NCBI GenBank assembly: GCA_040371205.1
Contig: AP031382.1
Location: 2,043,562 to 2,107,561, forward strand
Direction: 5' to 3'
Length of the DNA stretch: 64,000 nt
Origin: Rhodanobacter sp.
Lineage (GTDB): Bacteria > Pseudomonadota > Gammaproteobacteria > Xanthomonadales > Rhodanobacteraceae
Shown here: piece by piece, positions 1 through 64,000 of the stretch
How the letters are laid out: each line of letters starts with the position of its first letter
Position numbering within the stretch: the stretch's first letter is position 1
Program-made: the position numbers and the translations under genes
Notes under the pieces: model-generated
The model's input: the letters and a program-made list of their open reading frames with translations, nothing else
Database searches by the model: none
Told to the model about the DNA's origin: nothing

Positions 1-217
1 GCATCACGAATGGGAAGAGCTTGTCTTCCGGCAGCGTATTCAGGAAATCGAGAGAGAAACCGATGCCGGGGCGCTTCGCGTCCGCTTTCGATTTCATCTC
101 GAAGACAGGGATGAGGCCGCGCGGAAGGTCGTCGAACGACCCCTGGGCCAGGGCCCACAGTTCGTGGGTGACCTGAGTGACTTCTTCGATGGTGAGGGGG
201 TGGCGTGAAATGGTCAT
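1..217 (-). CDS. Hypothetical protein, partial (N-terminal 72 residues)
   Basis: An open frame starts at ATG 217 and runs off the left edge of the window. A good AGGAG Shine-Dalgarno lies nine bases upstream of the start. The visible N-terminus begins MTISRHPLTIEEVTQ and includes the segment LPRGLIPVFEMKSKAD; I do not recognise the family. It is separated by 56 bases from the end of the acidic protein gene at 274-948 and has the same orientation, so it is probably downstream in the same transcript. The function is unknown. Confidence 0.6.
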   Translation of the reverse strand, partial: MTISRHPLTIEEVTQVTHELWALAQGSFDDLPRGLIPVFEMKSKADAKRPGIGFSLDFLNTLPEDKLFPFVM

Positions 218-273
218 GGCGGGGCTCCTGGGATGGGTGGAAGGGGTGTTGCCAGCCCTTGCGGACGTAGTTG

Positions 274-948
274 TCAAAACTCCACCCACCCGTCAGCCGT
301 GTCCTCGTCGTCCTCTTTGGATACCACGGCGATTTCGAAACGGGTGCCGGGTTCGCTGCCCCGGCGCCCCTGCGAGAGGTATTCCTGGACGGCATCCAGC
401 ATCTGGTCGGCATCTTCGATGTCGTCCAAATCGGCGATGCCCTCCCAAAGGCACACTTCACGCTCGTCCACTTCTTCACCGTCGATCTCGATCGTGAAAC
501 GGGCCTCATCTTCCTCAATGAACTTGAAATCGTCCGGGATCATGGAAGTGTCCTGGGTGTAAGTCCGGTCAGACAGGCCGCCAAAGTCTGACGGGTTGTT
601 CTCGTCTTCAATCCAATACCAGCGGTCCTCACCGCCCGTCGAATCGCACACGCGGTATTCAATGTTGTTGAGACGGCCGAGGTATTCCCATTCACCGTCG
701 GCATCCGACGGCTCATCGGGGTGGACGAAGAAGACCTGATAGAACCTGCTGTCGTCATCCGTGTCAGTCACAGACACCGCAAAACCGATGGTTTTGGTAT
801 GCACTTCGTCAAGCTGCTCATCCGAGTGATCCAAGAGCCAGTCTGTCACCAGATCCCAGGCTTCCTCAGCACTGGTGGCTTCGGACAGGTCAACGTCGTT
901 GAACTCGTAGCCATCAACATAGACTTCAAAGCGTGACTCGGTAGACAT
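274..948 (-). CDS. Highly acidic hypothetical protein (possible DNA mimic)
   Basis: This 224-residue protein is unusually acidic: by hand count 67 Asp/Glu against 14 Lys/Arg, spread along the whole length. There is no signal peptide, membrane segment or metal motif, so it should be cytoplasmic. The start ATG at 948 is preceded by AAGGAG at ideal spacing. The charge profile is like that of DNA-mimic anti-restriction proteins (Ocr and ArdA are known examples), but I see no family motif and the resemblance is only physico-chemical. The promoter region carries a GGGGTG-N4-CACCCC palindrome (971-990) and a second conserved element (1061-1080), both also found upstream of the 1393-1968 gene, which suggests co-regulation of the two. 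Confidence 0.8.
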   Translation of the reverse strand: MSTESRFEVYVDGYEFNDVDLSEATSAEEAWDLVTDWLLDHSDEQLDEVHTKTIGFAVSVTDTDDDSRFYQVFFVHPDEPSDADGEWEYLGRLNNIEYRVCDSTGGEDRWYWIEDENNPSDFGGLSDRTYTQDTSMIPDDFKFIEEDEARFTIEIDGEEVDEREVCLWEGIADLDDIEDADQMLDAVQEYLSQGRRGSEPGTRFEIAVVSKEDDEDTADGWVEF

Positions 949-970
949 GGGTTTTCTCCTTGGTAATTTG

Positions 971-990
971 ATGGGGTGCCATCACCCCAT
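971..990. promoter_or_regulatory. Palindrome ATGGGGTG-N4-CACCCCAT upstream of the acidic-protein gene
   Basis: A perfect inverted repeat with 8-bp arms and a 4-bp spacer lies 23 bp upstream of the start codon at 948. The core GGGGTG-N4-CACCCC recurs at 1990-2005, at the same place relative to the next gene. This is probably an operator for a dimeric element-encoded regulator. Confidence 0.55.
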
Positions 991-1060
991 CTGCTAATTT
1001 CAATCTAGATGAACAGGACGATTACGCAACCCCTGATCGACAGGACATCGACGATGGTTT

Positions 1061-1080
1061 GTGTCCGATTTCGCTGACAG
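1061..1080. promoter_or_regulatory. Conserved 20-bp element GTGTC...CTGACA, copy 1
   Basis: The sequence GTGTCCGATTTCGCTGACAG matches the perfect palindrome at 2084-2103 at 16 of 20 positions. Both copies lie about 110 to 115 bp upstream of a minus-strand gene and beyond the GGGGTG palindrome. It is likely a regulatory site. No gene lies between 949 and 1199; this stretch holds only this element, the palindrome and a copy of the 34-bp module. Confidence 0.4.
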
Positions 1081-1086
1081 ATTGGC

Positions 1087-1120
1087 GGAGACAACTGCTG
1101 TGCCAGGAGGAGTTTTCTCG
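1087..1120. repeat. 34-bp intergenic module, degenerate copy (GGAGACA-N20-TTTCTCG)
   Basis: This is the most diverged of four copies in the element; the outer arms and the 20-base spacing are kept. It is followed at about 1133-1160 by a GGCGGC/GCCGCC hairpin segment that is also found next to the copy at 2486-2519, so the homologous block is longer than 34 bp. Unlike the other copies it is not directly in front of a start codon. Confidence 0.5.
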
Positions 1121-1199
1121 CGCCATTCCTCGGGCGCCCAAGGCGGCCTCAGCCGCCGGGCGTGTCGCTCTTCCCTGCTCCATCCTGGCTTTTGAGCTT

Positions 1200-1379
1200 C
1201 TAGCCTGGAAGCTCATGCGGCCATGCTGGCCGCTCTGAGGCCAACACGGTTTGACCGGTGAAGACGTAGTCCCCCCAGCCCCACTTCAACACGCGCCTGT
1301 GCCGTTGGATGTTCAAGTAGTGCGGGACACCCCGGATCGTCCAGAGATACCACCGTTGGCGACGCATCGTGGTGGACAT
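1200..1379 (-). CDS. Small hypothetical protein (59 aa), translationally linked to the gene upstream
   Basis: The open frame from ATG 1379 encodes 59 residues beginning MSTTMRRQRWYLWTIRG and is basic and aromatic-rich (WGWGDYVFTG near residues 40-50). The start lies 13 bases after the stop codon of the 1393-1968 gene, and the Shine-Dalgarno AAGG directly follows that stop, a typical coupled arrangement. No family is recognised and no membrane segment is evident. The stop falls in a hairpin (GAGCTTC/GAAGCTC, 1194-1214), with another GCGGCC/GGCCGC hairpin at 1217-1233 inside the coding end. Confidence 0.5.
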   Translation of the reverse strand: MSTTMRRQRWYLWTIRGVPHYLNIQRHRRVLKWGWGDYVFTGQTVLASERPAWPHELPG

Positions 1380-1392
1380 GGCAAGACACCTT

Positions 1393-1968
1393 TCAAACAT
1401 CGAATTCGTCAAATGCACATTCACCGCAATAGCCCCAGATGGCGCGATGGTGGGGCGCGTCCTTGATGGGTCGCCCACATTTCTGACAAAGCCCGGTATT
1501 GGCAGAGGACGCCAGCTCGAAGCGCGGCTGACGCTGTTTCATGGCCTCGCGGACGGTGGCGAAGGTCTTAGCCTTTCCACCCGCCAAGCGTTTGGCGACT
1601 TTCACAAGCCCAGCCCAGTTGTCGTGGGGATAGATCGCAACAACGTCAGCCAGAGTGTCCACAGGGGCTTCGTAGAACTGACCCTGGAAACGAAAACCGT
1701 GGACGGTTTCTTTCCCTTCAAACCCGATGGCCATGGATCCCGGAACAGCTTCCGATACGGGCCGAAACGTCAAGGTCAGCGTTTTCGTCTTGTTGTCGAA
1801 TGCGGCGCCACTTCCCACACGACCAGCGGATGCAATCGCCTTGAAGTTCGTCAGCGCCACCACCTGGGCCAAGCGAAGCGTGGCTTGCTTTTGGGTCGCC
1901 GCAATGGTCAGGCTCGGGCTTGACATGGCAACCAGTGAGTTCAGGTCTTCTTGGGTCAGTAGCTTCAT
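1393..1968 (-). CDS. Hypothetical protein with C-terminal zinc ribbon
   Basis: The protein has 191 residues when started at ATG 1968 (MKLLTQEDLNS). This start is preferred over the in-frame ATG at 1983 because a GGGAGAGAGTG ribosome site lies between the two. The last 40 residues carry a CxxC pair (CQKCGRP) and a second pair (YCGECAF), a zinc-ribbon signature, ending in FDEFDV. The first 150 residues show no motif I can name. It forms an operon with the 59-residue gene immediately downstream. The GGGGTG palindrome at 1990-2005 sits just upstream of the start. A DNA- or RNA-binding role is possible from the zinc ribbon but is not shown. Confidence 0.75.
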   Translation of the reverse strand: MKLLTQEDLNSLVAMSSPSLTIAATQKQATLRLAQVVALTNFKAIASAGRVGSGAAFDNKTKTLTLTFRPVSEAVPGSMAIGFEGKETVHGFRFQGQFYEAPVDTLADVVAIYPHDNWAGLVKVAKRLAGGKAKTFATVREAMKQRQPRFELASSANTGLCQKCGRPIKDAPHHRAIWGYCGECAFDEFDV

Positions 1969-1989
1969 TTCACTCTCTCCCATTATGCT

Positions 1990-2005
1990 GGGGTGTTCTC
2001 ACCCC
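1990..2005. promoter_or_regulatory. Palindrome GGGGTG-N4-CACCCC, copy 2
   Basis: This perfect inverted repeat, with 6-bp arms and a 4-bp spacer, lies 22 bp upstream of ATG 1968. It has the same core and relative position as the copy at 971-990 and is a candidate operator. Confidence 0.5.
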
Positions 2006-2083
2006 ATGTATTCACCCTAGTCCGATCGGGGTTTTCCGCAAGTCCTGCGGAGGGACTTATCGACGTGAGTTCGACGTCGGTTC

Positions 2084-2103
2084 GTGTCAGTTTTCACTGA
2101 CAC
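2084..2103. promoter_or_regulatory. Palindrome GTGTCAGT-N4-ACTGACAC, copy 2 of the GTGTC element
   Basis: A perfect 8-bp-arm inverted repeat lies between the end of the 2111-2449 gene and the GGGGTG palindrome. A 16/20 match is at 1061-1080. The neighbouring TCGACG...GGTT sequence is also partly conserved, which suggests that a whole promoter has been duplicated. Confidence 0.45.
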
Positions 2104-2110
2104 GGAGTCC

Positions 2111-2449
2111 TCAGCGGAGCAAGCCTTTCAGCGTGAAACGGTGCGCGCGCATGAGGGAGCTGGCCGCACACAGATGCACCTCGATCTGGTCCTTTGTTGC
2201 TGAATCAAACTCACCCTCCGCCACGGTCGCATTGGCCATCATTCGCGCGGCGGCATGGATTTCGTTCCGAATCCAAACTTTGGTCTGGGTGAATTCCAGT
2301 CCCTTTTCTTTCGGCTTGGCGTTGGTGCCATACCCCAACCCATAGCCGTCTTGGCGGAAGAGCCTCAGATAATGAGCTCCCGAAACCCGCTGGCGGGTCA
2401 GGGTGAAGGTCTGTCCTACGCAATTGAAGTGAGTTGTGGTGATGCTCAT
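2111..2449 (-). CDS. Hypothetical protein (112 aa)
   Basis: The protein begins MSITTTHFNCVGQTFTLTR and is a soluble, mildly basic polypeptide without a recognised domain. Its start is supported by AAGGAG six to eight bases upstream. That Shine-Dalgarno lies in the 3' arm of a strong hairpin (2451-2477), so translation may be controlled. Upstream of the hairpin is the 34-bp module at 2486-2519. The 6194-6343 and 6513-7313 genes have the same leader architecture, although the three proteins are not obviously related. The function is unknown. Confidence 0.7.
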   Translation of the reverse strand: MSITTTHFNCVGQTFTLTRQRVSGAHYLRLFRQDGYGLGYGTNAKPKEKGLEFTQTKVWIRNEIHAAARMMANATVAEGEFDSATKDQIEVHLCAASSLMRAHRFTLKGLLR

Positions 2450-2450
2450 G

Positions 2451-2477
2451 AGGCACTCCTTGGGGAATGGAGTGCCT
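2451..2477 (-). promoter_or_regulatory. Leader hairpin sequestering the Shine-Dalgarno of the 2111-2449 gene
   Basis: On the minus strand the arms are AGGCACTCC and GGAGTGCCT around a 9-base loop. The GGAG of the 3' arm is the ribosome-binding site, ending six bases before the ATG. Pairing would hide it. The same design occurs at 6346-6370 and 7315-7340. Confidence 0.6.
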
Positions 2478-2485
2478 AAGGTGTT

Positions 2486-2519
2486 GGAGACAATTCCTGT
2501 TGCCGGGGCAACTGTCTCC
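2486..2519. repeat. 34-bp intergenic module, copy 2 (GGAGACA-N20-TGTCTCC)
   Basis: The outer 7-bp arms form a perfect inverted repeat separated by exactly 20 bases, with an inner off-centre palindrome GTTGCC-GG-GGCAAC. Copies at 6381-6414 and 7349-7382 keep the arm spacing and the position 8 to 12 bp upstream of the leader hairpin. Confidence 0.6.
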
Positions 2520-2644
2520 CCGATGCAACTGGCGCCCCAAGGCGGCGTGAGCCGCCGGGCGGTGGCTTTATCCTGCCTTTCCCACCCGCGCCTTGGCTTT
2601 TGGCTTCACCGCGAAGCGGTCAGCGGCGCCGGCCCATGGCCTCG

Positions 2645-2937
2645 GTTGCACGGACGAATGACCATCTGTGCAACGTCCGTGCAACCGCTAAGCGTTGGGG
2701 CACAATGGTTTGAGCCATGTTGCACGGTTGAACAGACAAATAAATATTTCCAGAGATAACTCTCAATTTTTCACCAGCTCTGACGTTGGCTCGATGCCCC
2801 ATCACGCGTGATTCCGTTTCGGCCCGAAAAGTTTTATGTTTTCGTCCGTGCATCTGTGCAACGGGCGCAAACCGTTGGCGCACAAGGGCTGGCGGTTGCA
2901 CGGATGTTGCACGGACGATCGAGGTCATCCGTGCAAC
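2645..2937. other. Putative replication origin: nine 10-bp iterons around an AT-rich core
   Basis: The motif GTTGCACGGA or its complement occurs at 2645-2654, 2665-2674, 2676-2685, 2719-2728, 2845-2854, 2853-2862, 2895-2904, 2906-2915 and 2928-2937, with at most one or two mismatches each. The copies form two clusters on either side of an AT-rich stretch (about 2728-2780). A second motif, CGTTGG-G/C-GCACAA, occurs once per cluster (about 2692 and 2871). The replicative helicase gene ends 67 bp away. In phage P4 the alpha helicase-primase binds iterated repeats at its origin, and the layout here is analogous. No convincing gene lies in 2478-3003. Confidence 0.65.
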
Positions 2938-2956
2938 GGCGGCGTTGAGACAAGCA

Positions 2957-2979
2957 AAAGGCCCCGACTGGGGGCCTTT
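2957..2979 (-). terminator. Intrinsic terminator after the helicase gene
   Basis: The arms AAAGGCCCC and GGGGCCTTT enclose a 5-base loop. On the minus strand the stem is followed by TTTTGCTTG. It lies 25 bp beyond the stop of the 3004-4767 gene. Confidence 0.7.
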
Positions 2980-3003
2980 GGGGTGTTGCGAGGACAGGAT
3001 GGG

Positions 3004-4767
3004 TCACTCGAAGGGGATTTCGGGGCAAGTGCCATCGTCGTCCACGGGCGGCAGAAGCTTGCTGCCGGTTGCCCAGTGATACCCCGAGGGCTGCAGCCCC
3101 AGGATCGAGACGTTGACGGTGCGCCCGACACGCTTGCCATACCGCGACCCACCCGAGGGTTGCCGCTCCAACAGTTCGCCGCCGAGCTCGCGTTGGACGT
3201 ATTCCTTGACCGCCCGCCAAAACTCCTGGCTCCGAACGGGCTTGGCGTTGTCCTTGTCGGCCATCTTGACGTAATCGTCGTAAATGGCCTCCTTCGAGCT
3301 TTCGCAAGCCGACTCCAACTGCAAATCCACTTGGTAGAGGTAAGAGCTGACCGGGTCGGCTTCGATGCGAACCGTCTTCACCACGGAGGCCGCGGTTTCG
3401 GGAAGTTCGGAGAACTGATCATCCTGCTTGCGAAGGCGTGCGGCGCCAATCAACGCCCAGTCGAGCAGAATGCCGAGCTCCCGAGCATTGCGGGTCACCT
3501 TTTTATCGAAGTCACGGACCACCCCTTTGGCCCGGCGATCCTTGTAGCCCATGAAGGGAATGATCTGGAGCTTCGTTTGCAACCCCTTGGAGCGGTCGGT
3601 GAACTGGATGGCCTTGTTGCAGGCGAAGAAGAGCGTGGCTCGCGGCCGGAACGATGAAAGCGGTTGGTGGGGATCGCGCGCGGAGATGATGTCGCGTGAG
3701 ATGATGGCTTTCAAAATCTCCTCGGCATCGGAGCCGATGAAAGATGGGTTTTCGGAACTCATGGCCAGGGTGACGCCCTGTCCCAATTTCGCCAGATTGA
3801 ATTCGCCTTCCAGCTTTTTCAGGCTCAGCGACATGTGGCGCGGGTGCAGCGCCGTCAGGGCATTGAGATAGGTGCTCTTGCCGTTAGAGCCCCCACCCAC
3901 GAGCATAAAGCCACGCTCAAACGTGGTGGGAAGCAAGCTCGACCCGGTGGCTTCCTGCAAAAGCTGGCGCACGCCCAGGTCACTCATGAAGAGATCCAGG
4001 TAGCTCCCCCAGGCCGAACCTGCCGGCGGCTCCTGGGGGGTGTAGATGCCATCGGCGTCGACACGGGACCAGTCGATCTCGGCGGGCACAACATACGTGA
4101 TGCCGGCGCCCATGGTGGGCTTCTTGGCGCGAATGGTGCCGTCGCGCTCGATGTAGAGGTAGGCGTTGCGCACAGGCATGATCGCCACTTCGTCATCGGG
4201 CGAAGGCTGATGGATGGTGCAGCGCTCATCATCCGAGAGCATGTCCATCATTGTGGCCAGGCACGACGAAGCCGTGCTGCTGCGTGCCTTGTTGGGATGC
4301 TGCGTGCCCATCCACCGCGTGGTCAGACTGCGGGCGCGATCGTCGCTCATCACGCGCCAGTAGGACCCACGGGGGCCTTCCAACCACTCGTAAACCTTGC
4401 GCTCCACTTCGCCCGTGTGTTCGTCCAGGAGGCCGCCCAGTTTCCAGCGCTGCTGCTGTTCGAAATGTTGTGCAAACAAAATCTCGATCGTCGGTTCCTT
4501 GGGATTGCTCTCGGCCTGGCCACCTCCCTGCCCCCCACCTCGCTTCTTCTTGTTGGCCTTCTCCTGATCCATTAGCGCTTTCTTCACCAGGCTGGCCAAG
4601 ATCGCTTCCAGGTTGCCTTCGGGTGCAGCCGGAGTCGCGGGCTCGGCCTTGGCCTGACTGCGACGGCGCCACCGGTGGTCGGCGATGTCCGCGACGGTAT
4701 CCGGACGTTCGGTTGCAGAGATGGGGTTGACGCACCCCACATCTTGGGTATGCTGTTGCTCAGACAT
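3004..4767 (-). CDS. P4/D5-type phage-plasmid replicative helicase (SF3), primase-family C-terminal domain
   Basis: The protein has 587 residues from ATG 4767, which has AAGGA upstream; a longer start at 4794 lacks one. The N-terminal 90 residues are low-complexity and include KKKRGGGQGGGQ. They are followed by a D5_N-like region (about 100-280) and an SF3 helicase domain with Walker A GGGSNGKST at about 291-299 and the motif C segment FFACNKA. This matches the C-terminal half of P4-alpha and D5 primase-helicases. No TOPRIM or prim-pol motif is visible at the N-terminus, so priming may be supplied elsewhere. It probably unwinds the origin, and the iteron cluster at 2645-2937 directly follows the gene. 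The transcript ends at the hairpin 2957-2979. Confidence 0.88.
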   Translation of the reverse strand: MSEQQHTQDVGCVNPISATERPDTVADIADHRWRRRSQAKAEPATPAAPEGNLEAILASLVKKALMDQEKANKKKRGGGQGGGQAESNPKEPTIEILFAQHFEQQQRWKLGGLLDEHTGEVERKVYEWLEGPRGSYWRVMSDDRARSLTTRWMGTQHPNKARSSTASSCLATMMDMLSDDERCTIHQPSPDDEVAIMPVRNAYLYIERDGTIRAKKPTMGAGITYVVPAEIDWSRVDADGIYTPQEPPAGSAWGSYLDLFMSDLGVRQLLQEATGSSLLPTTFERGFMLVGGGSNGKSTYLNALTALHPRHMSLSLKKLEGEFNLAKLGQGVTLAMSSENPSFIGSDAEEILKAIISRDIISARDPHQPLSSFRPRATLFFACNKAIQFTDRSKGLQTKLQIIPFMGYKDRRAKGVVRDFDKKVTRNARELGILLDWALIGAARLRKQDDQFSELPETAASVVKTVRIEADPVSSYLYQVDLQLESACESSKEAIYDDYVKMADKDNAKPVRSQEFWRAVKEYVQRELGGELLERQPSGGSRYGKRVGRTVNVSILGLQPSGYHWATGSKLLPPVDDDGTCPEIPFE

Positions 4768-4796
4768 AGCGTGAATCCTTGTAGCAGAGGACATCG

Positions 4797-4822
4797 AAAA
4801 CCAGCCCTGGCCGGCTGGTTTT
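4797..4822 (-). terminator. Terminator between the RHH gene and the helicase gene
   Basis: A perfect 10-bp stem, AAAACCAGCC/GGCTGGTTTT, lies 7 bp after the RHH stop codon. The T-rich 3' arm works on either strand. It ends just upstream of the helicase ribosome site, so helicase expression may depend on read-through. Confidence 0.6.
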
Positions 4823-4828
4823 CGGCTT

Positions 4829-5137
4829 TTAGAGGCGTTCTTGCGTGGCGCGGGTGCCGCTCATGGCAAGCCAGCTGATCGGATGGGGCACGAAGTCACC
4901 ACCGGCTTGGTTCACACGATCGTTGCCGATGATTTCTTTGAGGCGCTTCTCAGCAGCCCGGCTTGAACGTTTCCGAGCAGCCCGATCCGCGTTCAAGGCA
5001 TCGACGATCATGCGGCGCACGAAGGTGGACATGGTTTCCCCTCGGCGCTCCATCAGGGCCTCGAACTCGCGCTGATGCTTCTGTTCGAGACGCACTTGCA
5101 GCAGGCGATCTTTCTTCGGCTTGCACTTGATGCTCAT
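4829..5137 (-). CDS. Ribbon-helix-helix (Arc/MetJ-like) DNA-binding protein
   Basis: Starting at ATG 5137 the protein has 102 residues (MSIKCKPKKDRLLQVRLEQ). The segment LLQVRLEQKHQREFEALMER followed by GETMSTFVRRMIVDALN has the strand-helix-helix pattern of the ribbon-helix-helix fold: one beta strand contacting DNA, then two amphipathic helices. The basic tail RKRSSRAAEKRLKEI and a C-terminal extension of about 40 residues follow. Such proteins act as dimeric repressors or copy-number regulators on plasmids and satellites. Its place immediately upstream of the replicative helicase suggests it regulates replication. The longer frame to 5221 has no ribosome site. Confidence 0.75.
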   Translation of the reverse strand: MSIKCKPKKDRLLQVRLEQKHQREFEALMERRGETMSTFVRRMIVDALNADRAARKRSSRAAEKRLKEIIGNDRVNQAGGDFVPHPISWLAMSGTRATQERL

Positions 5138-5243
5138 GGGGTTCGGTCTCCGAGACAAAATGGTTTTGACGACCTCTGTCTTAGCCTCGTCATGACATTC
5201 GGCAAGTCCGCCTCTGCTCACTTACTGTCGTTTTCAAAAAGAA

Positions 5244-5284
5244 ATCCCCCGAAAACCCATGTCCTGCAAGAGTTTTCAGGGGAT
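5244..5284 (-). terminator. Minus-strand terminator (13-bp stem) downstream of the methyltransferase gene
   Basis: The arms ATCCCCCGAAAAC and GTTTTCAGGGGAT pair with a single mismatch around a 15-base loop. On the minus strand the stem is followed by a T-rich tract, TTTCTTTTTG (5243-5234). It lies 172 bp after the methyltransferase stop, leaving an unusually long 3' region. Confidence 0.6.
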
Positions 5285-5309
5285 GACGAAACCTAGAAAT
5301 TCAATTGTG

Positions 5310-5323
5310 TTTGGACGTCCAAA
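5310..5323. promoter_or_regulatory. 14-bp perfect palindrome TTTGGACGTCCAAA
   Basis: The palindrome lies in the 319-bp gene-free stretch 5138-5456 between two opposed terminators. It is a candidate operator, for example for the neighbouring ribbon-helix-helix protein. No second copy was seen in the window. Confidence 0.35.
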
Positions 5324-5343
5324 CAGAATGGATGGCGCCCACC

Positions 5344-5457
5344 TTGACGCGACCCGGTTTGAACGTAAGGTGATGGAGTGAGGTCCGTGATGCCCTCACA
5401 CTCCTTGATTGGGACATGTGTTGAGCCCAGTGGAAGGCAAGCCACTGGGCTTTTTTT
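5344..5457 (+). ncRNA. Candidate small RNA or plus-strand transcript with its own terminator
   Basis: The only plus-strand signals in the element lie here: TTGACG (5344-5349), a 16-base spacer, TAAGGT (5366-5371), a small stem GTGAGG/CCTCAC (5378-5383/5394-5399), and a strong intrinsic terminator ending at 5457. Such a transcript would be about 80 bases. Its single-stranded segment CACTCCTTG (5399-5407) is complementary to the Shine-Dalgarno region of the 2111-2449 leader over nine bases and of the 6194-6343 leader over eight, then GATTG after a one-base bulge. The alternative is that the minus strand here carries a decayed copy of the same leader in front of a short frame lacking a normal start. 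Confidence 0.3.
5424..5457 (+). terminator. Strong plus-strand intrinsic terminator with no annotated upstream gene
   Basis: The perfect 10-bp stem AGCCCAGTGG/CCACTGGGCT, with an 8-base loop, is followed by seven T. It has no T tract on the minus strand, so it serves plus-strand transcription although every gene in the element is on the minus strand. Confidence 0.75.
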
Positions 5458-6197
5458 CAACCCATCCGTCGATCCCGGAAATCGACGCGCACACTCTCCA
5501 CAACGATGTTGGTGCCCTTCCAGTCCTTGCGCCACTGGCGCGTGTCGATGCCCACCCCGAGGTCCAGATGGATGCCGGTTTCACGGCTGAAACGCTGGTA
5601 TTCCTCGGACTCCTTCCGATCGCCCTGTTGCTTCGGGTCGGCACATCCGCTCCACATGCAGGGGGAAGAGGTGTTCGGAATCAGAAACACCCCCTGGTCG
5701 GCCAGCGTCGAGGCCACGTCGATGACGCGGTATTCGAAGCGGCCACCCCGATAGCGCGGGCCTTGACCGGGACAACGCACCCGCCCAAACGGCGGATTGG
5801 ACATGGCCAGGGCGAAGTGCCCAAGGTCCGGCAGATCAAAGACAGAGGCCTGGATCCACTCCGCCTCCGGGAGCACTTTGCGGCCCACGGCCACATAAGC
5901 CGGGTTGCGCTCCACGCACACCAGGCGTTCCGGGCGATCACGCCTCCACCGGTGATAGGAAAGCCCCCCGATACCGGCGCACAGGTCAATCACCGTTTGG
6001 GCGCCGTTGCACTCGACGGCAAAGGCTTCGGCCAGTTCCATTGGGGTGAAGAACGCGCCGATGGGTCCTTGGTCGTGCTCGGCGCCGGGGTGCCAGTGTT
6101 CGAGCACGAATTCGCGCTGCTCGAAGTTGAGGGTGTCCTTTTCCAGGAGGGCACACGCGGCCTGGTGCTGTTTAGCCAGGGTTTTGGTGAGCTTCAT
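5457..6197 (-). CDS. DNA N6-adenine methyltransferase (NPPF motif)
   Basis: The protein has 246 residues from ATG 6197, which overlaps the stop of the upstream small gene in ATGA and is therefore translationally coupled. SAM-binding motif I is DLCAGIGGLSYH (about residues 70-81) and catalytic motif IV is SNPPFGRV (about 133-140), the N-DPPY/NPPF type of adenine methyltransferases. A FFTP segment (about 50) is typical of type I HsdM and eukaryote-like N6 methylases. No restriction enzyme or specificity subunit is adjacent, so it is an orphan, probably protecting the element from host restriction or marking its DNA. Confidence 0.82.
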   Translation of the reverse strand: MKLTKTLAKQHQAACALLEKDTLNFEQREFVLEHWHPGAEHDQGPIGAFFTPMELAEAFAVECNGAQTVIDLCAGIGGLSYHRWRRDRPERLVCVERNPAYVAVGRKVLPEAEWIQASVFDLPDLGHFALAMSNPPFGRVRCPGQGPRYRGGRFEYRVIDVASTLADQGVFLIPNTSSPCMWSGCADPKQQGDRKESEEYQRFSRETGIHLDLGVGIDTRQWRKDWKGTNIVVESVRVDFRDRRMG

Positions 6198-6343
6198 GCC
6201 ACGCCCTCCACGCGCACCACCCACATGACGTTGCTGGTCAGCTGACGAATCCAGCCGCGGTGAGCGGGGGACCATTTCAAGCCGCGGCGGGTGAGTTCTT
6301 CGGCGGTGGGTTGGGACGGCAGTTTGGTTTCAACGATGCTCAT
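6194..6343 (-). CDS. Small hypothetical protein (49 aa), coupled to the methyltransferase
   Basis: The frame runs from ATG 6343 and begins MSIVETKLPSQPTAEEL. It has AAGGAG upstream inside the leader hairpin 6346-6370. The stop overlaps the methyltransferase start by four bases. No domain is recognised; the composition (WSPAHRGWIRQL) suggests a small soluble protein. It may act mainly as the controlled entry point for translation of the methyltransferase. Confidence 0.6.
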   Translation of the reverse strand: MSIVETKLPSQPTAEELTRRGLKWSPAHRGWIRQLTSNVMWVVRVEGVA

Positions 6344-6345
6344 GG

Positions 6346-6370
6346 GCACTCCTTCGATTGAATGGAGTGC
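6346..6370 (-). promoter_or_regulatory. Leader hairpin sequestering the Shine-Dalgarno of the 6194-6343 gene
   Basis: GCACTCC pairs with GGAGTGC, and the GGAG of the 3' arm is the ribosome site. The layout and stem sequence match the leader at 2451-2477. Confidence 0.6.
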
Positions 6371-6380
6371 GGAGCGTTGT

Positions 6381-6414
6381 GGAGACATTTCCTTGGGCAA
6401 GGGCAAATGTCTCG
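6381..6414. repeat. 34-bp intergenic module, copy 3
   Basis: GGAGACA and TGTCTCG are separated by 20 bases and placed 10 bp upstream of the leader hairpin, as in copies 2 and 4. Confidence 0.55.
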
Positions 6415-6464
6415 ACGCGGAGTGATGGCCGATCCTCTCCATTCCTGCCTTTGCTCTTGGGCAC

Positions 6465-6489
6465 AAAAAAGCCGGCACGTGGCCGGCTT
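6465..6489 (-). terminator. Terminator after the MT-A70 gene
   Basis: The stem AAGCCGGC/GCCGGCTT has a 5-base loop. On the minus strand it is followed by TTTTTT. It is nearly identical to the terminator at 7470-7492, part of the duplicated intergenic block. Confidence 0.75.
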
Positions 6490-6512
6490 CTTGTCGGGGT
6501 TGGCTCACCCCA

Positions 6513-7313
6513 TCACACCACCAGGGCCTTGGGTGCCCCGCCCACCTGGGCCGGTGCTTGGTTGCCCCACACCTGCCAGCCTGGCGCTGCAGCCCGCGCA
6601 AACATTTCGAGCTTCCGGTTGGTGCGATCCTCCCAGGTCGAGGGATAGAGCATCGCCAGCATTTCGCGGAAGATCGACGGCTTCGTGCTGTGCGTCGTGC
6701 GCTCCACCACCATCACTGACGGAAACTTCTTGGCTACTTTGCACAAGGGAAGCCCCTTGCCGCGCTGCGCGATGATCAGGATTTCGCTGATGTTCTGCAC
6801 GGGGCCCATCGACGGCAGGCATGCGTTACCACCGAGGGAGCGGACCTTGTGCCACACCACCATCGTTTTCACGCGGAAGCCCTGGCCGCGGAGCATCTCC
6901 ACCGCCAGATCCATTTGGCCATTGAGGGCCCAAAAGCCGATGATCGCGTTGTGGTGGAATGCTTCACCCCATTGGAAATCGCGGCACGCGTCGGGGTTCA
7001 TGGTCGGATAGTGCTTTTCCGGCGAAATGGTGCCGGCCCCCTTGGCGTTCGACTTTCGCCCCATGCTCCACGGCATGTCGATGTTGCCCAGGTCGAATTT
7101 TCCGTTCGCTTCGATGAAGTCTTGGAGGGAGGCGTTCGGGGCTGCGGCCGTGTCGAGGATGCCGAACTTGCAGCCCGAACCCGGGCGCGCGGCCGGGATC
7201 GTGTGATCGACATGCTCAGCATCCTGCCGGAGTTGGTTGATGGGTTTGCGCTGAGGGAACGGAATGACGTTCGAGGAAATGGAGCGCGGGGTGATGTAAC
7301 GGCGGATGATCAT
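6513..7313 (-). CDS. MT-A70 family adenine-N6 methyltransferase
   Basis: The protein has 266 residues. It contains GNIDMPWSMG (about residues 76-85), the position of the DPPW catalytic motif, followed by TMVVWHKV and the family's C-terminal signature: HSTKPSIFREML, LEMFARAAAPGW and VWGNQ (about 208-255). These segments order it with phage and plasmid MT-A70 DNA methyltransferases. The catalytic tetrad reads DMPW instead of DPPW, so activity is uncertain. Translation starts at ATG 7313 behind a hairpin containing the ribosome site. It is the second adenine methyltransferase of the element, with no restriction partner. Confidence 0.82.
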   Translation of the reverse strand: MIIRRYITPRSISSNVIPFPQRKPINQLRQDAEHVDHTIPAARPGSGCKFGILDTAAAPNASLQDFIEANGKFDLGNIDMPWSMGRKSNAKGAGTISPEKHYPTMNPDACRDFQWGEAFHHNAIIGFWALNGQMDLAVEMLRGQGFRVKTMVVWHKVRSLGGNACLPSMGPVQNISEILIIAQRGKGLPLCKVAKKFPSVMVVERTTHSTKPSIFREMLAMLYPSTWEDRTNRKLEMFARAAAPGWQVWGNQAPAQVGGAPKALVV

Positions 7314-7314
7314 G

Positions 7315-7340
7315 GCGAGCTCCTGAGTTGAGGAGCTCGC
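7315..7340 (-). promoter_or_regulatory. Leader hairpin sequestering the Shine-Dalgarno of the MT-A70 gene
   Basis: The perfect 9-bp arms GCGAGCTCC/GGAGCTCGC enclose an 8-base loop. The AGGAG ribosome site lies in the 3' arm directly before ATG 7313. The stem sequence differs from the other two leaders but the architecture is kept, which argues that the structure itself is selected. Confidence 0.65.
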
Positions 7341-7348
7341 ACTGTTTT

Positions 7349-7382
7349 GGAGTCATTTCCTGTGGCCGGGGCAACTGTCTCC
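7349..7382. repeat. 34-bp intergenic module, copy 4
   Basis: GGAGTCA and TGTCTCC are separated by 20 bases, most of which match copy 2. It is followed by GC-rich palindromic sequence and the pyrimidine-rich tract before the next terminator, as in the other copies. Confidence 0.55.
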
Positions 7383-7469
7383 CCGTCTCCCGGGGCTAGG
7401 CGCCCTAGGCGAGGCGCGAGCCGCGTGCGCCCGGTTTTTCCCTTCCCTCCCCGCTTTTGCTTTGAGCAC

Positions 7470-7492
7470 AAAAAAGCCGGCGCATGGCCGGC
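7470..7492 (-). terminator. Terminator after the 7515-8456 gene
   Basis: The stem GCCGGC/GCCGGC is followed on the minus strand by TTTTTT. It lies 22 bp after the stop codon. Confidence 0.7.
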
Positions 7493-7514
7493 GTCTCGTG
7501 GTTCCCTCACCCCA

Positions 7515-8456
7515 TCAGGAGCGCTTTCGATCGCTCAACACCTTCCGGGGCTTCTTCTCCAAGGCTTCGTGGGCCCGCGCCGAGGGCAGCCGCTTCTGGT
7601 GATCCTCGCGCCAGCGCTCCATGGCCAGCTCGACCACGGCAGTCCAAAGCATCAAGGGCGTTCCCGGTTTCCAGTCCCTTTTCAGCGCCGTCATGAGAGG
7701 CATTGACTCCACCGCGCCACCCTTTTCCAGCAGCGTGCGGATGGCACCGGCAGTGGCAATTGGCCAACCCGCGTGATCCACCACATGCCCCTTCGCGTTG
7801 GTGAGCCACGGCTGGGGCTCGGTCACGGCACGGGAGAGCTCGTGGGTCTGTGCATCGAGTAAGGAAGCGAACGCAGGAAAGTGACGAAGCGAAACCGCAA
7901 AGCCGTGGCTCTCCAAATCGGCAGCCAGCTCCTTGAACCTCTTGGCCAATGACGAATCGGCCTTCAAAAGTTCAGCCTCGACCGGAGCCCGGGCATTTCG
8001 GCGCCCAGCCTCGACTTTGCGCTCATGCGTTTGATCGCCCTTTCTGTCCATGAAGTTGAGAAAGGGTGTGCGGTGGTAATGCCACTTTCGATACGTGCCC
8101 AAGGTGACGTCGAACAGGTGATAGCCGCCCTTTCGAGGCCCATCCCCTTCCTGCTCCTGGACCAGGTATTCCTTCACATGCCGTTCCAAGTTTCGGCTGC
8201 CCGTCCGCTGCAACGCGGCCAATTCATCAAAACTGAGTTGGTTGCAGCGATCCGGTTCCAAGCGCATGAGCGCGTCTTGCACCCGAACACCCCACGGGTC
8301 GAGGTCTTTGCTCTTCCGATACCTCCCGTCCACGTCAGGCAGCACCTGGCGCCAATCGACCGGACCCTTGGGGGCTGGCCATTGCGCCTTGGCATTGGCC
8401 CAGGCCTCCACCACGGCTTTCAGGGTTTGATCCGGGGTGAGTTGTGTTTTGCCCAT
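7515..8456 (-). CDS. Hypothetical element protein (313 aa)
   Basis: The start is placed at ATG 8456 (MGKTQLTPDQTLKAVVE), which has AGGGAGA upstream and lies 22 bp after the helix-turn-helix gene; the open frame extends to 8552 without a ribosome site. The protein is soluble and basic and ends EKKPRKVLSDRKRS. I see no catalytic motif. The central part (RNLERHVKEYLVQ, about 112-124) is helical and charged. Its place between the helix-turn-helix gene and the methylase suggests an accessory or DNA-binding role, but the function is unknown. Confidence 0.7.
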   Translation of the reverse strand: MGKTQLTPDQTLKAVVEAWANAKAQWPAPKGPVDWRQVLPDVDGRYRKSKDLDPWGVRVQDALMRLEPDRCNQLSFDELAALQRTGSRNLERHVKEYLVQEQEGDGPRKGGYHLFDVTLGTYRKWHYHRTPFLNFMDRKGDQTHERKVEAGRRNARAPVEAELLKADSSLAKRFKELAADLESHGFAVSLRHFPAFASLLDAQTHELSRAVTEPQPWLTNAKGHVVDHAGWPIATAGAIRTLLEKGGAVESMPLMTALKRDWKPGTPLMLWTAVVELAMERWREDHQKRLPSARAHEALEKKPRKVLSDRKRS

Positions 8457-8478
8457 GCCGCGTCTCCCTGATCGGGCC

Positions 8479-9078
8479 TCAACTGTAAATCCTGCGACCC
8501 TTGGATCGCGTGGGCGCGAGGGCCTCCATCTCGCGCTTGCGGCGCGTGGCACGCTTCACAGCGCGTGCGCGCTCCTGAGCGGCCCCCTCGGCCTTGTCAG
8601 CGGCCACCAGAGCGTCCAGGAACGCCGTGCGCGTCATCCACGCGACTTTGTCGGAGTGGGTCATGACGACTTCGCCGCGGATCGTGGCCCAAATGTCCAC
8701 CGGACGCTTGTGCACGCCGATGATCGCGCACGGCCAGGTCGTCTTGATCCCAAGCGTGGACACCCAGGCGGAGAAGCGGCGCTGGGTTTCGAAACCTTGC
8801 TTTCGCAGCTCGGCTTTTACTTCCGCCCCTTCATGGAGGCTGGCGATGTAAGCCCGGAGGGTGCCCAGGGAATACCAATACTTGGTGCTGTCAGGATCGC
8901 GCGGCTCTGGAAACGGAGGCTTCGGGGGATCCTTCCGGCGGCGATCGAGGAGCTCACGAGCTGACAGGCCGGCCACAATCATCACCTGCTTCGGCAGAAG
9001 CAAAGTGGTGTCAGGAAGCGTGTCGGATTCCCGAATCAGCACGTCAGTGGAAATGGCCGGGTTCCGTTTCGGCATCAC
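8479..9078 (-). CDS. Helix-turn-helix (AlpA/excisionase-like) protein
   Basis: The protein has 199 residues. Residues about 28-80 (LLPKQVMIVAGLSARELLDR, then PPFPEPRDPDSTKYWYSLGTLRAYI) have the pattern of MerR/AlpA-like winged helix-turn-helix proteins, in which a helix-turn-helix is followed by a statement of substrate-independent aromatic residues and a short strand. The C-terminal 40 residues are strongly basic (RARAVKRATRRKREME). It is the element gene closest to the tRNA attachment site, where excisionases and AlpA-type activators often lie. It starts a transcript with the 7515-8456 gene. The assignment rests on pattern only. Confidence 0.55.
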   Translation of the reverse strand: MMPKRNPAISTDVLIRESDTLPDTTLLLPKQVMIVAGLSARELLDRRRKDPPKPPFPEPRDPDSTKYWYSLGTLRAYIASLHEGAEVKAELRKQGFETQRRFSAWVSTLGIKTTWPCAIIGVHKRPVDIWATIRGEVVMTHSDKVAWMTRTAFLDALVAADKAEGAAQERARAVKRATRRKREMEALAPTRSKGRRIYS

Positions 9079-9125
9079 GCGCCCCCAAACAAGTGGATGC
9101 TTGGATGATATTCGACCCCATGAGT

Positions 9126-9146
9126 GGGGGCCAAGAGGGGGCCAAG
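9126..9146. repeat. Tandem 10-bp direct repeats GGGGGCCAAG next to the attachment site
   Basis: Two perfect copies (9126-9135, 9137-9146) are separated by one base, and CCCCA/TGGGG forms a small inverted repeat just before them. Short direct repeats at this distance from a tRNA attachment site are typical arm-type binding sites for an integrase or excisionase. That is inference from position. Confidence 0.4.
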
Positions 9147-9159
9147 TTCACCAAAGGCC

Positions 9160-9193
9160 CAAAAGAAAAGGCACCTAGCTTGCGCTAAGTGCC
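9160..9193 (-). terminator. Terminator of the tRNA operon
   Basis: The stem GGCACCTAGC/GCTAAGTGCC has one mismatch. On the minus strand it is followed by TTTTCTTTT. It lies 10 bp beyond the 3' end of tRNA-Lys, so if integration occurred in that tRNA the element supplies this terminator. Confidence 0.7.
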
Positions 9194-9202
9194 TGTTCCA
9201 AT

Positions 9203-9278
<76 letters not shown>

Positions 9279-9291
9279 TGAAACTGAATTT

Positions 9292-9368
9292 TGGGGTGAA
9301 CGATGGGACTCGAACCCACGACGACCGGAATCACAATCCGGGACTCTACCAGCTGAGCTACGTCCACC
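9292..9368 (-). tRNA. tRNA-His (anticodon GTG)
   Basis: The anticodon stem CCGGA/TCCGG has loop TTGTGAT giving GTG. The extra 5' G (position -1) that marks tRNA-His pairs with the discriminator C. CCA is encoded. Confidence 0.93.
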
Positions 9369-9383
9369 ATGGAAAGCGTTTAG

Positions 9384-9460
9384 TGGTGCGCCCGACAGGA
9401 CTCGAACCTGCAACCGTCGGCTTAGAAGGCCGATGCTCTATCCGGTTGAGCTACAGGCGC
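9384..9460 (-). tRNA. tRNA-Arg (anticodon TCT)
   Basis: The acceptor stem is GCGCCTG/CGGGCGC with a T-G pair, the anticodon loop CTTCTAA gives TCT, the T-arm is normal and CCA is encoded. It reads AGA/AGG codons, which are rare in this GC-rich genome. Confidence 0.93.
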
Positions 9461-9485
9461 GGACGCCGTTGGCAGAACACGCAAG

Positions 9486-9562
9486 TGGTCGGGGCAGAGG
9501 GATTCGAACCCCCGACTTTTGCGTCCCAAACGCAACGCTCTACCAGACTGAGCTATACCCCG
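9486..9562 (-). tRNA. tRNA-Pro (anticodon TGG)
   Basis: The anticodon stem TTGCG/CGCAA has loop TTTGGGA giving TGG. The acceptor is CGGGG/CCCCG and CCA is encoded. A 175-bp spacer without a recognised gene separates it from the next tRNA. Confidence 0.93.
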
Positions 9563-9737
9563 AACGAGCCCGCGACAGCCTTCATCTACGGAGCCTCGGA
9601 ATGCTACGGATGACCGCTTTACCCGTCAAACCACAAGCATCGCCCAGGACACCCTGCCCACCATTCCGCGGCATCGGCAAACTGCCTGCTCCGCAGATGC
9701 AAGAGCGAAACGCGGATGTTTCGCCTTGCAGTACAAA

Positions 9738-9814
9738 TGGCGCGCCCGGAGAGATTCGAACTCCCGACCACCTAGTTCGTAGCCAGGTACTCTATCCAAC
9801 TGAGCTACGGGCGC
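9738..9814 (-). tRNA. tRNA-Arg (anticodon ACG)
   Basis: This is the first gene of the operon. The acceptor is GCGCCCG/CGGGCGC and the anticodon loop CTACGAA gives ACG, whose first base is normally edited to inosine to read CGU/CGC/CGA. CCA is encoded. Confidence 0.93.
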
Positions 9815-9871
9815 GCACTGAACTTGTCGATTCGCGGCCCGGTTTCCCGAACCGCCGAAGCGAGGAGCGGA

Positions 9872-9900
9872 ATTATTCAGGGTCGCGCATCGAAGGTCAA
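9872..9900 (-). promoter_or_regulatory. Sigma-70 promoter of the tRNA operon
   Basis: On the minus strand TTGACC (9900-9895), a 17-base spacer and AATAAT (9877-9872) precede the first tRNA by 57 bp. An A/T-rich stretch upstream could act as an UP element. No GC-rich discriminator was defined. Confidence 0.65.
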
Positions 9901-10006
9901 CACTTTTCGTGAATTTTTTTCACGCCGCCGCCGACGCCCGTCTCCGGCAGCTTCGTCCCGCGACAAGTCCACCATGCCACTGCGCACCATGCCTCTCCCT
10001 GAACGG

Positions 10007-10031
10007 CAAAAGGGGCGGCCATGGCCGCCCC
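10007..10031 (-). terminator. Terminator of the rlmE-ftsH operon
   Basis: The perfect 9-bp stem GGGGCGGCC/GGCCGCCCC is followed by TTTTG on the minus strand, 43 bp after the ftsH stop. Confidence 0.7.
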
Positions 10032-10073
10032 TTCTATTTGAATCGCCAGCGTTTGGACATCCAGACGTCCGAA

Positions 10074-12016
<1,943 letters not shown>

Positions 12017-12020
<4 letters not shown>

Positions 12021-12667
12021 GCGCGGTTCCCGCCCGGTTGCGCCACGGCGGCCTTGCGGCCGGTCGCCAGCGCGTACACCTCGCGCGAACGTGCGCGCGA
12101 GGCCTTTGGTTTACGCATCGTCACGCGGGAGAAGTCCGCGCGCAAGCTGCGCAGGTAATCGTCGAAGCCCGCTCCCTGGAACAACTTGATCAGGAACGCG
12201 CCGCCCGGCTTCAGCCACTGCCGGGAAAAATCCAGCGCCAGCTCGGCCAGCGCCATCGCCCGGATCTGGTCGGCCATGGCCACACCACTCATATTGGGTG
12301 CCATGTCGGACAGCACAAGATCCAGCTTCTGCCCTTCCAGCCCGGCCTCCAGCGCCTGCACCACGCTCTCCTCGCGGAAGTCGCCCTGCAGGAAGTCCAC
12401 CCCGGCAATCCCCTGCATCGGCAGGATGTCCAGCGCGAACACCTTGCCGCTGTCGCCCAGCCGCTGGCGCACCAGCTGCGACCAGCCGCCCGGCGCGGCG
12501 CCGAGGTCCACCACGGCCATGCCCGGTTTGAGCAGGCGGTCGCGGTCGACCAGTTCCTCCAGCTTGTAGACCGCGCGCGAGCGCACGCCTTCGGCTTGCG
12601 CCTTCTTCACGTAAACGTCGCTGAAATGTTCGCGCAGCCAGCCGGCGCTGCTCTTGCTGCGGCTCAT
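12017..12667 (-). CDS. rlmE: 23S rRNA (uridine(2552)-2'-O)-methyltransferase RlmE (FtsJ/RrmJ)
   Basis: The protein has 216 residues. The SAM-binding motif is [13 protein letters not shown] (about 48-60), the second acidic motif is SDMAPNMSG (about 119-127) and the catalytic lysine lies in FLIKLFQG (about 158-165), matching the K-D-K-E set of the RrmJ fold. It methylates U2552 in the A-loop of the large ribosomal subunit. It is the first gene of the rlmE-ftsH operon and is divergent from yhbY. An N-terminal basic segment ([13 protein letters not shown]) is typical. Confidence 0.96.
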
Positions 12668-12742
12668 GGGACAGCATCGCTACAGGGGGACGGTACGCAT
12701 GATACCCTTTGCAGCCCAATCCCCGCGAATCGAAGCCGCCGC

Positions 12743-13039
12743 ATGGCCCTCTCCCCCTCGCAGATCCGTTACCTGCGCAGCCTTTCCCATGGCCTGAACC
12801 CGGTCATCCTGCTCGGCAACAAGGGCGCCAGCGAGGCCGTGGTCAAGGAACTGGGCTCCGCGCTGGAGATCCACGAACTGGTCAAGGTGAAGCTTTCCGG
12901 CGGCGACAAGGAAGAACGCCAGTCGCAGCTTGACACCCTGCTGTCCGGTACCGGCGCCGAGGCGGTGCAACAGATCGGCCACGTCGCCGTGCTGTTCCGC
13001 CGCAACGCGGACGAGCCGAAGATCGCCTTGCCGCGCTGA
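12743..13039 (+). CDS. yhbY: Ribosome assembly RNA-binding protein YhbY (CRM domain)
   Basis: The protein has 98 residues and is made of one CRS1-YhbY domain. The GNKGAS loop (about 25-30, GxxG-type RNA contact) and VKVKLSGG are diagnostic. It associates with the pre-50S subunit. It sits divergently from rlmE, the usual neighbourhood. The start ATG 12743 gives the family's standard N-terminus (SPSQIRYLRSLSH). Its stop overlaps the start of the next gene (TGATG). Confidence 0.93.
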   Translation: MALSPSQIRYLRSLSHGLNPVILLGNKGASEAVVKELGSALEIHELVKVKLSGGDKEERQSQLDTLLSGTGAEAVQQIGHVAVLFRRNADEPKIALPR

Positions 13040-13413
13040 TGGATCTCTCGCTCGACCGGCCCGAGGGCTACCTGTTCGTGCGCCGCGTGGGCGAGCACGG
13101 CATCACCCTGATCGACCGCGAGCTCACCGACAGCTTCCTGCTCGCGCCCGATCGCGCGGTCGAACATTGGCCGGTGCACGAAGTCGCGGCCCTGGGCGCC
13201 GATCACGTCGAGGCCCTGCTGGCCCTGCAGCCGGAACTGGTACTGCTGGGCACCGGCGTGCGCCAGGCCTTTCCGTCCGCGGCTTTCATGGCGGGTTTCC
13301 TGCGCAAGGGCATCGGGGTCGAGGCGATGGACAACGCCGCCGCCGCGCGTACCTACAACCTGCTTGCCGGCGAAGGGCGGCGCGTGGTGGCCGCATTCGT
13401 GCTGCCGGGTTGA
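13039..13413 (+). CDS. Mth938-like domain protein (DUF498 family)
   Basis: The protein has 124 residues and overlaps yhbY by one base, so the two are co-translated. The pattern GVEAMDNAAAARTYNLLAGE near the C-terminus and LLALQPELVLLGTGVRQ are characteristic of the Mth938/NDUFAF3-like family, a small alpha/beta fold. The bacterial function is not established; the mitochondrial relative NDUFAF3 helps assemble complex I. No catalytic residues are defined. It ends before a strong hairpin at 13530-13559 that separates it from the convergent nlpD-like gene. Confidence 0.82.
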   Translation: MDLSLDRPEGYLFVRRVGEHGITLIDRELTDSFLLAPDRAVEHWPVHEVAALGADHVEALLALQPELVLLGTGVRQAFPSAAFMAGFLRKGIGVEAMDNAAAARTYNLLAGEGRRVVAAFVLPG

Positions 13414-13529
13414 ATCCTTAAGGATCTTCGCAGGCCAAGCCGGCTCGAACAAACAGCCTTGCCTGATGGCAGGGAGAGTACTCCTGCACTTTCCCCACTC
13501 GCCGAGCAAGCTCGGTCCGGCTCGGCTCC

Positions 13530-13559
13530 GTCCGACAATCACTTTCGTGATTGCCGGAC
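13530..13559. terminator. Hairpin between convergent genes
   Basis: The sequences GTCCG-A-CAATCAC and GTGATTG-C-CGGAC pair around TTTC (12 pairs with one internal mismatch). There is no long T tract, so termination strength is uncertain. It lies between the DUF498 gene and the nlpD-like gene, which converge. Confidence 0.45.
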
Positions 13560-13580
13560 GAGCGCACCATCCGTGGGGCG

Positions 13581-14567
13581 CTACTTCGCCGGCAGGTAAT
13601 CCAGCGGATCGACCGGATTGCCGTCCTTGCGGATCTGGAAGCCCAGCTCCACGCGCGACGCGCCGCTGGATCCCATCTGCGCAATCACCTGCCCCGCGGT
13701 GACCCGCTGGCCTTCGGTCACCAGCCGCTTGCTGTTGTGGCCGTAGGCGGAAAGCAGGCTGTCGCTGTGCTTGATGATGACCAGCTCGCCGTAGCCGACC
13801 AGGCCGTTGCCGCTGTACACCACCACGCCATCGGCTGCCGCACGCACGGGCTCGCCGGCCTTGCCCGCGATCTCGATGCCGGGCACCGCATCGCCCGGCG
13901 TGAAGCGCTTGACGAGCTGCCCATCCGCCGGCCAGCGCCACGTCACGCCACCTGCCGTGCGCGAACTGCCGCCCGTCGCCACCGGCGCAGGCGCCGGCAC
14001 CGCGGACGGCGCGACGGCCCTGGACTCGCCGGCCACGGGCACCGTGGTGCTGACCGACGGCGCCGGCGCAAGCGTCGGGGCAGGATGCTGAGCGACGGTC
14101 ACAGCCGCCGACGCCGTTTGCGCCACATGCGTCGACATGGCGGGCGCGGGCGCAGGCGTCGCGGCGGACACATTCTCGAATACGGGGGCCGCCGAGACCG
14201 TTGCTGCCGCCGGCGACGAAGCCTTCGACGCTGCACTGCCGATGGTCGCCACGGTCGGCGCGACCGGCCGGTTATCGCGTGGCGGCGACAAGCGCAGCCG
14301 CTGCCCCGGCCAGATCGTGTATGGCGCGGCGATGCCGTTCCACTTCGCCAGGTCGCGGAAATCCACGCCATTGCGGAAAGCGATCGAATACATGGTGTCG
14401 CCCTTCACCACCATGTAGCTGCCGCCGGGGACCGGCGTGCGCGCCCTGGCAGGCTCGGGCATGGCATCAGCCTGCTGGCCGGGTGCCGGCTCCACCACCA
14501 CGGTGCTGCAGGCCGACAGCAGCGGCAACACGACGGCGAGCAACCAGAGGCAAAGGTATCGGTTCAT
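13581..14567 (-). CDS. nlpD: NlpD/EnvC-like LysM and degenerate M23 lipoprotein (amidase activator)
   Basis: The start is placed at ATG 14567 (MNRYLCLWLLAV), giving 328 residues. A lipoprotein signal ends in LLSAC. A LysM domain follows (about 50-95, YMVVKGDTMYSIAFRNG to WPGQRLRL), then a long Ala/Pro/Val-rich linker, then a LytM/M23 domain at the C-terminus. The M23 zinc ligands are replaced: VPGIEI stands where HxxxD is expected and RVELGFQIR where HxHFEIR is expected, so it should not be a peptidase. Such degenerate proteins activate cell-wall amidases during division. It follows surE-pcm-yqaA, the common nlpD context; rpoS is not seen here. Confidence 0.85.
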   Translation of the reverse strand: MNRYLCLWLLAVVLPLLSACSTVVVEPAPGQQADAMPEPARARTPVPGGSYMVVKGDTMYSIAFRNGVDFRDLAKWNGIAAPYTIWPGQRLRLSPPRDNRPVAPTVATIGSAASKASSPAAATVSAAPVFENVSAATPAPAPAMSTHVAQTASAAVTVAQHPAPTLAPAPSVSTTVPVAGESRAVAPSAVPAPAPVATGGSSRTAGGVTWRWPADGQLVKRFTPGDAVPGIEIAGKAGEPVRAAADGVVVYSGNGLVGYGELVIIKHSDSLLSAYGHNSKRLVTEGQRVTAGQVIAQMGSSGASRVELGFQIRKDGNPVDPLDYLPAK

Positions 14568-14610
14568 GCGCACCAGCATAGCGAGGCCACCCTGCATTTT
14601 CATGCGACGC

Positions 14611-15219
14611 TCAATGCCGCCAAAGCCACCACGCCAACAGCAGCGCGAGCAACGCCAGCACCGTCCAACCGATCCATTCGATGTACTTGTGCAGCAACTG
14701 TTCGGCGCGTTCGCCGAACAGGCGGATCAGCAGGGCCAGCAACCAGACGCGCTTGCCGCGGCCCAACGCCACGCAACCGAGAAACGGCAGCACCGGCACG
14801 CCGACGATGCCCGAAGCCCAGGTCACGAATTTCATCGGCACCACCGGCTGCAGCGCCGCGAAGATCAGCACGCCGAACAGGCCCCAGCGGTGTTGCGCCA
14901 TCTCCGTGCGCAAGGTCTGCACGCCCTGCTCGATGGGCGCCAGCAGATGCAGCGCACCCAGCACCGGTTTCAGCGCCTCGAACGCCCAGTGCCCCAACAT
15001 GTAGCCGACCAGCGCGCCCAGCAACGAAAACGCAAGACTGATGTTCGCGTAGGCAAAGGCCTTGTGCCGCTTGCCCAGCATCATCGGCGCCAGCATCACT
15101 TCCGGCATGATCGGGAAGATGAAGGCCTCGACGAAACTCAAGAGGCACAAGTAGCGGACCGCGTGGGGGTGCCGCGCCCAGACCAGGGCACGGGCGTAGA
15201 GCTTGCCGAACAATCGCAT
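14611..15219 (-). CDS. YqaA-type DedA/SNARE-associated membrane protein
   Basis: The protein has 202 residues and several hydrophobic segments (about 20-45, 60-80, 112-135, 145-160, 178-198). The pattern EAFIFPIMPEVMLAPMM and the motif KFVTWASGIVGVPVLPFL match the YqaA branch of the DedA superfamily, inner-membrane proteins linked to lipid carrier flipping and envelope homeostasis. The start codon overlaps the pcm stop (TGATG), so it belongs to the surE-pcm operon. Confidence 0.85.
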   Translation of the reverse strand: MRLFGKLYARALVWARHPHAVRYLCLLSFVEAFIFPIMPEVMLAPMMLGKRHKAFAYANISLAFSLLGALVGYMLGHWAFEALKPVLGALHLLAPIEQGVQTLRTEMAQHRWGLFGVLIFAALQPVVPMKFVTWASGIVGVPVLPFLGCVALGRGKRVWLLALLIRLFGERAEQLLHKYIEWIGWTVLALLALLLAWWLWRH

Positions 15220-15914
15220 CAGCCGATGCCCCCCAGCAGCGGCACGAAACTCACCGGACCGAGTTCCTCCTGCACGAAATCGCCCTGCCCGTCGCCGCGC
15301 AGGCGTATCAGCACCTGGCTGCTCGGCGAGCCTACCGGCGCCACCAGCACGCCGTTCGGGCTGAGCTGGTCGAGGATGCGCGTGGGGATGGTGTCGCCCG
15401 CCGCGGTGAGGATGACCGCATCGAACGGCGCCTCGTCGGCCCAGCCCAGCTTGCCGTCGTCGTGGCGCGAACGGATGTTGGCGATGCCGAGTTGGCGGAA
15501 GCGGCGGCGCGCCTGGCGCAGCAGTTCCTCGATGCGCTCGACGGTGTAGACCTGCTCCACCAGTGCTGCCAGCACCACCGCCTGGTAACCGGAGCCGGTG
15601 CCGATCTCCAGCACGCGGCCGGGCCTTTCTTTGCGCTCGTCGAAATGTTCGAGCAGCGCCTCGGTCATCCGCGCCACCACCCAGGGCTGGGAGATGGTCT
15701 GGCCGTGGCCGATCGGCAAGGCGGTGTTCTCGTAGGCGCGCGAATGCAGCGCCTGGTCGATGAAGTGATGGCGCGGCAGGTTGCGGATCACGTCGATCAC
15801 CCGCGCGTCGCGGACACCGCTTTCCTTGAGCTGGGCGGCCAGCCGGTCGCGTGCGCGCTGCGAGGTCATGCCCTCGCCTTTCAGTGCCGATGGCGGCAGC
15901 GGATGCGTGGTCAT
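15219..15914 (-). CDS. pcm: Protein-L-isoaspartate O-methyltransferase
   Basis: The protein has 231 residues from ATG 15914; an internal ATG (MTSQRARDR) is an alternative that would give the standard length of about 215. SAM motif I is VLEIGTGSGYQ (about 100-110), followed by the YTVERIEEL acidic loop, and the substrate loop GHGQTISQP (about 69-77) is diagnostic. It methylates isoaspartyl residues in damaged cytoplasmic proteins to start their repair. It lies directly downstream of surE (3-bp gap), the standard surE-pcm pair of stationary-phase survival. Confidence 0.95.
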   Translation of the reverse strand: MTTHPLPPSALKGEGMTSQRARDRLAAQLKESGVRDARVIDVIRNLPRHHFIDQALHSRAYENTALPIGHGQTISQPWVVARMTEALLEHFDERKERPGRVLEIGTGSGYQAVVLAALVEQVYTVERIEELLRQARRRFRQLGIANIRSRHDDGKLGWADEAPFDAVILTAAGDTIPTRILDQLSPNGVLVAPVGSPSSQVLIRLRGDGQGDFVQEELGPVSFVPLLGGIG

Positions 15915-15917
15915 CGC

Positions 15918-16706
15918 TCAGGCCGCCTTGTGGCCGGGTGCGGCCATGTCGTTGCCCAGCGACTGCATCCAGCTGCTCACCTTCTCCAGCGCCTGGTAGC
16001 GGGTGAGGTCGACGTGGATGGGCGTGACCGAGACGTAACCGCGACGCACCGCGTCGAAGTCCGTGCCGGGGCCGGCGTCGTCCACTTCGCCCGCCGGGCC
16101 GATCCACCAGATCGGGCGGCCGCGCGGATCGGTCTGCGCGATGCACGGCTCCGCGCGGTGGCGGCGCCCCAGCCGGGTGACCTCGAAGCCGCGGATCTCC
16201 GCCCACGGCCGGTCCGGCACGTTGACGTTGAGGATGGTGTCGGCCGGCAGCGGATCGACCAGCAGGCGGCGCATCAGCAGCAGCACCGCGTTCGCCGCGG
16301 AATCGTAATGCTCGCCGCGATGGTCCCGGCTGACCAGCGACACCGCGATGGCCGGCAGTCCGAGGAAACGTCCTTCCATCGCCGCCGAGACCGTGCCGGA
16401 ATAGATCACGTCGTCGCCGAGGTTGGCCGAGTTGTTGATGCCCGAGACGACGATGTCCGGTTCGTGTTCGAGCAGGCCGGACAGCGCGAGATGCACGCAG
16501 TCCGTGGGCGTACCCGCCACGCGGTAGCGGCCGTCCTCCATCCGCAGCACGCGCAGCGGCGCGTCCAGGGTCAACGAATTGCTGGCGCCGGAGCGGTCGC
16601 GGTCGGGCGCCACCACCGTCACCTCGCCCACTTCGCGCAGATGCGCGGCAAGCACGTGGATGCCCAACGCATCCACGCCATCGTCGTTGCTGACAAGAAC
16701 TCGCAT
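15918..16706 (-). CDS. surE: 5'/3'-nucleotidase SurE
   Basis: The protein has 262 residues. The N-terminal metal site [11 protein letters not shown] (about 6-16), the ASNSLTLD segment (Ser near 40) and [17 protein letters not shown] (about 93-109) are the family signatures. It hydrolyses nucleoside monophosphates and short polyphosphate in the cytoplasm. It is first in the surE-pcm-yqaA cluster and divergent from the smr gene. Confidence 0.96.
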
Positions 16707-16848
16707 GCTGATCCGTGTTGTGTCGACCGCAGCGCACCGCCATCGGCGTGCGCCCCCTGCTGTTGCTCGAGTTTACCGGAGCAACCCCGCGGTTTCACGG
16801 ATCGCGGGCACGGCTTGCGCGCGTCCTCGTGCTTGCTAGCATCGCGGC

Positions 16849-17394
16849 ATGAAGCGCCGCCCACCCGCCGCGATCAGCGATGAGGATGCCCGCCTGTTCC
16901 GCGAGGCCATCGGCGAGGTGCGCCACATCGCCGCGAAAGACGCGCCGCCAGCCGTGCCCAAGCCCGCGCCGCAAGCGCGCATGTTCGAGGCCGACGAGGC
17001 GGCCGTGCCGGGCGAACTGCTGGACATGGCTTTCGATCCGGCTTCGCTGGAAGTGGGCGAGGAACTGGCCTACCTGCGCGACGGCTATCCGCCGAAACTG
17101 CTGCGCCAGCTGAAACGCGGCCAGTACAGCGTGCAGGACGACATCGACCTGCACCAGATGAACGCCGCCGCCGCGCAAGCCAGCATCGCGGATTTCCTCG
17201 CCGAGGCGAAGCATCACGGCCTGCGCTGCGTGCGCATCATCCACGGCAAGGGCCTGCGCTCGAAAGCGGCCGGCCCGGTATTGAAAGCGCTCACCGACCG
17301 CCTGCTGCGCCGGCGCGACGACGTGATCGCGTTCGCCTCGGCCCGCCCGGCGCAGGGCGGCACGGGCGCAGTCGTCGTGCTGCTGCGAGGTTGA
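16849..17394 (+). CDS. Smr domain protein (SmrA/B-like endonuclease)
   Basis: The protein has 181 residues. The Smr domain occupies the C-terminal half: DIDLHQMNAAAAQ (about 102-114) carries the DLH motif and IIHGKGLRS (about 134-142) the HGxG motif. These are the conserved catalytic and nucleic-acid-binding elements of small MutS-related nucleases, including SmrB, which cleaves mRNA at collided ribosomes. The N-terminal half is variable and proline-rich. Whether this copy is SmrA or SmrB cannot be decided from motifs alone. It is monocistronic and convergent with truD, with a CCCCCGA/TCGGGGG hairpin at 17438-17457 between them. Confidence 0.88.
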   Translation: MKRRPPAAISDEDARLFREAIGEVRHIAAKDAPPAVPKPAPQARMFEADEAAVPGELLDMAFDPASLEVGEELAYLRDGYPPKLLRQLKRGQYSVQDDIDLHQMNAAAAQASIADFLAEAKHHGLRCVRIIHGKGLRSKAAGPVLKALTDRLLRRRDDVIAFASARPAQGGTGAVVVLLRG

Positions 17395-17500
17395 TGGAGC
17401 AGCCTGGGCCGTGAATGGCCAACGTCCGCGCAGGACGCCCCCGAAGTGCATCGGGGGATTGGTCACGCATGGCGCTGTCTGTCTCGCTAGACGGATGCCA

Positions 17501-18529
17501 TCAAGCGAACGAAGGCGCAGCCGCCAGCTCCCGCGCCACCACCGTGGCGTAGGCGCCAGCCGGCAGCTCGAACGACATCTCCAACGCGTCGTCCGCCAGC
17601 CAACGCCAACGCAAATCTCTCGGCAACAGGCGCAGCGGGCGGCGCTCCTGATCCATGCGCGCGGCGACGAGGCCTTGCGCGAGGTCGTCGTGGACTGCTG
17701 CGACGTCGCGTTCCAGCGCGCCGGCTTCGCCCGTCGCCGGCGGTTCGCCCTGCCCCCACAGCGGGCCGGAAGGATGGATGTCGCCGCTCGCCAGGCGCTC
17801 GGCCAGCACATCGCTGTACGGTTCCGGCCCGAACCACGAACGCGAACCGGCCAGCGACCAGATCTCGCCATCGAGCGGCGCATCCCACGCGCCGCGCTCG
17901 ACACGCGCAGCCAGCACGCTGTTGAAGATCTGCGAACGGGCGGCGGAAAGCAGGAAGCCGCGCTTGTCGCGGTCGACCCGGCGCCCCGCGAACATCGCGC
18001 GCGCCTGATCCAGGTTGCCGCCCTCGCGGCCGAAACGCTGCTCGCCGAAATAGTTCGGCACGCCGCGTGCGGCGATGGCGGCCAGCACCTGTTCGGCGCG
18101 TTCGCGTTCGCCCTGCACCTCGCGCAGCGTCAGTACGAAGCGGTTGCCGCGCAACGCGCCGCGCTTGAGCTTGCGGCCGTGGCGCGTGGCAGCCAGCACT
18201 TTCACGTTGTCGTGCGGGAAGGCCGACCAGTCCGGATCGGGCTTGCCGGCGAGCTGCACGGTGAGCGCCTGGCGGGTGACCGCATGCCGGTCCTTGAGCC
18301 CGGCGTAGCCCACGGCCAGCGGCGGCACGCCGGCGAATTTCGCCAACTCCCGCGCCAGCCAGTCGGTGTTGGCGCCGCGCTTTTCCACCCACAGCAGGGC
18401 GTGTTCGCCGCTGCCGTCGGCGTCGTAGCCAAGGATTTCCTCGACGAGGAAATCTTCTGGGGTACTGCGCAGGCGTGCCGTCAAGGGTGGGACGGCAGCA
18501 TGGGCGAAGGGGAGTTCCCGGGTTGTCAT
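17501..18529 (-). CDS. truD: tRNA pseudouridine(13) synthase TruD
   Basis: The protein has 342 residues. The catalytic aspartate lies in GYAGLKDRHAVTRQ (about 73-86), the TruD-family signature, and RGVPNYFGEQRFGR (about 154-167) is the second conserved block. It isomerises U13 in tRNA-Glu. In many Gammaproteobacteria truD lies beside ispF-ispD, as here, although a 306-bp gap with repeats separates them in this genome. Confidence 0.96.
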   Translation of the reverse strand: MTTRELPFAHAAVPPLTARLRSTPEDFLVEEILGYDADGSGEHALLWVEKRGANTDWLARELAKFAGVPPLAVGYAGLKDRHAVTRQALTVQLAGKPDPDWSAFPHDNVKVLAATRHGRKLKRGALRGNRFVLTLREVQGERERAEQVLAAIAARGVPNYFGEQRFGREGGNLDQARAMFAGRRVDRDKRGFLLSAARSQIFNSVLAARVERGAWDAPLDGEIWSLAGSRSWFGPEPYSDVLAERLASGDIHPSGPLWGQGEPPATGEAGALERDVAAVHDDLAQGLVAARMDQERRPLRLLPRDLRWRWLADDALEMSFELPAGAYATVVARELAAAPSFA

Positions 18530-18559
18530 GGTGGATAGATATCCGGATGTTCATTGCCT

Positions 18560-18813
18560 CTCTCCTTTGGGGGAGAGGGCTGGTGTGAGGGGCGGGTGTT
18601 GGCGACGATCTCTCGGTTCCGCACCTTGGCTCGCCTGCGGCGGGCTTTCGGTCGCCTGCCGGCGCCCGAGTTACTTCTCTTTGCTGGCCCAAAGAGAAGT
18701 AACCCAGAGAAATGGCCTAGTTCAATCCGCCGGAACTACAGGCAGGCTATGTCGAGGATATTGGATCGACTCCCACCGACACGAGCTTCGATACGGCCAC
18801 TCCGCGCCGTATC
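18560..18813. repeat. Repeat-rich intergenic region with three hairpins
   Basis: No gene lies in 18530-18835. The region holds CTCTCC-N6-GGAGAG at 18560-18577, a perfect 14-bp-arm inverted repeat GTTACTTCTCTTTG/CAAAGAGAAGTAAC at 18670-18703 with a 6-base loop, and GATACGG/CCGTATC at 18790-18813. The strong central hairpin looks like an interspersed palindromic repeat of the genome; only a whole-genome count could show it. Confidence 0.6.
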
Positions 18814-18835
18814 TGGTGACCGAGGATCGAAGAAC

Positions 18836-19321
18836 TCACGCTTCACGCTTTTCCAGCAACACGCAGGCTTGCGCGGCGATGCCCTCGCCGCGACCGGTGA
18901 AGCCGAGCTTTTCGGTGGTGGTGGCCTTGACGCTGACCTGGTCGAGTTGGCAGCCGAGGTCGGCGGCGAGGTTCTCGCACATGGCCTGTGCGTGCGGGCC
19001 GACCTTGGGCGATTCGCAGATCACGGTGACGTCGGCGTTGCCCAGCGCGTAGCCCTGCGCGGCCATCAGCGAAGCGGCGTGGCGCAGGAACTGGCGGCTG
19101 TCGGCATCGCGCCAGCGTTCGTCGGAGGGCGGAAAGTGCTTGCCGATGTCGCCCAGCGCCAAGGCGCCGAAGATGGCGTCGCACAGCGCGTGGATCGCCA
19201 CATCGCCGTCGGAGTGCGCCACCAGCCCGCGCGCATGGGCGATGCGCACGCCGCCCAAGGTGACATGGTCGCCTTCGCCGAAGGCATGCACGTCGAAGCC
19301 GTTGCCGATGCGCATGGTCAT
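18836..19321 (-). CDS. ispF: 2-C-methyl-D-erythritol 2,4-cyclodiphosphate synthase
   Basis: The protein has 161 residues. The metal ligands appear in GNGFDVHAF (about 6-14) and in [14 protein letters not shown] (about 36-49), and the substrate-binding block [17 protein letters not shown] (about 132-148) is intact. It is the fifth enzyme of the MEP isoprenoid pathway and acts as a cytoplasmic trimer. The start overlaps the ispD stop (ATGA), so ispD and ispF are translationally coupled. Confidence 0.97.
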
Positions 19322-20010
19322 GCCGTCCTCGTCAGCAAAAACTCGGCGAGCGCGAGATCGGCCGCCGTGGTGATCTTGATGTTGTCCTCGGCGCCTTCGA
19401 CCAGCAGCGGGCGGAAACCGGCCAGTTCCATCGCCATCGCTTCGTCGCTAACCGCGCGCCCGTCACGTGACACGTTGCGCAAGGCGGCGACGAGTTCGCC
19501 GCGGCGGAACATCTGCGGCGTGAACGCGCGCCAGCGCTGCTCGCGCGGTTCGGTGGCGAGGCTGAAGCTATCTTCGCCGGCACGTTTGAGCGTGTCGCGC
19601 AGCGGTGCGCCGAGCAGGCCGCCGTCGCCCCGCGATGCGCACTCGATCAGGCGCGCGATATCGGCCGCGCGCACGCAGGGGCGCGCGGCGTCGTGCACCA
19701 GCACGAAATCGTCGGCGCCCACTTCGGACGGCAAGGCCTCAAGGCCGGCCAACACCGAATCGCTGCGCTCGGCACCACCGACCGTCGTGCGCACCGGCTT
19801 GCCCTGCGGAAGTCCGATGCGCGGCCAGTATTCGTCCTGCGCACCAAGCACCACCATCAGGCCCGCGATGCGCGGATGGGCGGCCAGGCGTTCCAGCGTG
19901 TGCGCGATCAGAGGTTTGCCGGCCAGCGGCAGGTATTGCTTGGGGCAATCAGCGCCCATCCGCGTGCCGCGCCCGGCGGCCGGCACAACGCACCACAGTC
20001 CCGTGCTCAC
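19318..20010 (-). CDS. ispD: 2-C-methyl-D-erythritol 4-phosphate cytidylyltransferase
   Basis: The protein has 230 residues and begins with GTG at 20010, overlapping the ftsB stop. The nucleotide-binding motif AAGRGTRMG (about 10-18) with PKQYLPL, and VHDAARPCV (about 103-111), are the IspD signatures. It couples CTP to methylerythritol phosphate, the third step of the MEP pathway. The gene order ftsB-ispD-ispF is conserved in Gammaproteobacteria. Confidence 0.97.
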
Positions 20011-20360
20011 CGGACGACGCTGCCAGTGACCGCGCCGACCGGCCTGGCCGGCGGCGGCAAGGGCAAGCTGCTGCTTGCGCCCGCCGGCTGGTTGTCCACC
20101 TGATAAAACACTTCACCGGGCTTGATGAGGCCCAGCCCGGTGCGTGCGCGCGCCTCGATGGCCTGGTTGCCGTTCTTCAGGTCGGCCACGTCGGCGGCCA
20201 GCGCCTGGTTGCGTTGCTGCAAGCGATCGTTCTCATCGACCTGCTTCTTGATCGACGCGCGCAAGGCTTCCACCTCATGCACGCCGCCATGCGCGGACCA
20301 CAGTTTCACCTGGAGTCCGATCAGGAGCAGCACGAGGACGAGAGCGACCCAACGCAACAT
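20007..20360 (-). CDS. ftsB: Cell division protein FtsB
   Basis: The protein has 117 residues. A single N-terminal membrane segment (about 3-21) is followed by a periplasmic coiled coil (about 28-70) and the conserved IEARARTGLGLIKPGEVFYQ block. It belongs to the FtsQ-FtsB-FtsL complex that controls septal peptidoglycan synthesis. A Pro/Ser-rich tail of about 25 residues is longer than in E. coli FtsB. The gene follows eno and overlaps ispD. Confidence 0.95.
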   Translation of the reverse strand: MLRWVALVLVLLLIGLQVKLWSAHGGVHEVEALRASIKKQVDENDRLQQRNQALAADVADLKNGNQAIEARARTGLGLIKPGEVFYQVDNQPAGASSSLPLPPPARPVGAVTGSVVR

Positions 20361-20378
20361 GGGCGGAATGCGCTCTCG

Positions 20379-24395
<4,017 letters not shown>

Positions 24396-25706
24396 TCAGT
24401 CCGCCCGATCCAGCGCGAAGCCGCAGCCGTTGGCCAGCGCCATGAATCCCGGGAACGAAGTGGCCACGTGGCGGCAATCGTTGATGCGCACCGGCGTGCG
24501 CGACACCAGCCCCGCCACCGCGAAACTCATCGCGATGCGATGATCGGTGAGGCTTTCCACCGTGCCGCCGGCGAGCGTGCCGCCGTGGATGGTCGCGCCG
24601 TCCGGCGCTTCGTCCACCGCGATGCCCAGGGCGCGCAGGCCCGTGGCCATGGCGGCAAGGCGGTCGGATTCCTTGACGCGCAATTCGGCGGCGCCGCGGA
24701 TCACGGTGCGGCCGGCGGCCACCGCCGCCGCGACGAACAAGGCGGGGAATTCGTCGATCATGTCCGGCACCAGCGCCTCCGGCAGTTCCACGCCATGCAG
24801 CGGCGCGTGGCGCACTACCAGATCGCCCACCGGCTCGCCGCCGCTTTCGCGCGGGTTGTCGACGCGGATGTCCGCGCCCATCAGGCGCAACGCCTCCAGC
24901 AGGCCGGTGCGGCGCGGATTGAGACCCACGGCCGGTAGGCGCAATTCCGAACCGGGCACGATGCTCGCGGCGACCAGGAAGAACGCCGCGGAGGAGAAGT
25001 CCGCCGGCACGTCCACCTCGGTGGCGCGCAGCGCATGGCCGCCGGAAAGCCTGGCCCGGCCGGGCTCGAACGCGATCGGCCAGCCGAATGCGGCCAGCAT
25101 GCGCTCGGTGTAGTCGCGCGTGGGATGCGGCTCGATCACCTCGGTTTCGCCGTCGGCATACAGGCCAGCCAGCAGCAGCGCGGACTTCACCTGCGCGCTG
25201 GCCACCGGCAGTTCGTAGCGGATGCCGTGCAGAGGCTGGCCGCCACGCACCTGCAGCGGCGGCAGGCCGTCCTGCGTGTCGATGCGCGCGCCCATCGCGG
25301 CCAATGGCTCGGTGACGCGACGCATCGGCCGCTTCGACAGCGAGGCATCGCCGACCAGGGTACTGTCGAACGCCTGCCCGGCCAGCAGGCCGGCCAGCAG
25401 GCGCATGCCGGTGCCGGCGTTGCCGCAGTCTAGCAGGCCGGCGCTCGCACGCAGGCCATGCAAGCCCACGCCGTGCACCACGCGCTCGCCGTCTGCCGGC
25501 GTTTCGATGCGCACGCCGAGCTGCTGCAACACCGCGGCGGTGGCGCGGGTGTCCTCGCCTTCGAGGAAGCCGCGGATGTGCGACACGCCCTCGGCCAGTG
25601 CCCCGAACATCAGCGCACGGTGCGAAACCGACTTGTCGCCCGGCACGCCCACGCTGCCGCGCAGCGGTCCGGCCGGACGACTGCTCCAGTCCAGTCGTGC
25701 GCTCAA
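24396..25706 (-). CDS. aroA: 3-phosphoshikimate 1-carboxyvinyltransferase (EPSP synthase)
   Basis: The protein has 436 residues when started at TTG 25706, which overlaps the pheA stop (TTGA); no ATG fits. GDKSVSHRALM (about 24-34), LDCGNAGTGMRLLAG (about 96-110) and RVKESDRLAAM (about 342-352) are the classic EPSP synthase motifs. It makes EPSP in the shikimate pathway. Its coupling to pheA and serC gives the serC-pheA-aroA operon, a known arrangement that links serine and aromatic amino acid synthesis. Confidence 0.95.
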   Translation of the reverse strand: MSARLDWSSRPAGPLRGSVGVPGDKSVSHRALMFGALAEGVSHIRGFLEGEDTRATAAVLQQLGVRIETPADGERVVHGVGLHGLRASAGLLDCGNAGTGMRLLAGLLAGQAFDSTLVGDASLSKRPMRRVTEPLAAMGARIDTQDGLPPLQVRGGQPLHGIRYELPVASAQVKSALLLAGLYADGETEVIEPHPTRDYTERMLAAFGWPIAFEPGRARLSGGHALRATEVDVPADFSSAAFFLVAASIVPGSELRLPAVGLNPRRTGLLEALRLMGADIRVDNPRESGGEPVGDLVVRHAPLHGVELPEALVPDMIDEFPALFVAAAVAAGRTVIRGAAELRVKESDRLAAMATGLRALGIAVDEAPDGATIHGGTLAGGTVESLTDHRIAMSFAVAGLVSRTPVRINDCRHVATSFPGFMALANGCGFALDRAD

Positions 25707-26791
25707 GGCAGGGCCACCGGGTAGGAGCCGAGCACGCGCAGCTGCGCCACCGACTGTTCGATCTCTTTCACGGCCGCTTGCAAGGCTCCGTCGTGGATAT
25801 GGCCGGAAACGTCGATGAAGAACGCGTACTGCCACTTGCCGCTGTGCGCCGGGCGCGACTCGATGCGGTTGAGGCTCACGCCGTGCGCCGCGAACGGGCT
25901 GAGCACGTGATACAGCGCGCCGGGCTGGTCGTTCACCGTAATCAGCAGCGAGGTGCGGTCGTTGCCCGACGGCGGGAACAGCGAGCGGCCGATGACGAGG
26001 AAGCGCGTGGTGTTGTCGGCACGGTCCTCGATGCCGGTGGCCAGCGTCCTCAGGCCGTACACCTTGCCGGCGGTCTCGCCGGCGATGGCGGCGGCATCGT
26101 CGGCGTGGCGCGCCAGCCGCGCCGCCTCGGCATTGCTGCTCACCGCCTCGCAGGTCACGTGCGGCAGGTTCATGCGCAGCCAGGTCTTGCACTGCTGCAG
26201 CGACTGCGCGTGCGCATAGACGCGCTGGATGGATTCCAGGCTACCGGCCATCGAATGCAGGCACTGGTGCACGCGCAGTTCCACTTCGCCGCAGATGCGC
26301 GCGTCGGAGGTGAGGAACATGTCCAGCGTCACCTGGATCATGCCCTGCCCGGAGTTCTCCACCGGCACCACGCCAAAGTCGGCATGCCCCGCCGCGACCT
26401 CCTGGAACACTTCCTCGATGCTGCCCAACGGCAGGCCGTAGGCGGCATGGCCGAAGTGCTTGCGCACCGCCTGCTCGCTAAAGGTTCCCTCCGGGCCGAG
26501 GTAGCCGATCTTCAGGGGATCCTCCTGCGCGAGGCAGGACGACATGATCTCGCGGAACAGCCGCACCATCTCCGCATCCGGCAGCGGCCCCTTGTTGCGG
26601 TCCACCACCATGCGCAGCACATGCGCCTCGCGCTCGGGACGGTAGTAGTCGATGGCGGAAAGACCCTCGCCCTTCACCCGCGCCACTTCCTGCGCCCAGT
26701 TGGCGCGCTCGGAGATCAGCTCCTGGATCTGCCGGTCGATGCTGTCGATGCGCTCGCGCACATCGGACAACGAAGTCTTGCTTTCGGTCAT
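25703..26791 (-). CDS. pheA: Bifunctional chorismate mutase/prephenate dehydratase (P-protein)
   Basis: The protein has 362 residues from ATG 26791. The N-terminal AroQ chorismate mutase helices (about 5-90) are followed by prephenate dehydratase (GYLGPEGTFSEQA at about 97-109; catalytic Thr in NTTRFLVIG near 275) and an ACT domain with GALYHVLSPF and the phenylalanine-binding ESRP motif (about 318-321). It converts chorismate to phenylpyruvate and should be feedback-inhibited by phenylalanine. Co-translation with aroA is indicated by the overlap. Confidence 0.97.
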   Translation of the reverse strand: MTESKTSLSDVRERIDSIDRQIQELISERANWAQEVARVKGEGLSAIDYYRPEREAHVLRMVVDRNKGPLPDAEMVRLFREIMSSCLAQEDPLKIGYLGPEGTFSEQAVRKHFGHAAYGLPLGSIEEVFQEVAAGHADFGVVPVENSGQGMIQVTLDMFLTSDARICGEVELRVHQCLHSMAGSLESIQRVYAHAQSLQQCKTWLRMNLPHVTCEAVSSNAEAARLARHADDAAAIAGETAGKVYGLRTLATGIEDRADNTTRFLVIGRSLFPPSGNDRTSLLITVNDQPGALYHVLSPFAAHGVSLNRIESRPAHSGKWQYAFFIDVSGHIHDGALQAAVKEIEQSVAQLRVLGSYPVALP

Positions 26792-26862
26792 GGCGTGGTT
26801 CTGGATCGTGTATCTGGATGGATAGAAGGCCAAATGCGGATGACCGATGATGCCCGAAACGG

Positions 26863-27948
26863 TCAGCCGTGTCGCGCCGCGAAATCGCCCATGAAGGCGA
26901 CCAGCGCCTCCACCGCCTCGGGCGGCACGGCGTTGTAGAGCGATGCGCGCATGCCGCCCAGCGCCTTGTGGCCCTTGAGCGCAAACAGGCCGGCGGCCTC
27001 GGATTCCGCGAGGAACGGCGCGTCCAGCGCGCTGTCGTGCAGGGTGAACGGCACGTTCATGCGCGAGCGTGCGGCGGGATCGACCGCGTTGCGGTAGTAG
27101 CCGCCGGAACCGTCGATGGCCGCGTACAGCCGCTCCGCCTTGCCGCGGTTGCGCTCGCCCATGGCGGCGAGTCCACCCTGCGCCTTCAGCCACTGGAAGG
27201 TGAGACCGGCGAGGTACCAGCCCCAGGTATTCGGCGTGTTGAGCATGGAGTCCTGCGCCGCATGCTCGGCGTAGCGGAAGATCTTCGCCATCGGCCGCGT
27301 GGCGCGCGCCAACAGGTCGCGGCGCACGATCATCACCACCAGGCCGGAAGGACCGATGTTCTTCTGCGCACCGGCGTAGATCAGGCCGAAGCGGCGCACG
27401 TCCAGCGGCGCGGAGAGGATGTCGGAGGACATGTCCGCCACCAGCGGCACGTCGCCGGTGGCGGGCACCTCGTGGAACTGCACGCCATGGATGGTCTCGT
27501 TGGGCGTGTAGTGCACGTAGGCGGCGTGCGGGTCGAGCTTCCATTCGGCACGCGGCGGCAGGCAGCGATAGCCTTTACCCTTGCTGCTGGCGGCCACGTT
27601 CACGCGCACGTAGGACGCGGCTTCGTTCGCCGCCTTCTCGCCCCAGTGGCCGTTGACGATGTAGTCGGCGACGTCGCCCTCGCCCGCCAGGTTCATCGGA
27701 ATCTGTGCGAAATGCTGGGTGGCGCCGCCCTGCAGGAACAGCACGGCGTAGTCGTCCGGGATCGCCGCCAGTTCGCGCAGGTCGGCTTCCGCCTGCGCGG
27801 CCATCGCGATGAAGCGCTTGCCGCGGTGCGACTGCTCCATCACCGACATGCCGCTGCCGTTCCAGTCCAGCAATTCGCGTTGCGCGCGCTCAAGCACCTC
27901 GCGCGGCAGCGCCGCCGGACCCGCGCTGAAATTCCACACCTGGCTCAC
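26863..27948 (-). CDS. serC: Phosphoserine aminotransferase
   Basis: The protein has 361 residues and starts with GTG at 27948 (the N-terminus VWNFSAGPAALP is the family norm). FLQGGATQHFAQIPMNL (about 71-87) and the PLP-lysine segment IYAGAQKNIGPSG (about 190-202) are present. It acts in serine synthesis and, in many bacteria, in pyridoxal phosphate synthesis. It heads the serC-pheA-aroA operon, with 71 bp before pheA. Confidence 0.97.
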   Translation of the reverse strand: MSQVWNFSAGPAALPREVLERAQRELLDWNGSGMSVMEQSHRGKRFIAMAAQAEADLRELAAIPDDYAVLFLQGGATQHFAQIPMNLAGEGDVADYIVNGHWGEKAANEAASYVRVNVAASSKGKGYRCLPPRAEWKLDPHAAYVHYTPNETIHGVQFHEVPATGDVPLVADMSSDILSAPLDVRRFGLIYAGAQKNIGPSGLVVMIVRRDLLARATRPMAKIFRYAEHAAQDSMLNTPNTWGWYLAGLTFQWLKAQGGLAAMGERNRGKAERLYAAIDGSGGYYRNAVDPAARSRMNVPFTLHDSALDAPFLAESEAAGLFALKGHKALGGMRASLYNAVPPEAVEALVAFMGDFAARHG

Positions 27949-28081
27949 CGATGGCTTCCCGTAACTGCGACCGCCGCATTATGGCGCGGCGCAGCACGGC
28001 ATCGTCAATCCGTTGTCGCGTGCATAGTCGGGATGGAATCGCCGCCCGCGCGAACCCTGCGGCCACGGATGCGCGCAAGGC

Positions 28082-28849
28082 TCAGAAGTGCATCCACAGC
28101 ACCAAGGCGATGCCCAGCGCCAGCACCGCCGCGGTGACGATCAGCCACCACACTTCGCCGCGCGGACCGGCCACGTCTTCGGGCAGGGCCGGCGCCGGCG
28201 GCGCGGGCGGCGCGGACACCGGTTCCGCCTTCATCCCCGGCGCATCGAGCACGAAGCGGTGCGGCCCGAGGCTGATCTGGTCGCCGGGCTGCATGGCCAC
28301 GCGCTGCACCGCGACGCCGTTGACCCGCAAGGGATAGGTCGCCGACGCCTGCGTCGCCTCGAGCATCAGGCGATCGTCCTGCCAGCCGAACGCGAGGCCG
28401 GCCGTTTCGCCCTGCGGCAAGTCGAGCGGGAGTCGCCCGTAAGGGCCGAGCTCCAGGCCGTCGACGAGCGGCAGCACGCGCCCGGACAGGGTGCCGGCCA
28501 AGGCGCGCAACGCCGCGGTGCAGCGCGCCTGCGCCGGAGCGGCCATGATCTCGCGCTGTTCGGGCGACACATCGTCGCGCAACAGCATGCGGCAATCGCC
28601 GACGCTCAACATGTCGCCGGGACGCAGCAGCGCGCGTTCGCGCACCGGCCGCGCGTTCACGTACACGCGCGTGGCCGAGGGCAGCACGGACAGCACCCAG
28701 CCGCGCCGGTCCTGCTCGATGCGCAGATGCCTAGGCGCAGCCTGCCCGGCGGACAACACCAGGTCGTTGTCCGCCGCGCTGCCTATCCGCAATTGGGGTG
28801 CCGTCCACGGGAAATCCTCGCGGGCGGAGTGGAGAAACTCGATGCGCAT
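28082..28849 (-). CDS. FHA-like domain protein with C-terminal membrane anchor
   Basis: Started at ATG 28849 (MRIEFLHSAREDF) the protein has 255 residues. Residues about 20-95 resemble a forkhead-associated fold (LRIGSAADNDLVLS, then PRHLRIEQ, then VYVNARPV), and a second similar unit follows at about 135-205 (LELGPYGRLPLDL to LGPHRFVLD). A Pro/Ala-rich linker leads to one membrane helix at the extreme C-terminus (VWWLIVTAAVLALGIALVL). FHA domains bind phosphothreonine, so an inner-membrane signalling adaptor with a cytoplasmic reader is plausible. No kinase or phosphatase is adjacent. The partners are unknown. Confidence 0.7.
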   Translation of the reverse strand: MRIEFLHSAREDFPWTAPQLRIGSAADNDLVLSAGQAAPRHLRIEQDRRGWVLSVLPSATRVYVNARPVRERALLRPGDMLSVGDCRMLLRDDVSPEQREIMAAPAQARCTAALRALAGTLSGRVLPLVDGLELGPYGRLPLDLPQGETAGLAFGWQDDRLMLEATQASATYPLRVNGVAVQRVAMQPGDQISLGPHRFVLDAPGMKAEPVSAPPAPPAPALPEDVAGPRGEVWWLIVTAAVLALGIALVLWMHF

Positions 28850-28965
28850 CGTCGTACCAATCCATCGACTGCGGCACTCTAGCATGCGGCCGACAGGCTT
28901 CAGCCGGGGTTTTCCCGCTTCTTGCATGCTGGCTTATCATGCCGGCCCGCCCAAGGAACCCACGC

Positions 28966-29241
28966 ATGCCCAGCATCGACATCCAACGCGCCCACGCACT
29001 GCCGCTGCCGGAAGCCCGCGCCGTGGTCGAGAAAGTGGCGGCGCGCATGCGCGAGAAGTTCGACATGGCCGGACGCTGGGAAGGCGACACCCTGCACTTC
29101 TCCCGTCCCGGCGTGAACGGCCGGATCGCCGTCGCCGGCGATGCGGTCCACGTGCATGCCGAGCTGGGCATGCTGCTGTCGCCGCTCAAGGGCATGATCG
29201 AGCAGGAAATCCGCCGCAAGCTGGACGAGCATTTCGGTTGA
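28966..29241 (+). CDS. Polyhydroxyalkanoic acid system family protein
   Basis: The protein has 91 residues from ATG 28966 (AAGGAA upstream). The pattern DIQRAHALPLPEARAVVEKV at the N-terminus and the IEQEIRRKLDEHFG end match the small PHA-system (PHA_gran_rgn) family found near polyhydroxyalkanoate and core genes in Gammaproteobacteria. It is soluble with no catalytic motif. No PHA synthase is in the window, so a link with storage granules is family-based only. Confidence 0.75.
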   Translation: MPSIDIQRAHALPLPEARAVVEKVAARMREKFDMAGRWEGDTLHFSRPGVNGRIAVAGDAVHVHAELGMLLSPLKGMIEQEIRRKLDEHFG

Positions 29242-29313
29242 ACGGGACGGCGCCTTCCGGCCGCCGCGCTTCGGGCCATCGCCGCGCGATACCGCATTGC
29301 TTCGGATGAAATT

Positions 29314-29341
29314 TTGACCGCACGCCGCGCCGTGGCATAAT
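29314..29341 (+). promoter_or_regulatory. Sigma-70 promoter of infA
   Basis: TTGACC (29314-29319), a 16-base spacer and CATAAT (29336-29341) end 45 bp upstream of the infA start. The consensus match is very good for this GC-rich genome. Confidence 0.6.
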
Positions 29342-29386
29342 CGCCGGCTTATGCGGCCATCTCGGCCGCTCTCCGACCCGGAACAC

Positions 29387-29605
29387 ATGGCCAAAGACGA
29401 CGTCATCGAAATGGAAGGCACGGTCCTGGAGACCTTGCCCAACACCATGTTCCGCGTGCAGCTGGAGAACGGGCACGTGGTCATCGCCCATATCTCCGGG
29501 CGCATGCGCAAGCACTACATCCGCATCCTCACGGGCGACAAGGTCAAGATCGAAATGACCCCGTACGACCTGAGCAAGGGGCGGATCACCTATCGCATGA
29601 AATAA
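29387..29605 (+). CDS. infA: Translation initiation factor IF-1
   Basis: The protein has 72 residues from ATG 29387, the universal length. It is a single S1/OB-fold domain ([40 protein letters not shown]). It binds the ribosomal A site during initiation. It has its own promoter, is convergent with clpA, and shares the bidirectional terminator 29627-29654. infA next to clpA-clpS is typical of the Gammaproteobacteria. Confidence 0.98.
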
Positions 29606-29626
29606 GGCGGCCGCCGCAACGGCACG

Positions 29627-29654
29627 AAAAAGGCCGCGCAGTGCGCGGCCTTTT
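29627..29654. terminator. Bidirectional terminator between infA and clpA
   Basis: The stem AAAAAGGCCGCGCA/GTGCGCGGCCTTTT carries A on one side and T on the other, so it can terminate both convergent genes. Confidence 0.8.
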
Positions 29655-29674
29655 GTGTTGCCTGAAGCGGGCGG

Positions 29675-31948
<2,274 letters not shown>

Positions 31949-32010
31949 CCGGACCGTCTCCGTTGCAATGGCTGGGCGGTGTAACCGCGTCGGCTACGAA
32001 ATGGGGTCGC

Positions 32011-32337
32011 TCAGAGCTTTTCCATAGTGCACAACAGTGGGTGTTGATGCGAGCGTGAATATTCGTTGACCTGGGTGACCTTGGTCTCGGCCACCTCGCG
32101 GGTGAACACGCCGCATACCCCCTTGCCGCGGGTATGCACGTGGAGCATCACCTGCACCGCCCGCTCCTGATCCAGCCCGAAAAAACTGCGCAGCACCTCG
32201 ACCACGAAATCCATCGGCGTGAAATCGTCGTTGAGCAGCACCACCTGGAACAACGGCGGCCGCGCCACCTCGGGCTTGGCGGCACGCACCGCCAGGCCGT
32301 GGCCGCTTTCGTGTTCGTTTTCCTGTTCGTTGGCCAT
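32011..32337 (-). CDS. clpS: ATP-dependent Clp protease adaptor ClpS
   Basis: The protein has 108 residues from ATG 32337. The N-end-rule pocket motif [16 protein letters not shown] (about 34-49) and [19 protein letters not shown] (about 68-86) are diagnostic. It delivers N-degron substrates to ClpA. It is transcribed with clpA. Confidence 0.97.
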
Positions 32338-32421
32338 GATCGCGATGTGGGTTCGACGGTTGCGAGTATACGCCGCGCCACCTGCCGGCCCGCGACGACC
32401 GCACGAGGATGTAGTGGCACA

Positions 32422-32934
32422 ATGACGCCTTTTCCAGCCCCCTCCCCCATGCCGCCTGTACCCGCCAACGACGCCATCTGGCGCCCGCACGTCACCGTGG
32501 CCTGCGTGGTCGCCGATGGCGCGCGCTACCTGATGGTCGAGGAAGAAGTGAACGGCCGGCTGGCCTACAACCAGCCCGCCGGCCACCTCGAAGACCGCGA
32601 ACGGCTGGTCGATGCGGCCGTGCGCGAAACGCTGGAGGAAACCGGCTGGACGGTGCAACCCACGCACCTGATCGGCGTGCACCAGTGGCGCAGCACCGAA
32701 CACGGCGACGGCGTGATCCGCTTCAGTTTTGCCGCCCGCCCCGTCAGCCACGATCCTGCGCGTCCGCTGGATACCGGCATCCGCCGCGCGCTGTGGCTGG
32801 ACCACGCCGAAATCGCCGCACTGGGCGAGCGCCTGCGCAGCCCGCTGGTGCTGGCCAGCATCGACGCCTGGCTGGCCGGCGCCCGCTTCCCGCTGGATAC
32901 GCTGCACGCTTGGCCGCAAGGCGCCGGGCCATGA
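32422..32934 (+). CDS. nudJ: NUDIX hydrolase, NudJ-like
   Basis: The protein has up to 170 residues from ATG 32422; ATG 32449 ([15 protein letters not shown]) is equally possible, and neither has a clear ribosome site. The Nudix box [23 protein letters not shown] (about 53-75) fits GX5EX7REUXEEXGU fully. NudJ hydrolyses nucleoside di- and triphosphates and thiamine pyrophosphate precursors. Its stop overlaps the mnmA start (ATGA); nudJ-mnmA-hflD is the conserved order also seen in E. coli, which supports the name. Confidence 0.85.
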
Positions 32935-34043
32935 GGGTGATGCTGGGCATTTCCGGCGGCGTCGACTCCTCGGTGGCGGCGCTGCTGCTCAAGCAGGCGG
33001 GCCATGCGGTCGATGGCATGTTCATGCAGAACTGGGAAGAGGACGACCGCTCCGGCCCCTGCACCGCCGACGCCGACCGCAAGGACGCCGTGGCGGTGTG
33101 CGGCCGGCTGGGCATTCCTTTCCACGCACGCAACTTCGCCGCCGAGTACTGGGACGGCGTGTTCGAACACTTCCTCGCCGAATACCGTGCCGGCCGCACG
33201 CCCAACCCGGACGTGCTGTGCAACCGCGAGATCAAGTTCAAGACCTTCCTGCACGAGGCGCAGGCGCTGGGCGCGGAGAAGATCGCCACCGGCCATTACG
33301 CCCGCGTGGCCTGCGTCGACGGCGAACACCGCCTGCTGCGCGCGGTGGACGCGGCCAAGGACCAGACCTACTTCCTGCACGCGCTGGGACAGGCGCAGCT
33401 CGCCGCCACGCTGTTCCCGATAGGCGAGATCGAGAAGTCGCGGGTGCGCGAAATGGCGCTGGCCGCCGACCTGCCCACCCACGCGAAGAAGGACTCCACC
33501 GGCATCTGCTTCATCGGCGAGCGCGACTTCCGCGGTTTCCTCGCGCAATACATCCCCGCCCGGCCGGGCGAGATGCGCACGCCCGACGGCGAGCTGATCG
33601 GCGAGCACCAGGGCGCGATGTACTACACGCTGGGCCAGCGCAACGGCCTGGGCATCGGCGGCCGTCACGGCGCCAGCGGCGAGCCGTGGTACGTGGTGGG
33701 CAAGGACGTGCCGGCCAACGTGCTCTACGTGGCGCAGGGCAACGCCAATCGCTGGCTGGATTCGCGCACCTTGCGCAGCGAAGCGCCGACCTGGGTGGCC
33801 GGCCGTGCGCCGGCGGAACGCTTCCGCTGCACCGCCAAGACCCGTTACCGCCAGACCGACCAGGCCTGCGAGGTACGCATGCTGGACGACGGCCTCGAAG
33901 TCCGCTTCGACACACCGCAGCGCGCAGTGACACCCGGCCAGTCGGTGGTGCTCTACGACGGCGAAGCCTGCCTCGGCGGCGCGGTGATCGCCGCCACCGA
34001 CGCGCCCTTCGGCGGCCTGCCCCACATCCATAACGAGAATTGA
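32931..34043 (+). CDS. mnmA: tRNA-specific 2-thiouridylase MnmA
   Basis: The protein has 370 residues. The ATP pyrophosphatase P-loop [12 protein letters not shown] (about 6-17), the catalytic Cys in [13 protein letters not shown] (about 95-107), the TGHYAR block and the second catalytic Cys in [10 protein letters not shown] (about 187-196) are present. It thiolates U34 of tRNA-Lys, Glu and Gln. It overlaps nudJ upstream and hflD downstream. Confidence 0.97.
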
Positions 34044-34687
34044 CAGTGCTTGACGCTTTTGCAATGAACGAAGAACGCGTGCTGGCCCTGGCCGGCCTTT
34101 ACCAGGCCTGCGCGCTGGCGCAGCAGCTGGCCAACCAGGGCCGCTGCGACGAAAGCGCGATGGAAGCCGGCATCGCCAGCGTGTTCCGCATCGACGCACC
34201 GTCGGTGGTCGGCGTGTTCGGCAACGTCGCCAACATGCGGCTGGGCCTGCGGACGCTGGTGTCCCAGCTCGACGAGAGCAGCGACGACATGTCGGTCACC
34301 CGCATGGCGATGACCGTGATGCGGCTGGAGCGCAGCCTGTCCCGACGCCCGGACCTGCTGGACCGCCTGCAGCAGGGCATCCGTGCCGCGCAGCGGCAGG
34401 CCGAGCATTTCGGCCAGGGTTCGAGCCAGGTCACCGCACGGCTGGCCGAACTCTACGCATCCACGCTTTCCATCCTGCGCCCGCGCGTGATGGTCAACGG
34501 CAACCCGCAACACCTGCAGCAGGCCGCCGTGGTCGAGAGAGTACGCAGCAACCTGCTCGCGGCGGTGCGCTCGGCGGTGCTGTGGCGCCAGCTCGGCGGC
34601 CGCCAGTGGCAGCTGCTGCTGTTCCGCAAGCAATGCAGCATGCTGGCGCGCGGATTGCTCACGGGCTCCACGCTGGACGGTCGCTAA
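34040..34687 (+). CDS. hflD: High frequency lysogenization protein HflD
   Basis: The protein has 215 residues from TTG 34040, which overlaps the mnmA stop; GTG 34046 or ATG 34064 ([15 protein letters not shown]) are alternatives, and the last fits the family N-terminus well. [20 protein letters not shown] and GSLxRRPD-like [16 protein letters not shown] match HflD. It is a peripheral inner-membrane protein that in E. coli modulates phage lambda CII stability; its cellular role is unclear. The mnmA-hflD order supports the call. Confidence 0.9.
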
Positions 34688-35577
34688 CCCGCCAGTTTCA
34701 GCCCTGGCAACTGTTTCGCCAGGGCGCGCAGCAGTTTGGCGAAAGCGGCAAGGTCGGCACCCCACGGCGTGGCTTCGCGCCAGTACAGGGCGATCTCGCG
34801 CCCCTGTGCCTGACCCTTGATTTTCGCCAGCACGATGTCGGGCTTGGACGCCATGCGTTCGTGCGCCAGCGCGGGCACCAAGGCGTAACCGCCGCGCAGG
34901 CTGACCAGCGCGGCGAGGCTTTCCAGGCTCACGTCCTGCACGTGGCCGTCGCCATCGGCGTGGCTTTCGGCCATCAGGATCGCATCGGCCTTTTCCAGCT
35001 GCTCCATCGCCACGCTGCGCCGGCCGGCCAGCGGGTGATCGGCACGCAGCATCGCCTCCCACGGCTCGAAGAACAGCGGCTGCATCGCAATGCCGCTGGC
35101 CAGCGGCGCGAGCGGCGCCAGCACGGCATCCAGCTCCGCCTCGTGCAGGCGGCGCAGCAGGCCGCGCGGCTTGCCCTCGGAAATGCCCAGCCGCACGCCG
35201 GGGAAATGCTGCGGGAACGGCGCGATCAGGTGCGGCAGCAGGTACGGCCCTAGCGAAGCCGGCAGCCCCAGCCGCAATTCGCCGCCGAAGGCCACCGCGC
35301 CGGCGCGCGCGGTCTGCTGCAGCGATTCCGCCGCGGCGATCACGGCATCGATGCGCTCCAGCAAGCGGCGGCCGCCCGCCGTCGGCACCACCTTGCGCCC
35401 GCCGCGCTCGAACAGCGGCGCCCCCAGCGCCTGCTCCACCTTCTGCACTTGGTGCGACAAGCCGGACGGACTGATGTGCATGGCGCGCGCCGCGCTGTTG
35501 AAGCTGCCATGCCGATGCACCGCCTGCACCATCATCAGGTCGCGCAGCGAGATCGCCGAAATGTGGGTGGAAATCAT
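34684..35577 (-). CDS. LysR-family transcriptional regulator
   Basis: The protein has 297 residues from ATG 35577. The N-terminal winged helix-turn-helix (LRDLMMVQAVHRHGSFNSAA, then HISPSGLSHQVQKVEQALG, about 11-51) is followed by a LysR substrate domain. The phrase GLSHQVQKVE resembles OxyR-like members, but no conserved redox Cys pair is visible: there are no cysteines in the translated effector domain. It lies just downstream of acnB on the same strand, across a hairpin terminator, and may respond to a metabolite or regulate the aconitase. The target is not known. Confidence 0.85.
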   Translation of the reverse strand: MISTHISAISLRDLMMVQAVHRHGSFNSAARAMHISPSGLSHQVQKVEQALGAPLFERGGRKVVPTAGGRRLLERIDAVIAAAESLQQTARAGAVAFGGELRLGLPASLGPYLLPHLIAPFPQHFPGVRLGISEGKPRGLLRRLHEAELDAVLAPLAPLASGIAMQPLFFEPWEAMLRADHPLAGRRSVAMEQLEKADAILMAESHADGDGHVQDVSLESLAALVSLRGGYALVPALAHERMASKPDIVLAKIKGQAQGREIALYWREATPWGADLAAFAKLLRALAKQLPGLKLAG

Positions 35578-35619
35578 CCGCGCGCCCGTGGTTGCCGCCG
35601 TGGGCGAAGCATAAACGAC

Positions 35620-35644
35620 GAAGCCCGGCACGCGGCCGGGCTTC
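35620..35644. terminator. Terminator between acnB and the LysR gene
   Basis: The perfect 10-bp stem GAAGCCCGGC/GCCGGGCTTC lies 41 bp after the acnB stop. Few T follow on the minus strand (CGTCGTTT), so some read-through is possible. Confidence 0.55.
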
Positions 35645-35684
35645 GCTGCTTGCAGCCTCTCCCGGTGGACGGGAGAGATATGGC

Positions 35685-38276
35685 TTACGCCGCGACGGTA
35701 TCCGCCACTTCCTTGTAGTCCTGGATCTTGTCGAAGTTCATGTAGCGGTAGATCTTCTCGCCGTTGGCATTGATCACGCCGATGTCGGCCATGTACTCGT
35801 CCTTGGTCGGGATGCGGCCCAGGCGCGAGCAGATCGCGGCGAGTTCGGCCGAACCCAGGTACACGTTGGAGTTCTTGCCCAGGCGGTTCGGGAAGTTGCG
35901 GGTGGAGGTGGAGAACACCGTGGCGCCCTCGCGCACCTGCGCCTGGTTGCCCATGCACAGCGAGCAGCCCGGCATTTCCATGCGCGCGCCGGCGGTGCCG
36001 AAGGTGCCGTAGACGCCTTCGTTGGTCAGCTCGCTGGCGTCCATCTTGGTCGGCGGGGCCACCCACAGCTTGGTCGGGATGTCGCGCTTGCCTTCCAGCA
36101 GCTTGGCCGCCGCGCGGAAGTGGCCGATGTTGGTCATGCACGAACCGATGAACACCTCGTCGATGGTCGCGCCGGCCACATCGCTGAGCGTCTTCACGTC
36201 GTCCGGGTCGTTCGGGCAGGCCACGATGGGCTCGTGCACGTCGGCCAGGTCGATCTCGATGACGGCGGCGTACTCGGCGTCGGCATCGCGCTCCAGCAGC
36301 TGCGGGTTGGCCAGCCAGGCTTCCATCGCCTTGATGCGGCGCTCGATGCTGCGCGGATCCTTGTAACCCTGCGCGATCATCACCTTCAGCAGGGTGATGT
36401 TGCTGTTGATGTATTCGATGATCGGCGCCTTGTCCAGGTGCACCGTGCAGCCGGCGGCCGAACGCTCGGCCGAGGCGTCGGACAGCTCGAACGCCTGCTC
36501 CACCTTGAGGTTCGGCAGGCCTTCGATCTCCAGGATGCGGCCGGAGAAGATGTTCTTCTTGCCCTGCTTGGCGACGGTCAGCAGCCCTTGCTTGATGGCG
36601 TACAGCGGGATGGCGTTGACCAGGTCGCGCAGGGTGACGCCCGGCTGCAGCTCGCCCTTGAAGCGAACGAGCACGGATTCGGGCATGTCCAGCGGCATCA
36701 CGCCGGTGGCGGCAGCGAAGGCCACCAGGCCCGAGCCGGCCGGGAAGGAAATACCGATCGGGAAGCGCGTATGGCTGTCGCCGCCGGTGCCCACGGTGTC
36801 GGGCAGCAGCATGCGGTTGAGCCAGCTGTGGATCACGCCGTCGCCCGGACGCAGGCTGATGCCGCCGCGGGTGGAGATGAATTCCGGCAGGGTGTGGTGG
36901 GTCTTCACGTCCACCGGCTTCGGGTAGGCCGCCGTGTGGCAGAACGACTGCATCACCAGGTCGGCCGAGAAGCCCAGGCAGGCCAGGTCCTTCAGCTCGT
37001 CGCGGGTCATCGGGCCGGTGGTGTCCTGCGAACCCACCGAGGTCATCTTCGGCTCGCAGTAGGTGCCCGGGCGCACGCCCTGGCCTTCCGGCAGGCCGAC
37101 CGCGCGGCCGACCATCTTCTGCGCCAGCGTGTAGCCCTTGCCGGTATCGGCCGGCTGCTGCGGCAGGCGGAACAGGGTGGACACCGGCAGGCCCAGCGCT
37201 TCGCGCGCCTTGGCGGTGAGGCCGCGGCCGATGATCAGCGGAATGCGGCCGCCGGCGCGCACCTCGTCGAACAGCACGTCGGACTTGACCTGGAACTCGG
37301 CGATCACCTCGCCGTTCTTCAGCGCCTTGCCTTCGTAGGGGCGCAGCTCGACGACGTCGCCCATTTCCATCTTCGAGACGTCCAGCTCGATCGGCAGCGC
37401 ACCGGCGTCTTCCATCGTGTTGTAGAAAATCGGGGCGATCTTGCTGCCCAGGCACACGCCGCCGTAGCGCTTGTTCGGGATGAACGGGATGTCTTCGCCG
37501 GTCCACCACAGCACGGAGTTGGTGGCGGACTTGCGGCTGGAGCCGGTGCCGACCACGTCGCCCACGTAGGCCACCAGGTGGCCCTTGGCCTTGAGGTCGG
37601 CGATCAGCTGGATGGGACCGCGCTTGCCGTCCTCCTCCGGCTGGAACGGCGCGCCGTCGCGCTTGTTCTTCAGCATGGCCAACGCGTGCAGCGGGATGTC
37701 CGGGCGGGTGGTGGCGTCGGGCGCCGGCGACAGGTCGTCGGTGTTGGTCTCGCCCGGCACCTTGAACACGGTGACGGTGAGGCTCTCGGGCACTTCCGGC
37801 TTGCTGGTGAACCACTCGGCATCGGCCCAGCTCTGCAGCACGGCCTTGGCGTTGGCGTTGCCCTTGTCGGCCTTTTCCTTCACGTCGTGGAAGGCGTCGA
37901 ACATCAGCAAGGTGTGCTTGAGCGCATTGGCGGCCACGGTGCCGACCTGCGCGTCGTCGAGCAGCTCGATCAGCGGATGGATGTTGTAGCCGCCCAGCAT
38001 GGTGCCGAGCAGTTCGGTGGCCTTGTCGCGCGAGATCAGCGCGCAGGTCTCCGTGCCGAACGCCACCGCCGCCAGATAGGAAGCCTTGACCTTGGCCGCG
38101 TCGTCCACGCCGGCCGGCACGCGGTTGGCGATGAGGTCGAGCAGGAAGGCGTCCTCGCCGGCCGGCGGGTTCTTCAACAGCTCGACCAGCTCGGCGGTCT
38201 GCTGGGCCGACAGCGGCAGCGGAGGGACGCCCAGCGCGGCGCGCTCGGCAGCATGTTGGCGATAGGCATTAAGCAT
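35685..38276 (-). CDS. acnB: Bifunctional aconitate hydratase 2 / 2-methylisocitrate dehydratase
   Basis: The protein has 863 residues from ATG 38276 ([16 protein letters not shown]), the AcnB length. The N-terminal HEAT-like domain (about 1-160) and swivel domain precede the cluster domain; the [4Fe-4S] ligands are in [10 protein letters not shown] (about 709-718) and [12 protein letters not shown] (about 770-781). It interconverts citrate and isocitrate and is the housekeeping TCA enzyme; apo-AcnB can bind mRNA. A second aconitase, acnA, lies divergently next door. Confidence 0.97.
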
Positions 38277-38543
38277 GGGGCTCGTCCTGTGGCGGGGATG
38301 GGCGGCGCTCTGGCGCGCAGCGGCGCAAAGGCAGCGGATGACGGCGCCGGCCAGCGTTATCGGCACGACCGGGCGCATCTTTCAGCCGCCAATTTTGCCA
38401 GCCGCCCCACGTACCCAGCAACGGAAACCTGTTTCCGGCTGCGTTCGAAATCGTGCAATGCGGCCTTGCACTACCGCTCACGTTCGGGGGCGTAGGATCG
38501 CAAGGGTTGTCCATCGCCCGATTTGAACTCACGGAGTCAAGCC

Positions 38544-41303
<2,760 letters not shown>

Positions 41304-41321
41304 CGTCGCCTGGCCGGCAAC

Positions 41322-41351
41322 GACGCCCCGGGCTGCTCCGGGGCGTCTTTT
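41322..41351 (+). terminator. Terminator after acnA
   Basis: The perfect 10-bp stem GACGCCCCGG/CCGGGGCGTC has a 6-base loop and is followed by TTTT. Confidence 0.8.
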
Positions 41352-41460
41352 CATGGGGCGCCGCGCCTTGCCGCATACGCTGGCGCATGCTCCAATGCCG
41401 GAAGGGGATTTCGCCACCGTCAACACACAGGCGACCATGATTCAGGAGTCGAGCAAGCAC

Positions 41461-43143
41461 ATGAGCAACGAGCGTCCATGGCTGGATCACTACCCGCAAG
41501 GCGTGCCCGCCGAGATCGACCTCAACGCCTACGCCTCGGTCGCCGCCGTGCTGGAAGAAGCCTTCCAGCGCTTCCGTGACCGCCCGGCGTTCGCCAATTT
41601 CGGCAAGCAGCTCACTTACGGCCAGATCGATCAGCTCAGCCGCCAGTTCGCCGGCTATCTCACCGGCACGCTCAAGCTCGGCAAGGGCGACCGTGTCGCG
41701 ATCATGATGCCCAACGTGTTGCAGTACCCCATCGCCCTGTTCGGCGCGCTGCGCGCCGGCCTGGTGGTGGTCAACACCAACCCGATGTACACCGCGCGCG
41801 AACTCAAGCACCAGCTCGAGGACTCCGGCGCGAAAGCCATCGTGGTGCTGGACAACTTTGCCGCCACCTTGCAGCAGGTGGTGGCGGAAACCGAGGTGCG
41901 GCACATCGTCACCACCGGCATCGGCGACCTGCTGGGCTTCCCGAAAGGCGCACTGGTCAACTTCGTGCTCAAGCACGTCAAGAAGATGGTGCCGGCCTAC
42001 CGGTTGCCGCAGGCGGTGCGCTTCAAGGACGCGCTGGCGCAAGGCGCCGCGCACGAGCTGCCCAGGTTGACGCTGAACCACGGCGACATCGCCTTCCTGC
42101 AATACACCGGCGGCACCACCGGCGTGGCCAAGGGCGCCATGCTCAGCCACGGCAATATGGTCGCCAACATGTTGCAGGCGGGCGCGTGGATCGGTCAGAA
42201 CGCCAAGGAGGGCGAGGAAATCATCATCACCGCCCTGCCGCTGTACCACATCTTCTCGTTGTGCGCGAACGGCCTGGTGTTCATGCGGCTGGGCGGGCTC
42301 AACTGGCTGATCACCAACCCGCGCGACATGCCCGGCTTCGTCAAGGAGCTGAAAGCCTCCAACTTCACCGCACTCACCGGCGTCAACACGCTGTTCAACG
42401 GCCTGCTCAACACGCCCGGTTTCGCCGAACTGGATTTCTCCCGCCTGCACCTGAGCCTGGGCGGCGGCATGGCCGTGCAGCGCGCGGTGGCCGAGCGCTG
42501 GAAGAAGATCACCGGCTGTCCGCTGGTGGAGGCCTATGGCCTCACCGAAACCTCGCCGGCAGCGTGCATCAACCCGCTCGACCTCAAGGACTACAACGGC
42601 TCGATCGGCCTGCCCGTGCCTTCCACCGACGTGGCGATCTGGTCGGAAGAGAACCGGCCGCTGCCGGTCGGCGAAGTGGGCGAGCTGATGGTGAAGGGTC
42701 CGCAAGTGATGCAGGGCTACTGGAACCGCCCCGACGAAACCGCCAAGGTGCTTGGCGCCGACGGCTGGCTGCACACCGGCGACGTCGCAAAGATGGACGA
42801 GAACGGCTACTTCTACATCGTCGACCGCAAGAAGGACATGATCCTGGTATCCGGCTTCAACGTGTACCCGAACGAGGTCGAAGATGCCGTGATGCAACAC
42901 CCCGGCGTGGCCGAAGTGGCCGCGGTGGGCGTGCCGGACGAGCACTCCGGCGAGGTCGTGAAGCTGTTCGTGGTGCGCAAGGACCCCAGCCTCACGGAGG
43001 AAGCGCTCAAGCAGTTCTGCCGCGACAACCTGACCGGCTACAAGCGGCCCAAGTTCATCGAGTTCCGCGACGCGTTGCCCAAGAGCAACGTGGGCAAGAT
43101 CCTGCGCCGCGAGCTGCGCGACGAGAAGAAGGCAGCCCACTGA
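41461..43143 (+). CDS. fadD: Long-chain fatty acid-CoA ligase FadD
   Basis: The protein has 560 residues from ATG 41461 ([16 protein letters not shown]); ATG 41437 is an alternative. The ATP/AMP motif [13 protein letters not shown] (about 213-225), the FACS motif [20 protein letters not shown] and the following [19 protein letters not shown], and the catalytic Lys in [12 protein letters not shown] at the C-terminus are all intact. It activates imported fatty acids at the inner membrane for beta-oxidation. It is a single gene; the other fad genes are not in this window. Confidence 0.96.
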
Positions 43144-43149
43144 AACGGC

Positions 43150-43175
43150 GAAGGCCCCGCCATGGCGGGGCCTTC
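43150..43175. terminator. Terminator after fadD
   Basis: The perfect 12-bp stem GAAGGCCCCGCC/GGCGGGGCCTTC has a 2-base loop. The tail is weak (CGATTC). It lies between convergent fadD and the PilZ gene. Confidence 0.6.
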
Positions 43176-43214
43176 CGATTCGAACCGCGTCGCCGCAACG
43201 CCGTTGGCCTGCGG

Positions 43215-43580
43215 TCAGTCCTTCCAGGATTCGAGGATGTCGGCGTATCCGCCGAGCAGGTTCCACAGCGGCACCTGCTTGTCCTCCGGAATGCACACGT
43301 ACGAAAAGCCGATGTGATGATCGGCCACGCGGGCCACCTGCGCTTCCAGATGGATGTGCAGGTCGCTGCCGAAGATCATGTCGAGCAGCCAGCTTTGCCC
43401 GACCTCGCCGTCCCAACCCAGCGGCCTGCGCAGCAGTGCGCCGGTGGCGGAGATGTCCACCAGTTCGGTCGGATGCGACTCGACACCGCGGCTCATCAGC
43501 ACGGTCGTCTCCATCTGCATGCGCGCCGGACGCAGATGATAGTTCTCGCCGCCGAGCATTTCGTTGACGTCCTTCACCAT
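43215..43580 (-). CDS. PilZ domain protein
   Basis: The protein has 121 residues. The PilZ signature appears as HLRPARMQMETTVLM (about 15-29, arginine pair) and VDISATGALLRRP (about 41-53, D/N-x-S-x-x-G). These residues normally clamp cyclic-di-GMP, so this is probably a small single-domain c-di-GMP effector. The first motif reads RPAR, one residue short of the canonical RxxxR spacing, so binding strength is uncertain. It is monocistronic and no motility gene is adjacent. Confidence 0.85.
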   Translation of the reverse strand: MVKDVNEMLGGENYHLRPARMQMETTVLMSRGVESHPTELVDISATGALLRRPLGWDGEVGQSWLLDMIFGSDLHIHLEAQVARVADHHIGFSYVCIPEDKQVPLWNLLGGYADILESWKD

Positions 43581-44115
43581 GGAAGCTCCTCGATTGTCGC
43601 ACTCCGCCGCATTGACGGCGCCCTACAGATCGCACCGCACAGTGTGTCCGCAGTCGCATCGAAGCAAACAACATGCCACTGCCGGAAACGGCATTCCCGC
43701 GCGGTTTGCGCCGTATCCCGGCCAGGGTGACTGACGCATGCGGCCGTGTCGGACACTCAAGGTCACACTGCGACTCGCCCGACCGTGCATGCCACGGCGA
43801 CCAGATCGCGAAGTGTTCCACAACCCATGTGTGCATGGATAGGCGCCAGCCGATACATTCACTGGACTTGTTGTCCGGCTATCGCTACCCTGTCAACCAC
43901 GCGTGGCGCCATGTCCGATGACGACCAGCCGTTTCGGCAACCATGGCGCCCACCCGATGCCCCAGGCAGACCTCCGATTTGTCGGTGACGTTACAGTCGT
44001 CGCCACTTCGCTGTGCCTTTAGCACCACGCGATCGGCGTTCCGGCGAGGCAAGCGTTACGCCCTGATGTTCCAGACGCATTGCTGGCCGCCGTGCGGCCC
44101 AACAGACAGGCATTG
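43581..44115. other. 535-bp gene-free region between the PilZ gene and scpA
   Basis: Short frames here lack ribosome sites and protein-like sequence, and no strong hairpin, tandem repeat or clear sigma-70 promoter was found by eye. It presumably carries the divergent promoters of the PilZ gene and the scpA-scpB-rluB operon. Confidence 0.5.
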
Positions 44116-45084
44116 ATGAGCACCGAGCCAGTCGGGCCGCAGGGCCCGGACGCATCGCAGGACCACTTGCGGGACAACCAGGCGGCGCCGCCCCAGCAGC
44201 AGGAAATGCCGCTGGCGATCGTGCGCGGCGAGCCGGTACTGCAGATGCCGCAGGACCTCTACATCCCGCCGGACGCGCTGGAGGTCTTCCTCGAGGCGTT
44301 CGAAGGGCCGCTGGACCTTTTGCTTTACCTGATCCGCCGGCAGAACCTGGACATCCTGGACATTCCGATTGCCGAGATCACCCGGCAATACATGGAATAC
44401 ATCGACATGATGCGGGACGTGATGCGGCTGGAACTGGCCGCGGAATACCTGCTGATGGCCGCGATCCTGGCCGAGATCAAGTCGCGCCTGCTGCTGCCGC
44501 GGCCGCCGGCGGAGGAAGGCGCCGAAGAAGACCCGCGCGCCGAACTGGTGCGCCGCCTGCAGGAGTACGAACGCTTCAAGAAAGCCGCGGAAGACATCGA
44601 CACCCTGCCCCGCATGGAGCGCGACACCGCAACGGCCCAGGCCGACACCGGCGAGCGCAACGTGATCCGGTTGCCGCCGCCGCTGGACCTCAAGGAAATG
44701 CTGCTGGCGCTCAAGGACGTGATGCACCGCGCCGAACTGTTCGGCCATCACGCGATCAAGCGCGAGGCGCTCAGCGTCCGCCAGCGCATGGGCGAGCTGC
44801 TGGGCAAGCTGGAAGGCCAGGCCTTCCAGCGCTTCGAGACCCTGTTCGATCCCGGCGAAGGCCGCCTCGGCGTGGTGGTCACCTTTCTGGCCATGCTGGA
44901 GCTGGCCAAGGAAATGCTGATCGAGATCGTGCAGGAAGCACCGTTGGCGCCGATATACCTGAAGGCGCGCGCGGATGCCGAGGCAACGCTAGCCGACGCC
45001 ATGGAACTGGACGACGCGGACGACCCCGCGACCGGGGAATCGGCCTTCGAAACACCGGACACCGCCGGCAACGGCACGCACTGA
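44116..45084 (+). CDS. scpA: Segregation and condensation protein ScpA
   Basis: The protein has 322 residues from ATG 44116. The kleisin N-terminal signature FEGPLDLLLYLIRRQNLDILDI (about 57-78) and the helical C-terminal winged domain are present. The first 40 residues and the last 40 (acidic, DDADDPATGES) are extensions beyond the core. It bridges SMC heads together with ScpB in chromosome condensation. It is first in the scpA-scpB-rluB operon. Confidence 0.95.
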   Translation: MSTEPVGPQGPDASQDHLRDNQAAPPQQQEMPLAIVRGEPVLQMPQDLYIPPDALEVFLEAFEGPLDLLLYLIRRQNLDILDIPIAEITRQYMEYIDMMRDVMRLELAAEYLLMAAILAEIKSRLLLPRPPAEEGAEEDPRAELVRRLQEYERFKKAAEDIDTLPRMERDTATAQADTGERNVIRLPPPLDLKEMLLALKDVMHRAELFGHHAIKREALSVRQRMGELLGKLEGQAFQRFETLFDPGEGRLGVVVTFLAMLELAKEMLIEIVQEAPLAPIYLKARADAEATLADAMELDDADDPATGESAFETPDTAGNGTH

Positions 45085-45100
45085 ATCGGCATCGGGAACC

Positions 45101-45892
45101 ATGCAGATCGAGCAACTCAAACCCATCGTCGAAGCGGCCCTGCTCGCCGCCAGCCAGCCGATGACCGTCGCCCAGCTCGGCGACCTGTTCGGCGAAACCG
45201 ACGACGTCGGCCACGAACAGATCGCCCGTGCGCTGGAGGCGCTGGCCGCCGACTGCGCGGGGCGCGGCGTGGAGCTGAAGGAAGTCGCCTCCGGCTTCCG
45301 CTACCAGGTGCGCCAGGACGTGCATCCGTGGATCTCGCGCATGTGGACCGAGAAGCCCAGCCGCTACTCGCGCGCCCTGTTGGAGACGCTGGCGCTGATC
45401 GCCTACCGCCAGCCGATCACCCGCCCGGAGATCGAGCAGATCCGCGGCGTGGTGGTGTCCAGCAACATCATCAAGACGCTGGAGGAGCGCGAGTGGATCC
45501 GCGTGGTGGGCCATCGCGACGTGCCCGGCAAACCGGCGCTGTTCGGCACCACCCGCGCCTTCCTCGACTACTTCAACCTGAAATCGCTGGACCAGCTGCC
45601 GCCGCTGTCCGAAATCCGCGACATGGAAGACCCGCAAATGGGCTTCGAGCAGACCCCGTTGCCCGCCCGCGTCATCAAGGATCTGCCGATCGACCCCGAC
45701 GAAACGGAAGACGCGGATGCGGAAGCCGGCCAGCAGGAGCAGGCACACCCCGCAACGGACGAGGCTGTCGCCGAACCCGTTCCGGAGGCCATCCGCGACA
45801 CCCACGAATCCGGCACGACCGAACTCTCCACTGCCGACGAGGCAGCGGCACCCGCGGACGTCGACATCGACGAAGCCGCACAGAACACCTGA
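45101..45892 (+). CDS. scpB: Segregation and condensation protein ScpB
   Basis: The protein has 263 residues, 16 bp after scpA. The tandem winged-helix core (about 5-170) contains KPSRYSRALLETLALIAYRQ and PITRPEIEQIRGV, which are diagnostic. The C-terminal 80 residues are an acidic, low-complexity tail (DEAVAEPVPEAIRDT and similar). It partners ScpA in the SMC complex. Confidence 0.95.
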   Translation: MQIEQLKPIVEAALLAASQPMTVAQLGDLFGETDDVGHEQIARALEALAADCAGRGVELKEVASGFRYQVRQDVHPWISRMWTEKPSRYSRALLETLALIAYRQPITRPEIEQIRGVVVSSNIIKTLEEREWIRVVGHRDVPGKPALFGTTRAFLDYFNLKSLDQLPPLSEIRDMEDPQMGFEQTPLPARVIKDLPIDPDETEDADAEAGQQEQAHPATDEAVAEPVPEAIRDTHESGTTELSTADEAAAPADVDIDEAAQNT

Positions 45893-45904
45893 GGAGCTAC
45901 GCGC

Positions 45905-47347
45905 ATGACTGCGCCCAAGAAATCCACCCTATCCCTCAAGCGCGCGCCGCTCGCCGAGAGCGCGCCGCTGGAAGAGCGCCTGCACAAGGTGCTCGCCAAC
46001 GCCGGCCTCGGCTCGCGCCGCATGCTGGAACAGCGCATCCAGGCCGGCGAGGTCGAACTCAACGGCCAGCCCGCCACCATCGGCACCAGCGTGCACGCGG
46101 GCGACCGCGTGATGATCGACGGCAAGCAGTTCGTGGTCGCCACCGACAGCCGCGGCGACACCGAGGTGCTGATCTACCACAAGCCCGAGGGCGTGCTGAC
46201 CACGCGCGACGATCCCGAGGGCCGCCCCACCGTGTTCGAGCAGCTGCCGCGCCTCAAGGGCGCACGCTGGGTCGCCGTGGGACGCCTCGACATCAACACC
46301 ACCGGCCTGCTGCTGCTCACCACCGACGGTGAACTCGCCAACGCGCTGATGCATCCCAAGAGCGGCATCGAGCGCGAATACCTCTGCCGCGTGCACGGCG
46401 AAGTGCCCGACGAGGTGATCGAGAAGCTCAAGGCCGGCGTGGAACTGGAAGACGGCCCCGCCCGCTTCGACGAGATCGCCGTGATCAGCCGCGGCGGCAG
46501 CCACAGCTGGTTCCGCGTGGTGATCCGCGAAGGCCGCAATCGCGAAGTGCGCCGGTTGTGGGATTCGCAAGGCTTCCTGGTCAGCCGCCTCAAGCGCATC
46601 CGCTACGGCAATGTCGAACTGCCGCGCACCCTGCGCCGCGACGACAGCACCACGCTGGACGAAGAAGCCGTCAAGCAGCTGCGCCAGGCCGCCGGCCTCG
46701 GCGCACCGCAGCCCGTGCTCACCCTCAGCCCGGTGCTGCACCAGCGCCGCGCCAACCGCAACGTCACCGAGTACCGGCCCGAGAGCGGCTCCGCTGGCGG
46801 CTGGAGCAGCGCCCACCAGGACGAAGCGCGCGAACTGCGCGCCTACGACCGTATCCGCGAGGAACCCGCGCGCGGCCGGCAGCAGCGCCGCCGCCCCGGC
46901 AAGGAAGTGAACGGCAACGTCGCCCGTCCCGAACGCCCCGCCAGCAATGGCTTCCAGCGGAAGAACAAGCGCGGCATCGCGCCCGGCCAGGAATTGCCTT
47001 CGGTGCGTACCTGGTTCGCCGGCGACAGCCGTGACGGCGGCGCCCGGCCGGCCGGCGGCAACCAGGGCAACAAGCGTCGCGGCGGCAAGCCCGGCGGTGG
47101 CGCTGGCGGCCCACGCGGCGGCGCAAGCCACGGCGGTTTCGCGAACGCCAACCCGTACAGCGGGTTCGGCGGCGGACACACCGGCGCTCACGGCCAGGAA
47201 GGTCGCCCCGCCGGCAATCGCCAGGGCGGCCGCGGCCGTCCGCAGGGTCAGGGCGGCAACCGACCGTCGCATGGCGGAGGCCGCCCAGGCGGCAACCGTC
47301 CGCACGGCCGCGGCGGCAGCGGCGGCGGTCGTTCCGGCAACCGCTGA
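45905..47347 (+). CDS. rluB: 23S rRNA pseudouridine synthase RluB with long Gly/Arg-rich tail
   Basis: The protein has 480 residues. It has an N-terminal S4 domain (about 22-68, RLHKVLANAGLGSRRMLEQR) and a pseudouridine synthase domain with the catalytic Asp in VGRLDINTTGLLLLTTDGE (about 121-139), which is the RluB/RsuA type. It modifies U2605 of 23S rRNA. From about residue 300 onward the protein is a disordered tail rich in Gly, Arg, Asn and His (GGHTGAHGQEGRPAGNRQGG), far longer than the catalytic core needs, probably for RNA contact. It is co-transcribed with scpAB, a common arrangement. Confidence 0.95.
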   Translation: MTAPKKSTLSLKRAPLAESAPLEERLHKVLANAGLGSRRMLEQRIQAGEVELNGQPATIGTSVHAGDRVMIDGKQFVVATDSRGDTEVLIYHKPEGVLTTRDDPEGRPTVFEQLPRLKGARWVAVGRLDINTTGLLLLTTDGELANALMHPKSGIEREYLCRVHGEVPDEVIEKLKAGVELEDGPARFDEIAVISRGGSHSWFRVVIREGRNREVRRLWDSQGFLVSRLKRIRYGNVELPRTLRRDDSTTLDEEAVKQLRQAAGLGAPQPVLTLSPVLHQRRANRNVTEYRPESGSAGGWSSAHQDEARELRAYDRIREEPARGRQQRRRPGKEVNGNVARPERPASNGFQRKNKRGIAPGQELPSVRTWFAGDSRDGGARPAGGNQGNKRRGGKPGGGAGGPRGGASHGGFANANPYSGFGGGHTGAHGQEGRPAGNRQGGRGRPQGQGGNRPSHGGGRPGGNRPHGRGGSGGGRSGNR

Positions 47348-47356
47348 TCGCCGGGC

Positions 47357-47695
47357 GTGATACGCATCTATCACAACCCGCGTTGCAGCAAATCGCGCGC
47401 TGCGCTGGCGCTGCTGGAGGGCCGCGCCGTCGAGGTCGTGCACTACCTCGACACGCCGCCCGGCACCGCCGAGTTGAAGCGCCTGCTCAAACTGCTCGGC
47501 ATCCCTGCGCGCCAGCTGCTGCGCAGCGGCGAGGCCATCTACAAGGAACTCGGCCTCGCCGACCCCGCGCTGGACGACGAGGCCCTGATCGCCGCGATGG
47601 CCGCCCACCCCATCCTGATCGAGCGGCCCATCGTGATCGCCAACGAGCAGGCGAGGATCGGCCGGCCGCCGGAAGCGGTGCTGGATATTCTCTAG
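47357..47695 (+). CDS. ArsC-family thioredoxin-fold protein (arsenate reductase-like)
   Basis: The protein has 112 residues and starts with GTG at 47357, 9 bp after rluB. The N-terminal NPRCSKSRAALALL (about 7-20) holds the single catalytic Cys of glutaredoxin-linked ArsC, and RPIVIANEQARIGRPPE (about 90-106) is the conserved second block with its arginines. It is closest in look to the YfgD/ArsC group; no ars operon is adjacent, so arsenate may not be the natural substrate. Confidence 0.88.
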   Translation: MIRIYHNPRCSKSRAALALLEGRAVEVVHYLDTPPGTAELKRLLKLLGIPARQLLRSGEAIYKELGLADPALDDEALIAAMAAHPILIERPIVIANEQARIGRPPEAVLDIL

Positions 47696-47704
47696 CGGCG
47701 CGTC

Positions 47705-48508
47705 TTATGGCGACAACGTAAACGCGTCGGCATCCATCCACGCCGGAAACCGTTCGCGGTGCGCGAGCAAAGGCGCGGGATCGAGGGTGACCGTGGCGAC
47801 CTGCTCCACCGCGCCGCACTCCACCAGCGCCTCGCCCACCGGGTCGATCACCGCGCTGTCGCCGGCGTAAGGCAGGTCGTTGCCGTCCACGCCCACGCGG
47901 TTCACGCCGATCACGCAGGCGAGGTTCTCGATGGCGCGGGCGCGCAGCAAAGTGCGCCAGGGCTGGCGGCGCGGCGCGGGCCAATTGGCCACGAAGATGG
48001 CGAGGTCGTAGTCCATGCCGCCCGCGGCGCTTTCCAGCCGACGGTTGCGCAGCCAGACCGGGAAACGCAGGTCGTAGCAGACCTGCGGCAGGATGCGCCA
48101 GCCTTTCAGTTCCACCACCAGCCGCGCGTTGCCGCCGCCGTAGCGGGTGTGCTCGCCGGCCATGCGGAACAGGTGGCGCTTGTCGTATTGCTCGAACGTG
48201 CCGTCCGGCCGCATCCACAGCAAGCGGTTGTAGACGGTGCCGCTCTCGCGGATCGCCAGGCTGCCGCAGATCACCGCGCCCACTTCGATGGCCAAAGCGC
48301 GCAGCCAGGCCACGCTTTCGCCGTCCATCGTGTCGGCACTGGCTTGCGTGTCGTTGCTGAAGCCGGAAAGGAAGGTTTCCGGCAGCACGATCAGGTCGCT
48401 GCCGCATGCGCGGCGCACCCGTTCGCCGTAGTACTCGCGGTTGGCCGGCGCGTCGTGCCAGCGCGTGGCGCCCTGCACCAGCGAAACGGTCAGCGGTTCG
48501 AGGCTCAC
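47705..48508 (-). CDS. Nitrilase-family omega-amidase (YafV-like)
   Basis: The protein has 267 residues from GTG 48508, which overlaps the aminotransferase stop (GTGA). The catalytic triad is visible: Glu in VLPETFLSGF, Lys in YDKRHLFRM and Cys in QVCYDLRFPVW. It is convergent with the ArsC-like gene. Together with the upstream aminotransferase it would deaminate glutamine-derived keto acids (2-oxoglutaramate) and thereby support methionine salvage, as described for YafV/YbdL homologues. Confidence 0.88.
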   Translation of the reverse strand: MSLEPLTVSLVQGATRWHDAPANREYYGERVRRACGSDLIVLPETFLSGFSNDTQASADTMDGESVAWLRALAIEVGAVICGSLAIRESGTVYNRLLWMRPDGTFEQYDKRHLFRMAGEHTRYGGGNARLVVELKGWRILPQVCYDLRFPVWLRNRRLESAAGGMDYDLAIFVANWPAPRRQPWRTLLRARAIENLACVIGVNRVGVDGNDLPYAGDSAVIDPVGEALVECGAVEQVATVTLDPAPLLAHRERFPAWMDADAFTLSP

Positions 48509-49650
48509 AGCTTGCACAGCCGCTCGGCGGCCGCCTCCATCGTGGCGTCGCTCTTGGCGAAGCACAGGCGCAGCAGGCGCGTGCCCGGCGCGGTTTCGCA
48601 GAACGGCGTCAGCGGGATCGCCGCCACTCCGCCCTGCTCCACCAGCCAGCGGCTGAAGGCGAAGTCGTCCTCGTCGCGGATCGCCGAGTAGTCCACCAGC
48701 TGGAAATAGCCGCCCGGCACGTCGAGCAGCTTGAAGCGCGAGGGTGCCAGCAATGCGCGGAAACGGTCGCGCTTGGCCTGGTAGAACGCAGGCAGCTCCA
48801 GGTAGTGCTGCGGGTCGCTGGCGAGGAATTCGGCGAAGGCCTGCTGCGCGGGGTGGAAGCTGCAGAACGTGAGGTACTGGTGCACCTTGCGGAACTCCGC
48901 CGTGAGCGCGCGCGGCGCCACCGCGTAGCCCAGCTTCCAACCGGTGCAGTGGTAGGTCTTGCCGAAGGAAGAAACCACGATGCTGCGCGCCGCCAGTTCG
49001 GGATGGCGCAGCACGCTTTCATGCTGCCTGCCGTCGTAGACGATGTGCTCGTAGACCTCGTCGGACAGCACCACGATGTCCGTGTCGCGCACGATCGCCG
49101 CCAACGCTTCGAGATCGGCCGACGACAACACGGCACCGGACGGATTGTGCGGGCTGTTGACGAGGATCATGCGGGTCCTGGGCGTCACCGCATCGCGCAC
49201 GCGCTGCCAGTCGACGGCAAACGTGGGCGCAACCAGCGGGACGTGCACGGCCTTCGCGCCCTGCAGCTCGATCGCCGGCTCGTAGCTGTCGTAGGCGGGA
49301 TCGAACACGATCACTTCCTCGCCTGTGCGCACCACGGCCGCGATGGCGGCGAACAGGGCTTCGGTGGCACCGGAGGTCACGGTGATCTCGGCATCCACGT
49401 CGGGACGATGGCCGTACATGCGTTCGATCTTGAGCGCGATCTGCTCGCGCAGCGGCGCTGTGCCGTGCATCGGCGCGTACTGGTTCCTGCCCTCGTTCAT
49501 CGCGCGCGCAAGCGCGTCGCGCAGCCCCTGCGGCGGCTCGAAATCGGGAAAGCCCTGCCCCAGGTTCACCGCTTTGTGCTCCAGCGCGAGCTGGCTCATC
49601 ACGCTGAAAATGGTGGTGCCGACCTTGGGGAGCTTGGTGTCGATCTTCAT
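48505..49650 (-). CDS. Pyridoxal-phosphate aminotransferase (methionine/glutamine type, YbdL-like)
   Basis: The protein has 381 residues from ATG 49650 (MKIDTKLPKVGTTIFSVMSQ), the family's usual N-terminus; ATG 49698 is a possible longer start. NLGQGFPDF (about 29-37), NSPHNPSGAVL (about 165-175) and the PLP-lysine SFGKTYHCTGWKLGY (about 230-244) are the class I signatures. It pairs with the nitrilase gene by a 4-base overlap. Known homologues transaminate 2-oxo-4-methylthiobutyrate with glutamine. Confidence 0.92.
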   Translation of the reverse strand: MKIDTKLPKVGTTIFSVMSQLALEHKAVNLGQGFPDFEPPQGLRDALARAMNEGRNQYAPMHGTAPLREQIALKIERMYGHRPDVDAEITVTSGATEALFAAIAAVVRTGEEVIVFDPAYDSYEPAIELQGAKAVHVPLVAPTFAVDWQRVRDAVTPRTRMILVNSPHNPSGAVLSSADLEALAAIVRDTDIVVLSDEVYEHIVYDGRQHESVLRHPELAARSIVVSSFGKTYHCTGWKLGYAVAPRALTAEFRKVHQYLTFCSFHPAQQAFAEFLASDPQHYLELPAFYQAKRDRFRALLAPSRFKLLDVPGGYFQLVDYSAIRDEDDFAFSRWLVEQGGVAAIPLTPFCETAPGTRLLRLCFAKSDATMEAAAERLCKL

Positions 49651-49702
49651 CGCATTGCCGTATGGAAGTCCAAACGGAAGCGTAGCATGCGCACGCATCC
49701 GT

Positions 49703-50665
49703 TCAGTCGGGCAGCGTGCGCCGCATGCATTGTTCGTGCTTGTGCAAGGTGGTTGCGGGCAGGCGCTCGGCGAGGAAGTCCACCAGCGCGCGCACGCCCG
49801 GCAGCATGCCGCGGCGGCTGGGGTAGATGAAATGCATGGTGCCTTCCGGCGCGCTCCATTCGGGCAGCAGCACTTCCAGTTCGCCGCCGGTCACGGCCGG
49901 GGCGCAGACGAACTCCGGCAACAGCGCCACGCCAAGGCCGCGGCGGGCGGCTTCCAGCAGCACCGCGAAGTCGCCGCAGATCAACCGGGCATTCACTTCC
50001 ACGTTCACGCGTTCGCCCGCCGCGTCGAGCAGTTCCCAGGTTTGCGGGCCTTCGTGCTCCTGCATCGAGAGCGCGGGGATCTTCGCCAGGTCGGCGGGCT
50101 GTGCCGGCCGACCCGTCGCGTCGAGCAGCTTCGGACTGGCCACCGGCAGCACGCGCGACTGGCCGAAGCTGCGCACCACCATGTTGGCATCGGTGTCGAG
50201 CTTGCTGCGCACGCGGATCGCGAGATCGTAGCCTTCGCCGAGCAGATCCACTCGACGGTTGCTGGAAAGCACCCGCACCTGCAGCTTGGGGTATTTCGCC
50301 AGAAAGTCGGGCAACACGTGGGCCAGTACGGTCTGGGTAAGCGACACCGGGCAACTCAGCCGCACCACGCCGCGCGGCTCGGCACGCAGCTCGTCCACCG
50401 CGTCCTGCGCCGCGCGCGCCTCTTCCAGCACCGCGCGGCAATGCGCGTAGAAGCGCTCGCCGATCTCGGTGACCACGAAGCGGCGCGTGGTCCGCTGCAG
50501 CAGGCGCACGCCCAGGCGGTCCTCCAACTGCGCCACGCGCTTGCTGAGCCTGGACTTGGGCATGCCCAACGCGCGGCCCGCCGCGGAAAAACCGCCATGC
50601 TCGACCACTGCGGCGAAGAAATACAGGTCATTGAGATCCTGCAGCGTTCCACTCAACTGCGTCAT
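49703..50665 (-). CDS. LysR-family transcriptional regulator
   Basis: The protein has 320 residues. The winged helix-turn-helix is at about 10-60 (LNDLYFFAAVVEHGGFSAAG, then MPKSRLSKRVAQLEDRLGV). The effector domain is of the DsdC/PecT-like or CrgA group that often regulates quinone or aromatic detoxification genes, but the target is not clear. It is upstream of the aminotransferase gene in the same direction, 52 bp away, and could be transcribed with it or regulate it. Confidence 0.88.
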   Translation of the reverse strand: MTQLSGTLQDLNDLYFFAAVVEHGGFSAAGRALGMPKSRLSKRVAQLEDRLGVRLLQRTTRRFVVTEIGERFYAHCRAVLEEARAAQDAVDELRAEPRGVVRLSCPVSLTQTVLAHVLPDFLAKYPKLQVRVLSSNRRVDLLGEGYDLAIRVRSKLDTDANMVVRSFGQSRVLPVASPKLLDATGRPAQPADLAKIPALSMQEHEGPQTWELLDAAGERVNVEVNARLICGDFAVLLEAARRGLGVALLPEFVCAPAVTGGELEVLLPEWSAPEGTMHFIYPSRRGMLPGVRALVDFLAERLPATTLHKHEQCMRRTLPD

Positions 50666-50807
50666 GGTCGTTTCTCTATCCGAACAACAGTGGCGATCCC
50701 GTCGAGTCTATTGCCGGATTGTTCCAGATTCATCTAGCAAAGCGTCGATCAAGCCTCGATCCAGGCACCCCTGCCATCAGTCATGTTGCCAAGCGAGCAA
50801 ATTTCTC

Positions 50808-50868
50808 TTGACGGATCAAATCATGGTGTTATAGTTCACCACAACACCACTCAACGAGTTCACCGAAG
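50808..50868 (+). promoter_or_regulatory. Promoter and candidate operator of the GntR-ABC operon
   Basis: TTGACG (50808-50813), a 16-base spacer and TATAGT (50830-50835) form a strong sigma-70 promoter 43 bp upstream of the first gene. The inverted repeat GGTGTT/AACACC (50825-50830/about 50843-50848) overlaps the -10 region, and AGTTCACC is directly repeated (about 50833 and 50861). These are likely binding sites for the GntR-type repressor encoded just downstream. Confidence 0.6.
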
Positions 50869-50877
50869 GAGCTCACC

Positions 50878-51237
50878 ATGAACGCGAAACTCGACACCCA
50901 CCATGCGGCCGTCGCCACTCGCGACGCTTTCATCGACGCCCTGCTTCCCGCCCGGCGCTGGATCGCCTCAGCCGCCGCCGTAGTGATGACCGGCCTGACA
51001 CTGGCGGTGGTCAACCTGCCGGTGACCCGCACCGCCGAAGTCGCCTGGATCGACGGCCTCCGCGTGACCAACCTGGAGCCGGTCCAGGTCACCCCGACCG
51101 ATGCCGACATGAAGGCGGCCGCCCTGCTGGAGAACGCCGCGGTAGGCGTCGCCAACGGCGCAGCGGCGCAGTTCGGGGCACAGTTGGCCATGCCCTACTA
51201 TTCCTTCGGCACCACGAGCACCAGCAGCAAGGAATAA
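50878..51237 (+). CDS. Small single-pass membrane protein of the GntR operon
   Basis: The protein has 119 residues with GGAG at ideal spacing. One hydrophobic segment (about 31-49, SAAAVVMTGLTLAVVNLPV) anchors it in the inner membrane. The rest is polar with a short Ser/Thr tail and is probably periplasmic. No domain is recognised. It is first in the operon, before the GntR regulator and an ABC exporter, so it may be an accessory or sensor of that system. Confidence 0.75.
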   Translation: MNAKLDTHHAAVATRDAFIDALLPARRWIASAAAVVMTGLTLAVVNLPVTRTAEVAWIDGLRVTNLEPVQVTPTDADMKAAALLENAAVGVANGAAAQFGAQLAMPYYSFGTTSTSSKE

Positions 51238-51240
51238 TCC

Positions 51241-51615
51241 ATGACCATCACCTGGAACGACAGCATCCCGATCTACCGCCAACTGCACCAACGCGTGGTG
51301 GCGATGATCCTGGATGGCGCCTTGAACGAGGGCGATCCGCTGCCGTCGGTACGTCAGGTGGCCGCGGATTTCCAGATCAATCCGCTGACCGTGTCGAAGG
51401 CGTACCAGGAGCTGGTCGATGAACGCTTGGTTGAGAAACGGAGGGGCCTGGGCATGTTTGTGATCGAAGGTGCGCGCGAGGAACTGTTGAAATCCGAACG
51501 CGAGCGTTTCCTGCGCGAAGAGTGGCCCGCGCTGTATGCCCGCCTGCAGCGGCTGGGCCTGGATCTGAAGACCCTGCTGCGCGAAGCGCAGGCCGAGCCG
51601 GAGAAGCCCGCATGA
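51241..51615 (+). CDS. GntR/YtrA-family transcriptional regulator
   Basis: The protein has 124 residues. The winged helix-turn-helix spans about 8-74 (PIYRQLHQRVVAMILDG, then LPSVRQVAADFQINPLTVSKA). A short helical C-terminus, without a large effector domain, is typical of the YtrA subfamily, which represses ABC transporter operons. It lies in the operon it likely controls, and its stop overlaps the ATPase start (ATGA). Confidence 0.93.
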   Translation: MTITWNDSIPIYRQLHQRVVAMILDGALNEGDPLPSVRQVAADFQINPLTVSKAYQELVDERLVEKRRGLGMFVIEGAREELLKSERERFLREEWPALYARLQRLGLDLKTLLREAQAEPEKPA

Positions 51616-52481
51616 ATGCCCAAGCCAATGCCGTCGTCTCCGCCCGCGGCCTCAGCAAGCGCTACAAGAACGCCGCCGCGCTGGACAACGCGAGTTTCGA
51701 GATCCAGCCCGGCCGCATCGTGGGCCTGATCGGCCCGAACGGCGCCGGCAAGACCACCGCCCTGAAGGCCATCCTCGGCCTCACCGATTTCCAGGGCGAG
51801 CTCAGCGTGCTCGGTCTCGATCCGCGCAAGCAGCGCGGCAAGCTGATGGAGCAGGTCTGCTTCATCGCCGACGTGGCGGTGCTGCCGCGCTGGATCCGCG
51901 TGAGCGAGGCGGTCGATTTCGTCGCCAACACGCATCCGCGCTTCGACCGCAAGAAGTGCGAGGCCTTCCTTGCCCGCACCAAGCTCACGCCCGGCCTGCG
52001 CGTGAAGCAGATGTCCAAGGGCATGATCGTGCAGCTGCACCTGGCGCTGGTCATGGCCATCGACGCACGCCTGCTGGTGCTGGACGAACCCACGCTGGGC
52101 CTGGACATCCTCTACCGCAAGCAGTTCTACCAGAGCCTGCTGGAAGACTACTTCGACGAGAACAAGACCATCATCGTCACCACCCATCAGGTGGAGGAAG
52201 TCGAGCACATCCTTACCGACCTGATGTTCATCCGCGACGGAAGAATCGTGCTGGACGCCGACATGGAGGCCGTGGGCGAACGCTTCGCCGAGGTGATGGT
52301 GGGCGCCGAACGCGCCGCCGAAGCCCGCGCGCTGAAGCCGCTGGACGAGCGCCAGGTCTTCGGCAAGAGCATCTTCCTGTTCGACGGCGTGGCACGTGCG
52401 CAACTGGAGGCGCTCGGCGAAGTGCGCCGCCCCTCCGTCAGCGACCTGTTCGTCGCCACCATGAAAGGAACCTACGCATGA
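51612..52481 (+). CDS. ABC transporter ATP-binding protein
   Basis: The protein has 289 residues from ATG 51612. Walker A is GPNGAGKTT (about 40-48) and Walker B is LLVLDEPTLGLD (about 152-163). The signature position reads QMSKGMIVQ instead of LSGGQ, so it is degenerate, as in many YtrB-like ATPases. The H-loop is VTTHQVEE. It couples with the permease that overlaps it by four bases. An efflux or cell-envelope stress role is likely from the YtrA context; the substrate is not predictable. Confidence 0.92.
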   Translation: MNAQANAVVSARGLSKRYKNAAALDNASFEIQPGRIVGLIGPNGAGKTTALKAILGLTDFQGELSVLGLDPRKQRGKLMEQVCFIADVAVLPRWIRVSEAVDFVANTHPRFDRKKCEAFLARTKLTPGLRVKQMSKGMIVQLHLALVMAIDARLLVLDEPTLGLDILYRKQFYQSLLEDYFDENKTIIVTTHQVEEVEHILTDLMFIRDGRIVLDADMEAVGERFAEVMVGAERAAEARALKPLDERQVFGKSIFLFDGVARAQLEALGEVRRPSVSDLFVATMKGTYA

Positions 52482-53434
52482 AAACCTTCTATTGGCTGGT
52501 GAAGCGCGAGTTCTGGGAACACCGCGGCGGCTTCCTGTGGACGCCGGTGATCGTCGGCGGCGTGTTCCTGCTGCTGAACCTGATGGGCATCGTCGCCGGC
52601 GAGGTCATCGGCGCGCAGCATGGCCTCCACTTCATGTTCAACGACAACAGCCTGCTCCATCACCCGCTGGACGCCGACGACCTCTCCAAGGCCGGCACCA
52701 TGATGGACCTGGTGATGTACTCGACCTCGTTCATCATCAGCATGGTGCTGGGCTTCGTGGTGTTCTTCTACTGCCTCGGCGCGCTGTACGACGACCGCCG
52801 CGACCGCAGCCTGCTGTTCTGGAAATCGCTGCCGCTGTCGGATACGGCCAGCGTGCTCTCCAAGGTGGTGGCGGGTACCGTGCTGGCACCGCTCATCGCC
52901 GCAGTCTGCGGCGTGGTCACCGGTATCGCGATGTTGCTGCTGTTCGCCATCACCCTGTCCTTCCACGGTGTGAACGTGTGGCATCTGCTGGCCTACGCGC
53001 ATCCGTTCCAGGTGATTGCCAACCTCGTCGGTGCCATCCCCCTGTATGCGCTGTGGGCCTTGCCGGCCACCGGCTGGCTGCTGCTCTGTTCCGCCTGGGC
53101 GCGCAGCAAGCCGTTCCTGTGGGCCGCGGTACTGCCGGTGGCGGTAGGCCTGATGCTCGGCTGGTTCAACCTGATCGGCACGAACATCGCCGGCGGCAGC
53201 TGGTACTGGAAAGACGTGGTCGCCCGCATCTTGTTCAGCGTGTTCCCCGGCAGCTGGCTGGGAGCAGGCAACTACCAAGGCGTGAGCAGCGGCGCGGAAC
53301 ACTCGCTGGATGCGCTGAACCTCGCCAACATCTACAGCGTCATGGCCTCGCCCAGCTTCTGGATCGGCGCCATCGCAGGTCTGGCCATGCTGGCCGGCGC
53401 CATCTGGCTGCGCCGCTGGCGCGACGACACCTGA
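52478..53434 (+). CDS. ABC-2 type permease (YtrC/YtrD-like)
   Basis: The protein has 318 residues and overlaps the ATPase by ATGA. It has about six hydrophobic segments (around 22-42, 80-100, 130-160, 180-200, 205-225, 290-310). The soluble loop after the first helix (about 43-78) is short. It forms the membrane part of the transporter. The order GntR-ATPase-permease is the classic YtrA arrangement. Confidence 0.9.
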   Translation: MKTFYWLVKREFWEHRGGFLWTPVIVGGVFLLLNLMGIVAGEVIGAQHGLHFMFNDNSLLHHPLDADDLSKAGTMMDLVMYSTSFIISMVLGFVVFFYCLGALYDDRRDRSLLFWKSLPLSDTASVLSKVVAGTVLAPLIAAVCGVVTGIAMLLLFAITLSFHGVNVWHLLAYAHPFQVIANLVGAIPLYALWALPATGWLLLCSAWARSKPFLWAAVLPVAVGLMLGWFNLIGTNIAGGSWYWKDVVARILFSVFPGSWLGAGNYQGVSSGAEHSLDALNLANIYSVMASPSFWIGAIAGLAMLAGAIWLRRWRDDT

Positions 53435-53466
53435 TATTCCATCGAATCCAACGGGGAAACGACATC

Positions 53467-54177
53467 ATGAGAAGCATCGCGACCACCGGCAGCATCCTTG
53501 CACTGGCCCTGCTGCTGCCGCTGACGGCTTGCAGCCAATCGTCCGACGGCAACTCCAGCGACAACGTGGCGCAGGCCATGAAGGAAGTGCAAAAGCAGAC
53601 CTCGCCTTCGGTCATCGGCGCGGAAGTGCAGAAAGGCATCGACCAGGCCAAGCGTGAGCTGCGCACGCAGGACATCGACGTCAACGACGTGCATATCCAT
53701 GGCGACGGCAAGGACACCCACGACGACAGCGACAGCAAATTGCCCAAGGCCGTCATCACCCCGCAGGGCAATCTGGTGATCGCCGGCAAACCGGTGGACG
53801 CCACGCCGGAGCAGCATGCCCTGCTGGTGGACTATCGCCAGCAGATCATCGACATCGCCGACGCCGGCATGGACATCGGCGCCAGCGGTGCCGACCTGGG
53901 CGTGAGCGCGGCGAAGCAGGCCATCCTCGGCGCGTTCACCGGCAAGAGCGACAAGGAGATCGAGGCCAGCATCAAGCCGCAGACCGACAAGATCGAGGCC
54001 GCTGCCTTGCAGTTGTGCAAGCGCATGCCCGACCTGCTGGCCTCGCAACAGAAGCTCGCCGCCGCCATGCCCGCGTTCAAGCCCTACGCCACGATGAAGC
54101 AGAAAGACGTCGACGACTGCGGCAAGGACATCACCGACGGCAACGGCAAGAAGGGTGTCGCCGTGTTCTCCAACTGA
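53467..54177 (+). CDS. Lipoprotein, DUF2884 (YggN)-like
   Basis: The protein has 236 residues from ATG 53467. A lipoprotein signal ends in LPLTAC (Cys at about 22). The mature part includes the block LVIAGKPVDATPEQHALLVDYRQQI (about 101-125) that resembles the YggN/DUF2884 family, and an alpha-helical region after it. The upstream His/Asp-rich segment VHIHGDGKDTHDD (about 72-84) could bind metal. It follows the permease by 32 bp and is probably in the same operon. The function is unknown. Confidence 0.8.
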   Translation: MRSIATTGSILALALLLPLTACSQSSDGNSSDNVAQAMKEVQKQTSPSVIGAEVQKGIDQAKRELRTQDIDVNDVHIHGDGKDTHDDSDSKLPKAVITPQGNLVIAGKPVDATPEQHALLVDYRQQIIDIADAGMDIGASGADLGVSAAKQAILGAFTGKSDKEIEASIKPQTDKIEAAALQLCKRMPDLLASQQKLAAAMPAFKPYATMKQKDVDDCGKDITDGNGKKGVAVFSN

Positions 54178-54224
54178 TCCCGCTGCAGACGTCAGCGCCC
54201 CTTTCCAGACGCACAGGATTTGCC

Positions 54225-54749
54225 ATGAAAGCCATCGTCCGCCCGTTGTTCGCCGCTTCGCTGGCATGCACCCTCGCCGCCTGCCACGTACCCGACACCA
54301 CGATGGAAAACGGCGCCATCAGGCTCTACGGCGACGTGGTGACCCTGCACGTCGACGGCGCACCGGAGGCGGATATCGCCTCCGACGGCGGCTTCACCAT
54401 CGACGGCAAGGCCGTGGCCGTCACGCCGGCCGAACGCGGCCTGTTGGCGCAGTACAACCGCAGCGTGCGCGCCGTGCGTGAAACCGGACTGGCCATGGGC
54501 AAGGCCGGCATCGAGACGGCAGCCAGGGCCATCGCGGCGAAGGCTTCGTCCACACCCGACAAGGCCGATGCGACGGCCAAGACCGGCGCCGGACAATTGC
54601 AGAACCTCAGCCTGGACATCTGCAAGGACACCGCCGCCATCAGGACCGCGCAGGACCAGCTCGCGGCACAACTTGCGGTGTTCAAGCCATATGCGTCCAT
54701 TGTCGGCGCCGACGATGCATCGGATTGCATGAAGGACGCGAAAGACTGA
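54225..54749 (+). CDS. Lipoprotein paralogous to the preceding gene
   Basis: The protein has 174 residues from ATG 54225. A lipobox TLAAC (about 15-20) ends the signal peptide. The block GGFTIDGKAVAVTPAERGLLAQY (about 64-86) aligns with the corresponding part of the 53467-54177 protein, and both end with a conserved Cys and a FKPYA segment, so this is a shorter paralogue from tandem duplication. It lacks the His/Asp-rich stretch. It is transcribed with its neighbour. Confidence 0.8.
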   Translation: MKAIVRPLFAASLACTLAACHVPDTTMENGAIRLYGDVVTLHVDGAPEADIASDGGFTIDGKAVAVTPAERGLLAQYNRSVRAVRETGLAMGKAGIETAARAIAAKASSTPDKADATAKTGAGQLQNLSLDICKDTAAIRTAQDQLAAQLAVFKPYASIVGADDASDCMKDAKD

Positions 54750-57668
<2,919 letters not shown>

Positions 57669-57684
57669 TCGCGCGGTCGCTGCA

Positions 57685-57756
57685 CGGCGGTCATTCCGGC
57701 GTGGGCCGAAATGACCGCCGCAAACCCGACGGGCCGCGCATCTCCACGCGCGGCCC
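57685..57756. terminator. Two hairpins between convergent purB and gst
   Basis: CGGCGGTCATT/AATGACCGCCG (57685-57695/57710-57720, 11-bp arms, no mismatch) lies 17 bp after purB. GGGCCGCG/CGCGGCCC (57731-57738/57749-57756) lies just beyond the gst stop. Neither has a long T tract. Confidence 0.5.
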
Positions 57757-57764
57757 GTTGCGCA

Positions 57765-58385
57765 TCAGGCGTGGGCTTTCTTCACCAGCCCTTCCGCCTC
57801 CATCGCCTCGCGCACCGCCGGGCGCTCGCTCACGCGCTGCTGGAACGCCAGCAACGCCTGGAAGGCCGACAGATCCAGCTGCACGTGCTTCGCCCAGTTG
57901 GTCACGGTGAACAGGTAGGCGTCGGCCGCGGTGAACGTGTCGCCCAGCAGGAACGGCTGCTTTGCCAGCACGTTCTCGATGAATTGGTAGCGCTTGGCCA
58001 GATACTCCTTGCGCTCGGCACGTATGGTGTCGGGCGTATCGGGCTTGAACAGCGGGCTGTAGCTCTTGTGCAGTTCGGAGTTGATGTAGCCCAGCATCTC
58101 CTGCAGGTGGTAGCGCGGCAGCGTGCCGTTGGCGGGCGCAAGCTTGCTGGCAGGATTCTGGTCGGCCAGGTACTGCACGATGGCCGGGCCTTCGGTCAGC
58201 ACCTCGCCGCTGTCCAGCTCCAGCACCGGCACGTAGCCCTTGGGATTGACCAGCCAGAAATCCGCGCCGCTCTCGGTGCGCTTGGCCTTGCCGTCGACCT
58301 TTTCCAACTGCAGCTTGATGCCCGCCTCGAGCGCCACGATGTGCGGGGAAAGCGAGCAGGCGCCGGGGGAGTAGTAGAGCTTCAT
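57765..58385 (-). CDS. gst: Glutathione S-transferase
   Basis: The protein has 206 residues. The thioredoxin-fold N-terminus has the catalytic Tyr/Ser/Cys segment LYYSPGACSLSPH (about 3-15) of beta-class bacterial GST, and the cis-Pro loop GYVPVLEL (about 50-57) is present. The all-alpha C-terminal domain contains GDTFTAADAYLF (about 147-158). It conjugates or reduces electrophiles with glutathione. It is divergent from the HxlR-type regulator, with repeated GGTTACC sites between. Confidence 0.95.
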   Translation of the reverse strand: MKLYYSPGACSLSPHIVALEAGIKLQLEKVDGKAKRTESGADFWLVNPKGYVPVLELDSGEVLTEGPAIVQYLADQNPASKLAPANGTLPRYHLQEMLGYINSELHKSYSPLFKPDTPDTIRAERKEYLAKRYQFIENVLAKQPFLLGDTFTAADAYLFTVTNWAKHVQLDLSAFQALLAFQQRVSERPAVREAMEAEGLVKKAHA

Positions 58386-58468
58386 GCGATGACTCCTGGT
58401 GGGAAACGGGGAAACGGACGTGCGTCGCGCGAGGCCGCGCATCCGGACTGCGCATGCTACGCCCCCAT

Positions 58469-58531
58469 GGTTACCATTGGATACCATGTATCCAGCCGTC
58501 AGCCGCAGAATGCGGTAACCCCGCGGTTACC
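58469..58531. promoter_or_regulatory. Candidate HxlR operator with repeated GGTTACC sites
   Basis: GGTTACC (58469), GGATACC (58479), GTATCC (58488), GGTAACC (58514) and GGTTACC (58525) recur between the divergent gst and hxlR starts; the last two form an inverted repeat with a 4-base spacer. This is a likely autoregulatory and gst-controlling operator. Confidence 0.5.
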
Positions 58532-58555
58532 ACCGCGCCAACATCGAGCCATCCC

Positions 58556-58939
58556 ATGGGTCTACCCGTACGCAAGAGCAAGGTCATACCGCCGCCCGCC
58601 TGCCCGCTCACCGAAAGCCTGGCGCTGCTGCGCGGCGCCTGGGCGCCCAACGTGATCTGGTACCTCAGCGCCGAACCGCGCCGCTTCGGCGAGTTGCGCC
58701 ACGACATTCCGCGCATCTCCGCCCGAGTACTCAGCGCTCGCCTGCGCGAACTGGAATCGCGCGGCCTGGTGAGCCGCCACCTGCTCGACACCTCGCCGCC
58801 CTCTGCCGAATACGCGCTCACCGAGCTGGGCCGCGAACTGTTGCCCGCGATCAACGCGCTGGCGCGGGTGGGGCAAAAGTTGATTGCAGAATGGGATTCG
58901 CGGGCTTCGGTGGGGAAGAAGGCACGGGTGGTGGGGTGA
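58556..58939 (+). CDS. HxlR-family transcriptional regulator
   Basis: The protein has 127 residues from ATG 58556. The CPLTESLALLRGAWAPNVIW segment (about 16-35) is the HxlR signature, although the usual aromatic-Cys context is CPV/I, and the winged helix-turn-helix follows (ISARVLSARLRELESRGLV). HxlR members sense aldehydes or redox state, often via that N-terminal Cys. It is divergent from gst and probably controls it. Confidence 0.92.
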   Translation: MGLPVRKSKVIPPPACPLTESLALLRGAWAPNVIWYLSAEPRRFGELRHDIPRISARVLSARLRELESRGLVSRHLLDTSPPSAEYALTELGRELLPAINALARVGQKLIAEWDSRASVGKKARVVG

Positions 58940-58945
58940 TACAAC

Positions 58946-59050
58946 ATGCTTGCCCACAGAGCAGGTTCGTGGAACGATGCCAAAGCATTTGCTACATCGG
59001 TGACCGCTACAAAGGCAGGCTATGGGGCTAAGCTGCAGCAGCAAGCATAA
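58946..59050 (+). pseudogene. Short frame between hxlR and the AT-rich island, possible gene remnant
   Basis: A 34-codon frame (MLAHRAGSWNDAKAFATSV onward) begins 6 bp after hxlR. It looks protein-like but is far too short for a domain and lacks a ribosome site. It may be a remnant of a gene interrupted by the insertion of the island. Confidence is low. Confidence 0.2.
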
Positions 59051-59167
59051 ACTACCGATCTCATCCAGGCCTTAACAAAGATCAATACACTGATCCGACA
59101 AACCCAATATATCGAACCACGCCATAACTTAATTTCGCACTGAGCCAGATAACACAAGGCGACAAAA

Positions 59168-60706
59168 ATGTCTAAAGTAAATCTGGATGCATTAATTGTC
59201 AGAGAGGATTTCGAAGCATCCGACGTTCGAGACTATGGAAAGAAGAAAGACACTGCATCGATTGAAGACATGAAGTCCGACTCATTCTTTTTTTCCAATC
59301 TACGAAAACCTGATTTCCAGCGTGAAACAAACGAGTGGGATTCTCAGAAAATTGCATCCCTTGTGAAATCATTTATCGATGGCGACTTGATTCCATCAAT
59401 TATTCTATGGAGAAATTCCGCAGGGTATCTTTTTGTTATCGACGGAAGCCATAGACTAAGCGCTCTCGCTGCATGGATAAATAATGATTACGGAGACGGT
59501 GAGCAATCAAAGAAATTCTATGACGGATTAATTCCAGAAGAACAAATTTCGGCCGCAAATGAGGCGCGCCGTCTTGTAGAGAAAAATGTTGGGTCATACT
59601 CTGATTGTAAATTAGCACTAACGCACCCGGATAAAGTTAGACCTGAAATAGTGCAGTACGCAAAGAATCTTGGCGCATTATCGGTCCAACTTCAATGGGT
59701 GGAAGGCGATGCCGCAAAAGCCGAAAATTCGTTCTTCAAAATCAACCAACAAGCAGCACCAATTGACAAAACCGAACTCCGCTTACTCAAAGAGCGAACC
59801 AAGCCTTTCAGCATTGCCGCACGCGCCATCATACGAAGCGGCAAGGGGCACAAGTACTGGTCAAGATTCACCAATACTGTACAGGCCGAAATTCAATCTA
59901 ATGCGAAAGATATTAACGCAATTCTCTTTGCACCAAGCTTAAAAACCCCTATTCGAACTCTCGAACTGCCTCTTGCCGGAAAACTCTATTCCGCCGCAAC
60001 TTTACCACTTATAGTGGATATGATCGGCATAGTTTCTTCGAATCAAAATAAAGATGATGAATCAGGGGAAGAAACAATACTTGTACTCAAAGAAGTAAAA
60101 ACAGCCGCCCAGAAAATCAACAGCTCACACCCCGGCTCGCTTGGGCTGCACCCAGCTATATATTTTTACTCACAAGAAGGCCGTCACAAAAATTCATCAT
60201 TTCTTGCAATTACGGACTTTGTGAAGAGGCTGGAAACTAAAGCCCACAAAGATAGATTTATTAGAGTCCGCCCTGCCTTCGAATCATTTCTTGTGAATTA
60301 TGATTACGTACTTCAACAAATAAATAGAAAATATCGCATCGCTCAGGCAAGCTACCCGCACATATCAAAACTACTTTCGCTTATGATCGAAAAACTTGAC
60401 CAAGGAAAAGATATCCCGGAAGCAGTCGCGGAAACCCAAACAAATCCTGAGTTTGGATTTCTAACGCTAAATAACCAGGAGATCAGATCGGAAAACACCG
60501 GAAGAAAGTTTAATCGAGATGACAAGAGTTCGATTTTCCTCAAGGATGTTCTAGAAAAATCAAGCAAGTGCCCAATTTGTGGCGGGGCACTGCACATGAA
60601 TTCCATTTCGTTTGACCATAAAACTCCTCGAAGAGATGGCGGATCAGATTCATCTGATAATGGTCAAACAACTCATCCGTACTGCAACACTGGATACAAA
60701 TCATAA
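59168..60706 (+). CDS. DUF262-HNH nuclease-like protein on an AT-rich island
   Basis: The protein has 512 residues and its codon usage is visibly AT-rich, unlike every flanking gene. The N-terminal domain has the DUF262/ParB-like motifs: DFQRETNEWDSQKIASLVKS (about 49-68) and IDGSHRLSAL (about 91-100), matching the DGQxR nucleotide-handling motif. The middle (about 130-450) is helical and lysine-rich. The C-terminal 50 residues form an HNH nuclease: CPIC (468-471), DH (483-484), N498, H503 and CN (506-507). GmrSD and related defence proteins join DUF262 to a nuclease, so a DNA-degrading anti-phage role is likely. It is a lone gene, with no modification partner. Confidence 0.8.
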   Translation: MSKVNLDALIVREDFEASDVRDYGKKKDTASIEDMKSDSFFFSNLRKPDFQRETNEWDSQKIASLVKSFIDGDLIPSIILWRNSAGYLFVIDGSHRLSALAAWINNDYGDGEQSKKFYDGLIPEEQISAANEARRLVEKNVGSYSDCKLALTHPDKVRPEIVQYAKNLGALSVQLQWVEGDAAKAENSFFKINQQAAPIDKTELRLLKERTKPFSIAARAIIRSGKGHKYWSRFTNTVQAEIQSNAKDINAILFAPSLKTPIRTLELPLAGKLYSAATLPLIVDMIGIVSSNQNKDDESGEETILVLKEVKTAAQKINSSHPGSLGLHPAIYFYSQEGRHKNSSFLAITDFVKRLETKAHKDRFIRVRPAFESFLVNYDYVLQQINRKYRIAQASYPHISKLLSLMIEKLDQGKDIPEAVAETQTNPEFGFLTLNNQEIRSENTGRKFNRDDKSSIFLKDVLEKSSKCPICGGALHMNSISFDHKTPRRDGGSDSSDNGQTTHPYCNTGYKS

Positions 60707-60784
60707 CTACGCCCCGATAAGTCGCTTCAAGACCAGAGCTGCTTCGCAACCCTGGCAACTTCAGGCGCCAAATACCCCGCACCC

Positions 60785-61726
60785 TCACCCCACCTCATCC
60801 GACCCTTCATTCACCCCCTCGAACAGGAAGGTCGACAGGTAGCGCTCGCCGGTGTCCGGCAGCATGGCGAGCAGCACCGAGCCTTCGGGCGCGGCCTGGG
60901 CCACCTGCAGCGCAGCGGCCAGAGTGGCGCCGGAGGAAATGCCGGTGAAGATGCCTTCCTGCTGCGCCAGCGCGCGCGAGGTGTCGCGGGCCAGGATGTC
61001 GTCCACCGGCACCAGCTGGTCGACCACCTGGCGGTTGAGCACGGCGGGCACGAAGTCGGGGGTCCAGCCCTGGATCTTGTGCGGCTGCCACTCCTTGCCG
61101 CCGAGCAGCGAGGCACCCGCGGGCTCGGTGGCGATCACCTTCACTTCCGGCCGCGCCACCTTGAGCACTTCGCCCACGCCGGTGAGCGTGCCGCCGGTGC
61201 CCCAGCCGCTGACGAAGTAGTCGAGGCGGCGGCCGGCGAAGTCGCGCAGGATTTCCGGCGCGGTGGTCTGGCGGTGGTAGGCCGGGTTGGCCGGGTTCTC
61301 GAACTGGCTGGCCCAGAACCAGCCGTGTTTCTCCGCCAGTTCGCGCGCCTTTTCCACCATGCCGGTGCCGCGCGCGGCGGCGGGGGTGAGCAGCACCTTG
61401 CCGCCGTAGGCGCGGATCAGCTTGCGCCGCTCGACCGAGAAGGTCTCGCTCATCACCGCCACGAACGGATAGCCGCGCGCCGCGCACACCGCCGCCAGTG
61501 CCACGCCGGTGTTGCCCGAAGTGGCTTCGATCACGGTCTGCCCCGGCTTGAGCGCGCCGCGCTTCTCGGCGTCGAGGATGATGGCGAGCGCGAGGCGGTC
61601 CTTCACCGAGCCGGCGGGATTGAACGCCTCCACCTTCACGTACAGCTCGACGTGCTTCGGGGCAAGGCGGTGCAGGCGGACGATCGGGGTACCGCCGATG
61701 GTGTCGAGGATGCTGTCGTAGATCAT
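60785..61726 (-). CDS. cysK: Cysteine synthase A (O-acetylserine sulfhydrylase)
   Basis: The protein has 313 residues. PLP-Lys lies in NPAGSVKDRLALAI (about 36-49), TSGNTGVALA (about 69-78) binds the substrate, and GWGTGGTLTGVGEVLK (about 174-189) binds the phosphate of PLP. It makes cysteine from O-acetylserine and sulfide. The CysK/CysM distinction rests on overall resemblance. It is followed, on the same strand, by cysG upstream in the cluster, consistent with co-regulation by CysB. Confidence 0.95.
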   Translation of the reverse strand: MIYDSILDTIGGTPIVRLHRLAPKHVELYVKVEAFNPAGSVKDRLALAIILDAEKRGALKPGQTVIEATSGNTGVALAAVCAARGYPFVAVMSETFSVERRKLIRAYGGKVLLTPAAARGTGMVEKARELAEKHGWFWASQFENPANPAYHRQTTAPEILRDFAGRRLDYFVSGWGTGGTLTGVGEVLKVARPEVKVIATEPAGASLLGGKEWQPHKIQGWTPDFVPAVLNRQVVDQLVPVDDILARDTSRALAQQEGIFTGISSGATLAAALQVAQAAPEGSVLLAMLPDTGERYLSTFLFEGVNEGSDEVG

Positions 61727-61784
61727 GGTGGGGCTCCGGATGATGGTCGCACGCGATGATGCGCGCGGCGATGCAAGGTTTTCG

Positions 61785-63254
61785 TCAAGCGCGGCGGCGG
61801 ACGGGTTCGCGGGCGACCTGCGCGGTGCGTGCCGGACGCAGGCGCGGCGCTGCCGCGGCCGCCTCGCCCAGCGGGGGCGCGCCGAACCAGGCCAGGCGGC
61901 CGGCCAGTCCAGCCACTTCGCCGAGGATCAGCAGCGCGGGCGAACGCACCGCATGCGCCGCCGCGCGTTCGGGCAGGTCGGCCAGCGTGCCGGTGACCAC
62001 GCGCTGGTTGGCGCGCGAGCCGTTTTCGACCAGGGCGAACGGGGTGGATGCCGCGCGCCCGTGCGCCAGCAGTTGCTTCCGCAGGTCGGCCAGCCCGGCC
62101 ACGCCCATGTACACCGCAAGGGTCTGGCGCTCCTGCGCCAGCGCCGACCAGTCCAGCGTGTCCAGCGATTCGCGGCAGTGCGCGGTGACGAAGCGCACCG
62201 ACTGCGCGTGGTCGCGATGGGTGAGCGGCACGCCGGCGTGCGCCGCGCAGGCCAGCGCGGCGGTGACGCCCGGCACCACTTCGTAGGGAATGCCATGGTC
62301 GCGCAGGAACTCCAGTTCCTCGCCGCCACGGCCGAACACGAAGGGGTCGCCGCCCTTCAGCCGCACCACGCGACGCCCCGCCCGCGCGTGCTCGAGCAAC
62401 AGCGCGTGGATCTCGTCCTGCGTGGCGTGATGGTTGCCGGCCTGCTTGCCCACCTCGATGCGTTCGGCATCGCGGCGCGCGAGATCCAGCACCTCGGCGC
62501 TCACCAGCCGGTCGTGCAGGATCACGTCGGCCTCGTTCAACGCGCGCAGGCCGCGCAGGGTGAGCAGGCCTGCGTCACCGGGGCCGGCACCCACCAGCAC
62601 CACCGACCCGGCCCGCGAGGCGGGCGCGTCGCGCAGCGCCTGTTCGGCGGCGGCGGCGGCCTGCTCCGGCCGCCCGGCGCGCACCAGTGCGGCCACCGGC
62701 CCGGTGAAGAGTTCCGTGTAGAAGCGTCGCCGCGCCGCGAGATCGGGATGGCGGCGCTGGATGCGCTTGCGCAGGCGCGCGGCCAGCTGGGCCAGCGGGC
62801 CCAGCGAATGATCGAGCAGGCTTTCCAGCCGCTCGCGCAACAGCCGCGCCAGCATCGGCGCCGCACCGCCGCTGGAAATCGCCAGCACCAGCGGCGCGCG
62901 GTCGATCACCGCAGGCACGTGGAAGCTGGACAATTCCGCATCGTCCACCACGTTGACGAACACGCGCCGCAGCCCGGCCAGCTCGGCGACGCGCGCGTTG
63001 AGCGCGCGGTCGTCCGTGGCGGCGATTACCAGCCATGCGTAGTCGAGCCAGGCCGGCGAAAACCCGCCGTCGCGGTGCGCGATGCGCCCCTGCCGCACCC
63101 AGCGCTGCAGCTGCGGCGTGAGGTCGGGCGCGCCCACCGTGACCTGCGCGCCCGCCGCCAGCAACGCCGCCGCCTTGCGTTCCGCCACGGCGCCGCCGCC
63201 CACCACCAACACGGCTCGACGGGAAAGGTCGGCGAAGATCGGGTACAGCTTCAT
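61785..63254 (-). CDS. cysG: Siroheme synthase CysG
   Basis: The protein has 489 residues from ATG 63254 ([20 protein letters not shown]); a longer start at 63272 exists. The N-terminal half is precorrin-2 dehydrogenase/ferrochelatase (NAD motif [13 protein letters not shown], about 18-30; about 1-205). The C-terminal half is uroporphyrinogen III methyltransferase ([17 protein letters not shown], about 222-238; [17 protein letters not shown], about 301-317). It makes siroheme, the cofactor of sulfite and nitrite reductases. A basic, alanine-rich tail of about 30 residues is an extension. Confidence 0.97.
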
Positions 63255-63642
63255 GCGCGGGTCTGGCACCATGGTCGTGGAGCCGCCGACGCTACGCAGC
63301 GCACGGCGCCGGCGGAAATGACTTTGGCGCCGGGGCATATGCCGACACGGCATGAAATGCGCGGAATGCCGAAGCCGGCGCCGAATCGGCGCGCCGCGCG
63401 CGCCCGACCTGCGCCCGGACAATCCCGCCCCCCCCCCCGCAGTAGAACGTCATTCATTGTTTAAACGTTTATACGTATAGACGTCCGAACAAAAAAGCAT
63501 ATAGACTCGGGCACATGGCCACCCTGCCCGCCACCCCAGGATCACCCCGCGCCCGCCGCCGGCGCGATGCGGCCAGTCGATGTATGCGCGCCAACCGCGC
63601 CATCTTCACCGCCTGCCCCACCGCCACGACACCTGGATCGCC
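63255..63642. promoter_or_regulatory. Divergent cysG-cysB control region with C11 tract and tandem ACGT boxes
   Basis: No gene of normal size lies here. An 11-C homopolymer is at 63428-63438. Three 8-bp boxes, AAACGTTT (63463-63470), ATACGTAT (63471-63478) and AGACGTCC (63479-63486), run head to tail without a gap. GGCATATGCC (63334-63343) is a separate palindrome nearer cysG. The ACGT boxes look like operator repeats of a tandem-binding repressor; MetJ boxes (AGACGTCT) have the same size and core. Confidence 0.55.
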
Positions 63643-63646
63643 ATGA
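63515..63646 (+). CDS. Possible 43-residue leader frame overlapping the cysB start
   Basis: A frame from ATG 63515 encodes 43 residues with two cysteines (near 23 and 34) and an Arg-rich stretch (PRARRRRDAA). Its stop overlaps the cysB start in ATGA. No ribosome site is visible and a chance frame of this length is common in GC-rich DNA, so it is a weak candidate leader. Confidence 0.2.
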   Translation: MATLPATPGSPRARRRRDAASRCMRANRAIFTACPTATTPGSP

Positions 63647-64000
63647 CCCTCACCCAACTCCGCTACCTGGTCGCCATCGCCGATTGCCGCCTCAACATCA
63701 CCGCCGCCGCCGAGCGCGTGCACGCCACCCAGCCCGGCGTGAGCAAGCAGCTCAAGCAGCTGGAGGACGAACTCGGCCTGCTGCTGTTCGTCCGCAAGGG
63801 CAAGAGCCTGGATTCGATCACCGACGCCGGCGTGCGGGTGATCGAGCGCGCACGCATCATCCTGGCCGAGGCGCTGAACATCCGCTCGATCGCCGCCAAC
63901 CTGCGCAACGAGGCGCACGGCGAGCTGCGCATCGCCACCACCCACACGCAGGCGCGCTTCGCCCTGCCCGCCTCGATCGCCGCATTGAACCGCAGTTACC
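63643..64000 (+). CDS. cysB: LysR-family regulator CysB, N-terminal part (truncated by window end)
   Basis: 119 codons are visible from ATG 63643. The DNA-binding domain (TQLRYLVAIADCRLNITAAA, then HATQPGVSKQLKQLEDELGL) and the effector-domain opening LRIATTHTQARFALP are the CysB signature and match E. coli CysB closely. It activates sulfate and cysteine assimilation genes in response to N-acetylserine. It is divergent from cysG, which with cysK is likely its target. The C-terminal part lies outside the window. Confidence 0.93.
   Translation, partial: MTLTQLRYLVAIADCRLNITAAAERVHATQPGVSKQLKQLEDELGLLLFVRKGKSLDSITDAGVRVIERARIILAEALNIRSIAANLRNEAHGELRIATTHTQARFALPASIAALNRSY

Follow-up and report, generated by a model that had tools for sequence, protein, structure and literature searches.

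The gene at positions 59168-60706 of the window (the whole 64,000-nucleotide stretch of Rhodanobacter DNA analysed here) probably encodes a horizontally mobile, single-gene restriction nuclease that works against phages or plasmids in the manner of the GmrSD, BrxU, SspE, and DndI group. The gene is foreign in origin: it is AT-rich, its site is nearly empty in one congener, it is rare in the family of its host, and its closest clade is made up of a Desulfobulbaceae bin and phage Pf8. The protein family to which it belongs is compact, rare, and scattered over Bacteria and Archaea. The joining of a DUF262 domain and an HNH domain in one gene is not new in kind, and the gene is a useful lead without amounting to a new type of immunity. 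The apparently new elements are the definition of the family, its DG[SAG]HR motif, its conserved middle region, its range, and the exchange junction in which the window gene sits, which is the freshest observation. Type IV-like nucleases restrict phage therapy, transformation, and the spread of plasmids, and the highly diverse GmrSD superfamily is for the most part without functional tests. The family described here is compact, is encoded by a single gene, and has putative catalytic residues that the sequence points to and that are open to testing.

The gene and the hxlR-cysK junction

An earlier note on this DNA, made without database searches, had described a lone gene of foreign base composition between hxlR and cysK, and this description holds. 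The G+C fraction of the gene is 0.422, as compared with 0.659 for positions 50000-58900 and 0.715 for positions 60790-64000, and the genes on its two sides match the HxlR and PALP families (Table 1). PALP is the family of the cysteine synthases, and the PALP gene is presumably cysK, a name given by judgement. The 512-codon frame of the DUF262-HNH gene contains no stop codon. A scan for promoters and terminators gave sites that were no commoner than in shuffled sequence.

Table 1. Features of the DUF262-HNH gene and its surroundings, in window coordinates
Feature	Position	Strand	Remarks
hxlR-type regulator, left border of variable junction	58454..58939	+	Pfam HxlR, E 9.9e-22
Inserted AT-rich island, approximate	58990..60740	.	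Aligned against the G095 and G069 junctions; edges uncertain by several tens of bases
DUF262-HNH gene	59168..60706	+	512 aa, ATG start, intact
GmrSD_N / DUF262 (ParB/Srx-like) domain, residues 45-205	59300..59782	+	PF03235, E 2.9e-14, over cut-off
QR motif, Q51 R52	59318..59323	+	Invariant in 37 aligned members
DGSHR motif, residues 92-96	59441..59455	+	D92, G93, H95, and R96 invariant
Helical middle, residues 206-460	59783..60547	+	No Pfam family over cut-off; 14 invariant residues
HNH nuclease domain, residues 468-509, extreme C-terminus, CxxC...HxxC	60569..60694	+	PF01844, E 2.1e-7, over cut-off
cysK-type gene, right border	60785..61726	-	Pfam PALP, E 5.4e-72

We searched 15 genomes of the genus with hxlR and cysK and measured the gaps from the ends of the BLAST matches. 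The two genes lie within about 2.5 kb of each other on one contig in 8 of the 15, the window's genome included, and the gap is 1845 bp in the window and 60, 813, 835, 639, 350, 2314, and 346 bp in the others. In this comparison of the junction with relatives, which the earlier note had proposed, the island is absent from G095, where hxlR and cysK are about 60 bp apart and the site is nearly empty, and other congeners hold different cargo. The G069 junction encodes a DDE transposase and an AbiJ_NTD4 protein (E 3.2e-35) with a match to PDC-S32, a PADLOC candidate (E 2.9e-113). The G082 junction encodes a Tse2-like ADP-ribosyltransferase (E 1.3e-10) and a Tsi2-like neighbour (E 2e-12), neither of which matches PADLOC, and an ORF resembling the Tsi2-like neighbour, as judged from sequence, is retained at the G165 and G174 junctions, the data for which are short or split contigs. 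The G147 junction holds a 220-residue ORF in AT-rich DNA and the G137 junction a 176-residue ORF, and neither of these matches a Pfam or PADLOC family. From the differing contents of the junction across congeners, we therefore conclude that it is an exchange spot for small cargo, partly of the conflict type, and without a visible integrase. As such, it is an example of conflict-type cargo being swapped at one core site. The family member of another congener, G054, sits at a different site, about 0.5 kb from a C5 methylase (locus L051).

The window genome was also searched for partner genes. PF03235 has one match in it, the DUF262-HNH gene itself, so there is no second DUF262 gene. DndC (TIGR03183) was over its cut-off in 7 of the 21 genomes searched, a set that includes the window's genome, where there is none; a phosphorothioation partner of the Dnd type was rejected for that genome on this basis. 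PglZ (PF08665), the BREX gene searched, is present in 8 of 24 genomes searched and absent from the window genome, and an association with BREX in that genome was rejected on this basis.

The protein and its family

The earlier note had read the protein as a DUF262 domain fused to a complete HNH domain through a long helical middle with no recognised domain, and we confirm each part of this reading. Both Pfam domains are over their cut-offs, every residue that had been named is present, and among 37 aligned members C468, C471, H484, N498, H503, C506, and N507 are invariant while D483 is kept in at least 90%. The DGSHR motif is presumed to form part of an NTP pocket, by comparison with the DGQQR motif of GmrSD, SspE, and DndI. 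DUF1524 (PF07510) has no match in the window protein in the Pfam search up to E 10. A search of Pfam up to E 10 gave a single match between the two domains, to T2SSF and below threshold, and NCBIfam gave no more than an IscB match, likewise sub-threshold, over the HNH part. The invariant residues of the middle include R210, R219, G225, G227, W231, H328, Y332, R368, and E372, and its conserved patches are R219-W231, S324-Y332, and R368-E372. Fourteen invariant residues are more than a simple spacer would appear to require.

PADLOC matches were to NsnA (E 1.6e-8) and PD-T4-2_A (E 0.0019) over the DUF262 core only (residues 47-108 and 47-106), and these partial matches cover about 60 positions of the 385 and 363 in the respective models. 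In PHROGs, phrog_29172, for which no function is assigned there, spans residues 4-511 with an E-value of 2.4e-129, and this match excludes a chance ORF.

An AlphaFold2 model made with the 37-row alignment has a mean pLDDT of 85.6 and a pTM of 0.77, and its middle is helical. When the model was compared with the PDB by Foldseek, DndI (9jfl) came first (E 0.01, probability 0.87, TM-score on query 0.28), followed by ParB proteins, with BrxU at rank 4 (E 0.098) and SspE at rank 12 (E 0.24). Noc was also among these weak neighbours, and no PDB match reached E 0.001. The HNH part weakly matches the Gme HNH nickase 4h9d (Foldseek E 1.1). Among viral models, DUF262/GmrSD_N proteins are prominent near the top of the Foldseek matches, six of which are at E <=0.001. 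Sequence searches of the PDB found the HNH segments of a maturase and of a Cas9-like protein only, and no solved GmrSD-type protein.

A scan of genome_contigs gave 48 related loci, and we aligned 36 complete members with the window protein (37 rows) after dropping 12 that were broken or cut. Complete members are 512-553 aa long, and those aligned are 37-64% identical to the window protein. The alignment has 64 invariant columns, which cover the presumed NTP-pocket residues and the HNH residues, and the DUF262 and HNH domains were each detected in 35 of its 37 members (E up to 0.001). The motif reads DG[SA]HR in these 37 rows, with VIDGSHR in the window protein, and DGGHR in the copies from E. 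coli, phage KL3, and plasmid pENT01; the more distant members have DGGHR or DGAHR. The hosts, as given by record titles, many of them of metagenome bins, include Cyanobacteria, Bacteroidota, Bacillota, Pseudomonadota, candidate phyla, and Archaea (Methanoperedens, Methanothrix, Woesearchaeota, and Pacearchaeota).

In a tree of 42 rows, the window protein clusters with that of a Desulfobulbaceae bin and that of phage Pf8 (support 100/99). Phyla are mixed in this tree, with 21 label changes where the minimum possible is 15 and the mean after shuffling is 25.5, and this mixing is no proof of transfer; a count as low as 21 arose in 0 of 200 shuffles, so there is some clustering by phylum too. At 41 of 45 loci the A+T content of the gene exceeds that of its flanks by more than 3 points, at one locus the G+C content does so, and the mean difference between gene and flank is 9.1 points. 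This comparison began with 58 entries and left out 7 with a short gene or short flanks, 4 on the minus strand, and the two copies of the window's locus (L001 and L054). Among 197 genomes sampled from the family of the host (E 1e-5) and 398 from its phylum (E 1e-30), the gene was found in 4 and 3, respectively, the window's own genome being counted both times. Most copy-bearing genomes (17 of 20) have one match, and of the three with two matches, one has a split gene.

Settings of the relatives and rival explanations

Carriage by mobile elements was found for phages, P2-like prophages, plasmids, and an integrase island. Plasmid records with relatives number 64, of which 58 are from Acinetobacter, with 22-24% identity in those Acinetobacter rows that are listed. 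The neighbours of the gene on a Burkholderia glumae plasmid are annotated as a DncV-like nucleotidyltransferase, a ThiF-family protein, and Mov34, which we read as a CBASS-like operon. On a Pantoea plasmid it is among metabolic genes and annotated as two pieces, and on plasmid pENT01 it is near a Tn3 transposase. A DNA match to the Enterobacter plasmid copy occurs in 53 of 5426 E. coli genomes, and none of these matches spans 80% of the query. The E. coli homologues have the accessions WP_000146940.1 and WP_021293132.1. We inspected three of the E. coli loci. At two of them the gene has a VgrG/Pvc8-family gene on one side and ogr on the other, within a phage-tail region near ihfA, and we read both as P2-like prophages; at the third, an integrase and the gene are flanked on both sides by a TPP riboswitch segment (82 bp, the two copies being 98.8% identical). 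The phage records with relatives are four, i.e., two phages, each in two versions, and 21 loci in viral_contigs also encode relatives. In Burkholderia phage KL3, the gene (gp44) comes after the genes for an EcoRII methylase, Vsr, and an EcoRII nuclease, and in phage Pf8 the gene is at one end of the record.

One alternative to a phage or plasmid restriction nuclease of the GmrSD type is that the protein acts chiefly on plasmids, as a resident nuclease by which incoming plasmids are damaged or become a burden; this role was proposed for PFLU4242, a solitary DUF262-DUF1524 gene of Pseudomonas fluorescens. According to the available text of PMC8544851, cells that lose PFLU4242 are relieved of the cost of pQBR plasmids, a gacS deletion mutant in which the gene is induced pays a cost again only when the plasmids are present, and the gene has no detectable effect in plasmid-free cells. 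The window gene is like PFLU4242 in encoding a solitary chromosomal DUF262-nuclease. However, the nuclease of PFLU4242 is DUF1524 and not the HNH type of the window protein, and plasmids and phages themselves carry family members, so we consider this explanation unlikely.

Several cellular copies sit alone among core genes, with guaA-, recA-, and uvrA-type neighbours at L028, L008, and L033 as assigned by Pfam and with other core-type neighbours (e.g., gltX, recG, and pgk) named by eye only. The earlier note had held that homologues confined to core contexts would speak against its proposal; some cellular copies are indeed in such contexts, but the copies on mobile elements are not. As regards defence islands, some copies are beside CBASS-like, EcoRII, or methyltransferase genes and others are alone among core genes, at different sites. 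We clustered 628 ORFs of at least 70 aa from around the 48 loci, with group names read by eye, and found no widely common partner gene across these loci, which together with its being the only DUF262 gene of its genome agrees with the description of the window gene as a single-gene unit. The largest groups of neighbours (7 and 6 loci) are GAF/phytochrome-like and kinase-like, of signalling type, and mostly lie kilobases away. Most groups of 3-4 loci are confined to cyanobacteria or to Clostridia, in addition to a methylase shared by L016, L017, and L049 and an ABC-transporter-like group.

Within 4 kb of 20 loci, 146 proteins matched 105 PADLOC families (E 1e-10), as compared with 44 families for 122 control proteins from 20 stretches of the same genomes, where families are not equal to genes and a single SNF2 helicase at L003 accounts for 22 of the 105, so an excess of defence genes near the family is no more than a possibility. 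The 20 loci were picked from the 48 for their long contigs, and mobile elements are possibly under-represented among them. Among the 25 commonest families of each set, PD-T4-6, mad2, mad6, MkoA, and C3a189 head both the locus and the control lists, and type I specificity subunits (2 members), PDC-S13, PDC-S05, mad3, and mad8 are among the 25 for the loci only. In a Pfam search of the same 146 proteins, the 25 families listed are mostly general ones.

A second alternative is that the protein is the nuclease half of an ordinary restriction-modification system, where a host methyltransferase, adjacent or elsewhere, protects the sites and unmodified DNA is cut. An N6_N4_Mtase gene ends 2 bp before the gene at L016, with relatives of this methylase near L017 and L049, and an Eco57I-type methylase gene begins 34 bp past the gene at L046. 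The C5 methylase near the G054 copy, the EcoRII genes that KL3 gp44 adjoins, and Dam-like or C5-like ORFs (by eye) near the viral copies L098, L103, and L104 would also fit, as would the one C5 cytosine methylase gene of the window genome, which is about 718 kb from the DUF262-HNH gene. However, motif search and Pfam revealed a neighbouring methylase at just 4 of the 48 genome loci (L016, L017, L049, and L046), the methylases belong to differing families, and the neighbours in the window are of the hxlR and cysK types, all of which makes an ordinary restriction-modification nuclease an improbable reading as well.

The gene might instead be a selfish homing-type endonuclease gene that inserts between core genes and is useless to its host, and its HNH nuclease, its solitary insertions among core genes without visible mobility genes, and its presence in distant phyla are what such a gene might show. 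Homing, however, needs a fixed target, and close neighbours common to at least 3 loci are confined to cyanobacteria, Clostridia, and the L016/L017/L049 methylase. Inverted repeats are absent from the window island, as are direct repeats at its ends, one copy per genome is usual, and the motifs of the ParB-like domain are invariant. With no common insertion site outside a few lineages and no repeats at the island ends, we rejected homing as very improbable. The idea of a phage regulator or superinfection-immunity protein, which the annotation of the Pf8 gene as a 'putative repressor C protein' would suggest and to which viral locus L088 adds a nearby ORF resembling an XRE-type repressor (by eye), is the least probable of all, since Pfam and NCBIfam searches up to E 10 gave no helix-turn-helix family and the Pf8 copy retains the HNH residues.

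Proposed mechanism and relation to known systems

For the mobile restriction nuclease that we favour, analogy with DndI, BrxU, and SspE (from the available parts of PMC11662687 and PMC10952713) makes it most likely that the DUF262 domain serves as an NTPase switch and that the cutting is done by the HNH domain. In the portion of PMC11662687 at hand, R87A in the DGQQR motif of DndI abolished ATP hydrolysis and lowered phage resistance, and N541A in the HNH motif abolished protection. The ParB/Srx-like N-terminal domain of the window protein would bind and hydrolyse nucleotide through its QR and DGSHR motifs, and together with the conserved helical middle it would sense incoming DNA. Hydrolysis of the nucleotide would then switch the protein so that its C-terminal HNH domain can nick or cut the sensed DNA. 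Because the family motif is DG[SAG]HR and not DGQQR, NTPase activity is putative here.

The trigger may be a base modification that is missing from host DNA, following the logic of type IV systems, in which case phages with modified DNA, and possibly plasmids, would be its natural targets. The gene would spread by itself or be carried along by phages, islands, and plasmids. A modification trigger would be the simplest way to spare host DNA because few copies adjoin a methyltransferase. Since a C5 methylase is encoded elsewhere in the window genome, a trigger that responds to every 5-methylcytosine would put the host at risk, and any trigger based on 5-methylcytosine would need to be context-specific. 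Because of this gene and the methyltransferases that do adjoin some copies, dependence on modification is not secure. We infer the modification, the cut, and the range of phages. Glucosylated cytosines are the known DNA mark for GmrSD. A bolder and rather doubtful proposal is that the family is a self-contained nuclease family of Bacteria and Archaea whose middle senses a DNA mark other than glucosylated cytosine, which needs no partner, methyltransferase, or mobility gene, and which enters small core junctions as one gene, these junctions being hidden sites where defence and toxin genes are exchanged without an integrase.

Among known systems, the single-chain GmrSD type IV restriction enzymes (e.g., Eco94GmrSD and BrxU) are like the family in having an N-terminal DUF262 domain, a helical linker, and a C-terminal nuclease of the His-Me/HNH type, and in often being mobile. 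GmrSD proteins usually carry DGQQR. Strict GmrSD proteins, with DUF262 plus DUF1524 and an (I/V)DGQQR motif, differ from the family, in which the motif is DG[SAG]HR; the window protein has DUF262 but a PF01844 HNH domain without PF07510, and the conserved middle also sets the family apart. The unrecognised helical middle is not unusual in form, because a helical linker of 200-400 residues frequently joins DUF262 and DUF1524, as described in the accessible text of PMC4619093.

The earlier note had also stated that known DUF262 defence proteins use a DUF1524 nuclease, and this statement does not stand. In the available sections of PMC12373910, Enterobacteria have 12 single-gene systems with DUF262/ParB_n and an HNH or DUF1524 nuclease, five further groups have apparent anti-T-even activity (15 groups were tested), and an HNH-bearing GmrSD2 is required for defence in a two-gene system. 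For the GmrSD variants listed there (CLS_001-020), DUF262 plus an HNH or DUF1524 nuclease in one gene is a main form, which the window gene shares, and the family may be among them. Thus, of the proposal of a distinct single-gene anti-phage system, what survives is a foreign, mobile, one-gene DUF262-HNH unit, and what holds only in part is its distinctness, since that same paper, in the sections available, already catalogues and tests single-gene DUF262 proteins with HNH or DUF1524 nucleases in Enterobacteria. We found no functional test of the family in the literature searched, and the supplementary data of PMC12373910 could contain one. GmrSD-ECOR17 requires a second DUF262 gene, unlike the window gene, whose genome has none.

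SspE and DndI, which are effectors that sense phosphorothioate, resemble the family in that a DUF262 NTPase is fused to an HNH-type nickase; they operate with Ssp or Dnd modification genes, whereas the window genome lacks DndC. NsnA and PD-T4-2_A have a similar DUF262 core, but the window protein does not match either profile over its full length. Pipelines may miss or misname the family, as with Pf8: PADLOC 2.0.0 has no full-length model for it, and Pfam covers the end domains only. Genes termed DUF262 domain-containing HNH endonucleases are contained in Acinetobacter BREX loci, as given in the available text of PMC10117892, and DUF262 and HNH genes are among the neighbours of the prophage KKP module in a figure legend of PMC11341870.

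The hxlR-cysK junction within the genus

The junction between the hxlR-type and cysK-type genes is a small exchange spot within the genus, and no integrase was seen there in the window or at the seven equivalent junctions (see table). Elsewhere in the genus, the cargo at this junction consists of an AbiJ_NTD4 gene matching the PADLOC candidate PDC-S32 along with a transposase, a Tse2/Tsi2-like pair, Tsi2-like ORFs without a companion, or ORFs without a Pfam family. The gap is ~60 bp in one genome.

Features noted (L, individual loci)
Feature	Location	Details
hxlR-cysK junction	window 58940-60784	equivalents in L055, L057, L058, L059, L061, L138, L139
Small island, E. coli H6	L131:5280-11430	NZ_CP010170.1; integrase, DUF262-HNH gene, few others
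Pseudomonas phage Pf8 homologue	L084:8523-10061	MN710383.1
AAA_21 ATPase near homologue	L101:2339-5224	962 aa; viral contig
DNA methyltransferase near homologue	L016:6401-7996; L049; L017; L046:1282-3024	
ORF adjoining 37%-identical homologue	L137:326-1174	282 aa

Homologues on an island and in phages

Two copies of a TPP riboswitch (82 bp, 98.8% identity) bracket the E. coli H6 island, which adjoins thiM, and this riboswitch segment looks like the island's attachment site. The Pf8 gene is annotated as 'putative repressor C protein', a label that is probably wrong because the gene encodes a DUF262-HNH homologue that is full-length and shares 64% identity. Judged by eye, the phage surroundings of the L101 homologue look P2-like, and PADLOC's Ppl model hits the nearby ATPase at E 4.3e-31.

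Neighbouring genes

The four bins with a DNA methyltransferase close to the homologue comprise two of archaeal origin, one from a candidate phylum and one from Nitrospirae; the enzyme is an N6_N4_Mtase in L016 and of Eco57I type in L046. The homologue and methyltransferase may form a local restriction-modification pairing. No Pfam family matches the L137 ORF; a TIR-effector model of PADLOC hits its C-terminal part at E 4.9e-12.
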